NCBI GenBank assembly: GCA_028284945.1
Contig: JANQQJ010000033.1
Span: 62,001-126,000, forward strand
Source: Alphaproteobacteria bacterium
Lineage (GTDB): Bacteria > Pseudomonadota > Alphaproteobacteria > SMXS01
Direction of reading: 5' to 3'
Length of the DNA: 64,000 bases
The position numbers and the translations under genes are program-made. Below are positions 1-64,000 of this stretch, piece after piece. The notes below the pieces were generated by a model. The model made no database searches and was not told the DNA's origin. It worked only from the letters and a program-made list of their open reading frames with translations. How positions within the stretch are numbered: position 1 is the stretch's first letter; every line of letters begins with the position of its first letter.

Positions 1-18
1 AAGTTGCTACGCGACAGG

Positions 19-58
19 ACTATGGATTGCCGCGCTCCCTGGGGTCGCTCGCAATGAC
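19..58. repeat. Dispersed intergenic repeat, single arm
   Basis: This stretch carries ATGGATTGC near its left end and TCGCTCGCAATGACG at its right end. The same two blocks, in the same order and at similar spacing, form the right arm of the larger palindromic element at 23694-23823. It lies just downstream of the minus-strand SDR gene. A matching left arm, if there is one, would lie before the window. It is a REP/MITE-like noncoding repeat by appearance; its origin is unknown. Confidence 0.6.
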
Positions 59-87
59 GCATTGATTACCCGCTGAGGTCTTCAAGT

Positions 88-843
88 CTAGTCGCGCGGG
101 ATCCGGCGGCTGATGAAGTCGATCACCCCCATGGGCAGCGCCCGAAGGGTCCAGACCAGTGCAACCATGGGCCAGGGAAAGCTGATCCGTCCTTTGTTTT
201 TGGCGAGCCGATGAGCAATCACGCGGGCCGCTTTCTCGCCCGGCCACTTGAACGGCATGGCGTGGTCGTTACGGTCGGTCATCCGGCTTTTGACGAATCC
301 CGGATTGATCACGCTGACTTCGATCCCCTCGGGTTCCAGGGTGCCGCGCAGCGCTTCGCCATAGGATTTGACCGCCGCTTTGCTGGCGGCATAGGCGCCG
401 GTTCCCGGGCTCGGTACATAGGCAGCCAGCGACGCGACGATGGCAATCTGGCCGCGGTTCCGGCTGCGCATACGATCCACCGCCGGGAAAACCGTGTTGA
501 AAACCCCATCGACATTGATGGCAAAGGTGTCTCGCGCGGCTGCTTCTATGCCGACCTCTGCCTCCCTGATTCCGACACCCGCATTGGCGATGACCAGGTC
601 CAGTGGGGCGGTTTCGTCGCAACCGTCAATCCATGCCCGCATACTGGTCTGATCCGCCACATCCTGAACAGCTTGATGGACATTGGCTCCAAGATCGCTG
701 CACGCCTGAGCGACGGCGTTCAGCCGCTCTGCGTTGCGCCCGCAGAGGAACAGCGTTGCGCCACCTCCCGCATAGTGCAGCGCCAGCGACTCACCGATAC
801 CGCTCGAGGCGCCGGTGATCAGAATCGTTTTTGGGTTTTTCAT
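88..843 (-). CDS. SDR family NAD(P)-dependent oxidoreductase
   Basis: Classical short-chain dehydrogenase/reductase of 251 residues, probably a soluble NAD(P)H-dependent enzyme of unknown substrate. The Rossmann motif TGASSGIG is at residues 10-17, the NAG motif near 87-89, and the catalytic set is Ser138, Tyr151 and Lys155 (YAASK). The C-terminal ~50 residues are hydrophobic and basic (FPWPMVALVWTLRALPMG), as in membrane-associated SDRs. The frame stays open 16 codons further upstream, but the ATG at 843 follows a GGAGGAAG ribosome-binding site and starts right before the Rossmann strand, so I chose it. It is divergent from yicC, with about 64 bp between them. The family is certain; the specific reaction cannot be read from sequence. 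Confidence 0.88.
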   Translation of the reverse strand: MKNPKTILITGASSGIGESLALHYAGGGATLFLCGRNAERLNAVAQACSDLGANVHQAVQDVADQTSMRAWIDGCDETAPLDLVIANAGVGIREAEVGIEAAARDTFAINVDGVFNTVFPAVDRMRSRNRGQIAIVASLAAYVPSPGTGAYAASKAAVKSYGEALRGTLEPEGIEVSVINPGFVKSRMTDRNDHAMPFKWPGEKAARVIAHRLAKNKGRISFPWPMVALVWTLRALPMGVIDFISRRIPRD

Positions 844-907
844 CGACGCTTCTTCCTCCACGGCGATATAGTGCGCCGCAATCACAACCAACGTCCAGAA
901 GGCGCCG

Positions 908-1795
908 ATGACCCTATCCAGTATGACCGGCTATGCCCATGTCGACGGCGTGTGCGGCGATGATCGCTGGAGCTGGGAGTTGAAAAGCGTCAACAGCAAG
1001 GGGCTTGATCTGCGGCTGCGCATGCCGTCTGGCATGGATGGGTTGGAAGCGGAGATTCGTAAATGCGCGGCAAAAAGCCTGAGCCGCGGCAATGTCTCGT
1101 GCAATCTTCAGATTGAAACGGCGTCGACCGGAAGGTTGCAGGTCGATGAGGCGGCGCTGGACGCGCTGGTGAAATCTGCCAAGCGCGCCGCCAAGAAACA
1201 CGGCCTGAAGAAACCGCGTGTCGAGAATCTGATGGGACTGAAAGGGGTGCTGTCGACCGAAGAAAGCGTCCGCTCCGAAGAGGCACTGGCCGAACGCAAT
1301 GCCGCCGTGGTGGCGGGTTTTGCATCGGCGATTGAAGCGTTGGCTAAAATGCGCGCCCGGGAAGGCGCTCAGTTGTCGCAGATGCTGATTTCAAACCTGA
1401 ATGAAATCGCCGCACTTGTTGAAAAGGCGCGCGTCTGCGACAGCGCAATGCCAGAGGCTATCCATGCGCGGTTGGGCCAGCAAATAGACGAGCTGTTGGA
1501 GAAAACAGCGGCATCAGGAGAACGGGACCGCATCTCACAGGAAGCAGCCTATCTGGCGGTCAAAGCCGATGTTCGCGAAGAACTGGACCGGCTGGACGCG
1601 CATGTCGATGCCGCGCTGGCCCTGATTGCAGGAGGCAGCCCGGCGGGGCGCAAGCTGGATTTTCTGGCGCAGGAATTCGCCCGAGAGGCCAACACGCTGT
1701 GTTCCAAGGCGGGTGACCAGGCGCTGTCGCGCATCGGGCTCGACCTCAAAGCCGTCGTCGACCAAATGCGCGAGCAGATCCAGAATGTGGAGTAG
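908..1795 (+). CDS. yicC: YicC family endoribonuclease
   Basis: Protein of 295 residues with the typical YicC opening (LSSMTGYAHVDG), an N-terminal YicC domain and a C-terminal DUF1732 region (GRKLDFLAQEFAREANTLCSKA). Family members such as E. coli YicC are reported to be oligomeric endoribonucleases that affect small-RNA stability. The gene ends 2 bp before gmk, the standard alphaproteobacterial pairing, so the two are probably cotranscribed. Length is normal for the family. A second in-frame ATG lies at codon 6, so the start could be five codons later. Confidence 0.92.
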   Translation: MTLSSMTGYAHVDGVCGDDRWSWELKSVNSKGLDLRLRMPSGMDGLEAEIRKCAAKSLSRGNVSCNLQIETASTGRLQVDEAALDALVKSAKRAAKKHGLKKPRVENLMGLKGVLSTEESVRSEEALAERNAAVVAGFASAIEALAKMRAREGAQLSQMLISNLNEIAALVEKARVCDSAMPEAIHARLGQQIDELLEKTAASGERDRISQEAAYLAVKADVREELDRLDAHVDAALALIAGGSPAGRKLDFLAQEFAREANTLCSKAGDQALSRIGLDLKAVVDQMREQIQNVE

Positions 1796-1797
1796 GC

Positions 1798-2433
1798 ATG
1801 GGTGAGAGCATTCATCGTCGCGGCCTGATGCTGGTGCTGTCGTCTCCATCTGGGGCGGGCAAGACGACATTGTCGCGCCTTTTGCTTGATGCCGATCCGA
1901 ACATCTCCCTGTCGGTCTCTGCAACCACGCGGCCACCGCGGCCGGGCGAGGTCGACGGCAAGGATTATAGCTTTGTCGATCGGCCAACCTTCGACCGGAT
2001 GGTCGAGGAAGATGCATTTCTGGAACACGCTGTGGTGTTTGATAATTGCTACGGCACGCCCGCTGCGCCCGTCTTCGAGGCGCTGGACGCGGGCCGCGAT
2101 GTGCTGTTTGACATCGACTGGCAGGGCACGCAGCAATTGGCGGACAAGGCCGGTGATGATCTGGTGCGGGTATTTGTTCTGCCGCCCTCGGTGGAGGCGC
2201 TGGAACAGCGGCTGCGTAAGCGGGCGCAGGATCCGGAAGATGTCGTTAGAGGGCGGATGGCCAAGGCCTCGGAAGAGATGAGTCACTTTTCAGAATACGA
2301 GTATGTGATCGTCAATGACGATCTGGACAAAAGCCATCGCCAGATCGTTTCGATTTTGGAAGCCGAACGAACCAAGCGCACTCGCCAGACGGGGTTGGTA
2401 GAATTCGTCAACCGCCTCCGCGAAGGGCGGTAA
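1798..2433 (+). CDS. gmk: Guanylate kinase
   Basis: ATP:GMP phosphotransferase that converts GMP to GDP in the cytoplasm, 211 residues. The P-loop [10 protein letters not shown] is at about residues 15-24, followed by the GMP-binding segment ([22 protein letters not shown]). The C-terminal IVNDDLDKS motif is typical of the family. It directly follows yicC. Its 3' end overlaps the 3' end of the convergent rsmA by 26 bp, so both proteins share coding DNA at their C termini and no terminator fits between them. Confidence 0.97.
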
Positions 2434-3256
2434 ACGCCCGCGCCAGGGCGCAGAATTCTTCTACTGAGAGCGTCTCCGCGCGGCGCTGGCCGTCGATGCC
2501 AGCGTTTCCTAAAATCGCTTGTGGGTCAGCGCTAAGGGCCTTCAGGCTCGACCGCAACATCTTGCGCCGTTGGCCAAAGGCTGCCTGCAGAACTTGTTGC
2601 AGGGCTTTTACCTCAGCTTCGGCAACAGGCGTTTCCAGTACGTCAAAGTGCACCACGGTCGAGGTCACCTTTGGCGGGGGCACGAAGGCGCTTGGCGGAA
2701 TATCAAATAGTCTTCGAGACTTTGTGCGCCATTGGCTTAGCACGGAAAGGCGGCCATAGGCCTTGCCGCCGGGTGTGGCTAGGAGGCGCTCAGCCACCTC
2801 CTTCTGAAACATCAGGGTGAGGCTGGCGAACCAGGGTGGCCAGGGATCGGCGGTCAGCCACTTGGCGAGAAGCACTGTCGAGACGTTGTAAGGCAGGTTG
2901 GCGATCACCTGAACGCAGGCGCCTGCCGGAAAGAGCGCGGTTTCATCAATATCGGTGGCATCGGCTTCATGAACGTTAAGCCGCCCCGGATAGGCGCTGG
3001 CGACGTCGGCGAGTGCGTCAAGACAGCGTCTATCTTTTTCAACAGCAATAACCGTTTGCGCCCCGGCATCCAGCAACGCACGGGTTAGGCCGCCGGGCCC
3101 GGGTCCGACTTCATAGATAATGCTGTCTTCGCTTACGCCTGCCTCGCGCGCAATGCGTCCGGTCAGGTTGAGGTCGAGCAGGAAGTTCTGCCCCAGCTGC
3201 TTGCGTGCGGCCAGACCATGCTGTGCGATAACCTCACGAAGGGGCGGCAGGCTCAT
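2408..3256 (-). CDS. rsmA: 16S rRNA (adenine1518-N6/adenine1519-N6) dimethyltransferase
   Basis: KsgA/RsmA, the SAM-dependent enzyme that dimethylates two adjacent adenines in helix 45 of 16S rRNA late in small-subunit assembly. It has 282 residues. Visible motifs are LGQNFL (residues 21-26), the SAM-binding [10 protein letters not shown] (about 49-58) and the catalytic NLPY (120-123). Its ATG overlaps the pdxA stop in an ATGA arrangement, so it is the last gene of an lptD-surA-pdxA-rsmA operon. The 3' end overlaps gmk by 26 bp. Confidence 0.97.
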
Positions 3257-4263
3257 GCAGCGGCGCGCGTACTGGCCCGTTGCCGGGCAATTTGATCGGC
3301 CGTTTTGAGGGCGGCAATCAGGCTGCGCGGGTCGGCCTTGCCGGTGCCCGCTATATCGAGGGCCGTGCCGTGATCGGGTGACGTGCGCACGAAAGGCAGG
3401 CCCAAAGTGATATTGACGCCTTCATGGAAATTAAGCGTTTTCAACGGGATAAGCGCTTGATCGTGATACATGCACAACGCCGCATCGTACCGGGCACGCG
3501 CCTCGGCATGGAATAGGGTATCAGCGGGATGGGGACCACTGGCCGATAGGCCTGCGGCGATCAATTGCGCTATGGCGGGCTCAATGATCTCAATCTCCTC
3601 GCGTCCAAGCGCCCCGGATTCACCTGCGTGTGGATTAAGCCCGGCGATGGCCAAACGTGGTGAGGCAATGCCGAAATCATGTCTCAGTGCCTCGGCGACG
3701 GCCATGGCCGTATTGACAATGGCTGTCTGGGTCAGCGATGCCGCAGCCTGTGCCAGGGATTGGTGAACCGTGACCGGAACGACCCTCAATCCGGGAATCG
3801 CCAGCATCATGACCGCCTGCATGCCGGGTCCGGCCAGTTCTTCGAGAAGTTCGGTGTGGCCGGGATGCGCCAACCCCGCGTCATATAGGACGGCTTTGTG
3901 GATCGGGTTGGTCACGACGGCAGACGCCTCGCCCTCCTGCGCGCACGCGACGGCAAACCTAATGGACGCCAGGGTTGCCTCCGCATTTTTGACTTGAGGC
4001 GTCCCGGGGCCTGCATCAACGAGTTCGTCGAATGGCAGAACGGGCAGGGCGGTCTCAAAAACACTGACTGCTTCGCGCGGATGGAAAATTGTCTTTAGGG
4101 GGATATGCAGTCCCAACGCCGCGGCGCGCGCGCCAAGAAGCTTTGGGCAGGCAATGACAAAGAAGGGAGGCAGCTGATGCTCGGCCCGTTCAGTCCATGC
4201 TTGAAGGGTGATGTCAGGGCCGATGCCCGCTGGCTCGCCCATGGTAAGAGCGAGCGGGGGCAT
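3253..4263 (-). CDS. pdxA: 4-hydroxythreonine-4-phosphate dehydrogenase
   Basis: PdxA oxidises 4-phospho-hydroxy-L-threonine in the DXP-dependent pyridoxal 5'-phosphate pathway. The protein has 336 residues from the ATG at 4263, which gives the usual opening ([14 protein letters not shown]). A GTG at 4308 would add 15 residues but would overlap surA by 38 bp, so I prefer the ATG, 8 bp past the surA stop. Metal and substrate motifs are present: [18 protein letters not shown] and the C-terminal RTSPDHGTA. It is translationally coupled to rsmA. Confidence 0.95.
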
Positions 4264-4270
4264 GGGCTCG

Positions 4271-5539
4271 CTATTCGAGTTCTGTTCGATAGTCGATGAT
4301 CGCGTCACGGCGCAGATCGCGCAGATAGCGGCGGGCCATCATAGCCAGGCGCTGATTACTGAGAAAATCTTCGATCTCGGCATAGCTGGGTTCGTTGATT
4401 TCCGGTTCGTCGCGGCCGCAAACCACCAGCACCCGCAAATCATCGTTCCGGCGGACGGCCTTGCTCGCCTGACCGACTTCCAGATTTTCAACAGCCTGTT
4501 TCAGTTCAGGGGGCAAATCGCCCAGGCGGACACGGCCCAGGCTGCCTTGATCCCACGCGCCCAAGGCACTGGCAACGGGGCCGACATCGCTGCACCGGGT
4601 AATCCCCGCTGCTTCTTCATTCACCCGCTGCTCGAGGGCATCGCTATTGTCGCCGCTGGTCCGCACCACAATCTGCGTCAGGTCCAACTGGGTTTCATCC
4701 GGATCAGCGCTCAGCGTCCGGCGTTTGTCGGTCATGGTGACGATATAGTAGCCGCCGGTCACCCGGATCGGATCCGACACCTGGCCTTCGCGCATGCCCA
4801 GAATTGTGTCGCGCAAGTCCTCATCAAGTTGGTCGCCGATAATCCAGCCCTTGTCGCCCCCAACGGCGCCGGTCGCCGTGTCGGAGAACTGCCGCGCAAC
4901 GGCATCGAATTCTGTTCCCTCGCGAATCTGCCTTACCAAGCGTTCTGCCGTTTGGCGGACTTCGTTTTCCTGTTCCGCTGAATCAACGGCCAGGAAGATT
5001 TCGCCGACCCGATATTCGGGCAGCCCTTTGTTCGAGATCAGGCGGTCCAGATAGGAGTTCACCTCGCCTTCACCGATGGCGAGAAACGGCCGCAGACGGG
5101 CGTTGATAACTTCTTCCCAGGCGATCCCGGCTTGCAACTGTTTCAGGATGGATTGTTTGGAGGCACCCATGCGGATCAGTTCCTGGTCAAACTGTTGCGG
5201 CGAAATCCTGTTGCGGCTGGCCAGTTCGGCAAATCGCTGCTCCACGTCTTTTGCCGTGACCGAAATTTCCTGTTCCCGGGCTTCCTGAATCTGCAGTTTT
5301 TCATCGACTAGAAGCTGCAGCACCGTTTTGCGCAGCTGGTCATATTCTTCCTGGGTGCGGACGTTGCCGGTTGTCGCCGTGATCAGTGCCATCCGCTCGT
5401 CAATATCGTATTCAGAGATGATCTCGTCATTCACCACGGCAACGATGCGCTGGACTTCTTCTGAATCCTGCGCCCAGGCGCCGGTCGCCCACACCATTAT
5501 CAGCGAAAACACGCCAATTTTTCTGGTCATTTGCGGCAT
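4271..5539 (-). CDS. surA: Periplasmic chaperone / peptidylprolyl isomerase SurA
   Basis: SurA-type chaperone that escorts outer-membrane proteins such as LptD across the periplasm. It has 422 residues. A signal peptide occupies about residues 1-23 (cleavage near GAWAQ). Then come the SurA N-terminal domain (RIVAVVNDEIISEYDID) and a parvulin domain around residues 175-280 (QFSDTATGAVGGDKGWI). The C-terminal parvulin-like domain is more diverged and contains two cysteines. Its position right after lptD, one of its main clients, fits the role. The second isomerase domain may be inactive. Confidence 0.92.
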   Translation of the reverse strand: MPQMTRKIGVFSLIMVWATGAWAQDSEEVQRIVAVVNDEIISEYDIDERMALITATTGNVRTQEEYDQLRKTVLQLLVDEKLQIQEAREQEISVTAKDVEQRFAELASRNRISPQQFDQELIRMGASKQSILKQLQAGIAWEEVINARLRPFLAIGEGEVNSYLDRLISNKGLPEYRVGEIFLAVDSAEQENEVRQTAERLVRQIREGTEFDAVARQFSDTATGAVGGDKGWIIGDQLDEDLRDTILGMREGQVSDPIRVTGGYYIVTMTDKRRTLSADPDETQLDLTQIVVRTSGDNSDALEQRVNEEAAGITRCSDVGPVASALGAWDQGSLGRVRLGDLPPELKQAVENLEVGQASKAVRRNDDLRVLVVCGRDEPEINEPSYAEIEDFLSNQRLAMMARRYLRDLRRDAIIDYRTELE

Positions 5540-5544
5540 TGTCC

Positions 5545-7890
5545 CTATTCGTCCCCAATTACGCCGAATTGCTGCGGTAGTGGCCCTTCCAGCGGGTTAT
5601 ACCGGTCTCCATGGCGGCGGCCCTTCGATGTATTTGACGCGCTGAGCACCTTAAACACCAGTTGAAATCCGATTGATGTCGACGGTGGCACGTCGCGATC
5701 TTCTGTGAAGTCCCGCCGCGCGCTAATTCTGAACCGCAGACACTCGTCTTCATAAGTGATTCCGCCGCCTGCCGTCAACGTGCCGCCATCAGCCTCAAAG
5801 TCATATGCGAAGTCGGCATTCATGCTCCAATATTGCGACAAGCGGATTTGGGCGCCCGTTCGCACCTCTTGTACATTGGCCAGCGATGGATCGAAGCCAT
5901 TCCGCCGCGCTTCTGTATACCCAACCAGGAATCTAAACTCGCGCGGGCCGAACACAAGGGTGCCTTCGTTGCGCACCACGGACAGGTTGTCCTTATCCAG
6001 ACGCAAGCGGTGGACATAGTCAAAATAGCGCGGCACTGACAGGGACGCCGTCATGACAATGTCTGACAGATTATCCCGCAGGCCTGAATCAGCAGGCAGC
6101 AACATATCTTCATTGAACCGATAGCTTTGCCCGACCATGAAAGTCGCCCGCACGCCGCTGTCAGTATAGTGCCGGAACCTCAGCCCATAGGCGATTCGCA
6201 CACCGCCTTCCCAGCGATCCAGGCCGGCGAAGCGATTGATCGAGAACAGGTTCGTCGTGTCGAAGTCGAAGCTCTGGCTGTCTTCATTAGGCAGCAGGTC
6301 GTTATTGGCATCCTTCATGCTGGCGACCACCATAAGCATCGGTTCAACGATCTGCCGGGAAGACTGGCCATGCCGGATGAATGGAAGCCGCCACTCCATA
6401 GCCGCATAGGGAATCACTCGGCCTTCGAATTCGTCATCGGAAATCTGGTCCGCACGCGCGGCAATCGGCGAAAATCCCGGCTCATCCAGATAGTAGCCGT
6501 CGGCGCGAACACCGAGTGTAAGGGTATAAATCTCGCCAAATGGCGAGGTATAGGGCAGGCGCCACCGGCCATCGGCGGATATGCGCCCCGTATCACTTCC
6601 ATCGGTTCTGGTTAGCAACAAGGCGCTGGTATCGACTTCAAAGCGGCCGCCTAGCCAGCCCGGCTTGCCGACGAAGCTGTACTGGACGAAGGGTGCCGCG
6701 ATGGGGGTCTGTCCGGCGACGTCCTCCTCGCGCAGGCCCTGGAATGCATAGGCGCCGATATGCAGGTAATTCCGCTCCGTAAAGTGCTCGACATAAAGAT
6801 GATTGATCAGGCTATCGGCGCGCGACACGTTGTAGCGGCGCAGATAGGTATCGTCCGTCGTCACCTCCAGATCGAAGCCCCAGCGCCAGCCGCTTCCCAG
6901 GTCGAATTGGCCTTCGCCGAACAGGTGTCCGCGAAATTCATCGCCCGGGATTTTCTGTGCGTCATCGTCACGCTTGGTCACGTAGGTACCGCTGCCTGAC
7001 AACATGTATTGCCCTGACCTTGTGTGATGCCGGAACTCCAGAAACATCGCCGCCCGCTCATCGGTGGTGATCAGCGGTGAGATCGTCAGGTCCATGTTGG
7101 GCGCGATGTTCCAGAAATAAGGAACTTCCAACGTGAACCCCAGCAGTGACGACTGGCCGAAATCAGGCGCCAAAAGGCCGCTGGCGCGCTTGACCGTCGC
7201 GTCCGGGTGTTTCAGCCAAGGTGTGTAGATGATCGGCACGCCAAGCAGTTCCAGATAGGCGTCTTTGTAAACGAGGGTGCGTTTTTCCTCGTTGTGGACG
7301 ACCTCGATGGCTTTGACCTGCCATACCGGTTTTTCGCCGGGATGTTCGTCGCATACGTGGCAGGCCGCATATATAGCGTGATCTAGGATATTCAGGCGTC
7401 CGTCTTCGCGCCGTCCCGAGTGGGCCGCGAGCTGTTCACCGTCGCGGAACAGAATACGCATGCCTTCTACGGTACCGGTTTTCAGATCACCGGTCAGAAC
7501 CAGGCTGGTGGCGGTCGCGATATTGCCTGATCCATCGTCCAGTCGGATATTGCCCCAGGCGACGGCCTCGTCCGTATTGCGGTCATAGGTGATCTGGTCG
7601 GCGTAAAGTGTGTTGCCCTCATAGGAAATCTCGACATTGCCGCTGGCGGTAACGATCTCCGCGTTGCTGTCATAAGAGATTTCATCAGCGGCCCATCGGG
7701 CTTTTTCGGGTTCTTCGTCTGCTGCACGGGCGTCAATGGCCATCGCGCACAGCAGCGCCGCCACCGAAAATGTAGCTGAGAATCGAACCAATGATTGAAG
7801 CCAGGCCAAGGTGGGCAGACTCCTGGGCGGGTTGGGTGATAGCGCGTGCGACGTATGGACCGTTTGGTACACGGACCCAAGCCGCAACAC
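5545..7890 (-). CDS. lptD: LPS-assembly protein LptD
   Basis: Outer-membrane beta-barrel that, with LptE, inserts lipopolysaccharide into the outer leaflet. It is up to 781 residues long. After a secretion signal (hydrophobic core FSATFSVAALLCAMAIDARA) comes an OstA/LptA-like jellyroll (residues ~65-230: ADEISYDSNAEIVTASGNVEI), then a long barrel rich in alternating aromatic strands. A Cys pair (CHVC) sits at the jellyroll/barrel junction. The open frame starts at a GTG (7890), but a TTG at 7809 preceded by GGAG would give a more normal signal peptide. The lptF and lptG genes, which often sit just upstream in alphaproteobacteria, are not in this window. Confidence 0.94.
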   Translation of the reverse strand: MLRLGSVYQTVHTSHALSPNPPRSLPTLAWLQSLVRFSATFSVAALLCAMAIDARAADEEPEKARWAADEISYDSNAEIVTASGNVEISYEGNTLYADQITYDRNTDEAVAWGNIRLDDGSGNIATATSLVLTGDLKTGTVEGMRILFRDGEQLAAHSGRREDGRLNILDHAIYAACHVCDEHPGEKPVWQVKAIEVVHNEEKRTLVYKDAYLELLGVPIIYTPWLKHPDATVKRASGLLAPDFGQSSLLGFTLEVPYFWNIAPNMDLTISPLITTDERAAMFLEFRHHTRSGQYMLSGSGTYVTKRDDDAQKIPGDEFRGHLFGEGQFDLGSGWRWGFDLEVTTDDTYLRRYNVSRADSLINHLYVEHFTERNYLHIGAYAFQGLREEDVAGQTPIAAPFVQYSFVGKPGWLGGRFEVDTSALLLTRTDGSDTGRISADGRWRLPYTSPFGEIYTLTLGVRADGYYLDEPGFSPIAARADQISDDEFEGRVIPYAAMEWRLPFIRHGQSSRQIVEPMLMVVASMKDANNDLLPNEDSQSFDFDTTNLFSINRFAGLDRWEGGVRIAYGLRFRHYTDSGVRATFMVGQSYRFNEDMLLPADSGLRDNLSDIVMTASLSVPRYFDYVHRLRLDKDNLSVVRNEGTLVFGPREFRFLVGYTEARRNGFDPSLANVQEVRTGAQIRLSQYWSMNADFAYDFEADGGTLTAGGGITYEDECLRFRISARRDFTEDRDVPPSTSIGFQLVFKVLSASNTSKGRRHGDRYNPLEGPLPQQFGVIGDE

Positions 7891-8027
7891 TACCCTTTGC
7901 GATCATTCTCTTAAAGACTTAGGCGATAGTAAGGAACGCCGCTCAAGTCTTTTCATTTCAAGAGCATGGGCTAGAGTGGCGGGTAATCCCGACAGGTCTA
8001 CCTGCCGGCACAACAACTGAGGCATTC

Positions 8028-9533
8028 ATGCGCATTTCAATTGCAGACACCATCAAGGACCCGAGCGGCGTGATCGCCGTCTTCGTAACCAAAGGCAAGA
8101 CACTCTCAAAAAGCGCCCGCGATCTGGATAAACGGACCGGAAAGGCCCTGACCCGGGCGATCGAGGCATCCAAATTCAAGGGCGATAAGGGGCAGATGCT
8201 GGATGTTGTTGCGCCTGCCAAGGTGGAAGCAGCGCGGGTGCTTCTCGTGGGAATGGGTGATGCAGGCGAATTAAAGACGCTGACGGTGGAAAATGCCGCG
8301 GGTTCGATCATTGGCCGGGTGAAGGATATTGGTCCAGCTGCGGTGTCGATCATGGCTGACGATCTGGATGGCTGCGCACTGGAACATGACGATTTCGCTG
8401 CGCATCTGGCCTATGGGGCCAATTTGAAATCCTACCGATTCGACAAGTACTTCACCAAAAAGGGCAGTAACCACAAAGCGCCCTCTTTGAAGCGGGCGGT
8501 CGTCGTGACTGAAAGTGCGAAGGGGGTGCGGGCCGCCTATCGCCCATTGGACAAAATTGCCCAGGGGGCGTTCTTCACCCGCGATCTGGTCAGCGAACCG
8601 GCCAATGTACTCTACCCGGAATCCTTTGCGGAGGAGTGCCGCAAGCTTGAAAGCCTGGGCGTCGAGGTCGAGGTGCTCGGCGAGAAAGAGATGGGTGAAC
8701 TCGGCATGGGCTCGTTGCTGGGCGTCGGGCAAGGCAGCGCGCGCGAAAGTCAGCTTGTCGTTATGCAGTGGAAGGGCGCGGATGAAGACTCAAAAGGTGC
8801 TCCCGTCGCTTTTGTCGGCAAGGGGGTAACCTTCGATACCGGCGGTATCTCGTTGAAGCCGCCCGGCGGCATGGAAATGATGAAGTGGGATATGGGGGGT
8901 GCGGGCGCCGTCACGGGCCTAATGAAGGCCTTGGCGGGGCGTAAGGCCAAGCTTAATGTGGTTGGCGTGATCGGGCTGGTGGAGAATATGCCGTCCAGCA
9001 CGGCGCAGCGCCCGGGCGACGTGGTTACCTCCATGTCGGGCAAGACTATCGAGGTGATCAATACGGATGCCGAAGGCCGCCTCGTGCTGGCCGATGCGCT
9101 GCACTACACGCAAGATCGGTTCAAACCGCAATTCGTGATAAATCTGGCCACGCTGACTGGTGCGATCATCACCTCGCTGGGCAATGAATATGCCGGGCTG
9201 TTCTCCAACAACGACGAACTCAGCGAACGCCTGCGTGAAGCCGGTGAAGCCGAAGGCGAGAAGGTCTGGCGCATGCCGATGGGTGACGCTTATGACAAGA
9301 TGATCAAATCGGGCATTGCCGACATGAAAAATGTTGGTTCCGGCGGCAAAGCGGGCAGCATTACAGCAGCTCAGTTCCTGGAACGCTTCATCATCAAGGA
9401 TACGCCCTGGGCCCACCTCGATATTGCCGGGATGGCCTGGACCGATTCGGCGAAGCCGACCGTCCCGAAAGGTGGTACGGGCTACGGCGTACGGTTGCTC
9501 AATCGCCTGGTGGCTGATCACTACGAGGGTTAA
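8028..9533 (+). CDS. pepA: Leucyl aminopeptidase (M17 family)
   Basis: Cytoplasmic hexameric metallo-aminopeptidase, 501 residues, which releases N-terminal amino acids from peptides. The signature NTDAEGRL is present, with metal ligands in GKGVTFDTGGISLKP and in the DMGGAGAV segment. The N-terminal ~170 residues form the macro-like domain. It is divergent from lptD, with a 137-bp region that must hold promoters for both. It runs with an 8-bp gap into holC, the classical pepA-holC pair. Some PepA proteins also act as DNA-binding accessory factors; nothing here tests that. Confidence 0.97.
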   Translation: MRISIADTIKDPSGVIAVFVTKGKTLSKSARDLDKRTGKALTRAIEASKFKGDKGQMLDVVAPAKVEAARVLLVGMGDAGELKTLTVENAAGSIIGRVKDIGPAAVSIMADDLDGCALEHDDFAAHLAYGANLKSYRFDKYFTKKGSNHKAPSLKRAVVVTESAKGVRAAYRPLDKIAQGAFFTRDLVSEPANVLYPESFAEECRKLESLGVEVEVLGEKEMGELGMGSLLGVGQGSARESQLVVMQWKGADEDSKGAPVAFVGKGVTFDTGGISLKPPGGMEMMKWDMGGAGAVTGLMKALAGRKAKLNVVGVIGLVENMPSSTAQRPGDVVTSMSGKTIEVINTDAEGRLVLADALHYTQDRFKPQFVINLATLTGAIITSLGNEYAGLFSNNDELSERLREAGEAEGEKVWRMPMGDAYDKMIKSGIADMKNVGSGGKAGSITAAQFLERFIIKDTPWAHLDIAGMAWTDSAKPTVPKGGTGYGVRLLNRLVADHYEG

Positions 9534-9541
9534 CCAAGCCC

Positions 9542-9991
9542 ATGACCGAGGTCAGCTTCTATCACCTGCTGCGGCAGCCGCTGGAAAACGCTTTGCCGAA
9601 ACTGTTGGAGCGGGTGGTTGAATCGAGGCTTCGGGCGGTCGTGGTGGCGGACACGGAGGAACAGGTCGAAGCGCTGAACAACCGGCTTTGGACCTATGAC
9701 CCGGGATCGTTTCTGCCACACGGGACCGCCCGGGACGGTGAGGCCGCGGAACAGCCGATTTTTCTCACGACCGAAGAAACGAACCCCAACGATGCAGGGG
9801 TTCTGGTGTTAGTCGATGGCCGGATGCCTGGAACCGTCGACAGCTATAACCGGTGTCTGGATATGTTCAATGGCAACGACCCTGACGCTGTCGAGCGGGC
9901 AAGGGGGCGCTGGAAAGACTATAAGGCTGCCGGTCACAGCGTCACCTACTGGCAACAAAGCGACGAAGGCCGCTGGGAGAAAAAGGGGTAG
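9542..9991 (+). CDS. holC: DNA polymerase III chi subunit
   Basis: HolC chi subunit, 149 residues. In E. coli, chi links the clamp loader to SSB. The opening EVSFYHLLRQPLENALPKLLERVV and the segment LWTYDPGSFLPHG followed by ETNPNDAGVLVLVDG match the family. It lies directly behind pepA. In many bacteria valS follows, but here a convergent SnoaL-like gene ends 2 bp away, so the pepA-holC unit stops here. Confidence 0.93.
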   Translation: MTEVSFYHLLRQPLENALPKLLERVVESRLRAVVVADTEEQVEALNNRLWTYDPGSFLPHGTARDGEAAEQPIFLTTEETNPNDAGVLVLVDGRMPGTVDSYNRCLDMFNGNDPDAVERARGRWKDYKAAGHSVTYWQQSDEGRWEKKG

Positions 9992-9992
9992 C

Positions 9993-10403
9993 TCAACTCT
10001 CGGTCAGCTGCTGTTTCAGGCTGTCCAGGTCGCCCAGCACCCAGGCTTTTTCGATCAATCCCTTATGGCAGGTGAAGAAGGCAGCGCCGGCATAGCGGAT
10101 CGGCCTGCCTGTCGCTTCGATGCTCAGCGCAACGCCTCGATGGGTTCCGGTGTAGGTCAACCGTGCGGCTGCGCTGTCGCCCTCGACGATCAGCGCTTCA
10201 ATGTCGTTATGGAAGTCGGGAAAAGCGGCGCGGATGGAACGGGTGTAATCCAGAAATTCTTCGATTCCAGCGGTCTCCCTACCCAGCGACCCCCGAAACT
10301 TGAATTTGGGACCCAGAATCTCGCTAGCAGCGGCCTCGTTCCACTGGTTCCAAACTTCATTGTAGAAGCGTTCTATCAATTGACCGGGTGTCATATCGGG
10401 CAT
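9993..10403 (-). CDS. SnoaL-like / ester cyclase family protein
   Basis: Small protein of 136 residues with a SnoaL-like (NTF2-fold) pattern: an N-terminal helix (LIERFYNEVWNQWNEAAASEIL), then FRGSLGRETAGIEEFLDYTRSIRAAFPDFHNDIEALIVEGD and RLTYTGTHRG. Such proteins are often annotated as ester cyclases, but most have no known substrate. The frame continues 75 codons upstream into low-quality sequence; the ATG at 10403 has GGAG 7 bases upstream and opens the conserved fold, so I chose it. It is divergent from ndk. The function is unknown. Confidence 0.78.
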   Translation of the reverse strand: MPDMTPGQLIERFYNEVWNQWNEAAASEILGPKFKFRGSLGRETAGIEEFLDYTRSIRAAFPDFHNDIEALIVEGDSAAARLTYTGTHRGVALSIEATGRPIRYAGAAFFTCHKGLIEKAWVLGDLDSLKQQLTES

Positions 10404-10509
10404 GGTAAATCTCCATGGTGGCGCACAGCGCATTCTTCGGTTGCTGGCAAGTGCGGTTGCGGTTAAGACACCGCCGATCAAAATTCCCCTCCTTTGAAAA
10501 GAAGAGATC

Positions 10510-10932
10510 ATGGCAACCGAACGTACGCTTTCTATCATCAAACCCGACGCCACCCGCCGCAATCTGACCGGCAAGATCAATGCGATGCTTGAAGAAGCTG
10601 GCCTTCGCATTGTCGCCCAAAAGCGCATTCAACTGACCCGCGGCCAGGCCGAAGGTTTTTATGCAGTGCATGCCGAACGTCCGTTCTTCAACGACCTTTG
10701 CGATTTCATGACGTCAGGCCCGGTCGTGGTTCAGGTGCTCGAAGGCGACAATGCGGTCGCGCGCAATCGCGAGGTGATGGGCGCGACCAACCCGGAAGAG
10801 GCCGCTGAAGGCACAATCCGCAAGACATTTGCTGAATCCATTGAGGCCAACTCGGCCCATGGGTCCGATTCTCAGGAAAACGCCGCCATCGAAATCGCGT
10901 ATTTCTTCGCTGCGACCGAGATCGTCGGCTAG
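10510..10932 (+). CDS. ndk: Nucleoside diphosphate kinase
   Basis: NDK of 140 residues, exchanging gamma-phosphates between nucleoside tri- and diphosphates through a phosphohistidine. It opens with [14 protein letters not shown], and the catalytic His117 lies in the signature AHGSDS. Length is standard. A good ribosome-binding stretch (AAAAGAAGAG) precedes the ATG. Its stop overlaps the purN stop region by 4 bp in a convergent arrangement. Confidence 0.98.
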
Positions 10933-11582
10933 CTGTCGTTGATCAGAGGGCTCACCATCCCGGCTGGGCTCTCGATCTCTCCGTCGATCATGACCTGGTG
11001 GCCGCTGACGCGCAGCCGGCCTTCAGCAAACAGGCGCACGGCCATCGGATAGAGCTTGTGCTCCCAGTCGAGCACGCGGGCCTCAAGCGTTTCTTCGGTG
11101 TCATCCGGCATCACCGGCACACAGGCCTGGAAGATGATCGGTCCGTTGTCCATTTCCGGCCTGACGAAGTGAATCGTGCAGCCGGTTACCCGCACACCGT
11201 CCTCGATCGCCCGTTCATGCGTATGCAGCCCGCGATAGGCGGGCAGAAGCGACGGATGCACATTCACGATCTGGTCGCGCCAGCGGCCGATGAAGTCAGC
11301 TCCCAGTAGCCGCATAAAGCCAGCCAGGCACAAGAGTTCAGCGCCGGTATCAACCAGCGCTTCGTGCAGTGCCTCTTCAAATTCTTCGCGGGTGCCGAAG
11401 TGGGTATGGTCGATCACCTGGGTCGGCACGTTGAAGGATTCCGCGATTTCGAGCCCCTTGGCGTCCGAGCGGTTGGAGATCACGGAGACGACGCTGGCGG
11501 GAAAGTCCGCATCAGCGCAGGCTTCCAACAAGGCGCGCATATTGCTGCCACGGCCGGATATGAGGATAGCGACTGAGATCAT
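10929..11582 (-). CDS. purN: Phosphoribosylglycinamide formyltransferase
   Basis: PurN transfers the formyl group from 10-formyl-THF to GAR in purine synthesis. It has 217 residues. The N-terminal phosphate loop ISGRGSNM and the catalytic segment [23 protein letters not shown] are intact, followed by [18 protein letters not shown]. Its ATG overlaps the purM stop by 4 bp (ATGA), so purM and purN are translationally coupled. Confidence 0.96.
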
Positions 11583-12634
11583 GGCTGCACCGTGATTGCC
11601 GGCGCTTCGGGCTCACGCAGGCCAATCTCACCGATCCGATAGACCGTTTCCCCTGCGTCCTGAAGGATAGTGCTGGCTTTTTCGGCACCGTCGGCGGGGA
11701 CGATGACCGCCATGCCAATGCCGCAGTTAAAGGTGCGCAGCATTTCCGAAGGTTCAATGCCTCCGGCTGCTTGAAGCCAATCGAAAACCGGCGGCTGTGG
11801 CCATGCGGACCGGTCGATCCGGGCGGCCAGGCCGTCGGGCAGAACCCGCGGAATATTTTCAAGCAATCCGCCCCCGGTGATATGCGCCAGGCCGTGGACG
11901 AGCCCTTCCTTGATGGCAGCCAGGCACGACCGGACATAGATCCGCGTCGGCGCAAGCAGCGCTTCTCCCAGCGGTATATCCGGGTCGAACGGGGCAGGGG
12001 CGCTGTAGCCGAGGCCCTGTGTTTCAACGACTTTCCTCACCAGTGAATATCCGTTTGAGTGCAATCCATTAGAGGCCAATCCTAATATCAAATCTCCATC
12101 TGAAATGGCATTGCCCGTTAGTTCACCGCCACGTTCCAGAGCGCCAACGGAAAACCCGGCGAGATCATAGTCACCCTTTCCGTACATGCCCGGCATTTCG
12201 GCGGTTTCGCCGCCGATCAGCGCGCTTCCAGACTGACGGCACCCTTCGGCAATACCGGCAACGACGTCGGCTGCAGCGTCCACATCAAGCTGACCGGTGG
12301 CGTAGTAATCGAGAAACAGCAGGGGTTCGGCGCCTTGAACGACCAGATCATTGACGCACATGGCGACCAGGTCGATCCCGACCGTATTGTGAATGCCGGA
12401 CTCGATAGCGAGTTTCAACTTCGTCCCGACCCCATCCGTGGCGGCAACGAGAATCGGGTCGCTGTAGCCTGCCGCTTTCAGGTCGAACAGGCCGCCAAAT
12501 CCACCCAAGCCAGCGTCGGACCCCGCCCGCCGCGTGCTGGCGGCAAGCGGCTTTATACGCTCGACAAGCGCGTTACCTGCGTCGATGTCGACGCCGGCAT
12601 CCTTATAGTTGAGTGGTTTGTTATCGCCGGACAG
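11579..12634 (-). CDS. purM: Phosphoribosylformylglycinamidine cyclo-ligase (apparent CTG start)
   Basis: AIR synthetase, ATP-dependent ring closure of FGAM to AIR. The body is standard ([47 protein letters not shown]). The conserved N-terminal segment, beginning [21 protein letters not shown], is encoded, but the only ordinary start codon inside the frame is a TTG at 12508, which would remove about 42 conserved residues. Upstream the frame closes with TAA at 12641-12643. The single plausible start between is CTG at 12634, exactly where relatives have their Met (then S-G-D-N-K). That gives 351 residues, a normal length. No strong ribosome-binding site is visible. Alternatives are a real CTG start or a sequence error in the start codon. 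Confidence 0.9.
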
Positions 12635-12756
12635 GGTGCTTTACCGTTCAGCAAAGTGGTAAGAAGTGCGCCACGACAGTAGCGGATTTGTGTGTGCAGA
12701 ATCGAGCCCCATATTCTGTTCTGGCCGTTCTTGTTTGCGTTGCTATGGTGTTCCCC

Positions 12757-13872
12757 ATGAAGATCGCGTATTGGCGCTGCGGCGCCCTATCCCTTTTTGC
12801 TGTAGTGACTGCGCTGGCCTTGCTCCAGACGAGCTGGGCGCAGACAACGGCGCATCAGGGTGATGCCTACGTTGTTCGTGCCGTTGCTGTCGACGTGACC
12901 GCTGAGACGGCTGCTGACGCCCGCCAGATCGCAATTCGCCGCGGCCAGATGGAAGCGCTACAGACATTGTTGCGCCGTATGACGCTGGATGAGGATCGCG
13001 GACGACTCCCTAGGCCCGATTCGCGGACGGTCGAGTCGTTGGTAAGAACCATTGAATTTGAGAATGAACGCTATTCTTCGACCCGCTATATCGCCGACTT
13101 AACGGTCGGATTCGATGGAGCTGGGGTTCGCAGGGCGCTGCAACTGGCGCGCATTCCCTTTGCCGAACCCGTCAGCAACACGGTGCTGGTCCTGCCCATC
13201 TATGAAGATGCCGGTGCTCACATGCTGTGGGACCGACCCAATCCATGGTGGGACGCCTGGCAGCAGATGGATTGGCGGACGAGTTTGCTGCCCTTTGCGC
13301 TGCCTGAAGGCACATTGGCGGACCTGGCTTCCCTGAGTGCGGATCAGGCGATGCGGGGCAATCAGGAACGGCTGGGTCAACTTGGCTCGCGTTACGGGAC
13401 AACGGAAGTTGTTGTGGCTCCTGCGTCCTGGTCAACAGATCTTCGGACGGGCGAACCGACGCTTGTTGTCGATATTCGACACTATGGTGTGGCCGGAGAG
13501 CAGGTAACACCTTTTGAGGTGCCGCTGCGCGGCGATGAGTCAGAGGCTGACTTCCTGGTCCGGGTCGCAGGTGAAGTTGGCTCCATGCTTGCTGACGAGT
13601 GGAAGAAAAACGCGCTTGTTCAGCAGGGGGCGGAGGGGACGCTGACAGCGACGTTGGACGTCACGTCGCTACAGGACGTCGTAACAGCCCGGAACCGCTT
13701 CGACGCGGCGCCGATGATCCGTTCCATCAATCTGGAAAGCCTGAGTACGACGCGCGCCGTTTATCAGCTCACCTATCTGGGCGGTCAGGAACAATTGTCG
13801 GTTTCGTTGTCGCAATATGGTATCGACTTGATCGAAACGGAGGATGGCTGGCGCCTCGGATTACAGCGCTAG
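12757..13872 (+). CDS. DUF2066 domain-containing exported protein
   Basis: Protein of 371 residues with a clear signal peptide (residues 1-28, hydrophobic core LSLFAVVTALALLQ, cleavage after SWA). After it comes a DUF2066 domain, with the typical ARQIAIRRGQMEALQTLLRRMT near the N terminus and repeated alpha/beta segments after it. The function of the family is not established. In alphaproteobacteria it commonly sits between purMN and the CDP-alcohol phosphatidyltransferase, as here. The frame is open upstream to 12613, but that would overlap the purM start; I chose the ATG that begins the signal peptide (an ATG at 12745 is possible). About 120 bp separate it from divergent purM. Confidence 0.82.
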   Translation: MKIAYWRCGALSLFAVVTALALLQTSWAQTTAHQGDAYVVRAVAVDVTAETAADARQIAIRRGQMEALQTLLRRMTLDEDRGRLPRPDSRTVESLVRTIEFENERYSSTRYIADLTVGFDGAGVRRALQLARIPFAEPVSNTVLVLPIYEDAGAHMLWDRPNPWWDAWQQMDWRTSLLPFALPEGTLADLASLSADQAMRGNQERLGQLGSRYGTTEVVVAPASWSTDLRTGEPTLVVDIRHYGVAGEQVTPFEVPLRGDESEADFLVRVAGEVGSMLADEWKKNALVQQGAEGTLTATLDVTSLQDVVTARNRFDAAPMIRSINLESLSTTRAVYQLTYLGGQEQLSVSLSQYGIDLIETEDGWRLGLQR

Positions 13873-13894
13873 GTCGCCCCAATGAGGCTCTGGA

Positions 13895-14455
13895 ATGAAC
13901 TGGTCGGTCGTCAACCTGCCAAACACGCTGTCTTGGGCGCGGCTGATCGCGACACCGGTCGCGGTGCTGTACATTCTTGGTGACGAACTTCAGGTTGCCT
14001 TTTTCATTTTCGTCATAGCCGGTATCACGGACGCCCTGGACGGATTCCTCGCCCGCCGGCTCAATCTGGTATCGGATTTCGGCCGGATCATTGATCCGGT
14101 TGCCGACAAGGCGCTGCTTACCGCCACCTATCTGGCGTTGGCGTATGTTGGGTATCTTCCCTGGTGGCTGACGGGCCTGGTGGTCGGCCGGGATCTTTTG
14201 ATTATCGCGGCCTATGGCGTATCCGGTTTGTTCGGGGTCAAAATTCGCCCGGCGCCCGTTGCCATGAGTAAATTCAATACCACCTGCCAGATTGCGCTCG
14301 CAGCGGGGGTGCTTTTTGAAGGCGGGTTCGCGTTTACCCTATGGGGGATGATCGACGTTCTAATCTGGTTGACCGCAGCGACGACCGTTTTGTCATGGGT
14401 GCAGTATCTTGTCTTGTGGATCACAACGCGCGGCACGATGGAGCGGGTACCGTGA
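13895..14455 (+). CDS. CDP-alcohol phosphatidyltransferase (PgsA-like)
   Basis: Integral membrane enzyme of 186 residues with the complete CDP-alcohol phosphotransferase signature D-x2-D-G-x2-A-R-x8-G-x3-D-x3-D (from DALDGFLARR to DPVAD, residues 46-71). It has about five hydrophobic segments. The family makes phosphatidylglycerophosphate, cardiolipin or related lipids from CDP-diacylglycerol and an alcohol. Size and sequence suggest PgsA type, but the alcohol acceptor is not certain. Its TGA overlaps the GTG of the next gene. Confidence 0.88.
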   Translation: MNWSVVNLPNTLSWARLIATPVAVLYILGDELQVAFFIFVIAGITDALDGFLARRLNLVSDFGRIIDPVADKALLTATYLALAYVGYLPWWLTGLVVGRDLLIIAAYGVSGLFGVKIRPAPVAMSKFNTTCQIALAAGVLFEGGFAFTLWGMIDVLIWLTAATTVLSWVQYLVLWITTRGTMERVP

Positions 14456-15129
14456 CCCTTCAGCAAAAACAGCAGCTTACGTTAGACTGGCCGGTGCGGC
14501 CCGCTATGGGGCGCGAGGATTTCATGGTGGCTGCCTGTAATGAAGATGCAGTCGGCTGGATCGACCGGTGGCCGGACTGGCCAGCGCCGGCACTGGTCCT
14601 CTATGGCCCTACAGCGTCGGGGAAGACGCACCTCGCCCATGTCTGGCAGCAACAGGCGAATGCGCTTTGGGCAGATGGCCCCGAAGACACGCGGTTGCAT
14701 GGCCACATCATCGCGAGGGGCGCTGTGTGCCTCGACATCAATGGGGGGGTCGATGATGAGACCGCCCTGTTTCATCTCTACAACCACGCCCGCGACCATG
14801 GTGGAACAATTTTGCTGACCGGTCAGGCCCCGGCATCGGCTTGGAACCTGTCACTTGCAGACTTGGGATCACGGCTCAATGCGGCACCCAATGTCGGGCT
14901 TTTGTTGCCCGATGATGCGCTATTGGGTGCGCTGCTGGTCAAGCTTTTTGCCGATCGGCAGCTTGAAGTTGATCCCAGTGTGCTAAATTACCTGTTATCG
15001 CGTATGGAACGGTCGTTCGCAGCGGCAGGCGACATGGTTGACCGGCTGGATAAGGCCGCGCTAGCTGCCGGAAGAGCCGTTACAGTGCCGTTTGCGCGGC
15101 AGGTGCTGGAGCAGATGCCGCCGGACTAG
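14452..15129 (+). CDS. hdaA: DnaA-related replication regulator (HdaA/DUF of AAA type)
   Basis: Protein of 225 residues resembling the DnaA AAA+ domain without the DNA-binding domain. The Walker A is [15 protein letters not shown], and the C-terminal region has the lid segment [20 protein letters not shown]. Alphaproteobacterial HdaA stimulates hydrolysis of DnaA-bound ATP together with the sliding clamp, preventing re-initiation. An N-terminal clamp-binding-like motif, QQLTLDWP, is present at residues 6-13. The start is a GTG preceded by GGAG at 8 bases and overlapping the previous stop; the longer open frame upstream is inside the neighbouring gene. Confidence 0.88.
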
Positions 15130-15141
15130 GCGGTGTCATGC

Positions 15142-15173
15142 AACGGTCATGTTGCGACATTAGTGTGACCGTT
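15142..15173. promoter_or_regulatory. 8-bp inverted repeat upstream of ppk, possible operator
   Basis: AACGGTCA (15142-15149) and TGACCGTT (15166-15173) form a perfect inverted repeat with 16 bases between. Inside it, GTCAT, GACAT and TGACC recur at roughly 10-base steps, reminiscent of the tandem 11-mers of a Pho box. It sits 45 bp upstream of the GTG I prefer as the ppk start. PhoB control of ppk would be sensible, but the assignment is a guess. Confidence 0.4.
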
Positions 15174-15218
15174 CCGCGCGTTGCGGCGTTCTTTTTGTTG
15201 AGAAATCAGGGGTTCAAG

Positions 15219-17384
15219 GTGTCAGGAGCAGCGACAAGTCAGCAAGGGGACGTGCCTGCGGCAGAGACTGCACCCGCGCTGAATGCTGAGGCTCCGTCAC
15301 GGTTCATGAATCGCGAACTCTCCTGGCTACAGTTCAATACCAGGGTTTTGGAAGAGGCGCATAACGGGGCTCATCCCTTGCTGGAACGGCTTCGTTTCCT
15401 GTCAATCTCGGCCAGTAATCTGGACGAGTTCTACATGGTTCGCGTGGCCGGCCTGCGTGGCCAGATTCATGCCGGCATTACGACGGTCAGCGACGACGGC
15501 CTGACGCCCGCCCAACAGATCGACGAAATCAACGCCATGGCCTACCGCCTGCTCGGCGAACAGCAGGCCTGCTGGAGCACATTGAAGGACGCGCTTGGCG
15601 AGGCCGGGATTGATGTGCTGGAAAGCGATGAACTTAGCGATACGGATCTGGACTGGCTGGAAGACCGGTTTTTGGACGAGATATTTCCGGTTCTGACGCC
15701 CTTGGCGATTGATCCGGCGCACCCATTTCCGTTTGTGCCTAATCTCGGCTTTGTGCTCGCGATGGAGCTAAGGCGGCATGTTGACCGCCAGCCGATGAAT
15801 GCGTTGATCCCGTTGCCCCGGCAAATTGAGCGGTTTATCCGGCTGCCGGGGGACACGATCCGGTTCATTGCATTGGAAAATGTGATCGCGCTGTTTCTGG
15901 AACAGTTATTCCCCGGCTATAAATTGGTCGGGCGCGGAGAATTCCGGGTCGTCCGGGACAGCGACCTGGAACTCGAAGAAGAAGCTGAAGATCTAGTCCG
16001 GCTGTTTGAAACGGCGCTCAAACAACGCCGCCGTGGCCGGGTTATTCTGCTTAAGGTCACAGCGAATATGCCCGCTTCGTTGCGAAACTTTGTTATTGCT
16101 GAAATGGATGTGGTGCCGGACGATGTGTTTGTCGTGGACGGCATGCTGGGTCTGTCAGATACGAAAGAACTGATCGTCGATGAACGGCCGGATTTGACCT
16201 TTGTGCCCTTCAATCCGCGCTTTCCTGAGCGGATTCGCGATCATGGCGGCGACTGCTTCGCGGCCATCCAGCAGAAAGACATTATCGTTCATCATCCCTA
16301 TGAGAGTTTCGATGCCGTCGTGCAATTCGTCCGGCAAGCGGCGGTCGATCCGAATGTGGTGGCGATCAAGCAGACGCTCTATCGCACCAGTGACGATTCG
16401 CCGATCGTCAAGGCGCTGATCGATGCAGCCGAGGCCGGCAAATCCGTAACCGCGCTCGTCGAACTTAAGGCGCGGTTTGATGAGGCGGCCAATATCCGCT
16501 GGGCCCGGGATATGGAGCGGGCAGGGGTGCAGGTCGTCTATGGCTTTTTGGAACTGAAGACCCATGCCAAAGTGTCGCTGGTTGTGCGGCGTGAAGCGGG
16601 CGCATTGCGCACCTATGTGCATTTCGGGACCGGCAATTATCATCCGGTGACCGCGCGGATTTATACGGACTTTTCCTACTTCACCGATGATCCGGCGCTT
16701 GGCCGTGATGCGACGCGCCTGTTCAACTATCTGACCGGCTATGCCGAACCCACGACCTTTGAAAAAATTGCGATTTCCCCGTCGGGGCTGCAACCGCGCC
16801 TGATCGAAAATATCAAAAAGGAAATCGAGTTCGCCAAGGCCGGTAAGCCCGCCGAAATCTGGGGCAAGATGAATTCGCTGGTCGATCCGTCGATCATCGA
16901 CGCGCTCTATGAGGCGAGCCAGGCCGGCGTCAAAATCGATCTGATTGTCCGGGGCATTTGCTGCCTGCGGCCCGGCCTGAAGGGCTTGTCAGAGAATATT
17001 CGGGTCAAGAGCATCGTCGGCCGCTATCTCGAACATGCCCGTATCGTGTGCTTCGGCAATGGTGCTGAACTGCCGTCGCCCCAGGCCAAGGTGTTCATCT
17101 CGTCAGCCGACTGGATGCCCCGGAACTTCTACCGCCGGGTTGAGACGCTGATCCCGCTTGATAACCCAACTGTCCACGCGCAAGTGCTGGACCAGGTCAT
17201 GGTGGCCAATCTGAAAGACGAACAACAGACCTGGTGGCTGCAGCCTGATGGCAGCTATATCCGTGAAGAAGCGGGTGAGGACGGATTCAACGCCCATGAC
17301 TATTTTATGAACAATCCGAGCCTGTCTGGGCGCGGTGAAGCCCTGGCTGAAAAGGCCACACCGACACTGATCCTCGACGACTAA
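15219..17384 (+). CDS. ppk1: Polyphosphate kinase 1
   Basis: PPK1 reversibly polymerises the ATP gamma-phosphate into polyphosphate. It has 721 residues from this GTG, which has AGGGG 6 bases upstream; an ATG at 15138 would add 27 unrelated-looking residues and cover the palindrome there. The N-terminal domain opens with [12 protein letters not shown], followed by the head domain and two phospholipase-D-like C domains. The phosphohistidine region [16 protein letters not shown] and the ATP-site segment [10 protein letters not shown] are intact. ppx follows after 81 bp, so synthesis and hydrolysis of polyphosphate are encoded together. Confidence 0.96.
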
Positions 17385-17465
17385 AGCTATCTAGCTTCAA
17401 ACCGGTTTCCTTGCCAACTGATACGGGCTAGGGTGCGCGCGTCCACCGTTTGACCATCGTGGTTC

Positions 17466-18989
17466 ATGAGCGCTCTAGCCGACTCCCTCACAGCTCCTGA
17501 TATCTGGCAGGTACCTGCACGTGTTGCCGTCATCGATGTTGGCTCGAACACGGTTCGGCTGGTCGCCTTCGACATGGACGGACGAATTCCCAAACTGATC
17601 TTCAATGAAAAGGCGTTCTGTGGCCTGGGCCGATCTTTGGCGACCAGCGGTGAACTGGACCCAGAGGGCATCACGCTGGCGCTGACGACAATCCATCGCT
17701 TCGTGACGATCGCCGGCCAGATGAACGTGGCGCATCTGGAAATCGTTGCGACGGCCGCAGTCCGTGAATCGCGCAATGGCGAGGAGTTTGCCGACGATGT
17801 CGAAGCCGTTACCGGGCAAACGCTTCGGGTGATCTCCGGTGAGGAGGAGGCTTATTTCGCAGCGATGGGTGTGGCTGCTGGAATCCAGGACGCTGACGGT
17901 GTTGCGGGCGATCTCGGCGGCGGAAGCCTTGAACTGGTCGGGATCGACGAGGGGATCGTGGCGCCTGGGGATTCTTTGCCGCTGGGCACACTACGCCTGG
18001 TGGATGCCCATGGTGATGATCAGAAAGCTGCGGCAAAGGCCATCGACAAATCACTGTCAGGCCTCGAGTGGCTGAAGAGCTACCGCGGCCGGTCGCTTTA
18101 CGCGGTGGGCGGAACCTGGCGGGCCATTGCGCGCGTTCATATGACGGCCAAAGACTATCCACTTCGCATCCTTCATCAGTACGAGACGCCAGGCGATGAG
18201 GCTGCCGCATTCTTACAATCGCTTCTGGATGACCCCGATGACGACCTGATTGCGGCCTCGGGCGTGGCGCGCAAACGCGTCGCTATGTTGCCGGTGGCGG
18301 CCCTGGTGATGTCGCGCCTGCTGAAGATCTTGAAGCCAGCGAGCTTGGTGGTCTCGGGATTGGGATTGCGTGAAGGGATTCTGTTCCATCATGCAGCAGA
18401 GGAACTTCGCCGGGCTGATCCGCTTCTTGCGTTCTGCCGTGAAGTGGCCCAGCGCCGAAGCCGGTTTCCTGAACATGGTGACTACTTCATGGGCTGGACT
18501 GAGCCCCTGTTCGACGGAGAGTCCGCGCGGGACAAACGGCTGCGATATGCCGCATGTTTACTCAGCGATATTGCATGGTCCGGTCATCCCGATTACCGGG
18601 CGGAGCTGGCGATGGATCAGATCATGCTGGCACAGATTCTGGGCACGGATCATCCCGGTCGGGCGTTTCTCGGCCTGGCCCTTTTCGTGTTGAATGGCGG
18701 TGGGGTCAATGCTCTGCCCACAGAGCGTGCTCGCGCTCTGTTGGACGAGGATGAAGCCGACCGTGCCTATAAGCTGGGCCTTGCCCTGCGCCTTGGTCAG
18801 CGGATTTCAGGCGGTACACAGGAACTACTCGAACTTACCAGCTTGGTGGTGGACGACGGAAAACTCATCCTGCGGATTGCCGAGGGCGGCCGCTACATGG
18901 TTGGCGAGGCGGTTGAGCGCCGCTTGAACACGCTGGCCTCAGCACTTGATCTTGAGCCGTTGGTTGAAGAGGCCAAGGCCGAGGATTAG
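17466..18989 (+). CDS. ppx: Ppx/GppA family phosphatase (exopolyphosphatase)
   Basis: Enzyme of 507 residues of the ASKHA fold that removes terminal phosphates from polyphosphate and, in some members, hydrolyses pppGpp. The phosphate-1 motif VAVIDVGSNTVRLVAF (about residues 20-35) and the phosphate-2 motif GDLGGGSLELV are intact. The C-terminal half (from ~310) is the HD-like helical domain. It follows ppk. Which of the two activities dominates cannot be told from sequence. Its stop overlaps the convergent hydrolase gene by 4 bp. Confidence 0.93.
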   Translation: MSALADSLTAPDIWQVPARVAVIDVGSNTVRLVAFDMDGRIPKLIFNEKAFCGLGRSLATSGELDPEGITLALTTIHRFVTIAGQMNVAHLEIVATAAVRESRNGEEFADDVEAVTGQTLRVISGEEEAYFAAMGVAAGIQDADGVAGDLGGGSLELVGIDEGIVAPGDSLPLGTLRLVDAHGDDQKAAAKAIDKSLSGLEWLKSYRGRSLYAVGGTWRAIARVHMTAKDYPLRILHQYETPGDEAAAFLQSLLDDPDDDLIAASGVARKRVAMLPVAALVMSRLLKILKPASLVVSGLGLREGILFHHAAEELRRADPLLAFCREVAQRRSRFPEHGDYFMGWTEPLFDGESARDKRLRYAACLLSDIAWSGHPDYRAELAMDQIMLAQILGTDHPGRAFLGLALFVLNGGGVNALPTERARALLDEDEADRAYKLGLALRLGQRISGGTQELLELTSLVVDDGKLILRIAEGGRYMVGEAVERRLNTLASALDLEPLVEEAKAED

Positions 18990-19636
18990 GCCGGCCCGGT
19001 CACACCGCGCTTGTCGAGATAGGCGTTCACAGTGCCGACAAGCTGTTCCATGTGGTCTTCAAAGAAGTGGCTGGCGCCATCGATCCGTTCATAGTCCACC
19101 GTAATGGCACGCTGGGCCTGGAGTTTTTCAGCCAGTTTTTCCGTTGATTCGGGCTCAACGACATTGTCTGCCGTACCCTGAACGATGATGCCGGACGACG
19201 GGCAGGGGGCCAGAAAGTTGAAGTCGTACATGTTGGCGGGGGGTGCAATAGAGATAAAGCCTTGTATCTCCGGGCGGCGCATCAGCAATTGCATGCCGAT
19301 CCAGGCGCCGAAGGAGAAACCGGCAATCCAGCAGCTCGGGGCATCCGGATTATAGGTCTGCAACCAGTCCAGCGCCGATGCGGCGTCGCTCAATTCGCCG
19401 ACACCATTGTCATATTCGCCCTGGCTCCGGCTGACACCGCGAAAATTGAAACGCAGCACCGCAAATCCCCGCCGAACGAAGGCATGGAACATGTGGTAGA
19501 CGACCTTATTGTTCATCGTCCCGCCAAACTGCGGGTGCGGATGCAGGATCAGGGCGATGGGCGCATTCTTCACCTTAGCGGGCTGATAACGCCCTTCGAG
19601 ACGGCCTTCGGGGCCGGGAAAAATTACCTCAGGCAT
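18986..19636 (-). CDS. Alpha/beta hydrolase
   Basis: Soluble alpha/beta hydrolase of 216 residues. The opening (HPHPQFGGTMNNKVVYHM) and FNFRGVSRSQG are typical of the small CocE/YpfH-like hydrolases found next to Fe-S genes in alphaproteobacteria. The nucleophile is Ser108 in GFSFGAW; the Asp in GTADNVV and the His in GASHFF complete a triad. The substrate is unknown. It is divergent from cysE across a 230-bp region. Confidence 0.85.
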   Translation of the reverse strand: MPEVIFPGPEGRLEGRYQPAKVKNAPIALILHPHPQFGGTMNNKVVYHMFHAFVRRGFAVLRFNFRGVSRSQGEYDNGVGELSDAASALDWLQTYNPDAPSCWIAGFSFGAWIGMQLLMRRPEIQGFISIAPPANMYDFNFLAPCPSSGIIVQGTADNVVEPESTEKLAEKLQAQRAITVDYERIDGASHFFEDHMEQLVGTVNAYLDKRGVTGPA

Positions 19637-19866
19637 GCAGTTTATTCTCCCTGTGGTGCCGGGTGTGTCGGACCGACCGTTGGCTCAGTCGGTTGGCATC
19701 CGGTAAAAATTGGTTTAATAGCAACACGTTGCCACCATGCACCTTGACGTGCGATTGCCTTGTACTCACATAGGGCGTTATCGATTGCGGCAAAGAGTTG
19801 CGTTGTTGGTCAGTAGGTTACGTGCAGTCGTTATAGCACAAACGGAAACAATGCGAGCATTGGATC

Positions 19867-20592
19867 ATGGGATTTTTCGCTAAGCTGGGAACGGTGATTA
19901 CCGCGTCCGTCGAAAAGGACCCGGCTGCGCGTTCGCGTCTCGAGGTGGTGCTGGCCTATCCTGGATTCCATGCGCTGGTCTTTTATTACGTTGCCCATCG
20001 TCTGTGGCACTGGCGCCTGAAACTCCTGGCGCGCTGGGTTTCGGCCATTGGCCGGGCGTTCTCCGGCATTGAAATTCATCCATCGGCCAAGATCGGTGAA
20101 GGCCTGTTTATCGATCACGGCAGTGGCGTGGTGATCGGCGGCACCACTGAAATTGGTAACAATGTTACGCTCTATCAGGGCGTAACCCTTGGTGGTACAT
20201 CGCTCGACCCCGGTAAACGCCATCCCACTGTTCATGACGATGTTATCATCGGCGCGGGGGCCAAGGTGTTGGGCCCGATCACCATCGGCAAGGGCGCGCG
20301 GGTGGGCGCCAATGCAGTGGTCGTTAAAGACGTTGCCCCGCATGTGACCATGGTTGGCGTATTGGCCCGGCCGACGTCGCAGAAAGAGTTCGAGTCCGAC
20401 CGGTTTGTCGCCTATGGCGTGCCGACGGAGGGTGTGCCCGACCCGGTTGCACGGTCGATGGAAGGGTTGCTGGAGCACATTCACCGGCTGTCGGTCAGAA
20501 TTGAAGAGCTGGAAGAAGAGCTGAAAGACCGGGACTGTCTGCCTAGTTCGGGCGAACAGGGGGCCAGCGATTTCCGGCCGCCCCGGTCTTAA
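19867..20592 (+). CDS. cysE: Serine O-acetyltransferase
   Basis: CysE acetylates serine to O-acetylserine, the committed step of cysteine synthesis. It has 241 residues. The N-terminal helices are short (EpsC/short-type). The left-handed beta-helix of hexapeptide repeats runs from [24 protein letters not shown] to [16 protein letters not shown] charged, helical C terminus ([11 protein letters not shown]) follows. It stands at the head of the sulfur/Fe-S block: cysteine made from its product is the substrate of the two desulfurases downstream. The 230 bp before it contain a small inverted repeat ACCGAC/GTCGGT but no regulator gene. Confidence 0.95.
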
Positions 20593-20667
20593 GTCTGTCT
20601 GGACTGGCTGGGTTGATTGGCGGTTCGGATCGCCCAACATCAGGCCCTTACAACAGCGAGCTGAAGC

Positions 20668-21798
20668 GTGACGGTCGATCCGATTTACCTCGATTACAGT
20701 GCGACAACGCCACCGCGGCCGGAGGCGATAGAGGCGGTCACGCATGCTCTTCAGCAAAGCGGCAATCCATCTTCTGTGCACGCCGCGGGACGATCTGTCC
20801 GAGGACTGGTCGAGAGCGCGCGCCGCCAGGTGGCCGCTTCAGTCAATGCGCGGGCAGAGTCGCTGGTCTTCACCAGCGGCGCCACTGAAGCCAATGTGAC
20901 GGCCGTCACCCGGACGGGTGCCGAGCGGCTGATCGTTTCGGCTGTCGAGCATGAATCAGTGCTGAATGTTGCGGAGGACTGCGGCCTGCCCCATCAGATC
21001 GTGCCCGTGGATAACGGTGGGGTTCTTGATCTTGCAGAGCTGCAGTCCGCGCTTTCTATGGGAGAAGGCCGCGCTCTTGTCTGCGTCATGCTGGTGAACA
21101 ATGAGACCGGCGCCATACAGCCTGTGGCCGAGGCAACACGCATGGCCCATGAGGCCGGCGCGCAAATTCACTGTGACGCCGTGCAAGGCCTGGGCAAGAT
21201 CCCGGTCGATTTTGACGGTCTTGGCGTGGATTTCATGAGCATCTCGGCCCACAAGATGGGCGGGCCCTTGGGTGTGGGGGCGCTGATTGCACGCGACCCG
21301 GCGCAGATCCAGCCGCTGATCAGGGGCGGTGGGCAGGAGCACAACTATCGCGCTGGCACGGAGAACGTACCGGGGATTGTGGGCTTTGGCCGCGCTTGTG
21401 AACTTTTGACGGAATCGCCTGTGGACTGGGCGGCGATTCAAACTTGGCGGGACCGCTGGGAAGACCGGATACGGTCGCTGGCGAACGACGCTGTGGTGTT
21501 TTCGGATAGCGCGCCGCGCCTTCCGGGAACCAGCCTGGTCGCGATGCCGGGCGTTACCGGAGAGACGCAGGTGATGTCATTCGATCTGGAGGGGCTTTGC
21601 GTCAGTTCCGGTTCGGCGTGTTCCTCAGGCAAGGTCAAGGCATCGCGTATTCTGAAGGCCATGGGCGTTGAGGAAAGCCTTGCTGGATCGGTAATTCGTG
21701 TCAGCATGGGTTGGAACAGCCGTGAGGAGGATCTGGACAGGCTGTTTGATGCCTGGTCAGCACTTTATCGCCGGACGCGCCAACGGGAGGCGAGCTGA
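20668..21798 (+). CDS. Cysteine desulfurase, NifS-like (first of tandem pair)
   Basis: PLP enzyme of 376 residues that turns cysteine into alanine plus an enzyme persulfide. PLP Lys196 is in SAHKMGG; the catalytic Cys318 is in [11 protein letters not shown]. It is closer to the first, divergent NifS-like copy of alphaproteobacterial isc operons than to classical IscS. The start is GTG. It ends 1 bp before the GTG of the second desulfurase, so the two are surely cotranscribed. Its exact sulfur acceptor is unknown. Confidence 0.9.
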
Positions 21799-21799
21799 C

Positions 21800-22969
21800 G
21801 TGAGCGCGCCGGCCAACATCGACCTGCCCATCTATATGGACTATCAGGCGACCACACCGTTGGACCGGCGGGTGCTGGATGCGATGATCCCGTTTCTGAC
21901 CGAAAAATTCGGCAACCCGCACTCGACCACTCACAAGTTTGGCTGGGAAGCAACCGACGCAATAGACCGCGCCCGCGGACAGATCGCGTCGTTGATCGGT
22001 GCCGAGGCCGGCGAAATCACCTTCACCTCAGGGGCGACGGAATCCAACAATTTGGCGATCAAGGGTATCGGCCGTGCCTATCGTAAGCACCGCAACCACA
22101 TCATCACCGTGGTCACCGAACACAAATGCGTGCTGGAATCGGCGGCCGCCATGGAACACGAAGGCATGCGGGTGACTTATCTGCCGGTAGGGTCCGATGG
22201 GCTGGTTGATCTGGATACGCTAGAGGCTGCCATCACCGATGACACGCTTCTGGTCTCGGTCATGGCGGTGAACAACGAAATCGGCGTGATCCAGCCGCTG
22301 GCTGAGATTGGCGCTCTCTGCCGCTCCAAAAAGGTGTTTTTTCATACCGATGCGGCCCAGGCGGTTGGGAAAATCCTGCTGGATGTGACGGCGATGAACA
22401 TCGACCTGATGAGCATTTCCGGGCACAAGGTCTATGGGCCGAAGGGCGTCGGTGCGATCTATGTCCGCAAGCAATCGCGCCTGAAGCCCGAACCGTTGCT
22501 CAGCGGCGGCGGGCAGGAGGGCGGGTTGCGGTCCGGCACCTTGTCGCCAGCACTCTGCGTTGGTTTAGGCGAGGCCTGTGCCATTGCTTCTAAAGAAATG
22601 GAGGCCGACAATCAGCGCCTGCGCGATTTTTTTCAGCAGTTTGTCGATAGCGTTCAGGCAGCTTTGCCCAATACGGTCCTCAACGGGGATCGGGACCGCC
22701 GCATCCCCGGTAACATCAATCTCAGCTTTCCCGATGTGCGAAGCGACCGGCTCCTGACCAGTTTGCGCGATCTCGCCGTGTCGTCCAGTGCAGCCTGTGT
22801 TTCAGCGACCGCTGAACCATCTTATGTGCTGCGTGCGATTGGTGTTCCGGACGACTTAGCGGAGGCCTCCATCCGGATCGGTATTGGCCGCTTTACCACA
22901 GCGGCTGAAATCGATTATGCCATCGACAGCATCATCAGGAATGTCACCAAACTCAAAGAGGCTGCTTAA
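21800..22969 (+). CDS. iscS: Cysteine desulfurase IscS-type
   Basis: PLP-dependent cysteine desulfurase of 389 residues, group I. PLP Lys210 is in [10 protein letters not shown]; the catalytic loop Cys333 is in [21 protein letters not shown]. The start is GTG (21800) with GGGAGG 9 bases upstream; a longer frame from 21698 lies within the previous gene and is not used. The chain ends at VTKLKEAA and lacks the ~20-residue tail after this helix that in E. coli IscS contacts IscU. No iscU, iscA or hscBA follows; ferredoxin does, 3 bp later. Confidence 0.93.
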
Positions 22970-22972
22970 CCC

Positions 22973-23308
22973 GTGCCCAAAGTTGTTTTTGTAAGTCCAG
23001 ACGGTAAGAACAAGCAGGAATATGACGCACCCGCTGGCGACTCGATCCTCACTATCGCTCACGCCAACAATATCGACATGGAAGGGGCCTGTGAGGGGTC
23101 GATGGCCTGTTCGACCTGCCATGTCATTGTCGATGAGGCGTATTTCAGCAAGCTACCTGAGCCGACGATCGAGGAAGAGGACATGCTCGATCTGACAGAG
23201 GGCCTGCGTCTGACGTCTCGTCTGGGCTGTCAGATCGTATTGACCGACGAGCTGGACGGCCTGACGGTGAAGCTCCCCAAAGGCATCACCAATATGCTGG
23301 GGCTTTAA
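22973..23308 (+). CDS. fdx: 2Fe-2S ferredoxin, adrenodoxin/ISC type
   Basis: Ferredoxin of 111 residues with the vertebrate-type 2Fe-2S pattern: Cys40, Cys46 and Cys49 in ACEGSMACSTC, and Cys86 in SRLGCQ. It belongs to the ISC Fdx group that supplies electrons for cluster assembly. The start is GTG, 3 bp after iscS. It is the usual last gene of an isc operon, here placed directly behind the desulfurases. Confidence 0.95.
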   Translation: MPKVVFVSPDGKNKQEYDAPAGDSILTIAHANNIDMEGACEGSMACSTCHVIVDEAYFSKLPEPTIEEEDMLDLTEGLRLTSRLGCQIVLTDELDGLTVKLPKGITNMLGL

Positions 23309-23316
23309 CGTCTGGC

Positions 23317-23685
23317 ATGGCCGCCAGCCCTGAATACAAGGCGTTTATCGCCGAGATGCTGGAGCCGATGGTTAACGTCAGTTTCAGGGGCATGTTCGGC
23401 GTTGACGGTATGTTCGCACACGGCGTGATGTTCGGGCTGATCGGCGGGGAAACGCTCTACCTCAAGGTCGATGACGGATTGCGGGCGGAACTGGAATCCG
23501 AGGGCAGCGGACCGTACACCTATGAATCAAAGAACGGAAAAAGCGACGTTATGTCGTATTTCGCAGCGCCGGAAAGTTGTTATGACGACCAGGACGAGAT
23601 GCTGGACTGGGCGCGCAAGGCGCTTGACGTTGCGTTCCGCGAGGACGCGAAGAAGCCTAAAAGCAAACAGAAGCGAACTGGGTAA
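23317..23685 (+). CDS. TfoX N-terminal domain protein
   Basis: Small cytoplasmic protein of 122 residues with the TfoX/Sxy N-terminal fold: FRGMFGVDGMFAHGVMFGLIGGETLYLKVDDGLRAELE, then YFAAPESCYDDQDEMLDWARKALDVA. In gammaproteobacteria Sxy promotes competence gene expression; standalone N-terminal domain proteins such as this have no proven role. It ends the cysE-desulfurase-fdx run, 8 bp after fdx, and has a lysine-rich tail. The palindromic repeat follows. Confidence 0.82.
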   Translation: MAASPEYKAFIAEMLEPMVNVSFRGMFGVDGMFAHGVMFGLIGGETLYLKVDDGLRAELESEGSGPYTYESKNGKSDVMSYFAAPESCYDDQDEMLDWARKALDVAFREDAKKPKSKQKRTG

Positions 23686-23693
23686 CGCCGACT

Positions 23694-23823
23694 GTCATTG
23701 CGAGAAGCCCTGAGCAGGCGAGGGGCGACGAAGCAATCTATCTGAAAGGTCAGCGCGTTTTGTGTGGAAGCATGGATTGCTTCGCTGCCGCTGCGAAAAC
23801 GCAGCGTATCGCTCGCAATGACG
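23694..23823. repeat. Palindromic dispersed intergenic repeat
   Basis: A ~130-bp element with inverted ends: GTCATTGCGAG (23694-23704) pairs with CTCGCAATGAC, and CGAAGCAATC (23729-23738) pairs with GATTGCTTCG (from 23774). The right arm contains its own small hairpin, GCTGCG-aaaa-CGCAGC. The right arm resembles the sequence at 19-58. It fills the gap between two convergent genes and could fold as a bidirectional terminator. It has the appearance of a REP/MITE-like repeat with no coding capacity. Confidence 0.75.
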
Positions 23824-23833
23824 GCTAAGATAT

Positions 23834-25297
23834 CTACGCCGTCTCTTTTGTCTTCTTACGACGCGTTGTCTTCTTCTTGGCGGGTTTTTCTGCCGTCGGC
23901 TGCATCATGAAGGCGGGCATGTGATCGCCCATGCCGACGACGGGTTCGAAATCATCGCGGCTGCGGCGTCCTCCCCGTTCCTTCGGCTGACGCGAATTGT
24001 CGCGTGACGCGCGCTTGGCCTGTGATGGCTTGGACTCTTGATGGGTCTGTTCGTCAGAATTTGCCGCTTTATCTGTATCGGATTTCTTACTGCGCCGGCG
24101 CCGCTTCTTGGGAGCGGCCTCTTCGCTGGAGGCAGGTGTTTCGGCGGCACTTTCCGATCCCCTTGAATGTCCTGCTTTTTCAATCGGGTCGATCTTCTTG
24201 CCGATCAGGTCGTGAACATTCTTCAGCCACTTGTCATCGGCGGGTGTCGTGATGGTAAAGGCCCGGCCGGTCAGGCCAGCACGGCCAGTGCGGCCAATGC
24301 GATGGATATAATCCTCAGCATGGGAGGGCACATCGAAATTAAAGACGTGGGACACGGCGGGAATATCCAGCCCACGGGCCGCCACGTCACTGGCGATCAG
24401 CAGGCGCGTGGTGCCGTCTTTGAAACTGGCGAGCACGTCCATGCGGACGGACTGATCCAGGTCGCCATGCAGGGCCGCAGCACTGAACCCATGTTTCTTC
24501 AGCGAGCGGAACAGGATATCGACATCGCGCTTGCGATTACAGAATATGATCGCGTTCTTAACGTCCTCCTTCTCGATGATTTCGCGCAGCTTGTCGCGCT
24601 TGGCGCGGGCTTCCGACGTTTTCATCGTGCAGAGGAACTGCTCGATATTTTCACCTGTCGACGCGGGTGACGCGACCTCGATCAGTTTAGGTTCTTTCAG
24701 GAACTTGTCGGCCAGTCGCTTAATCTCTTTTGGCATGGTGGCTGAAAAGAACAAGGTCTGGTGCTTCTGCGGCATCAGCGAACAAATCCGTTCGACATCC
24801 GGGATGAAGCCCATGTCGAGCATGCGGTCGGCCTCATCACAGACCAGAATATCAACACCGGAGAGCATCAGCTTACCGCGTTCGAAATGATCGAGCAGGC
24901 GGCCCGGCGTTGCAATCAGCACGTCGACACCACGGTCGAGCTTCTTTTCCTGATCGCCAAAGCTGACACCGCCGATGAGCAATGCCATGTCGAGCTTGTG
25001 ATATTTGCCGTAGGTCTCGAAATTTTCCGCGACCTGGGCAGCGAGTTCGCGCGTCGGTTCCAGAATGAGCGATCGGGGCATCCGCGCCCTGGCGCGGCCT
25101 TGCGCCAGAATATCGATCATCGGCAGGGTGAAGCTCGCGGTCTTGCCGGTGCCGGTCTGCGCAATGCCCATAATGTCCTTGCCCATCAGGACGGACGGAA
25201 TAGCCTGCGCTTGAATCGGGGTGGGTGATGTATAGCCGGCCTCATTGATGGCCCGCATGGTCTCGGGCGCGAGGCCCAGAAAGTCGAAATCGCTCAT
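23834..25297 (-). CDS. rhlE: DEAD-box ATP-dependent RNA helicase (RhlE-like)
   Basis: RNA helicase of 487 residues with all DEAD-box motifs in order: the Q motif TSPTPIQAQAIP, motif I AQTGTGKT, PTRELAAQ, DEAD, SAT, ARGLD and HRIGRTGRAG. After about residue 370 comes a low-complexity, strongly basic tail (PKKRRRRSKKSD, ending TRRKKTKETA) likely to bind RNA nonspecifically. Relatives act in RNA decay, ribosome assembly or cold adaptation. The name is by similarity, not proof. A hairpin lies just upstream of its ribosome-binding region. Confidence 0.93.
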   Translation of the reverse strand: MSDFDFLGLAPETMRAINEAGYTSPTPIQAQAIPSVLMGKDIMGIAQTGTGKTASFTLPMIDILAQGRARARMPRSLILEPTRELAAQVAENFETYGKYHKLDMALLIGGVSFGDQEKKLDRGVDVLIATPGRLLDHFERGKLMLSGVDILVCDEADRMLDMGFIPDVERICSLMPQKHQTLFFSATMPKEIKRLADKFLKEPKLIEVASPASTGENIEQFLCTMKTSEARAKRDKLREIIEKEDVKNAIIFCNRKRDVDILFRSLKKHGFSAAALHGDLDQSVRMDVLASFKDGTTRLLIASDVAARGLDIPAVSHVFNFDVPSHAEDYIHRIGRTGRAGLTGRAFTITTPADDKWLKNVHDLIGKKIDPIEKAGHSRGSESAAETPASSEEAAPKKRRRRSKKSDTDKAANSDEQTHQESKPSQAKRASRDNSRQPKERGGRRSRDDFEPVVGMGDHMPAFMMQPTAEKPAKKKTTRRKKTKETA

Positions 25298-25311
25298 TCG
25301 GATACCCTGTA

Positions 25312-25333
25312 CACACGGCTTGCGAGCCGCGTG
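25312..25333 (-). other. Hairpin in the rhlE 5' leader
   Basis: CACACGGCT-tgcg-AGCCGCGTG can fold into an eight-pair stem with one mismatch and a four-base loop. In the minus-strand transcript it ends about 14 bases before the helicase ATG, immediately upstream of a CAGGGT ribosome-binding candidate. Helicase genes are often regulated by leader structure, but here the role is inferred only. Confidence 0.4.
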
Positions 25334-25415
25334 CGGGTCACATTGATGTCACTGGAAAAAGGTTTTATCACGCAGTGCAACATAGGTGCTTTCGACCCGA
25401 AGTCAACTTGGTCAT

Positions 25416-27413
25416 CTAAATGTCAAGTTCACCGACCATGGGCGCGTGTTCTTGAATATATTTAAAACGAAGCTCTGGTTTCTTGCCCATAAGACGTTCG
25501 ACCAGATCTGACGTTTCCTCACGTTCGACGAAGCCGTCCGGCACCCTTACGTTCAAAAGCGTTCTGGTTTTCGGGTCCATGGTCGTGGATTTGAGCTGGT
25601 CGGGGCGCATTTCGCCAAGACCTTTGAACCGCCCGACGTCAACCTTGTCGCTGCCGCCGAATTCCTCTTCGATTAGACGGTCTTTTTCCTCGTCCGTCTG
25701 CGCATAGACAATCTTGTCCTTCAGTGACAGGCGGTAGAGTGGCGGCTGTGCCAGGTAGAGGTGTCCGTCTTTGATAAGGTCGGGCATGGCGCGGAAAAAG
25801 AAGGTCATTAACAGCGTTGCAATGTGTGCGCCGTCGACATCTGCGTCAGTCATAATGACAACGCGCTCGTAACGCAGATCGCCTTCGCGGTAGGCATCGC
25901 CCATGCCGCAGCCCAGCGCTTGCACCAGATCCTTAAGTTCCTGATTGGCGGCCAGGCGGTCCTGTCCGGCGCTCGCGACATTGAGGATTTTACCGCGTAA
26001 CGGCAATACGGCCTGGCTGGCGCGGGCGCGCGCCTGTTTCGCAGACCCGCCCGCGGAATCGCCCTCGACCAGATAGATTTCCGTGCCTGCACTGCCCGCC
26101 TGGGAACAGTCTGCCAGCTTGCCGGGTAAGCGCAGCTTGCGCGTCGCGGTCTTGCGGCTAATTTCTTTTTCCTGCTTACGCCGCAGCCGTTCTTCTGACC
26201 GCAAGACCACATAGGCCAGCAGCGCATCGGCCATGTCTGGTGCGCCGGACAGCCAATGGTCGAAGTGATCGCGCAGGGCGGCTTCAACCAGTCTGCTGGC
26301 CTCCGCACTGGCCAGTTTTTCCTTTGTCTGGCCCTGGAACTGGGGTTCCGGGATGAATACGGATAGGATGGCGGTGATTTCGCCCAACACATCATCGGCG
26401 GTAATCTGTGATGCCCGGCGGTTGTTGACCAACTCGCCATAGGCTTTCAGCCCTTTGACCAAAGCCGCGCGCATGCCGGCTTCGTGGGTGCCGCCCTCCG
26501 GGGTGGGGACTGTGTTGCAGTAAGAGTGGATGAAGCCATCGCGGCGGGTCGGCCAGGCGATCGCCCATTCCACCCGGCTGCCGCCGCCATTCATATCGCT
26601 CTGCCCGGCAAAGGCTGAAGGCGTGACGGTATCGTCGCCTTCGATTTCCTGGCTGAGAAAATCCAGCAAGCCATTGGGGAAGTGAAAGCTGTCCTGTTCG
26701 GGGATGTCGCCGCCGACTTTCAGGAGCGCGGGATCACAGGACCATCTGATTTCGACTCCGCTGAACAGGTACGCCTTGGAGCGCGCCATGCGGTAAAGCC
26801 GGGCGGGTTTGAAGGCGGCTTTATCGCCGAAGATCTTCGGGTCGGGCTTGAAGCTGACGGTGGTTCCACGGCGGTTTTGAATGGCGCCTGCCTTCTCAAG
26901 CTTGGAGGTCGCTTCGCCGCGCGCAAATGTTTGCCGCCAAAGCTGCTTATCGCGGGCGACCTCTACATCAAGCCATTCGGCCAGGGCATTGACGACGGAT
27001 ATGCCGACGCCGTGCAGGCCGCCGGACGTCTGATAGGCCTTGCCGGAGAACTTGCCGCCTGAATGAAGTGTCGTGAAAATCACCTCCAGCGCGGACTTCT
27101 TCTTGAATTTTGGATGGGGGTCAACGGGGATGCCACGCCCATTGTCACGGATGGTCAGGCTGCCATCGGCATTGAGGGCCATGTCGATCCGGTTGGCGTG
27201 GCCGGCGACGGCCTCGTCCATCGCGTTATCCAGCACTTCGGCCGCCAGGTGATGCAGTGCCTTCTCGTCTGTGCCGCCGATATACATGCCCGGGCGCCGG
27301 CGAACCGGTTCAAGGCCTTCCAGAACCTCAATGTCCTTGGCGGAATAGTCGGATGGTTTGGCATCAACGGCGAACAGATCGTCCGAATCCGCCTTGGCGG
27401 CTTTGCGCGGCAT
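25416..27413 (-). CDS. parE: DNA topoisomerase IV subunit B
   Basis: ATPase subunit of topoisomerase IV, which unlinks daughter chromosomes. It has 665 residues. The GHKL ATPase site (VLDNAMDEAV, DNGRGIPVD, GGLHGVG) is at the N terminus, and the TOPRIM motifs EGDSAGGSAKQAR and DADVDGAHI are in the second half. Length and the absence of the long GyrB insertion favour ParE over GyrB, as does the opening LEGLEPVRRRPGMYIGGTDEKALHHL. The subunit A gene is not in the window. A small exported protein gene lies 91 bp upstream on the same strand. Confidence 0.94.
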   Translation of the reverse strand: MPRKAAKADSDDLFAVDAKPSDYSAKDIEVLEGLEPVRRRPGMYIGGTDEKALHHLAAEVLDNAMDEAVAGHANRIDMALNADGSLTIRDNGRGIPVDPHPKFKKKSALEVIFTTLHSGGKFSGKAYQTSGGLHGVGISVVNALAEWLDVEVARDKQLWRQTFARGEATSKLEKAGAIQNRRGTTVSFKPDPKIFGDKAAFKPARLYRMARSKAYLFSGVEIRWSCDPALLKVGGDIPEQDSFHFPNGLLDFLSQEIEGDDTVTPSAFAGQSDMNGGGSRVEWAIAWPTRRDGFIHSYCNTVPTPEGGTHEAGMRAALVKGLKAYGELVNNRRASQITADDVLGEITAILSVFIPEPQFQGQTKEKLASAEASRLVEAALRDHFDHWLSGAPDMADALLAYVVLRSEERLRRKQEKEISRKTATRKLRLPGKLADCSQAGSAGTEIYLVEGDSAGGSAKQARARASQAVLPLRGKILNVASAGQDRLAANQELKDLVQALGCGMGDAYREGDLRYERVVIMTDADVDGAHIATLLMTFFFRAMPDLIKDGHLYLAQPPLYRLSLKDKIVYAQTDEEKDRLIEEEFGGSDKVDVGRFKGLGEMRPDQLKSTTMDPKTRTLLNVRVPDGFVEREETSDLVERLMGKKPELRFKYIQEHAPMVGELDI

Positions 27414-27504
27414 GCGTAGTCCCGAATCAATTAGGGGCAGTGAACAACCGCACTATACTGTATCGAACAAACCAGAAACACCTATATGTGGTGGTCTCCG
27501 CCGG

Positions 27505-27969
27505 TCATTGGCCGGTGATCGCGCGATGATCCCGCTCCAGATTACGATAGGCGTGTAGCAGGGTGTCGTAGCGCTCTTGCAGGGCCTCATACTCTTCTCG
27601 CGTGGGCCGCTCCAACAAGTCCTGAGGGATGCCTTTGGCATCGGCAAGGTCTTGAACCAGGTCGTTGGTATCCGCTTGCTGGGCGGACAGGTCAGCCGTA
27701 ATGCCTCGCTGTTGATTGATAATCTGTTGATAGGTTGCCTGTTGTTGCTGTGAGGCTGCCGCACAATTCTTGGCCTGCGAGGCGAGCCTGCGTTCCAACC
27801 GGTCATGGCTGCGCTGCAGGCGCCTATAATCGCTGTGAATGGCGCCGTAGTGGCTGTCACAGAACCGGTCGCGGTCGTACCAGCGATCATAGCGGCTGTA
27901 GCTATCAGCAGATGCCAGCATTGGTGACAGCACCAACATGCCAATAAAAATTGCGAGTGTCGTCCGCAT
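27505..27969 (-). CDS. Small exported coiled-coil protein, unknown function
   Basis: Hypothetical protein of 154 residues. A signal peptide covers about residues 1-21 (RTTLAIFIGMLVLSPMLASA). The mature part begins with a Tyr/Arg/Asp-rich stretch (YSRYDRWYDRDRFCD), then a heptad-like region rich in Gln, Arg and Asp (LQRSHDRLERRLASQ to QQQQATYQQIINQQ), suggesting a coiled coil in the periplasm. Two cysteines (about residues 37 and 69) could form a disulfide. I chose the ATG at 27969; a GTG six codons earlier is possible. I recognise no family. Confidence 0.65.
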   Translation of the reverse strand: MRTTLAIFIGMLVLSPMLASADSYSRYDRWYDRDRFCDSHYGAIHSDYRRLQRSHDRLERRLASQAKNCAAASQQQQATYQQIINQQRGITADLSAQQADTNDLVQDLADAKGIPQDLLERPTREEYEALQERYDTLLHAYRNLERDHRAITGQ

Positions 27970-28064
27970 TGCGTGCGCCCCCGTCACGTCAAGGATTAGT
28001 GCATTCTATAATGGAGCTGGGGCCGAGGCGAGGGCGTTGCAAGCGCAGCCGTTTCATGTCTTTT

Positions 28065-28097
28065 CAAACGAAAAGGGCCCCGGCATGACCGGGGCCC
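28065..28097 (-). terminator. Rho-independent terminator of glnA
   Basis: Nine-base perfect stem GGGCCCCGG / CCGGGGCCC around a five-base loop (28075-28097), followed on the minus strand by TTTTCGTTT. It starts 24 bp past the glnA stop. Confidence 0.92.
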
Positions 28098-28120
28098 TGA
28101 TTGCTCAAATGTAAATTGAC

Positions 28121-29530
28121 CTAGACGCTGTAGTACATCGCGTATTCAATGGGGTGCGGCGCCGTTTCAAACGCAGACACTTCTTCCATCTTCAGGTCCA
28201 GATAGCCGTCGATCTGGCTGTCATTGAAAACGCCACCGGCTTTCAGGAAGTCGCGGTCGGCGTCTAGTGCGTCGCAAGCTTCGCGCAGGCTGGCACAGAC
28301 CGTCGGCACGCCCTTAAGCTCTTCAGGCGGCAGGTCATACAGATCCTTGTCCATCGGGTCGCCCGGGTGGATCTTGTTCTGAATGCCGTCCAGGCCGGCC
28401 ATCAGCATGGCCGTGAACGCCAGATACGGGTTTGATGCCGCATCTGGGAAGCGAACCTCGACGCGCTTGCCCTTGGGGTTCGGCGCATAGGGGATCCGGC
28501 AGGATGCCGACCGGTTGCGCGCCGAATAGGCCAGCAGAACCGGTGCCTCGAAACCAGGGACCAAACGCTTGTAGCTGTTCGTGGTCGAGTTGGTAAACGC
28601 GTTGATTGCCTTGGCGTGCTTAATAATACCGCCGATGTAGTAAAGGCAGTCCTCGGACAGGTCGGCATAGCCATTACCGGCAAACAGCGAGTTACCATCT
28701 TTCCAGATCGACTGGTGAACGTGCATGCCGGTGCCGTTGTCTTCGGCGACAGGCTTGGCCATGAAGGTGGCCGTCTTGCCATAGGCGTGCGCGACATTGT
28801 GGACGCAGTATTTGTAGATCTGCACCTTGTCGGCGATCCGCACCAGTGAGTCGAACTTCATGCCCAGTTCGTGCTGCGAGGCAGCCACTTCGTGGTGATG
28901 CTTTTCGACTTCAATGCCCATGTCCTTCATGGTGCTGAGCATTTCAGAGCGAAGGTCAGCGCCGGAATCGACGGGACCGACCGGGAAGTAACCGCCCTTG
29001 ATCTTCGGACGGTGACCCAGATTGCCGCCTTCCATTTCAGAGCCTGCATTGTACGGGCCTTCGACATCGTCGAATTCGAACATGGCGCGATTGTAGCTAA
29101 CGTCGAATTTGACATCGTCAAAGACGAAGAATTCCGGCTCGGGGCCAAAGAATGCGTTGTCGCCCAGGCCTGTCGAATTCAGATAGGCCAGGCCCGCTTT
29201 GGCCGTGGTGCGCGGGTCGCGCTCATAGGCTTCGCCCGTTGTCGGCTCAAGAATGTCGCAGACAATGATCATCTGATTCTGCGCCGAGAAGGGGTCCATG
29301 ACCACGGAGTCCAGATCGGGCATCAGGGTCATGTCGGACTCGTTAATGGCCTTCCAGCCGGAGATTGAAGAGCCGTCGAACATGACGCCGTCTTCAAACA
29401 GGTCCTCGTCCACTGCATCGACATGCATGGCGACATGCTGCCACTTTCCGCGCGGATCGGTGAACCGTAGGTCCACATATTCCACGTCATTGTCCTTAAT
29501 CTGTTTGAGGACCTCGTTAACGTCAGTCAT
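28121..29530 (-). CDS. glnA: Glutamine synthetase, type I
   Basis: GSI, 469 residues, which ligates ammonia to glutamate at the expense of ATP. The N-terminal beta-grasp domain ([20 protein letters not shown]) and catalytic domain ([27 protein letters not shown]) are standard. The adenylylation target is Tyr398 in [12 protein letters not shown], so activity is probably controlled by GlnE. It follows glnB by 63 bp on the same strand, as is usual in alphaproteobacteria, and ends in a strong terminator. Confidence 0.98.
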
Positions 29531-29593
29531 AGGTGTTTCCTCTTTTCCTTGAGAGTCTTCGTTGATGGATGGGTAGTCTGTAAGAGTTTCGAC

Positions 29594-30017
<424 letters not shown>

Positions 30018-30161
30018 GTTTCATCCGCCGGGGAAGGCTTGTGAATCCCGTCCTGTTCCACCGCCGTCGGGCCGTCAACAAAGACTCGATTGCACAAAAT
30101 TTAGACGTATCGATGAAAAAATAGGCATTCAATGCGAGGCGGGAGATCTGAAGGAGGTGTC

Positions 30162-31322
30162 GTGAAGCCGACCAATAACAGTCTGAGCCAGTTGGGCACG
30201 ACGATTTTTACCGTCATGTCGGCTCTGTCTCAGGAGTTCGACGCGATAAATCTCGGGCAGGGATTCCCGGATCAGGACGGCCCTGAAGACGTCCGTCAGG
30301 AAGCCGCGCGCGTCGCGCTGGAGGGGCCTAACCAATATCCCCCCATGATGGGTGTGCCGGACCTGCGGCAGGCCGTGGCGGAAAACAATCGGCGTTTTTA
30401 CGGCCTGGATGTGGACTGGCAGCAGCAGGTGATGGTGACGTCTGGCGCCACGGAGGCGCTGACCGCCAGTCTCTTGGCATTACTTAATCCAGGCGATGAC
30501 GTTGTGCTCATTGAGCCGGTCTATGATTGCTACCTGCCGATCGTCGAGCTGGCGGGCGCGACGGCGAAAATGGTTCGGCTTACCCCGTCCGAGTGGGCGT
30601 TGCCGGAAGCTGACCTTAGGTCCGCGTTCAGCGACAAAACCAAGCTAATTGTTCTGAACAGTCCGATGAATCCAACCGGAAAGGTGTTCAGCCGCGACGA
30701 GCTGACCTTGATCGCAGAATTGGTGCAGGCGCACGATGCCTACGCGGTTTGTGACGAGGTCTACGAACATCTGGTGTTTCCCGGCGCAGAGCATGTCCCG
30801 CTAATGAGCCTGCCGGGCATGGCGGATCGTACGGTCCGGATCGGGTCTGCGGGTAAGACATTTTCGCTGACCGGGTGGAAGGTGGGGTATCTGACCGGCG
30901 CGCCGGATCTGGTTGCCGCCATCGCCAAGGCGCATCAGTTCATCACCTTTACAACGCCGCCTAATCTGCAGCTTGGTGTGGCGCTGGGCCTCAACAAGTC
31001 CAATGACTATTTCAATACGCTCGCGGCTGACATGGCCGCAAAACGCGACCGGCTTGTCGCAGGATTAGAGCGGGTCGGGTTTGATGTGTTGCCGACAGAG
31101 GGCACGTATTTTGTCACCGCCGACATCCGGCCGCTGGGCATCGAGATGGACGACGCTGCCTTCGCGCAATATCTGGTGCGCGAGGCGCGGGTGGGGACGG
31201 TGCCGGTCAGCGCGTTTTATCCTCAGAGTGGCCCGACAAACTTCGTGCGCTTTTGCTTTTGTAAGAAACCGGAAATTCTCGATGAGGCGGTTGCCCGTCT
31301 GGAGGCGTTTTTGGGCGCTTGA
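30162..31322 (+). CDS. Class I/II PLP aminotransferase
   Basis: Fold-type I aminotransferase of 386 residues. Features are INLGQGFPDQDGP, YPPMMGVPDLRQAVAE, TSGATEALTASLLALLNPGDDV, NSPMNPTGKVFS, and the PLP lysine in GSAGKTFSLTGWKVGYL. The sequence style is that of the methionine/kynurenine aminotransferase group (YbdL/KAT-like), but the substrate is not certain. The start is GTG with AAGGAGGT just upstream; an ATG ten codons earlier overlaps that site. It is divergent from glnB and followed by tRNA-His. Confidence 0.88.
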   Translation: MKPTNNSLSQLGTTIFTVMSALSQEFDAINLGQGFPDQDGPEDVRQEAARVALEGPNQYPPMMGVPDLRQAVAENNRRFYGLDVDWQQQVMVTSGATEALTASLLALLNPGDDVVLIEPVYDCYLPIVELAGATAKMVRLTPSEWALPEADLRSAFSDKTKLIVLNSPMNPTGKVFSRDELTLIAELVQAHDAYAVCDEVYEHLVFPGAEHVPLMSLPGMADRTVRIGSAGKTFSLTGWKVGYLTGAPDLVAAIAKAHQFITFTTPPNLQLGVALGLNKSNDYFNTLAADMAAKRDRLVAGLERVGFDVLPTEGTYFVTADIRPLGIEMDDAAFAQYLVREARVGTVPVSAFYPQSGPTNFVRFCFCKKPEILDEAVARLEAFLGA

Positions 31323-31359
31323 AAGCGTGGCAGAGAGGCTTTAGAAGATGCGCGCCTGT

Positions 31360-31437
31360 GGTGGCTGTAGCTCAGTTGGTTAGAGCGCGGGTTTGTGGTA
31401 CCTGAGGTCGGGGGTTCAAATCCCCTCAGCCACCCCA
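31360..31437 (+). tRNA. tRNA-His (GTG)
   Basis: Full cloverleaf with the extra 5' G (31360) pairing with discriminator C (31434), diagnostic of tRNA-His. The anticodon loop TTGTGGT gives GTG. The D arm (GCTCAGTTGGTTAGAGC) and T arm (GGGGGTTCAAATCCCCT) are normal. CCA is encoded (31435-31437), and a repeat starts on it. Confidence 0.97.
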
Positions 31438-31540
31438 GCCTTCGCACTACGTGCTTCGGCTCGGCAAGCCGTAGGCTTGCTTGCCAGAAGCGCGTTAGGA
31501 GAAGGCTGTTGCGCCGAAGTTCTTCAGGAACGAAGGCGGA
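31435..31540 (+). repeat. tRNA-3'-linked repeat, copy A
   Basis: A ~105-bp sequence that begins with the CCA of tRNA-His (CCAGCCTTCGCAC) and continues through CTTCGGCTCGGCAAGCC and GAGAAGGCTG-TGCGCCGAAG to CGAAGGCGG. It matches copy B after tRNA-Leu over nearly its whole length. Internal inverted pieces (AGCCTTCGC against GCGAAGGC, CAGCCTTC against GAAGGCTG) predict folding. It ends 12 bases before a GIY-YIG gene. Confidence 0.8.
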
Positions 31541-31552
31541 CGTTGTTACGCC

Positions 31553-31792
31553 ATGAGATACGTTTGCATCCTCCAGAGTGAATCTGATCAGAAACGGTTC
31601 TATTCAGGGATTACCAGCGATGTTGAGACGCGCCTTCGCGCGCATAGCGCGGGCGATGTTCGCCACACCGCAAAATATAAGCCTTGGCGGGTGAAGACAT
31701 ACATTGCATTTGCAGACGATTCCAAAGCCTACGCTTTTGAAAAGTATCTGAAATCAGGATCCGGTCGAGCTTTCGCTAAAAAGCGATTGTAA
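31553..31792 (+). CDS. GIY-YIG nuclease family protein
   Basis: Small protein of 79 residues, a single GIY-YIG domain. The first motif is read as YVCILQS and the second as FYSGITSDVETRLRAH, which includes the active-site Tyr and Arg. Then come HTAKYKPWRV and the conserved Glu in FEKYLKSGSGRAFAKKRL. Such UPF0213-like proteins are widespread and of unclear role. The gene begins 12 bp after the tRNA-linked repeat, with no clear ribosome-binding site of its own. It could be a housekeeping nuclease or one connected with the repeat. Confidence 0.88.
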   Translation: MRYVCILQSESDQKRFYSGITSDVETRLRAHSAGDVRHTAKYKPWRVKTYIAFADDSKAYAFEKYLKSGSGRAFAKKRL

Positions 31793-31850
31793 GAATGATG
31801 CTGACGAAAGGTCATTGTTGTAGCGGCAGGATGCAGCCTAAGCTGACCGC

Positions 31851-33314
31851 ATGAGCGGGGCTGAACTTCTTACTAGTGACGAAATGTACCGGGCCGACGC
31901 GCTCGCCATAACGGCGGGCACGCCGGGAACGGTGCTTATGGAGAATGCCGGACGTGGGATCGCGGCGGCGGTTCAATCACGGTATTCAAAGCAGCCGGTC
32001 ACTGTGTTGTGCGGTCCTGGCAACAATGGTGGCGACGGTTTTGTCGTCGCCCGATTGCTCCAGCGTGACGGCTGGGACGTCCGGCTTGGCTTACTGGGCG
32101 ATATTGCCACGTTGAAAGGCGATGCGGCGGATATGGCGGTCCGCTGGACGGGTGAGACCGAAGAATTGTCGTCCGGATTGCTTACCGGCGCGGTCCTGAT
32201 CGTTGATGCGCTGTTTGGTGCTGGACTGGACCGGCCGTTGGAAGGGGACCTTGCCGATCTGGTCGAGGCGATCAACCAATCAGCGGTGCCCGTCGTCGCG
32301 GTCGATGTGCCGAGTGGGCTGGAGGGCAGCGGGGTGGTCAAAGGACCGGTGGTGCAAGCTGACCTGTCTGTGACCTTTTTCCGCAAGAAGCCAGCTCATG
32401 TGCTGATGCCGGGCAGAGCGCTTTGCGGTGAGGTTGAGGTGGTCGATATCGGCATTTCGCCGGATGTCCTGGACGAGATCGCGCCGCTCGCCTGGGAAAA
32501 CACACCATCGCTTTGGGCTGATCAGTTTCCCTGGCCGCAAGCCGATGGCCACAAATATAGCCGGGGCCATGCGGTTGTTGTGTCGGGGCCCTTGGCAAGC
32601 AGCGGCGCGGCGCGGCTGGGCGCCCGCGCGGCGCTGAGGGCCGGGGCAGGGTTGGTGACAATCGCCTGTCCGCCCGGCGCGCTGATCGCCCATGCCAGCC
32701 AGCTCAATGCGGTCATGACAGCGGCCTATCAGGATTTGGACGATGTTCTGGCCGATCCTCGCAAAAATGCCGTGCTGGTTGGGCCCGGCAATGGAACGGG
32801 CAAGGCGACGTTAAAAAATGCGCTTAAAGTGCTGAAAGCTGGGCGTTCCTGCGTACTAGACGCCGATGCCATTACAATGGCGGCAGAAAAGCCTCAAAAA
32901 CTGTTCAAGGCGATTGACGGTCCCTGCGTGTTAACGCCGCATGAGGGCGAGTTTCGCCGACTCTTCCCTGACCTAACCGGAGGCACCAAGCTTGACCGTG
33001 CGCGGCAGGCGGCGGACCGGGCAGGGGCGGTCGTGCTTCTTAAGGGGCCCGATACGGTGATCGCTGCGCCGGATGGCCGCGCGGCAATCAACACCAACGC
33101 GCCGTCGACTCTGGCCACAGCTGGGTCAGGCGATGTGCTGGCGGGGATTATCACCGGTCTGCTGGCCCAGAACATGCCGGCTTTCGAGGCCGCAGCTGCA
33201 GGTGCCTGGCTGCATGGAATGGCCGGCGCGCTGTTCGGCCCCGGCCTGATTGCAGAAGACATTACCGAAATGCTGCCGGAAGCACTATATGAGCTATCGA
33301 GTATAAAACTCTAA
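31851..33314 (+). CDS. nnr: Bifunctional NAD(P)H-hydrate epimerase / ADP-dependent dehydratase
   Basis: Metabolite-repair enzyme of 487 residues that restores damaged NAD(P)HX. The N-terminal YjeF domain (about 1-210) has GPGNNGGDGFVVARLL and DALFGAGLDRP. The C-terminal ribokinase-like dehydratase (about 225-480) has GPGNGTGKATLKNAL, LTPHEGEFRRLFP and GSGDVLAGIITGLLAQN. Alphaproteobacteria often place nnr next to glnB; here an aminotransferase, tRNA-His, the repeat and the GIY-YIG gene lie between. Confidence 0.95.
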   Translation: MSGAELLTSDEMYRADALAITAGTPGTVLMENAGRGIAAAVQSRYSKQPVTVLCGPGNNGGDGFVVARLLQRDGWDVRLGLLGDIATLKGDAADMAVRWTGETEELSSGLLTGAVLIVDALFGAGLDRPLEGDLADLVEAINQSAVPVVAVDVPSGLEGSGVVKGPVVQADLSVTFFRKKPAHVLMPGRALCGEVEVVDIGISPDVLDEIAPLAWENTPSLWADQFPWPQADGHKYSRGHAVVVSGPLASSGAARLGARAALRAGAGLVTIACPPGALIAHASQLNAVMTAAYQDLDDVLADPRKNAVLVGPGNGTGKATLKNALKVLKAGRSCVLDADAITMAAEKPQKLFKAIDGPCVLTPHEGEFRRLFPDLTGGTKLDRARQAADRAGAVVLLKGPDTVIAAPDGRAAINTNAPSTLATAGSGDVLAGIITGLLAQNMPAFEAAAAGAWLHGMAGALFGPGLIAEDITEMLPEALYELSSIKL

Positions 33315-33328
33315 AATCCTGTAGTTTT

Positions 33329-33940
33329 TCAACTTTCCGGAAACATGGGGGTAAACCCGGCCGTCGCTTCCATGCGATTGATCCAGGCGCGAATGCCGCC
33401 GTAATCCTTCAGCGAAAAGCCCCCCATTTCTGCCTTGTGGGTATAGGCGAACAGAGCAATGTCGGCGATCGTGTAGCTTTCACCGACCAGAAAATCGGCA
33501 CTTGCCAGCCGCGATTCCAGAATTTGAAGGGCCTCGTAGCCTTTTTCATGAAGACGTGGCAGTTCGGCCCGGCGGGGCGTGTCTTCCGGCAACATGGTGA
33601 GGATGTATTTGGCGACGGCGACAAAGGGCTCGTGGCTGTATTGTTCGAAGAACAACCACTTCATCACCTCCGCCTGTGCCCATTTGTCATCCGGGAAAAA
33701 GCCGGTGTCCCGGGCGAGGTAGTAGAGGATCGCGTTTGACTCCGGCAGGCATCGGCCATCTTCAAGTTCCAGCACGGGGATGCGGCCAATATCACTGATT
33801 TCGGCCAAATAAGCCGGCGTCCGTGTCTCACCGGTCGTGACATCGTACTGGATAGTCCTGAAGTCGAGCCCGAGTTGGTGCAGAAGCAGTCGGACTTTAT
33901 AGGCGTTTCCTGAGGCAGTGTTGTCATGAAGAATCAGCAT
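33329..33940 (-). CDS. Glutathione S-transferase family protein
   Basis: GST of 203 residues. The N-terminal thioredoxin-like domain (LHDNTASGNAYKVRLLLHQLG, then RIPVLELEDGRCLPESNAILYYLA with the cis-Pro and the glutathione-binding Glu-Ser pair) is followed by a helical C-terminal domain (DFLVGESYTIADIALFAYTH). I start it at the ATG at 33940; a 57-codon upstream extension is poor and approaches the tRNA. The substrate is unknown. Confidence 0.88.
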   Translation of the reverse strand: MLILHDNTASGNAYKVRLLLHQLGLDFRTIQYDVTTGETRTPAYLAEISDIGRIPVLELEDGRCLPESNAILYYLARDTGFFPDDKWAQAEVMKWLFFEQYSHEPFVAVAKYILTMLPEDTPRRAELPRLHEKGYEALQILESRLASADFLVGESYTIADIALFAYTHKAEMGGFSLKDYGGIRAWINRMEATAGFTPMFPES

Positions 33941-34132
33941 TAAAATCAGTCTCTTATTGGTAAGTTCTGGAGCGTTATCTGTGGTGGGATCATAGCGGTT
34001 CCGGGGCCGTTTTGTCAGCCCTTTGGGGCTGGTCCTGTTATGGCGCGCAACAGCGCTGGTGTTTTCCGGAATTGGTGTGGTATAGGTCCGCGCCTTAAAT
34101 GGCGGGTCCACGGGGTTTCCGCCGGAAAAGCT

Positions 34133-34217
34133 GCGGGCGTGGCGGAATTGGTAGACGCGCTGGTTTTAGGTACCAGTGGGGTAACCCGTGGGGGTTCAAG
34201 TCCCTCCGCCCGCACCA
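34133..34217 (+). tRNA. tRNA-Leu (TAG)
   Basis: 85-base class II tRNA with acceptor GCGGGCG/CGCCCGC, a D arm with GGCGGAATTGGTAGACGC, anticodon loop TTTAGGT (TAG), a long variable arm (TGGGGTAACCCGT) and encoded CCA. These are leucine-type features. Confidence 0.97.
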
Positions 34218-34314
34218 GCCTTCGCACTTGTGTGCTTCGGCTCGGCAAGCCAGAGGCTTGACGGCCAATGGCGATGGGAGAAGGCTGCTGCGCCGAAGCG
34301 AGAGCGAAGGCGGG
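34215..34314 (+). repeat. tRNA-3'-linked repeat, copy B
   Basis: Second copy of the element after tRNA-His, again starting exactly on the encoded CCA. The shared blocks appear in the same order: CCAGCCTTCGCACT, GTGCTTCGGCTCGGCAAGCC, AGGCTTG, GGGAGAAGGCTG, TGCGCCGAAG and GCGAAGGCGG. It lies between tRNA-Leu and tig, and no nuclease gene follows this copy. Confidence 0.8.
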
Positions 34315-34350
34315 CTGGAATAGCAAGATTAAGAAACGGAACACGGTCTC

Positions 34351-35688
34351 ATGCAGGTCACTGAAAACAGCGCCGAAGGTCTGAAGCGCGACTACACAAT
34401 CAAAGTTGAAGCGGACGTCCTCGACGGCAAACTGAATGAGCGGCTGAAACAGCTCGCCACGCAAATCCGGCTACCAGGGTTCAGGCCCGGCAAGGTGCCG
34501 CTGTCGCATCTGCGCAAGCTGCACGGCGATCAGCTGCTGGGTGAGGTGCTGGAAGAGACGGTCAATACGACATCGCGCGAGGCGCTTGAGCAGAATGAAA
34601 TCCGCCCGGCGATGCAGCCCGACATCGAGATCAAGGAATTCGAGAAGGGCAGCGACCTGGAATATAGCCTTTCGGTAGAGGTATTGCCGGAGATCGAGCC
34701 TGCTGATTTCTCGAAAATCGAACTGGAGCGGGAGGTCGCGACTGTCGAGGACTCCGAAGTTGATGAGGCCGTCCAGCGTGTCGCCGATCAGCAGAAGAGC
34801 TACGAAGCGCCCAAGAGCAAGGCCTATAAAGCAAAAGACGGCGATCTGGTCGTCATTGACTTTGTTGGCAAGCGCGATGGCGAGGCATTTGAAGGCGGCG
34901 CCGCTGAGGATTACCGGCTGGTGCTGGGCAGCGGCAATTTTATCCCCGGTTTTGAAGACCAGTTGATCGGCGTGACCGTCGAGGACGAGAAGGCCGTCGA
35001 GGTAACGTTCCCGGAAGATTACGGGTCGGAAGATCTGGCCGGTCAGGACGCGGTCTTTGACGTGACGGTCAAAGAGATTCAGCGCCCGGTGGATGCAGAG
35101 ATCGATGATGAATTGGCCAAGAAGGTCGGTCTTGATGATCTCGAAGCTCTAAAAACCACGCTCAAGGAGTCCATCCAGCGCGAACATGATCAGGTTTCAC
35201 GGCTTAAGCTGAAGCGCAAGCTGCTTGACCGGCTGGCCGACTTGCACGAATTCGAGCTTCCCGAGGGTCTGGTCGATATGGAATTCGATCAGCTCTGGCA
35301 GGAACAGGAGCGGGCGCTCGAAGCTGAAGGCAAGGACCTGGAAAGCGCTGACAAGTCTGAAGAGGAAATGCGTGTAGAGGCCCGCGATATGGCAGTTCGC
35401 CGCGTCCGCCTGGGGCTGTTGTTGCGGGATATCGGTGAGAGCAACGAGATTACGGTTGCGGCAGAAGAATTGAATCGGGCCCTGATGCAGGAAGCGCAGC
35501 GATTCCCGGGCCAGGAACGTGAAGTGATGCAGTTCTACCAACAGAACCCTCAGGCGATGGAGCAGGTCCGCGCGCCGCTGCTGGAGGACAAGGTCGTCGA
35601 CTTTATTCTCGAAATGGCCAAGGTCACCGACAAAGAGGTTGATCGCGACACGTTGTTCAAGGACCCCGACGCTGACAACGACGCCTGA
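34351..35688 (+). CDS. tig: Trigger factor
   Basis: Ribosome-associated chaperone of 445 residues. The N-terminal ribosome-binding domain carries the signature GFRPGKVPLSHLRKLHG (about 45-61). A FKBP-type isomerase domain lies around 155-250 (GDLVVIDFVGKRDGEAFEGG), followed by the long helical C-terminal domain. It heads the tig-clpP-clpX-lon cluster. A GCCTCTT/AAGAGGC hairpin follows its stop. Confidence 0.97.
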   Translation: MQVTENSAEGLKRDYTIKVEADVLDGKLNERLKQLATQIRLPGFRPGKVPLSHLRKLHGDQLLGEVLEETVNTTSREALEQNEIRPAMQPDIEIKEFEKGSDLEYSLSVEVLPEIEPADFSKIELEREVATVEDSEVDEAVQRVADQQKSYEAPKSKAYKAKDGDLVVIDFVGKRDGEAFEGGAAEDYRLVLGSGNFIPGFEDQLIGVTVEDEKAVEVTFPEDYGSEDLAGQDAVFDVTVKEIQRPVDAEIDDELAKKVGLDDLEALKTTLKESIQREHDQVSRLKLKRKLLDRLADLHEFELPEGLVDMEFDQLWQEQERALEAEGKDLESADKSEEEMRVEARDMAVRRVRLGLLLRDIGESNEITVAAEELNRALMQEAQRFPGQEREVMQFYQQNPQAMEQVRAPLLEDKVVDFILEMAKVTDKEVDRDTLFKDPDADNDA

Positions 35689-35717
35689 CCCAAGATAAAA
35701 TTGCGGTAAGCAAATCA

Positions 35718-35734
35718 GCCTCTTCAAAAGAGGC
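35718..35734 (+). other. Short hairpin after tig
   Basis: GCCTCTT-caa-AAGAGGC, a perfect 7-bp stem 30 bp past the tig stop, not followed by a T run. It may be a weak terminator or an mRNA 3'-end stabiliser between tig and clpP. Confidence 0.4.
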
Positions 35735-35803
35735 CGAATAGGGATTAGGTCTGAGTGTGAGATATGTGCACACTAGGCTGAGATAGGCAGGGAAGGCGTT
35801 GAC

Positions 35804-36445
35804 ATGAGAGACCCGTTAGAAATCTACAGTGCGCTCGTACCCATGGTGGTCGAGCAGACCAATCGTGGCGAACGGGCGTTCGACATTTATTCAAGGCTGC
35901 TGAAAGAGCGGCTGATTTTCGTGACCGGCCCGATTGAAGATATGATGGCGTCGCTGATTACGGCTCAGTTGCTGTTTCTGGAAGCCGATAACCCGACCAA
36001 GGAAATCGCGATTTACATCAATTCCCCGGGCGGTGTGGTGACCTCCGGCATGGCGATCTATGACACGATCCAGTACATCAAGCCGCCGGTGTCGACGGTA
36101 TGTATCGGTCAGGCTGCCTCGATGGGATCGTTGTTGCTCGCGGCTGGCGAAGCCGGTCATCGTTTTGCGACGCCAAATGCCCGCATCATGCTGCACCAGC
36201 CGTCGGGCGGCGCGCAGGGACAGGCGACCGATATCGAAATTCATGCCCGTGAGATTCTTGCGGTCCGGGAACGTTTGAACAACATCTATGTCAAGCATAC
36301 CGGCCAGGACATCGAGACGATCCGCACCCAGCTCGAACGCGACAATTTCATGACCCCGGATCAGGCGAAGGAATTCGGGATTATCGACGAAGTGTTCGAA
36401 AAGCGCCCGGACCCGATGGCCGATACGCCAAAGGAAGCAGCGTAG
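35804..36445 (+). CDS. clpP: ATP-dependent Clp protease proteolytic subunit
   Basis: ClpP, 213 residues, the serine peptidase chamber that partners ClpX. The opening [28 protein letters not shown], the catalytic Ser in [11 protein letters not shown], the His in [11 protein letters not shown] and the Asp in the following helix region are all present. It is the second gene of the tig-clpP-clpX-lon cluster. Confidence 0.98.
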
Positions 36446-36459
36446 AAATTTATGAGAAT

Positions 36460-36483
36460 TGTTGCTGCTGCATAGCAGCAACA
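36460..36483 (+). other. Perfect hairpin between clpP and clpX
   Basis: TGTTGCTGCT-gcat-AGCAGCAACA, a perfect 10-bp stem with a four-base loop, 15 bp after the clpP stop. There is no T tract, so an RNA-processing or stability element is more likely than full termination. Confidence 0.5.
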
Positions 36484-36551
36484 CAACATTTAGCATTGAT
36501 CGGTTGGGCGGCGCCCGGCTAGCATAGCGCTCGAACAGCGTGACAGGATAG

Positions 36552-37820
36552 ATGACCAAGGCAACTGGCAACGGCGATTCGAAGAATACCCTTTACTGCT
36601 CCTTCTGCGGAAAGAGCCAGCACGAAGTCCGTAAACTCATTGCCGGACCTACTGTTTTCATCTGTGACGAATGCGTTGAACTCTGCATGGATATCATCCG
36701 TGAAGAGAACAAGAATTCGCTCGTCAAATCCGGTGAAGGCGTTGCAACGCCGGCAGAAATTTGCCATGTGCTGAACGATTACGTGATCGGACAGGATACC
36801 GCGAAGCGGGTGCTTTCTGTTGCGGTGCACAATCACTATAAGCGCCTCAATCACGCGACCAAGAACAACGATGTCGAGCTGTCCAAATCGAACATCCTGC
36901 TGATGGGGCCGACGGGCTGTGGCAAAACGCTGTTGGCGCAGACCCTGGCTCGGATTCTCGATGTACCTTTCACCATGGCTGACGCGACCACGCTCACCGA
37001 GGCTGGTTATGTCGGTGAAGACGTTGAAAACATCATTCTGAAACTGCTGCAGGCCGCCGACTATAATGTCGAACGCGCACAGCGCGGCATCGTCTATATC
37101 GATGAAGTCGACAAGATCAGCCGTAAGTCGGACAATCCCTCGATCACACGCGACGTGTCGGGCGAGGGCGTCCAGCAGGCGCTGCTGAAAATCATGGAAG
37201 GCACCGTGGCCAGCGTTCCGCCGCAGGGCGGCCGCAAGCATCCGCAGCAGGAGTTCCTGCAGGTCGATACAACGAATATCCTGTTCATCTGCGGCGGTGC
37301 GTTTGCCGGGCTGGAGAAGATCATCGAAGCCCGTGGTGTCGACAAGTCGATCGGCTTTGGCGCCAATATCGAGGCGCCTGACGAACGCAAGACAGGCGAG
37401 ATTCTCGAAAATGTCGAGCCGGAAGATCTCCTGAAGTTTGGTCTGATTCCCGAATTTGTCGGGCGGTTACCGGTGCTTGCGACGCTTCGCGATCTGGACG
37501 AAGACTCGCTGATCGAGATTTTGACCAAGCCGAAGAACGCGCTGGTCAAGCAGTATCAGCGGCTGTTTGAAATGGAAGGGGTCTCGCTAACCTTTACCGA
37601 TGATGCGCTGGGCGGGGTCGCCCGCAAGGCGATCAAGCGTAAGACCGGTGCCCGGGGCTTGCGGTCCATTATGGAAGGTATCCTGCTGGATACGATGTAC
37701 GACCTTCCTTCGCTCGAGGGTGTGGAGGAAATCGTCATCAATAACGAGGTCGTCGAGGGGCGGGCTCAACCGCTCTATATCTATTCCGACCGGCAGGAGG
37801 ATGTTGGTCAGGGCGCTTAA
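36552..37820 (+). CDS. clpX: ATP-dependent Clp protease ATP-binding subunit ClpX
   Basis: AAA+ unfoldase of 422 residues. The N-terminal zinc-binding domain has CSFCGK and CDECVELC. Walker A is [12 protein letters not shown], Walker B is [10 protein letters not shown], pore loop 1 is in the [11 protein letters not shown] segment, and the ClpP-binding IGF-type loop is IGFGANIE. It feeds substrates to ClpP, encoded just upstream. Confidence 0.98.
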
Positions 37821-37951
37821 TCGGCGCAATTCTGTTTCAGGTGGTTCAGGGGCCTTGATCTTTGTGATCTAACCGCCACTTAAGCGGGTACGATAGATAA
37901 GTCTATGGGGCGCTTTTAGCAGACCCCCCACATCTTGATCGAGAGCCAGCC

Positions 37952-40363
37952 ATGACCATTGACGAGTCAAGAACCGCCTATCCCGTCCTGCCGCTTCGTG
38001 ACATCGTGGTCTTTCCCCACATGATCGTGCCGCTGTTTGTGGGGCGCGAGAAGTCTGTTCTGGCGCTCGAAGACGTCATGAATGATGACAAGAAGATCCT
38101 GCTGGTCACCCAGAAGGATGCCAGCCAGGACGACCCGGGCGAGGATGATATCTACCGGGTTGGCACGATTGCCTCTGTCCTTCAGCTTTTGAAGTTGCCG
38201 GATGGCACGGTCAAGGTTCTGGTCGAAGGCGGCGCCCGCGCGGAGATTGACGCGTTCGTCCCCAATCCAAATTTCTTCCAGGCAGAGGCCTCTGTCATTC
38301 CCGATGGGCCGGAACCCACCGAGGAACTGGAAGCACTGGCACGCTCCGTCGTCACCCAGTTCGAGCAATATGTGAAGCTCAACAAGAAGGTGCCGCCTGA
38401 AGTCCTGGTCTCGGTCAATCAGATTGAAGACCCGGCCAAGCTTGCCGATACGCTGGCATCACATCTTTCGGTCAAGATCTCTGAAAAGCAGGAGCTGCTG
38501 GAGACCGATGATGTCGGCGCGCGGCTGGAGCGGGTCTATGCGCTTATGGAAAGCGAGATCGGCGTTCTTGAGGTCGAAAAGAAGATTCGCGGCCGGGTCA
38601 AGAAGCAGATGGAGAAGACCCAGCGCGAGTACTATCTGAACGAACAGATGAAGGCCATTCAGCGCGAACTCGGCGAAGGTGAAGAGGGTGCTGACGAGCT
38701 TACCGAGCTCGAAGACAAACTGCGCGAAACCAAGCTATCGAAAGAAGCCCGTACGAAGGCAGAGGCGGAGCTGAAGAAGCTTCGCAATATGAGCCCGATG
38801 TCGGCCGAAGCGACGGTCGTGCGCAATTATCTCGACTGGTTGCTGGGCATTCCCTGGGGCAAGAACCGCAAGGTCAAGAAGGACCTCAACAAGGCGGAAC
38901 AGGTCCTCGACGCAGATCACTATGGGTTGGAAAAGGTCAAGGAACGCATCCTTGAGTACCTCGCTGTCCAGCAGCGGACCCGCAAGATCAAGGGGCCGAT
39001 CCTGTGCCTTGTTGGCCCGCCGGGCGTTGGTAAGACGTCGCTGGGCAAGTCTATTGCGCGCGCCACGGGCAGGGACTTTGTCCGCGTTGCCCTGGGCGGC
39101 GTTCGCGACGAAGCCGAAATCCGTGGTCACCGCCGCACCTATATCGGGTCGATGCCGGGCAAGGTCATTCAAAGCATGAAGAAGGCAGGGTCGCATAACC
39201 CACTGTTCCTGCTCGATGAAATTGACAAGATGGGTGCCGACTTCAGGGGCGATCCGTCTTCGGCGCTGCTTGAGGTGCTGGATCCGGAACAGAACAGCAC
39301 GTTCAACGACCATTATCTTGAGGTCGATTACGACCTGTCGAAGGTGATGTTCGTCACGACGGCTAATACGCTCAACATTCCCGGACCGTTGATGGACCGG
39401 ATGGAGATCATCCGGATCAGCGGCTATACCGAGGATGAAAAGGTCGAGATCGCCCGGCGTCACCTGATCCCGAAGCAGTTGAAGGCTAATGGTGTCAAAG
39501 ACGGCGAGTGGTCGATCACAGACGACGCGCTACAGGACCTTATCCGCTACTACACCCGTGAAGCCGGCGTGCGTAATCTGGAACGCGAACTGGCCGGGCT
39601 GATCCGCAAGGCGGTCCGTGATCTGGTGACGGGCAAGGCCATCGAGGTTGAAGTCACGCCTGAGAACCTGGGTGACTATGCGGGTGTGCGGCGGTTCCGC
39701 TATGGCGTGGCCGAGGAAGAAGACCGTGTCGGCGTAGTAACAGGCCTGGCCTGGACGGAAGTCGGTGGCGAATTGCTGTCGATTGAAGCGGTCAAAGTGC
39801 CTGGCAAAGGCAAGATGACCATTACGGGTAAGCTCGGCGACGTCATGCAGGAGTCCATCCAGGCGGCAGCCAGCTATGTCAAATCGCGAGCAGTCGAGTT
39901 CGGTATCAATCCCAAGGTCTTCGATAAGACAGACATTCACATCCACGTACCTGAAGGTGCAGTGCCCAAGGATGGGCCATCGGCGGGTGTCGGCATGGTC
40001 ACCACGATCGTGTCCGTCTTAACTGACAACCCAATCCGCAAGGACCTGGCCATGACCGGCGAGGTGAGCCTGCGGGGCAGGGCGTTCGCGATCGGGGGAC
40101 TGAAGGAAAAACTCCTGGCCGCGCTACGCGGTGGAATCAAGACCGTGCTGATTCCCATCGACAACGAAAAGGACCTGGCCGAAGTACCGGACAACGTCAA
40201 AGACGGACTCGAGATCATCCCTGTTTCGACGGTGGACGAGGTCCTGGGGCATGCGCTCACTCAACCCTTAGTCCCCATCGAATGGAACGACGAAGATGAT
40301 TCGGTCTCGACAATCTCGTCTGATCAGGTGGCCGGGGACGCTGAAGGGGTCGTGACCCACTAG
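37952..40363 (+). CDS. lon: ATP-dependent protease Lon
   Basis: LonA of 803 residues. It has an N-terminal LON substrate domain ([26 protein letters not shown]), an AAA+ domain with Walker [14 protein letters not shown], and a C-terminal Ser-Lys peptidase with the catalytic Ser in [11 protein letters not shown]. The 131-bp leader contains a CTTGAT (37854) that could be part of a heat-shock promoter, not a firm call. A terminator follows. Confidence 0.98.
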
Positions 40364-40394
40364 GATTGTACCTACACATCGGCAAAATTCGCCC

Positions 40395-40445
40395 AAAAGC
40401 CCTTAAACTTGCGGTTTTTCGCGGGTTTTTGGGCTTTTCTTTTTG
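40395..40445 (+). terminator. Rho-independent terminator of lon
   Basis: AAAAGCCC (40395-40402) pairs with GGGCTTTT (40431-40438), followed by CTTTTTG. It lies 31 bp past the lon stop and separates lon from the HU gene. Confidence 0.75.
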
Positions 40446-40533
40446 ACCGCTTCTGGGCCGCGCACTACACTCGCGATCTCGTTAAGAGACGTCCAGTTGC
40501 CCATATACAACGCTCAAAAAAAGGGGGGTTTTC

Positions 40534-40806
40534 GTGAACAAAAATGACCTTGTTGCTGCTGTGGCCGATGCGGCCGGTATGTCAAAAGCAGACGCTGCTG
40601 GTGCTGTAGACGCGGTGCTTGATGGTATTACCGGTGCATTGTCAGGCGGAGATGAAGTCCGGCTCGTCGGGTTTGGTACTTTCAGTGTCGCTAATCGTGC
40701 CGCAACGACCGGCCGCAACCCGCGGACCGGTGAAAAGATTCAGATCCCGGCTTCAAAGCAGCCGAAGTTCAAGGCCGGTAAGGCCCTGAAGGACGCCGTT
40801 AACTAG
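40534..40806 (+). CDS. hupB: HU family DNA-binding protein
   Basis: Nucleoid protein of 90 residues. The opening NKNDLVAAVADAAGMSKADA and the arm signature GRNPRTGEKIQIPASKQPKFKAGKALKDAV are the standard HU pattern. The start is GTG behind a very strong AAGGGGGG ribosome-binding site. Its position after lon is conserved across proteobacteria. Confidence 0.97.
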   Translation: MNKNDLVAAVADAAGMSKADAAGAVDAVLDGITGALSGGDEVRLVGFGTFSVANRAATTGRNPRTGEKIQIPASKQPKFKAGKALKDAVN

Positions 40807-40829
40807 CGTTCTTTAGAAGACCAGTTTAG

Positions 40830-40863
40830 CCGGCCGCTCTTGATCGGGGCGGTCGGTTTGCAT
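40830..40863 (+). terminator. Probable terminator of the HU gene
   Basis: CCGGCCGCTC (40830-40839) pairs with GGGCGGTCGG (40847-40856) including two G-T wobbles, followed by TTTGCATTT. It starts 24 bp after the HU stop and precedes tRNA-Val. Confidence 0.55.
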
Positions 40864-40894
40864 TTGGGGCCCGCCGTAAGGCAGTTCCATTGCA

Positions 40895-40970
40895 GGGCGG
40901 TTAGCTCAGTTGGTAGAGCATCTCGTTTACACCGAGAGGGTCGGCAGTTCGAGCCTGTCACCGCCCACCA
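40895..40970 (+). tRNA. tRNA-Val (TAC)
   Basis: 76-base cloverleaf with acceptor GGGCGGT/ACCGCCC, anticodon loop TTTACAC (TAC), T arm GGCAGTTCGAGCCTGTC and encoded CCA. Immediately downstream is CGCCTTCGGCG, a compact UUCG-type hairpin, inside a CCAC...GTGG frame. Confidence 0.97.
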
Positions 40971-41058
40971 CGCTTCGCCTTCGGCGTTACGTATTGTGGC
41001 CGGGTACTTATCCACGTACCTCGCCAGCGTTATTGCCATCATCTTTTCATTTTGATAA

Positions 41059-41090
41059 CCATCTAATTTGATAAGTATCGAATTAGATGG
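41059..41090. promoter_or_regulatory. Near-perfect 32-bp palindrome, probable ArsR-family operator
   Basis: CCATCTAATT (41059-41068) and AATTAGATGG (41081-41090) are perfect inverted repeats, and inside them GATA and TATC continue the symmetry, so 14 of 16 base pairs match. It ends 11 bp before the preferred ATG of the ArsR-type regulator and probably mediates autoregulation. Confidence 0.75.
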
Positions 41091-41101
41091 AGTATTGTCG
41101 C

Positions 41102-41692
41102 ATGTCCTTCGATGAAACGCTGACGTTGCTTAAGACCGTGAGCGATGAAAGCCGGCTGAGATTATTGGCGATCCTTGAGCATCGCCCTTGCAGCGTCGAA
41201 GAACTAGCAGCACTGCTTGGTCTAAGAGAAGCGACGATCTCGCACCATCTGAGCAAGCTCAAGAGCCACGAGCTGGTCGAGGTGGAACCGGAGGGCAATA
41301 CACGGATCTATACGGCGCGCGCGGAAAGCCTGCAGCGGCTCACGGAAGTCCTTGCCCTGCCGCGAGTACTGAACGCCGCTCGCAAGGAGATCGACTTCGG
41401 GTCGTGGGACGACAAGGTGCTGTCGGACTTCCTGCACCGCGGCCGGTTGCGCGCGATCCCAGCCAGCAGAAAGAAGCGCGTTGTCGTGCTCCAGTGGCTG
41501 GCGGCCAAATTCCCTGAAGGCAAAAAGCTGGCGGAAACCGAGGTCAACGCCCTTCTGGCCAGATTCCATGAGGATTTCGCGACCGTCCGCCGGGAGTTGA
41601 TCGGATATGGCCTGCTGGCACGGCGCGGCAGTTCATATTGGCGGACCAAAAATGCGGCGCTGGCGCTAAACCCCCACGACGAGGCGCGATAG
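41102..41692 (+). CDS. ArsR family transcriptional regulator with DUF2087 domain
   Basis: Protein of 196 residues. The N-terminal ~85 residues are an ArsR winged helix (KTVSDESRLRLLAILEHRPCSVEELAALLGLREATISHHLSKLKSHELVEVEPEGNTRIY). The C-terminal ~90 residues are DUF2087 (KRVVVLQWLAAKFPEGKKLAETEVNALLARFHEDFATVRRELIGYGLLAR). No cysteine metal site is evident in the helix. The ATG at 41102 follows GGAG by 9 bases; an ATG at 41087 lies within the palindrome. It stands alone between two tRNA genes, with no obvious target gene beside it. The effector is unknown. Confidence 0.88.
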   Translation: MSFDETLTLLKTVSDESRLRLLAILEHRPCSVEELAALLGLREATISHHLSKLKSHELVEVEPEGNTRIYTARAESLQRLTEVLALPRVLNAARKEIDFGSWDDKVLSDFLHRGRLRAIPASRKKRVVVLQWLAAKFPEGKKLAETEVNALLARFHEDFATVRRELIGYGLLARRGSSYWRTKNAALALNPHDEAR

Positions 41693-41736
41693 CAGCGGAA
41701 AATTGTTGTAATTGTGCCGTCGCCGATCTTCTCGCC

Positions 41737-41765
41737 TTGACAGGGTTTGGGGGGTGCCGTACATG
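41737..41765 (+). promoter_or_regulatory. Probable promoter of tRNA-Asp
   Basis: TTGACA (41737-41742), 17 bases, then TACATG (41760-41765). The expected start point is a few bases before the tRNA at 41784. The -35 box is perfect; the -10 box is weak. Confidence 0.5.
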
Positions 41766-41783
41766 GTGCGCTCCCTTGGTTCA

Positions 41784-41860
41784 GGGGGTGTAGCTCAGTT
41801 GGTTAGAGCGCTGGCCTGTCACGCCAGAGGCCGCGGGTTCGAGTCCCGTCACTCCCGCCA
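41784..41860 (+). tRNA. tRNA-Asp (GTC)
   Basis: 77-base cloverleaf with acceptor GGGGGTG/CACTCCC (one G-T pair), anticodon loop CTGTCAC (GTC), T arm GCGGGTTCGAGTCCCGT and encoded CCA. Confidence 0.97.
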
Positions 41861-41905
41861 TTTTCAAGCAATTCAGGCATGCGTGTAGGGCGTATCCATT
41901 CGTCT

Positions 41906-41933
41906 TTGACAGGGGTAGGTCCGCCTATATACT
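41906..41933 (+). promoter_or_regulatory. Sigma-70 promoter of the nuo operon
   Basis: TTGACA (41906-41911), a 16-base spacer, then TATACT (41928-41933). Both boxes are at or near consensus. Transcription would start near 41940, leaving a ~64-base leader before nuoA. Confidence 0.8.
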
Positions 41934-42003
41934 GCGCGCAATCTGGGCCGGGAGTTCCCTGGTTCTCGCCTTGTGATCGACCAGGAAAAAGCGGATTAGC
42001 GCG

Positions 42004-42369
42004 ATGCAGGCTCTGCTGATCGAATACCTACCGATCTTGATCTTCTTGGGGGTTTCCCTGGGGATTGCGATTGTGTTTATCGGCGCATCGCTGATCGTCG
42101 CCAAACAAAAGCCCGACCCTGAAAAACTGTCTGCCTATGAGTGTGGTTTCGAAGCTTTCGACGACACACGCGGTCAGTTCGATGTACGCTTCTATCTCGT
42201 CGCCATTCTGTTCATCATCTTTGATCTGGAAGTTGCGTTTTTGTTTCCCTGGGCGGTCTCGCTGGGGGATATCGGGTTGTTTGGCTTCTGGTCCATGGTG
42301 GTGTTTCTCGGCATCCTGACCGTCGGCTTTATTTATGAGTGGAAGAAGGGAGCGCTGGAATGGGAGTAA
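42004..42369 (+). CDS. nuoA: NADH-quinone oxidoreductase subunit A
   Basis: Complex I membrane subunit, 121 residues with three transmembrane segments (first near 8-30). The conserved loop [18 protein letters not shown] includes the Cys that in relatives responds to the active/deactive state. It is the first gene of the nuo operon, behind a good sigma-70 promoter; it overlaps nuoB by 10 bp. Confidence 0.98.
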
Positions 42370-42920
42370 AAGACACCCCGATACCGGCAGCACCCGATGT
42401 GCCGCTCGATGCGTCGACGGCGGCGTCCCGCGCCTACTTCAATGAGCTTTCCGGCGACCTTAGCGACAAAGGCTTCGTCGTTGCGCAAGTCGATGACCTG
42501 ATCAATTGGGCGCGGACCGGGTCGCTGTGGTGGATGACCTTCGGCCTGGCTTGCTGCGCCGTTGAGATGATGCAGTCCAACATGCCGCGCTATGATCTTG
42601 AGCGGTTCGGCTTTGCCCCGCGAGCGTCACCGCGCCAGTCGGATGTGATGATTGTTGCCGGTACGCTGACCAACAAAATGGCGCCGGCACTGCGCAAGGT
42701 ATACGACCAGATGCCCGAGCCGCGCTACGTGATCTCCATGGGCAGCTGCGCCAATGGCGGTGGTTATTATCACTATTCCTATTCCGTGGTCCGGGGCTGC
42801 GATCGCATTGTCCCTGTAGACATTTACGTACCAGGTTGTCCGCCAACGGCAGAGGCACTGGTTTATGGCGTGCTGCAACTGCAGCGAAAAATCCGCCGCA
42901 CCGGAAACTTGTCCCGCTAA
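42360..42920 (+). CDS. nuoB: NADH-quinone oxidoreductase subunit B
   Basis: Peripheral-arm subunit of 186 residues carrying the terminal 4Fe-4S cluster N2. Its ligands are visible as the adjacent cysteines in [11 protein letters not shown], the Cys of MGSCANGGG and the Cys of [12 protein letters not shown] chose the ATG at 42360; a start 7 codons earlier lies deeper in nuoA. Electrons pass from N2 to quinone at the NuoB/NuoD interface. Confidence 0.98.
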
Positions 42921-42930
42921 GGCATGACGC

Positions 42931-43548
42931 ATGGATGAGGCTCTTAAAGAACTTGGCGAACTGATCGTCACCGCCCTCGATAACGAGGTGACGGGGTATG
43001 ACATCGCCCATGGTGAGCTGACTCTTCATACCCGGTCGTCATGCATTCTTAAGGTACTCAAACATCTGCGCGACGACAGCCACTGCCAGTTCAAGATTCT
43101 GATTGATTTGTGCGGTGCCGATTATCCGGAACGGCCGCGGCGCTTCGATATTGTCTATCACCTGCTCAGCCTGACGCTGAACCAGCGGGTCAGGGTTAAG
43201 CTTGAAACAGACGAAGAAACGCCAGTGCCCACCGCACGCGACATCTTCAGCGCGGCAGACTGGTATGAGCGCGAGTGTTGGGACCTTTATGGTGTGATGT
43301 TCAGTGACCATCCCGATCTGCGCCGGATCTTGACCGACTATGGATTTCAGGGGTTCCCACTGCGCAAGGATTTTCCGCTCACAGGCTATGTCGAGGTCCG
43401 TTATTCGGAGGAACATAAGCGGGTGGTCTATGAGCCGGTGAAACTGGTTCAGGAATTCCGCAGTTTCGACTTCATGAGTCCCTGGGAGGGCGCCCAGTAC
43501 ATTCTTCCCGGCGACGAGAAGGCCGCTGACGAGAACGGGCAGAGTTGA
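42931..43548 (+). CDS. nuoC: NADH-quinone oxidoreductase subunit C
   Basis: 30-kDa-type subunit, 205 residues, separate from NuoD as is usual in alphaproteobacteria (fused in E. coli). The signature segment [27 protein letters not shown] is complete, followed by the [16 protein letters not shown] motif. Its stop overlaps the nuoD ATG (TGATG). Confidence 0.98.
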
Positions 43549-44726
43549 TGTCTGACGTCGAACTGAAAAACTACAATCTGAATTTCGGCCCTCAGCATCC
43601 GGCGGCCCACGGCGTGCTGCGCCTGATCACAGAGCTGGACGGGGAAATCGTCGAGCGGGTCGACCCGCATATCGGCCTGCTGCACCGCGGCACCGAAAAA
43701 CTGATCGAGTACAAAACCTATCTGCAGGCCGTGCCCTATTTCGACCGGCTCGATTACGTCGCACCGATGAATCAGGAGCATGCCTTTGCGCTCGCGGTCG
43801 AAAAACTGCTGGAGTGCGAAGTCCCTGAACGAGGGCAATACATTCGCATTCTTTATTCAGAGCTGGGCCGGATCGCCAATCATCTGCTCAATCTGACGAC
43901 CCATGCGCTTGATGTCGGCGCGATGACGCCGATTCTATGGGGCTTTGAAGAACGCGAAAAGCTGATGGTGTTCTATGAGCGCGCCTGCGGCGCCCGGCTG
44001 CACTCGGCTTACTTCCGGCCGGGCGGTGTACATCAGGATCTTCCGCCCGAACTGCTGGATGATATCGGCGAATGGTGTGAAACCTTCCCTGTCATTCTTG
44101 CGGACATGGAGACCATGCTGCTGGGAAATCGGATATTCAAGCAGCGCAATGCCGATATCGGTATCGTCAGCGCCGAAGAAGCATTCGACCTGGGGTTCTC
44201 AGGGCCACCGTTGCGCGCCAGCGGTATCGCCTGGGACCTGCGCAAGGCGCAACCCTATGACGGCTATGAGAAAATGGATTTCGATATTCCGGTGGGCAAG
44301 CACGGCGATTGTTATGACCGCTTCCTGCTGAGGATCGAAGAAATCAGGCAAAGTTTGCGCATCATGCGTCAGTGCTTGAATGAGATGCCGACCGGCCCGG
44401 TCGCATCGCTTGACCGCAAAATTGTGCCGCCCAAGCGGGCCGAGATGAAGCGGTCGATGGAAGCGCTGATCCATCACTTCAAGCTCTATACTGAGGGCTA
44501 CAAGGTGCCCGAAGGCGAAGTCTATGCCGCGGTCGAGGCGCCCAAGGGCGAATTCGGTGTCTATCTGGTATCGGACGGGTCGAACAAACCCTATCGCTGC
44601 AAGATCCGCGCGCCAGGTTTCCCGCATCTGGCATCGATGAACTTCATGGCGAAGGGACACATGCTCGCGGATTTACCCGCGATCATCGGGTCGCTGGATA
44701 TCGTTTTCGGGGAGATCGACCGATGA
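43548..44726 (+). CDS. nuoD: NADH-quinone oxidoreductase subunit D
   Basis: 49-kDa-type subunit, 392 residues, forming the quinone site with NuoB. The opening [18 protein letters not shown] contains the quinone-head His region, and the C-terminal [38 protein letters not shown] is typical. I use the ATG at 43548 rather than the preceding TTG. Confidence 0.98.
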
Positions 44727-45319
44727 CGGCGGAGAATGTGGTGCAGCCTGACAGCTTTGAATTCACGCCGGAAAGCCTGGAACTGGCGAAGATGCACATT
44801 GCCAAGTACCCCGAAGCCCGTCAGGCCAGCGCCGTGATGCCGCTACTGGATATTGCGCAGCGTCAGCATGGCGGTTGGTTGCCGGATGCCGCCATCCGCT
44901 ATGTGTCGGATATGCTGGACATGCCTTATATCCGCGTCTTCGAAGTCGCGACCTTTTACACGATGTACAACCTTAAGCCGGTGGGGAAACACTTCATCGA
45001 GGTGTGCACGACAACACCTTGCTGGCTGCGTGGCTCTGATGATGTGCTGGCCGCCTGCAAGAAAACACTCGGCATCGGCCCGGGCGAGACCACCGAAGAT
45101 GGCGAATTCACGGTGGTCGAGGTTGAATGTTTGGGTGCCTGTGTAAACGCACCGATGCTTCAATATGACGACGACTATTATGAAGATCTGGATGCCGAGA
45201 GCACGACACGCATCCTGAATGCATTGAAGTCAGGCGAGAAACCCAAGCCCGGCCCTCAGAACGATCGGCATACATCCGATCCGTTGGGTGGGCCGACGAC
45301 CTTGAAGGAGACGGCATAA
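44723..45319 (+). CDS. nuoE: NADH-quinone oxidoreductase subunit E
   Basis: 24-kDa-type subunit of the NADH-dehydrogenase module, 198 residues. Thioredoxin-like fold with the 2Fe-2S (N1a) ligands in CTTTPCW and [11 protein letters not shown]. The C-terminal ~30 residues are Pro/Gly/Lys-rich and variable. The ATG overlaps the nuoD stop (ATGA). Confidence 0.98.
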
Positions 45320-46605
45320 TGCTGGCCGACAAGGACCGAATATTCACCAACCTGTATGGCTTTCATGATTTCGGACTGGACGCCGCCAAAGGCCGGGGTG
45401 ACTGGGACGGCACCAAGGATCTGCTGGCCAAAGGTCAGGACTGGATCATCGATCAGCTGAAGGAATCCGGCCTGCGCGGCCGGGGGGGCGCCGGTTTTCC
45501 GACCGGACTGAAAATGTCATTCATGCCCAAGGAGTCCGATGGGCGGCCGTCCTACCTTGTGGTCAACGCGGATGAAGGTGAGCCGGGGACCTGCAAAGAC
45601 CGGGATATCATGCGGCACGACCCGCACAAGCTGGTGGAAGGGTGCCTGCTGGGCGGTTTCGCGATCCGGGCCGATGCGGCCTATATCTACATCCGCGGTG
45701 AGTTCTACCGCGAGGCAGAGAACCTGCAGGCGGCCATCGATCAGGCCTATGACGCCGGACTTCTTGGCAAAAATGCCTGCGGCTCGGGCTATGATTTTGA
45801 CGTCTTTGTCCACCGTGGGATGGGCGCCTATATTTGCGGTGAAGAAACCGCGCTGATCGAGAGCCTGGAAGGTAAGAAGGGTCAGCCGCGGCTCAAACCG
45901 CCGTTCCCCGCTAATGTCGGCGTCTGGGGTTGCCCGACAACGGTCAATAACGTTGAGACGATCGCGGTAATTCCAACCATCCTGCGGCGCGGGGCGCCCT
46001 GGTTTGCCGGAATAGGACGCGAAAACAACACCGGCACCAAGGTGTTCTGCATCTCCGGGCATGTGAACAACCCATGCAATGTCGAAGAAGAGATGGGCAT
46101 CCCACTTAAGGAGCTTATCGAAAACCATGCCGGCGGTGTGCGCGGCGGCTGGGATAATCTTCTGGCGGTGATCCCTGGCGGGTCATCGGTGCCTGTGATC
46201 CCGAAATCGATTTGCGACACGGTGCGCATGGATTTTGACTCGCTCAAAGACGTTAAGTCAGGCCTGGGCACGGCGGCGGTTATCGTCATGGACAAGTCGA
46301 CGGATATCGTCAAAGCGATCGCGCGGCTCTCAGCCTTTTACAAGCACGAAAGCTGCGGCCAGTGCACGCCTTGCCGCGAGGGGACAGGCTGGATGTGGCG
46401 GGTGATGGAGCGGCTGGTGCGCGGCGACGCACAGCCGGAAGAGATCGATATGCTGCTCGACGTCACCTATCAGGTGGAGGGGCATACGATCTGCGCGTTG
46501 GGTGACGCAGCGGCGTGGCCGATCCAGGGTCTGATCCGGCATTTCCGTCCAGAACTGGAAGCGCGTATCGCCGGTTCTTCCACAACACAGCCGCGCGCCG
46601 CCTAG
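45319..46605 (+). CDS. nuoF: NADH-quinone oxidoreductase subunit F
   Basis: 51-kDa-type subunit of 428 residues that binds NADH and FMN and cluster N3. The glycine-rich nucleotide motif [15 protein letters not shown], the [18 protein letters not shown] segment and the 4Fe-4S ligands in [12 protein letters not shown] and HTICALGD are intact. It overlaps nuoE by one base. Confidence 0.98.
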
Positions 46606-46615
46606 GAAACGACCG

Positions 46616-48676
46616 ATGCCCAAACTCACCATCGATGGTCAGGAAATTGAGGTCGAACAGGGCGCCACGGTCCTGCAGGCGTGCGAGGAAGCCGGGGCCG
46701 AGATCCCACGGTTCTGCTATCACGAGCGCCTGTCAATCGCCGGCAATTGCCGCATGTGCCTGGTCGAGATGGAACGCTCGCCCAAGCCTATTGCGAGCTG
46801 TGCGATGCCTGCCGGCGACGGCATGGTGATCCACACCAACACGCCCGAGGTCAAGAAGGCCCGTGAAGGCGTGATGGAGTTTCTGCTGATCAATCACCCG
46901 CTGGACTGCCCGATCTGCGATCAAGGCGGGGAGTGTGACCTGCAGGATCAGTCCATGGCGTATGGCACCGGCGGCAGCCGCTATGAAGAGAATAAGCGGG
47001 CGGTCAAAGAAAAGCATATGGGCCCGCTGATTAAGACAGAGATGACGCGCTGTATCCACTGTACGCGCTGCATCCGGTTTGCGACTGAGGTGGCCGGGGT
47101 CGAAGAGCTTGGCGCGATTGGCCGCGGTGAGCATATGGAGATCACCACCTATCTGGAAAAATCGATGACGTCGGAGCTCTCTGGTAACGTTATTGATCTT
47201 TGCCCGGTGGGTGCGCTGACGTCGAAACCCTATGCGTTTACCGCGCGGTCGTGGGAGTTGGAGAAAACGGAAAGCATCGATGTTCAGGATGCGCTCGGGT
47301 CCAATATCCGTGTAGACGCCCGCGGGCCAGAGGTGATGCGGTTCCTGCCGCGCCTGAATGAAGACGTCAATCAAGAGTGGATTTCAGACAAGACCCGCTT
47401 CGCCTATGACGGTCTGCGCAAACGCCGCCTCGACCAGCCCTATGTGCGGCGCGACGGTAAGCTGCAGCCTGCGTCTTGGAACGAGGCCTTCGCCGCCATT
47501 GCAGAAAAGGCCTCGGGACTTGATGGAAGCCGAATGGCCGCCATCGCCGGTGATCTTGCTGACGCTGAATCCATGATGGCGTTGAAGGACCTGATGACGG
47601 CGTTGGGTTCAGCTAATACCGAATGCCGGCAAGATGGCGCGGCACTCGATGCGTCTGTTCGGGCGTCTTACCTGTTCAACAGCACCATCGCGGGTATCGA
47701 TGAAGCCGATGCCTTGTTGATCGTCGGCTCGAACCCGCGGCTGGAAGCCCCCGTGCTCAATGCGCGTATCCGCCAGCGCTGGTTGGCTGGTGGATTCAAG
47801 GCCGGTGTGATTGGTGAGCAGGTGGACCTGACCTACCGGTATGACTATCTGGGGGCGGGTGCAGAGACGTTGGATGAAGTGGTCAAGGGATCGCATTCCT
47901 TCAGCGACGTCCTCCGTGAGGCTGAAAAGCCGATGATTATTCTAGGGATGGGCGCACTGGCCCGTCCGGATGGTGCGGCGATCCTTAAGCTCGCTCAGGA
48001 TATTGCCGTCTTTTACGGCATGGTCAGCAGCGACTGGAACGGCTTCAACGTGCTGCATACAGCCGCCGCGCGGGTCGCGGGCCTTGATCTGGGATTTGTT
48101 CCAGGTGAGGGCGGACGCGATATGGACGGCATTCTGTCGGGTGTTGAGGGCGGAGATATCGATCTGCTCTACCTGCTGCACGCCGACGAATTCGATACGG
48201 ACCGTACCAAGAACGCCTTTGTGATCTATCAGGGCAGTCACGGGGATGCGGGCGTTAAGCATGCCGACGTGATCCTGCCGGGCGCCGCCTACACCGAAAA
48301 AGACGCGACCTGGATCAATACGGAAGGCCGGGTGCAGCTTGGCCGCCGCGCGGTTTTCCCGCCGGGTGATGCGCGGGAAGACTGGACGATCCTGCGGGCG
48401 CTCTCTGATGTACTGGGCAAGAAGCTCGCCTATGACAATCTGGGACAGTTGCGTGCGCGCATGCTTGAGGCGGCACCGCATTTGACAGCCGTCGACAGCG
48501 TGGAACCGGCAGCCTGGAACGACTTTGGTGAGGCTGGCGAGCTGGATAGCGCACCATTCCGCTCAGCAGTTCAGGATCACTACCTGACCAACCCGATCGC
48601 ACGCGCTTCTGAAATTCTGGCCGAGTGTGCCGAAATCGGCGTCTCTGACTCCGAAGGGACGGGCACAGATGGATAG
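46616..48676 (+). CDS. nuoG: NADH-quinone oxidoreductase subunit G
   Basis: 75-kDa-type subunit of 686 residues. The N-terminal 2Fe-2S domain ([20 protein letters not shown]), the His-Cys 4Fe-4S segment ([18 protein letters not shown]) and the ferredoxin-like [10 protein letters not shown]...CPVGAL follow in order. The C-terminal molybdopterin-oxidoreductase-like domain has no obvious cofactor role in complex I. Its end overlaps nuoH by 8 bp. Confidence 0.98.
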
Positions 48677-49715
48677 CGCGTTCTGGGATACCTATCTGGG
48701 CATCACGATCGTCCTGATTGCTGAATCGCTGCTGGTGATCCTGCCGGTACTGCTGGCGGTTGCCTATGTGATCTATTTCGACCGGAAAATCTGGGCGGCG
48801 ATGCAGCTTCGCCGTGGTCCCAACGTGGTCGGACCCTGGGGTCTGCTACAAAGTTTTGCGGACGGACTGAAGCTGGTGTTCAAGGAAACGGTCGTGCCTG
48901 CGGGTGCCAGCAAGGGCGTCTTTTTCATTGCACCGATCATCATGTTTGCCCTGGCGATGATGGGTTGGGCGGTTATTCCGTTCGGCGAGATGGCCGGCTT
49001 CCAATTGGTGGCATCGGATATCAATGTCGGGATTCTGTATCTGTTTGCTGTGTCGTCATTGGGCGTTTACGGCATCATCATGTCCGGCTGGGCATCCAAT
49101 TCACGCTATCCGTTCCTCGGTGGTCTACGGTCAGCGGCGCAGATGGTCTCCTACGAGGTCTCAATCGGTTTTGTTCTGATCACCGTGCTGCTCTGCGTCG
49201 GTTCCTTGAACCTGACAGACGTGGTGGAGGCGCAGCGGACTGTCTGGTTCGCCCTGCCGCTGTTCCCGATGTTCGTGATTTTCTTCATCTCGGCATTGGC
49301 TGAAACCAACCGCCCGCCATTCGACCTTCCCGAGGCCGAAGCAGAGCTGGTGGCGGGTTACCAGGTTGAGTATTCGTCGATGACCTTTGCCATGTTTTGG
49401 CTGGGCGAATACGCCAACATCCTGCTGATGTGTGCGATGACCACTCTGCTGTTCTTTGGCGGATGGCTGCCGCCCTTCCAGTTCGTGCCGGTCGTTGGCG
49501 ACATTATGGCGATGGTACCAGGCCCGATCTGGTTCATCGCCAAGATTCTGTTCTTCTTCTTCATCTTTGCATGGGTCAAAGCGAGCGTGCCACGCTACCG
49601 CTACGATCAGCTGATGCGACTGGGCTGGAAGGTGTTCTTGCCGCTGTCGCTGGCTGCTGTCATCGTGGTGGCGGGTGTTCTCGTCGGCTTTGACCTGCTG
49701 CCGGACAAGGCCTAG
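48669..49715 (+). CDS. nuoH: NADH-quinone oxidoreductase subunit H
   Basis: ND1-type membrane subunit of 348 residues and about eight transmembrane helices, forming the quinone tunnel entrance. Signatures include [34 protein letters not shown] and [21 protein letters not shown] start it at the ATG at 48669; the longer frame lies inside nuoG. Confidence 0.98.
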
Positions 49716-49724
49716 GAGCGCGCT

Positions 49725-50213
49725 ATGGCCAGCATCACACAAGCTGCGAAATCAGTCCTCCTGCTGGAGTTCCTGCAGGCCATGTGGTTGACGATGAAAT
49801 ACTTCTTCAAGCCCAAGCACACGGTCAACTACCCCTATGAAAAGGGTCCGCTGAGCCCGCGTTTCCGAGGCGAACACGCGCTGCGCCGCTATCCCAATGG
49901 CGAAGAGCGCTGCATCGCCTGTAAGCTCTGCGAAGCAATTTGCCCGGCGCAGGCGATCACGATTGAAGCCGAACCGCGTGATGACGGCTCACGGCGCACG
50001 ACCCGCTACGACATCGACATGGTGAAATGCATCTATTGCGGTTTCTGTCAGGAAGCCTGCCCGGTGGATGCCATCGTGGAAGGCCCGAATTTCGAATTCG
50101 CAACCGAAACCCGTGAAGAGCTCTACTACAACAAGGACCGACTGTTGGCGAATGGTGACCGCTGGGAGCGCGAAATCGCCGCGAACCTTGCCGCCGACGC
50201 CCCCTACCGATAA
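49725..50213 (+). CDS. nuoI: NADH-quinone oxidoreductase subunit I
   Basis: TYKY-type subunit of 162 residues with two 4Fe-4S clusters (N6a, N6b): [16 protein letters not shown] and [16 protein letters not shown]. It sits at the joint of peripheral and membrane arms. An AGGAG site precedes the ATG. Confidence 0.98.
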
Positions 50214-50253
50214 GACCCCGCCCAACGAGGCCACACTCAGGAAACGCCCTTAG

Positions 50254-50868
50254 ATGATCATACAAACGATCATGTTTTACGCATTTGCGGCTGTCACCAT
50301 TGCGTCGGCATTTATGGTGATTTCCAGCCGTAACCCGGTGCACTCGGTGCTGTTCCTTATCCTGTGCTTTTTCAATGCCGCAGGCCTGTTTGTACTGATC
50401 GGGGCCGAGTTCCTAGCGATGATCATGGTCATCGTCTATGTCGGCGCCGTCGCGGTGCTGTTCCTGTTTGTCGTCATGATGCTGGACATCAACTTTGTCG
50501 AGCTGAGGCAGGGATTCCTGCAATATCTGCCCATTGGCGGCGTGGTTGGGCTCGTTCTGCTGATCGAGCTTGTGGCGATTCTTGGCGTTTGGACGGTGGG
50601 GCCCGAGGCGATGACGCCCTACGCCGAACCCAATACGACACTAGGCGCGGCAACGAATACCGAGGCCCTGGGCGCGCTGATCTATACGAAATATGTCTAC
50701 GCGTTCCAGGCGGCGGGCATGATCTTGCTGGTGGCGATGATTGGCGCCATCGTGCTGACGCACCGATCGCGTCCGGGCGTCAAAAAACAGAATATCGGTG
50801 ATCAGGTGGCCCGCGATCCGGCAACCACCATCGAAGTGCGCAAAGTGCCGCCAGGGCAGGGGATCTGA
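50254..50868 (+). CDS. nuoJ: NADH-quinone oxidoreductase subunit J
   Basis: ND6-type membrane subunit of 204 residues with five predicted transmembrane segments and the conserved helix segment [27 protein letters not shown]. The hydrophilic C terminus is ~45 residues. Confidence 0.97.
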
Positions 50869-50875
50869 CGCCATC

Positions 50876-51187
50876 ATGATGGAAATCGGTCTCTCACATT
50901 ATCTGGTTGTCGCCGCCATGCTGTTTACCATCGGCGTGTTCGGCATCTTTTTGAACCGGAAGAACGTCATCATCATCCTGATGTCAGTCGAGCTGATGCT
51001 GCTGGCGGTGAATATCAATCTGGTGGCGTTCTCGGCCTTCCTGCATGACCTGACCGGGCAAATCTTTGCGATGTTTGTCTTGACCGTCGCCGCTGCTGAA
51101 GCCGCGATCGGGCTGGCCATTCTAGTGATCTATTTCCGTAACCGCGGCACGATTGCCGTTGAAGATGTCAGCCGGTTGAGGGGTTAA
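50876..51187 (+). CDS. nuoK: NADH-quinone oxidoreductase subunit K
   Basis: ND4L-type subunit, 103 residues, three transmembrane helices with the buried glutamates used in proton transfer ([10 protein letters not shown] and [13 protein letters not shown]). Two consecutive ATGs exist; I give the first. A longer frame upstream overlaps nuoJ and is not used. Confidence 0.97.
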
Positions 51188-51193
51188 GCGGCC

Positions 51194-53146
51194 ATGTATT
51201 CCCTTATCGTCTTCCTGCCGCTGATCGCGGCGATTGCCGCTGGCTTCTTTGGGAACCGCCTGGGTGACCGGGGATCGCAGCTTGTCACCTGTGGCGCCAT
51301 GGTTGTTGCCGCGCTGCTGTCGTGCCTGGCCTTTGTGCAGGTCGCGCTGGGCGGCAACCCGGTTGACGTTCACCTGCTGCACTGGATCGGCTCCGGCACG
51401 TTCGAGGTTAACTGGGCGCTTAAGATTGACACGCTGACCGCCGTGATGCTGGTGGTCGTGAACGGCGTATCGGCCCTCGTTCATATCTATTCCGTCGGCT
51501 ATATGGAGCACGATCCGCACAAGCCGCGCTTCATGGCCTATCTGTCCCTCTTCACCTTTGCCATGTTGATGCTGGTGACGGCCGACAACTTCGTCCAACT
51601 ATTCTTCGGCTGGGAAGGCGTGGGCCTGGCGTCCTATCTGCTGATCGGTTTCTGGTACAAACGTCCGGCCGCCAACGCCGCGGCGATCAAGGCGTTCCTG
51701 GTCAACCGCGTCGGCGACTTTGGTTTTGGCCTCGGTATTTTTGCCATCTACCTGGTGTTCGATTCTGTCAGCTTCGATGTGGTGTTTGCTGCTGCGCCGG
51801 AAATGGTGGGGCAGGCGGTCGAGTTCTTAGGCTATCAGGTTGATGTGCTGACCCTGATCACCATGCTGCTCTTCGTCGGTGCGATGGGTAAGTCAGCACA
51901 GCTTTTCCTGCACACCTGGCTGCCCGACGCGATGGAAGGCCCGACCCCGGTGTCGGCCCTGATCCACGCCGCGACCATGGTGACCGCTGGCGTATTCATG
52001 GTGACGCGCTGTTCGCCGCTGTTCGAGCTGGCGCCGACAACCCTTACAGTCGTGACCGTGATCGGTGCCTCCACGGCGTTCTTCGCCGCCACCATCGGCC
52101 TGGTTCAGAACGACATCAAACGGGTCATCGCCTATTCGACCTGTTCGCAGCTTGGCTACATGTTCTTCGCATTGGGCGTGTCCGCTTATGGCGCAGGCAT
52201 TTTCCACCTGTTCACCCACGCCTTCTTCAAAGCACTGCTGTTCCTGGGGGCCGGTTCCGTCATTCACGGCATGTCTGACGAGCAGGATATGCGCAAAATG
52301 GGCGGGCTTTATCCACACATGAAAAAGACCGCATGGCTGATGTGGATAGGGTCATTATCATTGGCTGGCATTGGTATTCCGGCAGTGTTCGGCCTGTCCG
52401 GATTCTATTCCAAGGACATTGTCCTGGAAGCGGCCTATGCGGCCCATACCGGCGTCGGCCAATACGCCTATTGGATGGGGATTGCGGCAGCCTTCATGAC
52501 TGCGTTCTACTCAGGCCGTCTGTTGTTCATGACCTTCCACGGCAAGAGCCGGGCGGACCAGCACGTGCTGGAACACGCTCATGAATCGCCCAACGTCATG
52601 CTGGTGCCGCTATATGTCTTGGCGATTGGGGCGGTCGTCGCCGGCGCAGTGTTCTATCCCTATTTCGTAGGCCATGATTACGACCAGTTCTGGGGTTCGG
52701 CCCTTTTCCTCGCCGGTGAGACCAACGTCATTGAAGAAGCGCATCATGTCCCGCTTTGGGTGAAGCTGCTTCCCTTGGCGATGGGGATCAGCGGCCTTTT
52801 GCTGTCCTGGTGGTTCTATATCAAGCGGCCGCATCTGCCAGCAGCGCTTGCCCAGAACCAGAGCGCAATCCATGCGTTCCTGATGAACAAATGGTACTTC
52901 GACGAGCTGTACGACACGATCTTCGTGCGCCCGGCCAAATGGCTTGGCTACCAGTTCTGGAAGAAGGGTGACGGCGCCATTATCGACCGGTTTGGACCGG
53001 ATGGTGTTTCTGCGGCTGTCGACTATGTCGCGCGCCGGGTACGCGGCCTGCAAAGCGGTTTCGTTTATCATTACGCGTTTGTGATGCTGGTGGGCGTGGC
53101 GCTCTTCATCACCTGGTACATGGTGCGCGGCGGGGTGGCGCAATGA
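51194..53146 (+). CDS. nuoL: NADH-quinone oxidoreductase subunit L
   Basis: Antiporter-like subunit of 650 residues with ~16 transmembrane segments and the long lateral helix at the C terminus. The Mrp-like core includes [43 protein letters not shown] and [18 protein letters not shown], with the Lys and Glu of the proton path. It overlaps nuoM by 4 bp. Confidence 0.98.
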
Positions 53147-54687
53147 GTTCCTGGCCGCTGCTGTCCGTTATTACGTTCCTGCCGGCGTTCGGTGCGCTGT
53201 TCGCGTTTCTGGCGCGTGGTGAGATGGCCGATGAGAACATCAAGCGCCTGGCGCTGCTCGTCACCGGTTTGACCTTCTTTCTATCACTGCTGCTCTGGTT
53301 CGGGTTCGATTACGACACGGCGAACTTCCAGTTTGTCGAGGAGTACGCCTGGCTGGGCGGTAACATCAACTATCGGATGGGGATCGACGGCATTTCTCTG
53401 TTGTTCATCATCCTGACCACTTTCTTGATGCCGTTCTGCATTCTAGCGAGCTGGGACGCGATCCAACACCGGGTGCGTGACTATGTCATCGCCTTCCTGC
53501 TGCTGGAGACGCTGATGCTGGGCGTGTTCAGTGCGCTCGATCTGGTGCTGTTCTATCTGTTCTTCGAAGGTGGCCTGATCCCAATGTTCCTGATCATCGG
53601 TGTCTGGGGCGGTGTGCGGCGCAACTACGCGGCCTACAAGTTCTTCCTCTATACGCTCCTGGGGTCCGTACTGATGTTGCTGGCGATGATCGCCATGTAT
53701 CTTGAGGCTGGCACCACCAGCATTCCCTACATGCTTCAGAACAGCGTCTTTGGCGCCGATGTCCAGATGTGGCTCTGGCTGGCGTTCTTTGCCTCATTTG
53801 CGGTGAAGATGCCGATGTGGCCGGTCCATACCTGGCTGCCTGACGCGCACGTGGAAGCACCAACAGCAGGTTCTGTCATACTGGCCGGCGTGCTGTTGAA
53901 GATGGGCGGCTATGGCTTCCTGCGCTTTTCGATCCCGATGTTCCCGGTAGCGAGCGATTATTTCACGCCGCTTGTTCTGGGACTTAGTGCGGTCGCGGTG
54001 ATCTACACATCGCTGGTGGCACTGATGCAGGAGGATATGAAAAAGCTGATCGCTTATTCCTCCGTCGCGCATATGGGCTTCGTGACCATTGGTCTGTTCG
54101 TGTTCAACCAACAGGGCATTGAGGGCGGCATCTTCCAGATGCTCAGCCACGGTATTGTCTCGGGCGCGTTGTTCCTCTGCGTAGGCGTGGTTTACGACCG
54201 TTTGCACACACGTGATATCGATCGCTATGGCGGGTTGGTGAACCGAATGCCCGGCTATGCACTGGTCTTCATGGTTTTCACCATGGCGTCCGTTGGCCTG
54301 CCGGGTACCAGCGGGTTCGTTGGCGAATTCCTGGTGCTGGTCGGTGTATTCCAGGTCAGCACATTGATTGCGGTCTTGGCGGCCACGGGCCTGATCCTGG
54401 GCGCGGCTTATATGCTTTGGCTCTATCGCCGGGTGATCTTTGGAGAACTGACTAAAGACGACCTGAAGGAAATGATGGATCTATCCCGGCGGGAAAAAAT
54501 CATCTTCGCGCCGCTGATCGCTGTTGTGATGTGGATGGGAATCTATCCGTCATCTTTCCTGGATGTGATGCACACATCGGTCGAAAACCTGATTGTCCAG
54601 TATGATACAGCGTTGGCGGCCCATGAACTGCTGGCATCGGCGCCTGTTACTGACGGCCAGACGCCGGATGTCGAGGGAGCGCCCTGA
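53143..54687 (+). CDS. nuoM: NADH-quinone oxidoreductase subunit M
   Basis: ND4-type antiporter-like subunit of 514 residues and about 14 transmembrane segments. It shows [56 protein letters not shown] and [18 protein letters not shown]. It is translationally coupled to nuoL (ATGA). Confidence 0.98.
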
Positions 54688-54689
54688 TC

Positions 54690-56132
54690 ATGGAATTCCT
54701 GTCCTTCTCTCTTGCCCTTCCTGAAATCATGATGGCCGTCGGTTCGATGGTCCTGCTGATGATTGGCGTCTATTCGAAAGGTGATGGGCTCCGGACCGTC
54801 TCGACGCTTTCCGTTGTGCTGCTGTTTGCAACGGCCATTGCTGTTGTCGCGACCCATGGCGGCGCACCGAAAACAAACTTCTCTGGCATGGTGATCGTCG
54901 ATGGGTTCGGCGGCTTCACCAAGGTTCTGATTCTGATTGCGGCCGCCCTTGCCGTTATCGTCTCGGTCGATTTCCTTAGGCGTGAGAACTTGAACCGGTT
55001 CGAGTATCCGATCCTGATCGTGCTGGGCACGCTCGGCATGCTGATGATGGTATCATCGAACGACCTTATCGCGCTCTATCTCGGCATTGAGCTGCAGAGC
55101 CTGTCACTTTATGTGCTGGCAGCGATCAGCCGGGATTCAGCCCGGGCGACGGAAGCAGGCCTCAAATATTTCGTTTTGGGCGCTTTGTCGTCAGGCATGC
55201 TGCTCTATGGCTGCTCGCTAATCTATGGCTATACCGGCGCAACAGGATTCCCGGAAATCGCCGCGGCTGTCGGTGGTGCAGAAGATGTCTCAATTGGCCT
55301 GCTGTTCGGTCTGGTTTTCCTGACCGCCGGGCTGGCGTTCAAAGTGTCCGCCGTGCCGTTCCATATGTGGACGCCAGATGTCTATGAGGGCGCACCGACG
55401 TCGGTCACAGCATTCTTTGCCGTGGCCCCGAAGATTGCCGCGATGGCGCTTTTCGTCCGGGCCATGTTCGATCAGTTCCCGGATATTGTCGGCCAGTGGC
55501 AGCAGATCGTTATTTTTCTGTCGATCGCGTCGATGGGCTTCGGGGCGTTCTTCGCGCTCGTCCAGACCAATATCAAACGGCTGATGGCCTATAGCTCGAT
55601 CGGTCACGTCGGGTTCGCGCTGGTCGGCCTGGCCGCGGGTACGGAACAGGGCGTGGAATCGATCCTGATCTACCTGACGATCTATCTGATCATGAATGTC
55701 GGGGCCTTTGCGTTGATCCTGTCGATGCGGCGCGGTGAGGGCACCACAGAAGACATTGCCGATCTTGCCGGTCTGTCGCGCACCCGACCCGGGATGGCCG
55801 CCGCACTGGCTGTCTTCATGTTCTCGCTGGCCGGGATTCCGCCGCTCGCCGGGTTCTTCGGCAAGTTCTATGTGTTCGTTGCCGCAATCGACGCCGGGCT
55901 GATTGCGCTTTCGGTCATCGGCGTACTGACCAGCGTTGTCGGTGCCTACTACTATCTGCGCATCGTCAAGCTGATGTATTTTGATGAAGCATCCGGTGAC
56001 GCCGACGTCGATCCCAGCCGTGGTGTCGTGATCGTCGCCTCCGGCTCAGCCATTGCAACCGTTGGATTCGTCGTCTTCGCCAACCCGATCATCCGCGCAG
56101 CCGAGCAGGCGGCGAGCTCACTGTTCTTATAG
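54690..56132 (+). CDS. nuoN: NADH-quinone oxidoreductase subunit N
   Basis: ND2-type antiporter-like subunit of 480 residues with about 14 transmembrane segments. Signatures are YLGIELQSLSLYVLAAISRD, FHMWTPDVYEGAPTSVTAFFAVAPK and QTNIKRLMAYSSIGHVGF. It is the last complex I gene, followed after 9 bp by birA. Confidence 0.98.
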   Translation: MEFLSFSLALPEIMMAVGSMVLLMIGVYSKGDGLRTVSTLSVVLLFATAIAVVATHGGAPKTNFSGMVIVDGFGGFTKVLILIAAALAVIVSVDFLRRENLNRFEYPILIVLGTLGMLMMVSSNDLIALYLGIELQSLSLYVLAAISRDSARATEAGLKYFVLGALSSGMLLYGCSLIYGYTGATGFPEIAAAVGGAEDVSIGLLFGLVFLTAGLAFKVSAVPFHMWTPDVYEGAPTSVTAFFAVAPKIAAMALFVRAMFDQFPDIVGQWQQIVIFLSIASMGFGAFFALVQTNIKRLMAYSSIGHVGFALVGLAAGTEQGVESILIYLTIYLIMNVGAFALILSMRRGEGTTEDIADLAGLSRTRPGMAAALAVFMFSLAGIPPLAGFFGKFYVFVAAIDAGLIALSVIGVLTSVVGAYYYLRIVKLMYFDEASGDADVDPSRGVVIVASGSAIATVGFVVFANPIIRAAEQAASSLFL

Positions 56133-56141
56133 GAGCTTCGT

Positions 56142-56885
56142 TTGCCGACATTGCCACCCGGCTACCGGCTGATCGCGCTCGAGACCATCGACAGCACGAA
56201 TGAAGAAGCGAAGCGTTCAGGGCAGGGCGCGGATCGCACGGTTATCTGGGCTAAACAGCAGACCGCGGGCCGGGGCCGCAGGGGCCGGTCGTGGATGTCG
56301 CTCCCTGGCAATCTGTTTGCTTCGATTGTTGTAAAGCCCGATTGCCCCATTGCCGAAGCGGCGCAACTTTCATTTGTTGCCGCGCTGGCCGTCGCAGATG
56401 TTCTGGCTGATATCGGGTTGAACGATCGAATAACGCTGAAATGGCCCAATGATGTATTGGTCGACGGTGCCAAGATCAGCGGTATCTTGCTGGAGGCGAC
56501 CTCATCAGGGGCAGAGATCGACACGGTCATTATTGGCATCGGCATCAATCTGGCGGGACACCCGGACGATACGCCTTATCCGGCCACGGATGCGCTCGCA
56601 GCGGCTGGTGAAACTGCCCGGCCTGATACCGTCCTGGAGCGGCTGATTGCTGCATTCGATCAGCGTTACGGCACGTGGAAGGCCCGCGGATTTGACGTGA
56701 CCCGGCAGGATTGGCTCGACCGGGCACACGGACGGGGCGGTCCAATTCGGGTTCAACTGGACAGTGAAGCACTTGACGGCCGGTTTGCCGACCTCGATAG
56801 AAGTGGCGCGCTGGTGGTAGAACTGCCTGACGGGTCGATTCGCAACGTTACAGCCGGTGACGTGAACTTTCCGAAAGAGGATTAA
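56142..56885 (+). CDS. birA: Biotin-[acetyl-CoA-carboxylase] ligase
   Basis: Biotin protein ligase of 247 residues, class I (no N-terminal DNA-binding domain, so not a repressor). The biotinyl-AMP site GRGRRGRSWMS and the segment KWPNDVLVDGAKISGILLE are intact. The start is TTG with AGGAG six bases upstream. It is cotranscribed with nuoN and coaX, a common alphaproteobacterial arrangement. Confidence 0.95.
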   Translation: MPTLPPGYRLIALETIDSTNEEAKRSGQGADRTVIWAKQQTAGRGRRGRSWMSLPGNLFASIVVKPDCPIAEAAQLSFVAALAVADVLADIGLNDRITLKWPNDVLVDGAKISGILLEATSSGAEIDTVIIGIGINLAGHPDDTPYPATDALAAAGETARPDTVLERLIAAFDQRYGTWKARGFDVTRQDWLDRAHGRGGPIRVQLDSEALDGRFADLDRSGALVVELPDGSIRNVTAGDVNFPKED

Positions 56886-56890
56886 CAGTC

Positions 56891-57661
56891 GTGCTCTTGG
56901 CTATCGATGCAGGCAACACCAATGTGGTCTTCGCTATTTTCGAGCGCGGGTCACGCAAATTGCTGGGTGAATGGCGCGTTTCGACCAAGCGCGACAGAAC
57001 GGCTGATGAATATTTCGTCTGGTTGGAAACCCTGATCGAACGCGAAGGAATCAACGAGACCGGGATTGAGGGTGCGATCATCTCTACGGTGGTGCCACAG
57101 CTTTTATTCAACCTGAAGACACTGTGTTCCCGCTACTTCAAATGCGTGCCCATGATCGTTGGCGAAGACCCCCTCGACTATGGAATTGAGGTCAAGGCGA
57201 AGGGCGCTGGCGCTGACAGGGTGTTGAATGCGGTTTCCGCGCATAAATCCTATGGCGGCGCGCTGATTGTGATCGATTTCGGGACTGCGACGACATTCGA
57301 CGTAGTCGCCGAAGACGGCGCGTTGCTGGGCTGCGTCATTTGTCCCGGCGTCAATCTGTCACTCGAGGCGCTGCACATGGCAGCCGCCAAACTGCCCGAT
57401 GTGCCGGTCAACCGGCCGGACAAGGTGATCGGCACGGCCACCGTGCCGGCGATGCAGTCCGGGGTCTATTGGGGTTACGTTGGCATGATCGAGGGGCTGG
57501 TCGCCCGCATCAGAGCCGAATATGGTGGCGACATGACCGTGGTCTCCACCGGCGGTTTGGCGCCGCTTTTTGCCGATGCCACTGACGCGATCGATCACGT
57601 CGATCATGATCTCACCGTCCGCGGGCTTATCGAAATCTATCTCAGGAACAGCGCCGCGTGA
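56891..57661 (+). CDS. coaX: Type III pantothenate kinase
   Basis: CoaX of 256 residues, the ASKHA-fold kinase that phosphorylates pantothenate in CoA synthesis. The opening LLAIDAGNTNVVFAIFERG, GADRVLNAVSAH and VIDFGTATTFDVV are diagnostic. The start is GTG. Its TGA overlaps the rnj GTG. Confidence 0.96.
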   Translation: MLLAIDAGNTNVVFAIFERGSRKLLGEWRVSTKRDRTADEYFVWLETLIEREGINETGIEGAIISTVVPQLLFNLKTLCSRYFKCVPMIVGEDPLDYGIEVKAKGAGADRVLNAVSAHKSYGGALIVIDFGTATTFDVVAEDGALLGCVICPGVNLSLEALHMAAAKLPDVPVNRPDKVIGTATVPAMQSGVYWGYVGMIEGLVARIRAEYGGDMTVVSTGGLAPLFADATDAIDHVDHDLTVRGLIEIYLRNSAA

Positions 57662-59313
57662 GCACGTCTGAGGAATTATACTTCCTGCCCCTGGGCGGGG
57701 CGGGCGAGATCGGCATGAACCTGAACCTGTTCGGCTATGGCGATCAGTGGATCATGGTCGATCTGGGCGTGATGTTCGGCGAACCGGGACTGCCCGGCAT
57801 CGACATCGTGATGCCTGATCCGTCCTTTATCGTCGAACGCAAGGATAAGCTGCTGGGCATTGTGCTGACGCACGCGCATGAAGATCACTTTGGTGCCGTG
57901 CATCACCTTTGGCCGCAGCTTGAATGCCCGGTCTATGCCACACCGTTTACGGCCGAGTTGTTGCGGATGAAACTTGCCGAAGCGGGCTTGGACGATATCG
58001 TCCCGGTCGAGGAAGTGCCACTGGGCGGACGAGTTCGTCTTGGTCCATTCGAGATCGACTACATCACGCTGACCCATTCCATCGCCGAACCCAACGCCTT
58101 GGCGATTCGCACGCCATTAGGCACGGTATTTCACACCGGGGATTGGAAAATAGACCCGGACCCGGTTGTCGGCGACAAGACCGATGAAGCCGCGCTCACC
58201 GCCTTGGGTGAAGAAGGCGTGTTGGCGATGATTTGTGATTCGACCAATGTGTTCAACGCGCATGCCAGCGGGTCGGAGGCGACCGTCCGGGAAAACCTGA
58301 TCAAACTGATCGGAACGCTGGATGGCCGTGTCGCGGTAACCGCTTTCGCTTCCAACATTGCGCGGATTCATAGCCTGGCTGAGGCCGCCGCTGCCAATGG
58401 CCGTCACGCCGTCCTTGTCGGCCGCTCGATGATCCGCAATGTCGGCGTCGCGAAGGCAACAGGGTATCTGCAAGATCTGCCGCCCTTTGTCAGCGAGCAA
58501 GAGGCGGGTTTTTTGCCGCCTGACAAGGTGATGTTCATCTGCACCGGTAGCCAGGGGGAACCACGCGGCGCGATGGCGCGGATCGCTTCCGGCGGTCACA
58601 ATCACGTCCAGTTAAGCCGTGGCGATACGGTGATCTTCTCGTCGAAGATCATTCCCGGTAACGAGCTTTCCCTGTCGGCGCTGCACAATGCACTGGCGGA
58701 ACAGGGGATCCATGTAATCACCGAAAAAGATGAGTTTGTTCACGTCTCGGGCCATCCTGGCCGTAGCGAACTAACCCAGATGTATCAGTGGATCAGGCCG
58801 CAGATCGCGGTGCCGGTGCATGGCGAGCCGCGCCACCTTTTCGAGCATGGGGCGCTGGCAGAAGAACTGCAAGTGCCGCAGACGGTGGTACCCCGCAACG
58901 GAACCCTTGTCCGCCTGGCGCCCGGCCCGGCTGAGATCGTCGAGACTGTCCGTACCGGGCGCATGGTGCTGGATGGCGACATGATCGTCCCGCATGATGG
59001 CGAATCGATCGTCGAGCGACGGCGCGGCATGTATAACGGCCATCTTGTCGTCAGCTTAGCATTGGAAGAGGACGGCGAGCTGGCGTCGGCGCCTGGATTG
59101 ACTCTGTTTGGCGTGCCGAGAAATGCTGAAATAGAGAAAAGGATCGGTGCGGCCGTCGAACTGGCTCTCGACAAGCTTTCTGCGAAAGCCATGAAAGACG
59201 AGGACGTTGTGTATGAAACAGCGCGGATCGCCGCCCGCCGGGCCTGCCGCGAGCTGACCGGTAAGCGGGCGCAGACGGATGTTCAGATTCTCCGATTGCC
59301 CGCCTTCGAGTAA
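57658..59313 (+). CDS. rnj: Ribonuclease J
   Basis: Metallo-beta-lactamase-fold exo/endoribonuclease of 551 residues. The zinc motif THAHEDHFGAVHHL, the distal HTGDWKIDPDP, the beta-CASP motif region SGHPGRSELTQMYQWIRPQ and VPVHGEPRHL are intact. It takes part in 5'-to-3' RNA turnover and rRNA maturation in alphaproteobacteria. The start is GTG, overlapping coaX. Confidence 0.95.
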   Translation: MSTSEELYFLPLGGAGEIGMNLNLFGYGDQWIMVDLGVMFGEPGLPGIDIVMPDPSFIVERKDKLLGIVLTHAHEDHFGAVHHLWPQLECPVYATPFTAELLRMKLAEAGLDDIVPVEEVPLGGRVRLGPFEIDYITLTHSIAEPNALAIRTPLGTVFHTGDWKIDPDPVVGDKTDEAALTALGEEGVLAMICDSTNVFNAHASGSEATVRENLIKLIGTLDGRVAVTAFASNIARIHSLAEAAAANGRHAVLVGRSMIRNVGVAKATGYLQDLPPFVSEQEAGFLPPDKVMFICTGSQGEPRGAMARIASGGHNHVQLSRGDTVIFSSKIIPGNELSLSALHNALAEQGIHVITEKDEFVHVSGHPGRSELTQMYQWIRPQIAVPVHGEPRHLFEHGALAEELQVPQTVVPRNGTLVRLAPGPAEIVETVRTGRMVLDGDMIVPHDGESIVERRRGMYNGHLVVSLALEEDGELASAPGLTLFGVPRNAEIEKRIGAAVELALDKLSAKAMKDEDVVYETARIAARRACRELTGKRAQTDVQILRLPAFE

Positions 59314-59354
59314 GCGCCTACATAAGGCGCCATCAGGAATTTAAGGAGACTGTC

Positions 59355-59759
59355 ATGATCGGCCGTTTGAACCATGTAGCCATTGCTGTCCACGATCTAG
59401 AGGCCGCGGCCTCTGTTTATCGCGACACCTTGGGCGCTGACGTGTCCGACCCCATCGACATGCCCGATCATGGGGTAACGACGGTGTTTGTGGAACTGCC
59501 CAACACCAAGATCGAGCTGCTGCGCCCGCTGGGCGAGGCCTCGCCGATTGCGAAGTTCCTTGAGCGCAACAAATCCGGCGGCATGCACCATGTCTGTTAT
59601 GAGGTGGAGGATATTCTGTCGGCGCGTGACAAGCTGAAGGAAGAAGGCGCCACCGTGCTGGGCGACGGCGAGCCCAAGATCGGTGCGCATGGCAAGCCGG
59701 TCCTGTTCCTATCGCCGAAGGATTTCTGCGGCACCCTGGTCGAGATCGAGCAGGTCTGA
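59355..59759 (+). CDS. mce: Methylmalonyl-CoA epimerase
   Basis: VOC-fold epimerase of 134 residues interconverting (2S)- and (2R)-methylmalonyl-CoA in propionate metabolism. Metal ligands are visible in GRLNHVAIAVHDLE, in SGGMHHVCYEVEDI and in the C-terminal LVEIEQ. An AAGGAGA site precedes the ATG. It is conserved between rnj and the DUF1467 gene. Confidence 0.94.
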   Translation: MIGRLNHVAIAVHDLEAAASVYRDTLGADVSDPIDMPDHGVTTVFVELPNTKIELLRPLGEASPIAKFLERNKSGGMHHVCYEVEDILSARDKLKEEGATVLGDGEPKIGAHGKPVLFLSPKDFCGTLVEIEQV

Positions 59760-59766
59760 CGCGCCG

Positions 59767-60033
59767 ATGACCATCTTCACCAGCATCATGGTCTATGTGA
59801 TCATCTGGTGGCTGGTGTTCTTTATGTTGCTGCCGGTCGGCGTGAAAACGCACCCGGAGCTGGGAGAAGAGGTCGAGCAGGGCAACGCAACCAGTGCACC
59901 GGCCAACCCCAACCTCAAATGGAAACTGATCGCAGCGACACTGATCGCTGCTGTTTTGTTCGGCCTCTATTACTGGCTTCAGGGGTCCGGCTTGATCACG
60001 TTGCGGCCCGACTTTCAGGCCGAGGGCGCCTAA
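59767..60033 (+). CDS. DUF1467 family membrane protein
   Basis: Protein of 88 residues with two transmembrane segments (about 5-25 and 58-78), opening MTIFTSIMVYVIIWWLVFFMLLPVGV, typical of DUF1467. Its function is unknown. It usually lies between mce and proS in alphaproteobacteria. I start it at 59767, after mce; the longer frame is inside mce. It overlaps the convergent sulfotransferase by 4 bp. Confidence 0.9.
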   Translation: MTIFTSIMVYVIIWWLVFFMLLPVGVKTHPELGEEVEQGNATSAPANPNLKWKLIAATLIAAVLFGLYYWLQGSGLITLRPDFQAEGA

Positions 60034-60848
60034 TTCAGCATATTAACCAGTCTGCTTTTCAGGATGCGCCCCCAGACCAGCAACGCTACGGCTTGGCTAC
60101 GCAGCCAGAGTCTTGCGGTTTTGTTTGGAAAAATGGCTTCCTCGCTCACGCTCAGTGACATGTCGGGTGTTACGCCGTCGAGGATTTGAAGCCAGCTGTT
60201 ATCACGCTCATAGCCGTCCTGCTGCAACTCGGCTTGGATTGAGCCATATCGTTCAATCTGACCGGCAACCCGCGGTAGATGGTTGTGCCACTTGCCAATA
60301 CTGTTCGTGTCGGCTTTTCGAAGCGTCCGAAGCGCCAATTGCGACTCTTGCGACGGGCGAGCCAGGGTATGGAAGTCCGAGAATTTCCCGATTTGTTCAA
60401 GCCAAGGAATTTGCCGTTCAAGCTCCTCCTGGAGCTTGTCAGGACCCGAGACAAGGTCTTCATATCGGAGCTGAATCAGCCTGGCATGAGGTTTGTGATT
60501 TACAAACTTTTTCCGGATTTTTCGCCATTGGTCCAGGCTCGTCCAATAGCGGTCAGGCGCCCGTCCATGGATGCTTGAAATGATGTCGCGGGGGTCGCGT
60601 AGCATATAGACCAGCCAGATTGATGGATGGGATAGCAGGATCGATGTCAGTGATCCACCACCAGGCCGCTTGGTCAGACAGGTCCCGGAATACCCGACTG
60701 CAAATTCGCGATATTTCACTTCGCTATCCGGCGCAAAATCCCAGTGATAGGCGTTGCGCATCATCTCGGTGAGAAGTGTCGTTCCCGATCGTGGCGGACC
60801 AGTAATATGAACATGTCGATACAAGATGCTGCCCCGTTTATGGCCCAC
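60030..60848 (-). CDS. Sulfotransferase family protein
   Basis: PAPS-dependent sulfotransferase of 272 residues. The 5'-phosphosulfate loop GPPRSGTTLLTEMM (about 17-30) and the 3'-phosphate segment MLRDPRDIISSIHG are intact, with the later LIQLRYEDLV typical of bacterial members. The acceptor is unknown; bacterial relatives modify surface polysaccharides, lipids or small molecules. It sits with two transporters in what looks like an insertion before proS, 38 bp downstream of the MFS gene. Confidence 0.88.
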   Translation of the reverse strand: MGHKRGSILYRHVHITGPPRSGTTLLTEMMRNAYHWDFAPDSEVKYREFAVGYSGTCLTKRPGGGSLTSILLSHPSIWLVYMLRDPRDIISSIHGRAPDRYWTSLDQWRKIRKKFVNHKPHARLIQLRYEDLVSGPDKLQEELERQIPWLEQIGKFSDFHTLARPSQESQLALRTLRKADTNSIGKWHNHLPRVAGQIERYGSIQAELQQDGYERDNSWLQILDGVTPDMSLSVSEEAIFPNKTARLWLRSQAVALLVWGRILKSRLVNMLN

Positions 60849-60886
60849 CAGGTGGTTCTCGCACGGCCGGATGCAGGCCTGCTTGG

Positions 60887-62197
60887 CTAGGACGCGTGCA
60901 GGTCGGCCCGGATAAGAGGCCGAACCCCGATAGCATAGCAGGTCGCCGATGCGGTCCCGAACACGACGAAGAGGACCGCCATTGAATTGCCGATCAGGGC
61001 CGTGTCGGCAAACACGGTGTCGGTCAGGAACCCAATGAATGGCGGGCCGAAGCCAAGGCCAAATACATTGGTCGCGACGACAAAAACCGCTGCTGCCCGC
61101 CCACGAAAAACATTGGGGGTGATCCGCTGCAATGTCGTGGTCATCAGCGCGAAGGGAATGGTGACCGTATAGCTGAGCAGTGCGATAAGCGGCAGCACAC
61201 CAGCCTCACCAATGACAGGCAGTAGAAGGCCTGCAGGAATCAGAACGCCGGCGCACACCATGCCGATGGTCAGGGAGTGGTCTTTGCCCGTCCGCCGCAA
61301 CAGCATGCGCTGAATGAACGGCCCGCTTAGGACACCCAGAGATCCGAAAATAAGCGCAATGACACCATATCGTGTGCCCGCATCGCTGATATCCCAGCCG
61401 TGAACCCGGATCAGATAGGTCGCGGTTGCGGCCTGGAGGCCGTAGAGCATCACCGCCAGAAAGCCGGATCCAAGCCACAGGCCGGCATAGATCCGCCACC
61501 GGCTACGCACGACCGCGAGGAAATCGCGAAAACTTCGTTGTTCCGGGTTCTCGTCGCTGGTGAGAATGCGCGTTGGTTCTCTTAAAAGCACGAAGATCGC
61601 GGCCAGAAGCAGACCGGGCGCACTGACCAGAATGAAGCAGATTTGCCAGGGCTGCAGCGTCATATCACCCACCTGGATGGGCTCTGCAAAGGCACTGAGA
61701 ACCTGCGCGCCGAAAAGCATGGCGAGACCTGCACCCAGATAGGGACCGGTCAGGAATATACTGACGGGAGCGGCGCGTTTCTCTGGTGGAAAATTGTCAG
61801 CCAGCATAGACCAGGCCGCCGGCGTGAGCGCTGCTCCACCGACGCCAACACCGGCGCGGGCAATAGCGAGATGGGTGACATCCCGGACCATCCCGCACGC
61901 CATGGTCGCCAGGGTCCAGAACCCGATCCCCATGGCGAGCAGGTTTGTCCGGTTGAAGGTGTCGCTTAATCGGCCCAACGGAAAGCTGATCAGAATATAT
62001 GTGGTGACGAAGGCCGGCCCCTGAACGAAGCCGATCTGCAGATCGGTGAGGCCAAGATCGTGTTTGATGGGCTCGGCCAGCAGATTGAGAATTTGCCGGT
62101 CAATAAAGGACAGAATGAACGCCAGCAGCAAAAGGCCGGTAATCATCCAGGCGCGCGCGGGGCTTGGCCAATCTTGTTCAGAGGGCGCAGCTGTCAC
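60887..62197 (-). CDS. MFS transporter (spinster-like)
   Basis: Major facilitator of 436 residues with 12 predicted transmembrane segments. Loop 2-3 carries GRLSDTFNRTN, and the N-terminal helix has LLLAFILSFIDRQILNLLAEPIKHDLGLTDLQIG, resembling the spinster-type group. The substrate is unknown. It lies between the sulfotransferase and the AEC gene, all on the minus strand. Confidence 0.88.
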   Translation of the reverse strand: MTAAPSEQDWPSPARAWMITGLLLLAFILSFIDRQILNLLAEPIKHDLGLTDLQIGFVQGPAFVTTYILISFPLGRLSDTFNRTNLLAMGIGFWTLATMACGMVRDVTHLAIARAGVGVGGAALTPAAWSMLADNFPPEKRAAPVSIFLTGPYLGAGLAMLFGAQVLSAFAEPIQVGDMTLQPWQICFILVSAPGLLLAAIFVLLREPTRILTSDENPEQRSFRDFLAVVRSRWRIYAGLWLGSGFLAVMLYGLQAATATYLIRVHGWDISDAGTRYGVIALIFGSLGVLSGPFIQRMLLRRTGKDHSLTIGMVCAGVLIPAGLLLPVIGEAGVLPLIALLSYTVTIPFALMTTTLQRITPNVFRGRAAAVFVVATNVFGLGFGPPFIGFLTDTVFADTALIGNSMAVLFVVFGTASATCYAIGVRPLIRADLHAS

Positions 62198-62284
62198 CGC
62201 GCGTCGCCAACGGTCAAGTTTTGCAAATTTCTCCCCTTCTCGGCAGTCACTCTATCGAAGGGGGAGGGCGTGTCAAAGGCGGGA

Positions 62285-63238
62285 TCAAAGATTCAGTAGA
62301 AATATCAGCGGGATGGTCACGAGGCTGAGGAAGTAGGTGGCGATAACGAGATTCGAGGCCACGGCCCCGTCGCAGCCATAGCGGGCGGCAACAACGGCAG
62401 CGATCGCACCGGACGGCATTGCAGCCTCAAGAACAAGAATCGCGCGCTCCGTATCGTCCATGTGGATCACGCCGGCGGCAAAGCCTGCAGCGGCCGGCTC
62501 CACAATCAGTTTCAGGCTGCCGACCAGAAGCAGTAGAGGGAGCAGAACCTTGATACTGACCGGCCGCAGCATTAGTGCGATGCTGAACGCCACGAGAAGC
62601 AGCAATGAGTCACTGGCGACTTGCAGCGGCTGGGCCAGAATCCGTCCGACCCAGTTCTCTGTCGGCAATCCCGACCATGAAATCGCAAGGCCGATGAGCA
62701 AAGCAATGAACATGGGCGATGAAAAGAAAGCGCGGGCAGGGCTCGCCGATCCATCGCCCAGCCGGTCGCCACCGCCGAAATAGCTCGAGACCAGCACACC
62801 GACGGTGAATACGGGGATGATGGCACCAACCTCGCCAATGATGAGGGCATCCATCAGCGCATGAGGATCGTTCGGGAAGATCTGTTGGACAAAGGCATAG
62901 CCAAGAGTCGAAGAACTGCCGAAGGCGGAAACCATAACAACGGCACCCAGAATAGGCTTCTCGAGCCGCATAAGGTGACCAGCCAGCCACGCAATGGCGC
63001 CGACCAGCAGGACTGAAAAGAACATCAGCGCGGCACCGGGAAGGTGGTGCAGACCAAGACCCGGTGGTTGGGCTAGGTTCACAATGATCAGCCCGGGCAG
63101 CGCGAATTCGGTAACCAGCCGGTTGAACAGGTCCCGATGGCTATCGTCGACAACCCCGCGACGCCGCAGCCATAGAACCGCACCGATCAGAACGACCAGG
63201 ACAATGATCGCCTCAATCAGGGTTTGAAGATGTGCCAT
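62285..63238 (-). CDS. AEC family transporter
   Basis: Auxin-efflux-carrier-like permease of 317 residues and about ten transmembrane segments. It contains FALPGLIIVNLAQPP and the C-terminal half with VLEAAMPSGAIAAVVAARYGCDGAVASNLVIATYFLSLVTIPLI, the family's second-repeat signature. Substrates are usually small carboxylates, unknown here. A long gap with an orphan terminator lies upstream. Confidence 0.88.
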   Translation of the reverse strand: MAHLQTLIEAIIVLVVLIGAVLWLRRRGVVDDSHRDLFNRLVTEFALPGLIIVNLAQPPGLGLHHLPGAALMFFSVLLVGAIAWLAGHLMRLEKPILGAVVMVSAFGSSSTLGYAFVQQIFPNDPHALMDALIIGEVGAIIPVFTVGVLVSSYFGGGDRLGDGSASPARAFFSSPMFIALLIGLAISWSGLPTENWVGRILAQPLQVASDSLLLLVAFSIALMLRPVSIKVLLPLLLLVGSLKLIVEPAAAGFAAGVIHMDDTERAILVLEAAMPSGAIAAVVAARYGCDGAVASNLVIATYFLSLVTIPLIFLLNL

Positions 63239-63724
63239 CTTGCCGCCCGTTTGTTCCCGGAAGCCGGTATCGACGTTCCGGGGCCCTCTTCATTTGATTA
63301 AGGCTATGCGCTTGGTACAAAAAAGAAAAGCAAGGCGCGAAGCCTTGCTTTTCTCTTTCGTGTTCGTTTCCCGGCGCGCTTTTTGCGCTGCCTTGGTCTT
63401 TCTAAGTCCCCTCCCACAAGGACCGGCCCTCCCCAAACTTGGGCCACCCCGATATTGCTCGGAGCTTTTCTCTTCATGGCCGCGATTACATTTTTGTTGC
63501 GGCTCGTTGTTGAGGAAAAGTTAGGTGATTCACCTTGCTGTGTCACCGGCACAACAGCGTTTTTCATCAAGTTCCGGTGCATTTCTGGCAACCTGTGGCA
63601 TAAATCACACACAGCCGTTTTCAGCGGAGAAATGCGAAATAGCACAGGCATTCGATTGATATGACGGGCCTTGCTGCCTAAAGTCCGCGGCTGATTGAAC
63701 TAGAAATATCAAGAGCCGAAGCCA
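63239..63724. other. 486-bp intergenic region before proS
   Basis: No convincing gene. Short open frames on both strands have poor codon texture; one plus-strand frame (63383-63664) encodes a hydrophobic stretch (ATPILLGAFLFMAAITFLL) but no recognisable protein. The region holds a strong hairpin at 63324-63354 and a 13-bp palindrome AGGTGA-t-TCACCT at 63523-63535. It must also contain the promoters for proS and the AEC gene. Confidence 0.6.
63318..63357 (-). terminator. Orphan bidirectional terminator-like hairpin
   Basis: Perfect 13-bp stem AGAAAAGCAAGGC (63324-63336) / GCCTTGCTTTTCT (63342-63354) with a five-base loop. It is followed by six Ts on the minus strand, with a weaker T-rich flank on the plus strand. 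No annotated gene reads into it from either side. Confidence 0.8.
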
Positions 63725-64000
63725 ATGCGCCGATCGTCTTTCTTTCTTCCCACATTACGGGAAAACCCCACCGAGGCTCAGATTGTCTCGCACACGTTGA
63801 TGCTGCGTGCGGGCATGATACGCCAGTCCTCTGCCGGGATTTACTCGTGGTTGCCGATGGGGCATCGGGTACTGAAAAAGATCGAACAGATCGTCCGCGA
63901 GGAACAAGACCGGGCAGGGGCGCAGGAATTGCTGATGCCGACCATTCAGCCAGGCGAGTTGTGGCGTGAGAGTGGCCGGTATGACGACTATGGCAAGGAG
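63725..64000 (+). CDS. proS: Proline-tRNA ligase (5' part)
   Basis: First 92 codons of prolyl-tRNA synthetase, cut by the window end. The opening [18 protein letters not shown], then [33 protein letters not shown] and [17 protein letters not shown], is the class II catalytic N terminus (motif 1 and start of motif 2). Its position after DUF1467 is the alphaproteobacterial norm except for the three-gene insertion. Confidence 0.96.

Follow-up and report, generated by a model that had tools for sequence, protein, structure and literature searches.

A folded repeat behind the CCA ends of tRNA and tmRNA genes, probably a mobile element partnered with a small GIY-YIG nuclease

Why should two unlike tRNA genes in one bacterial genome be followed by nearly the same folded sequence, and why should one copy of that sequence lead into a gene for a 79-residue nuclease? 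This question is raised by a 64,000-nucleotide stretch of contig JANQQJ010000033.1 from an alphaproteobacterium (assembly GCA_028284945.1), referred to here as the window. A first-pass annotation had described two copies of a repeat that begin on the encoded CCA of a tRNA gene. Their existence is confirmed at positions 31435-31541 and 34215-34315, with 83% identity over 85 bp (E = 6.6e-17 in a BLAST search of the source genome). The features of the window that are relevant to this question are as follows.

31361..31437, plus strand: tRNA-His(gtg), host of copy A (ARAGORN)
31435-31437: CCA of tRNA-His, which is also the first three bases of the copy A fold
31435-31541: copy A as a whole, beginning on the CCA of tRNA-His
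31435..31508, plus strand: hairpin I of copy A, (C)CAGCCTTCGC ... AGAAGGCTG
31509..31541, plus strand: hairpin II of copy A, with a symmetric GNA/GNA internal loop and covariation
31553..31792, plus strand: single-domain GIY-YIG nuclease of 79 amino acids, the partner of the repeat
34133..34217, plus strand: tRNA-Leu(tag), host of copy B (ARAGORN)
34215-34315: copy B as a whole, beginning on the CCA of tRNA-Leu(tag), with no nuclease gene
34215..34287, plus strand: hairpin I of copy B
34288..34315, plus strand: hairpin II of copy B
40895..40970, plus strand: tRNA-Val(tac), a site that bears the element in family relatives
40971..40999, plus strand: probable decayed remnant of the CGCTT class directly 3ˊ of the tRNA-Val CCA, from a by-eye comparison with locus L044

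The two tRNA genes do not resemble each other, and the common unit is their 3ˊ flank rather than a duplicated tRNA, as had been proposed. A BLAST search of the same genome yielded no third strong DNA match to copies A and B; four more diverged copies reside outside the window behind tRNA-Met, tRNA-SeC, tRNA-Thr and tRNA-Ala. An 11-bp gap separates the end of copy A from the start codon (ATG) of the 79-residue open reading frame (ORF), whose product is indeed a GIY-YIG protein. An ORF resembling HTH regulators (41087-41692) occupies the interval from tRNA-Val to tRNA-Asp in the window, a place at which relatives have a GIY-YIG unit.

The expectation that the repeat folds is supported by z scores of −6.4 (copy A) and −3.3 (copy B) for RNA and −5.6 for copy A as single-stranded DNA. 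Because both forms fold far better than shuffled sequences, the data are silent on whether RNA or single-stranded DNA is the working form. The consensus for hairpin I is (C)CAGCCTTCGC...GCGAAGGCTG, in which the CA is supplied by the CCA of the tRNA; in copy A, a TG within the element is paired with the CA of tRNA-His. Among the 108 leaders that include a complement of the first six nucleotides behind the CCA, this complement is followed by TG in 95, compared to a background of 5%, although copies within a class are related and the count is not one of independent cases. Class variants of hairpin I carry GCCTTCGC, TCCTGC, TCCGCC, CGCTTCG or CCCTACGC. Hairpin II conforms to the consensus G[TC]C.CG[CTG]C-GNA-G...C-GNA-G[GAC]CGG[GA]C, which forms a symmetric GNA/GNA internal loop. 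Evidence for this stem comes from compensatory changes (38 double-change cells versus a shuffled mean of 11.6), and 98.5% of its cells are paired compared to 27-45% in slid controls.

The protein encoded downstream of copy A matches a single Pfam family, GIY-YIG (PF01541, E = 1e-11). Its model predicted by AlphaFold (pLDDT 96.6) comprises the catalytic fold alone, with no DNA-binding domain, and most closely resembles UPF0213 protein BH0048 (1zg2; E = 0.0016 by sequence) and Slx1. The fold and the catalytic Arg and Glu residues place the protein in the GIY-YIG superfamily, and R27, H31 and E63 are invariant across 115 homologues. The family is under purifying selection, with a median dN/dS of 0.08 for 22 pairs. 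The copy in the window may itself be inactive, because codon 5 (31565-31567) is TGC and places Cys at the GIY tyrosine (Y5C), a position that is Tyr in 97% of the 115 homologues; a Bradyrhizobium tRNA-Ala unit, for instance, retains this tyrosine.

To examine the association from the side of the protein, homologues were collected independently of the repeat from 387 alphaproteobacterial genomes and from contigs of GTDB genomes. This collection gave 110 loci, of which 30 came from the class-wide genome sample and 80 were the best from GTDB. The nuclease has a patchy distribution, occurring in 41 of the 387 alphaproteobacterial genomes. At 96 of the 110 loci, a tRNA or tmRNA gene in the same orientation lies no more than 450 bp upstream, while none of the 110 has one on the opposite strand within that distance. 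These 96 loci comprise 88 tRNA genes (Ala, Leu, Val, Met, Tyr, Ser, Pro, Gln, Lys, His, Phe and Ile) and eight tmRNA genes, the latter in records named for other phyla or classes. The median distance from tRNA to nuclease is 124-153 bp, and in nearly all 96 loci this interval consists of a form of the repeat that begins directly after the CCA. Thus, members of this nuclease clade almost never occur without a tRNA or tmRNA and the repeat upstream; the first-pass annotation had named a gene occurring equally often without the repeat as grounds for abandoning its proposal.

The remaining nuclease loci are mostly found behind a tRNA 3ˊ fragment or a tRNA missed by ARAGORN; at L072, L111, L049 and L233, a tRNA 3ˊ fragment is all that precedes the element. 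At seven loci (L032, L038, L040, L046, L226, L231 and L233), a CCGCCA-type stretch resembling the end of a serine tRNA precedes the element and the tRNA is absent; these elements were possibly displaced by islands or targeted such stretches directly. The repeat occurs in two or three tandem copies before the nuclease gene at L063, L094, L101, L116 and L123. One locus labelled Candidatus Kuenenia (L115) is identical around the gene to the alphaproteobacterial locus L024 (G005), but we set this aside as evidence of transfer because it is likely a mis-binned MAG contig.

The reverse approach begins with the repeat. A covariance model was built from 28 leaders, with its tRNA sequence limited to the CCA, and was run against 10 genomes from the order and 289 from the class. 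Of the 73 hits that were inspected, 56 have their start precisely at the CCA of an ARAGORN-predicted tRNA, and three more in the source genome also begin on a CCA once the whole element is read. In addition, two hits (L173 and L218) lie behind the internal CCA of the permuted, two-piece alphaproteobacterial tmRNA gene, where they occupy the spacer that separates the two pieces. At least 61 of the 73 hits therefore start on a CCA on the same strand, at 16 kinds of tRNA. None would be expected to do so by chance, because there are only about 50 tRNA 3ˊ ends per several Mb. Other hits follow half of a tRNA or form a tandem with a preceding copy, and approximately eight are away from tRNAs, including four weak hits in genome G080 and one (L189) that overlaps RNase P RNA; these five were not counted as copies. 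Tabulation of the genomic copies, which the first-pass annotation had called for, therefore places the repeat overwhelmingly on tRNA CCA ends.

Only 19 of the 73 hits are accompanied by a detectable nuclease gene. Genome G109, at 1.9 Mb, has 12 hits, most of them at different tRNAs and one at a tmRNA, while several genomes (e.g. G018 and G080) carry repeats and no detectable nuclease of this clade. The ORF-less repeats are non-autonomous copies that are comparable to MITEs. A search of Rfam matched only the tRNAs and gave nothing on the repeat even at an E value of 5, and collections of 72,556 plasmids and 50,697 phages gave no match to the element.

Comparison of orthologous tRNA loci, another check suggested at the outset, revealed empty sites for both of the tRNAs that host copies A and B. 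The element is absent from the tRNA-His located beside the same aminotransferase gene in 8 of 8 family relatives, and from the tRNA-Leu(tag) in front of tig in 7 of 7; at these sites the CCA is followed by an ordinary spacer. The relatives instead bear the element at tRNA-Val(tac) or tRNA-Leu(caa), where it is whole, truncated or gene-less, and decayed and truncated copies are common. As judged from these sequence comparisons, the empty orthologous sites show that the element is mobile. The kinship is at the family level, and for this reason the relatives do not reveal the border to the exact base. Likewise, genomes G113 and G198 provide one empty site, at tRNA-Leu(cag), but divergence of the flanks prevents the border from being placed to the base. 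Bradyrhizobium genomes usually have the flanking gene within tens of bases after the nuclease stop codon, which suggests that the autonomous unit is the repeat plus the ORF and little more. No empty tRNA-Ala site was found among the 14 loci from this genus, where the swap of repeat classes alone is readable. There is no sign of a general target-site duplication, as matches to the tRNA end behind 96 ORF-bearing copies and 56 model-hit copies are no more common than with shuffled tRNA ends. An exception is L202, where two tandem elements of different class lie behind one tRNA and the last 11 nucleotides of that tRNA, TGTACCCACCA, are repeated between them.

Repeat and nuclease also correspond in kind. 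Each of the five repeat classes pairs with one of five nuclease clades, with no exceptions, and the four class changes on the nuclease tree (a quick tree of 79 columns) are the minimum, compared to a shuffled mean of 20.7; such congruence is in part expected for a linked repeat and gene that travel together. At a single tRNA-Ala site in Bradyrhizobium, L234 carries class G while L238 and L243 carry class CGCTT, and genomes G113 and G198 differ in class at both tRNA-SeC and tRNA-Leu(taa). These class swaps at one tRNA in related genomes suggest that the unit is replaced as a whole and not simply inherited.

The element is probably a selfish mobile repeat of tRNA and tmRNA 3ˊ ends that is driven by a single-domain GIY-YIG nuclease, in a manner resembling REP sequences and their RAYT proteins but with an unrelated enzyme. 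This reading is based on the location, orientation and fold of the repeat, the congruence and co-inheritance of its classes with the nuclease, its presence and absence at orthologous sites, and its decay. It is essentially the first of the alternatives raised by the first-pass annotation, and it is supported by the location of the copies and the association between gene and repeat; that the nuclease is the agent of movement is an inference. A complete unit would consist of a two-hairpin repeat of about 100 nucleotides directly behind the CCA, followed on the same strand by the gene of about 79 codons, with its far end at or near the nuclease stop codon. Gene-less repeats would be non-autonomous and probably moved in trans. 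The nuclease might recognize its cognate fold, via hairpins with GNAG and CTTCG motifs, and cut a tRNA gene at or behind its CCA. Pairing of the target's CA with the TG of the element would then complete the foot of hairpin I, which could explain why the joint is always behind the CCA. Presumably, transcripts that start at the tRNA promoter read through into the nuclease gene and express it, and the tRNA would remain functional because nothing upstream of the CCA is altered.

Three other explanations need to be weighed against the mobile repeat. It is unlikely that the nuclease is a free-standing homing endonuclease gene that resides behind tRNAs for their strong promoters and conserved neighbourhood, spreads by allelic homing only, and uses the repeat as a leader or operator. 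Such a gene would fit a single small GIY-YIG ORF with the orientation of the tRNA strand and a patchy occurrence, and free-standing homing nucleases are known near tRNAs in T4-like phages. However, the majority of repeats lack the ORF and occupy many non-allelic tRNAs per genome, and the same class is present at several tRNAs within one genome (at tRNA-His and tRNA-Leu in G000, and likewise at several tRNAs in G109), which is not the allelic spread of a homing gene. Moreover, the joint is exactly at the CCA even in ORF-less copies, where a mere leader would not be kept.

Somewhat less likely again is a host-serving tRNA 3ˊ trailer that acts as a signal for processing, stability or termination, accompanied by a nuclease domesticated to mature the transcript. 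The exact abutment to the CCA, the strong RNA-level fold with covariation and the conserved orientation would all suit such a role, but no trailer of this type exists at any of the 15 orthologous sites in relatives, which also leaves the tRNA-processing leader of the first-pass annotation unsupported. Furthermore, the tRNA that carries the repeat varies between genomes, classes replace each other at one site, and degenerate copies abound. Very improbable is the view that the repeats are attachment-site scars, in which integration and excision of phages or islands leave the same flank and the GIY-YIG gene is cargo. Although tRNA 3ˊ ends are classical integrase sites, and the four loci that follow only a tRNA 3ˊ fragment would be consistent with such events, the unit is generally not followed by a direct repeat of the tRNA end. 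The unit is only 100-350 bp and encodes the GIY-YIG ORF alone, with no integrase and no excess of tRNA-end matches on its right side. In addition, one structured repeat at 16 kinds of tRNA cannot be the attachment site of many integrases, and the lack of matches among plasmids and phages also argues against this origin.

Among known systems, the mobile repeat most closely parallels REP/RAYT (TnpA-REP), which likewise combines short folded palindromic repeats, many of them non-autonomous, with a small single-copy enzyme gene beside its cognate repeat and a tie between repeat class and enzyme clade. It works in a similar way yet falls outside that class, because its enzyme is a GIY-YIG protein rather than a Y1 HUH tyrosine transposase, and because it lies behind the CCA of tRNA and tmRNA genes in one orientation, whereas REP sequences are scattered through extragenic regions in both. 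With GIY-YIG homing endonucleases of the I-TevI and SegB type it shares a catalytic domain within a selfish gene, and the CTTCG/CGAAG motifs of the repeat may fit a CNNNG cleavage motif. It differs from them in having a 79-residue catalytic fold alone, a structured repeat and ectopic ORF-less copies. Tyrosine-integrase elements also insert at tRNA or tmRNA 3ˊ ends and leave the RNA intact, but the repeat has neither integrase nor att duplication, spans about 100-350 bp and uses many isotypes per element. The nuclease is closest in fold to Slx1 and UPF0213, and the cleavage of branched DNA by Slx1 would suit a nuclease that reads a fold; it differs in lacking an Slx4-like partner or RING domain and in its genomic context. 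By analogy, IS200/IS605 elements also generally lack target duplications and pair target bases with their own fold, but they rely on an HUH enzyme that is absent here, and their single-strand intermediates offer a parallel at most.

Other small GIY-YIG genes show a related arrangement. Within 10 genomes of the order, an inverted palindrome pair (score of at least 11) spans 22 of 39 other single-domain GIY-YIG genes compared to 1 of 37 shifted windows. Genes framed in this manner include L268, L283, L289, L301, L304, L309 and L311, from the source genome and its family relatives, and the framing sequences are common dispersed palindromes such as GTCATTCCCGCGAAAGCGGGAATCC, GTCATTGCGAGGAGCG..., and CCCTTCGACAAGCTCAGGG. 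In this one order, the tRNA-associated element looks like a specialized offshoot of a general association in which small GIY-YIG nucleases are partnered with palindromes. It is conceivable, though on balance doubtful, that small GIY-YIG nucleases in general are unrecognized mobilizers of common bacterial palindromic repeats. For the tRNA branch, a single strand of the element would use the CA of any CCA end to complete its hairpin, a nick would be made behind the CCA by the nuclease, and the freed 3ˊ end would prime copying of the element. This route would require no HUH enzyme, DDE transposase, recombinase or reverse transcriptase.

We found no description of an element that unites a GIY-YIG nuclease, this repeat and tRNA ends in the open-licence literature searched (work outside it may exist) or Rfam, and a search of NCBIfam gave no family that matches the system. 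The GIY-YIG domain, tRNA 3ˊ ends as insertion sites and repeats moved in trans are all familiar; what is new is the system, which seems to represent a type of mobile element not described before. If this reading is true, it would constitute a class of mobile elements with a 79-residue nuclease as its only enzyme and the CCA end of tRNA and tmRNA genes as its address in several phyla. Such a class would account for many GIY-YIG genes annotated as hypothetical and for untidy tRNA 3ˊ flanks, and would offer a small enzyme possibly capable of DNA insertion at universal safe sites. The palindromes that frame small GIY-YIG genes also make the old question of what spreads such repeats directly testable.
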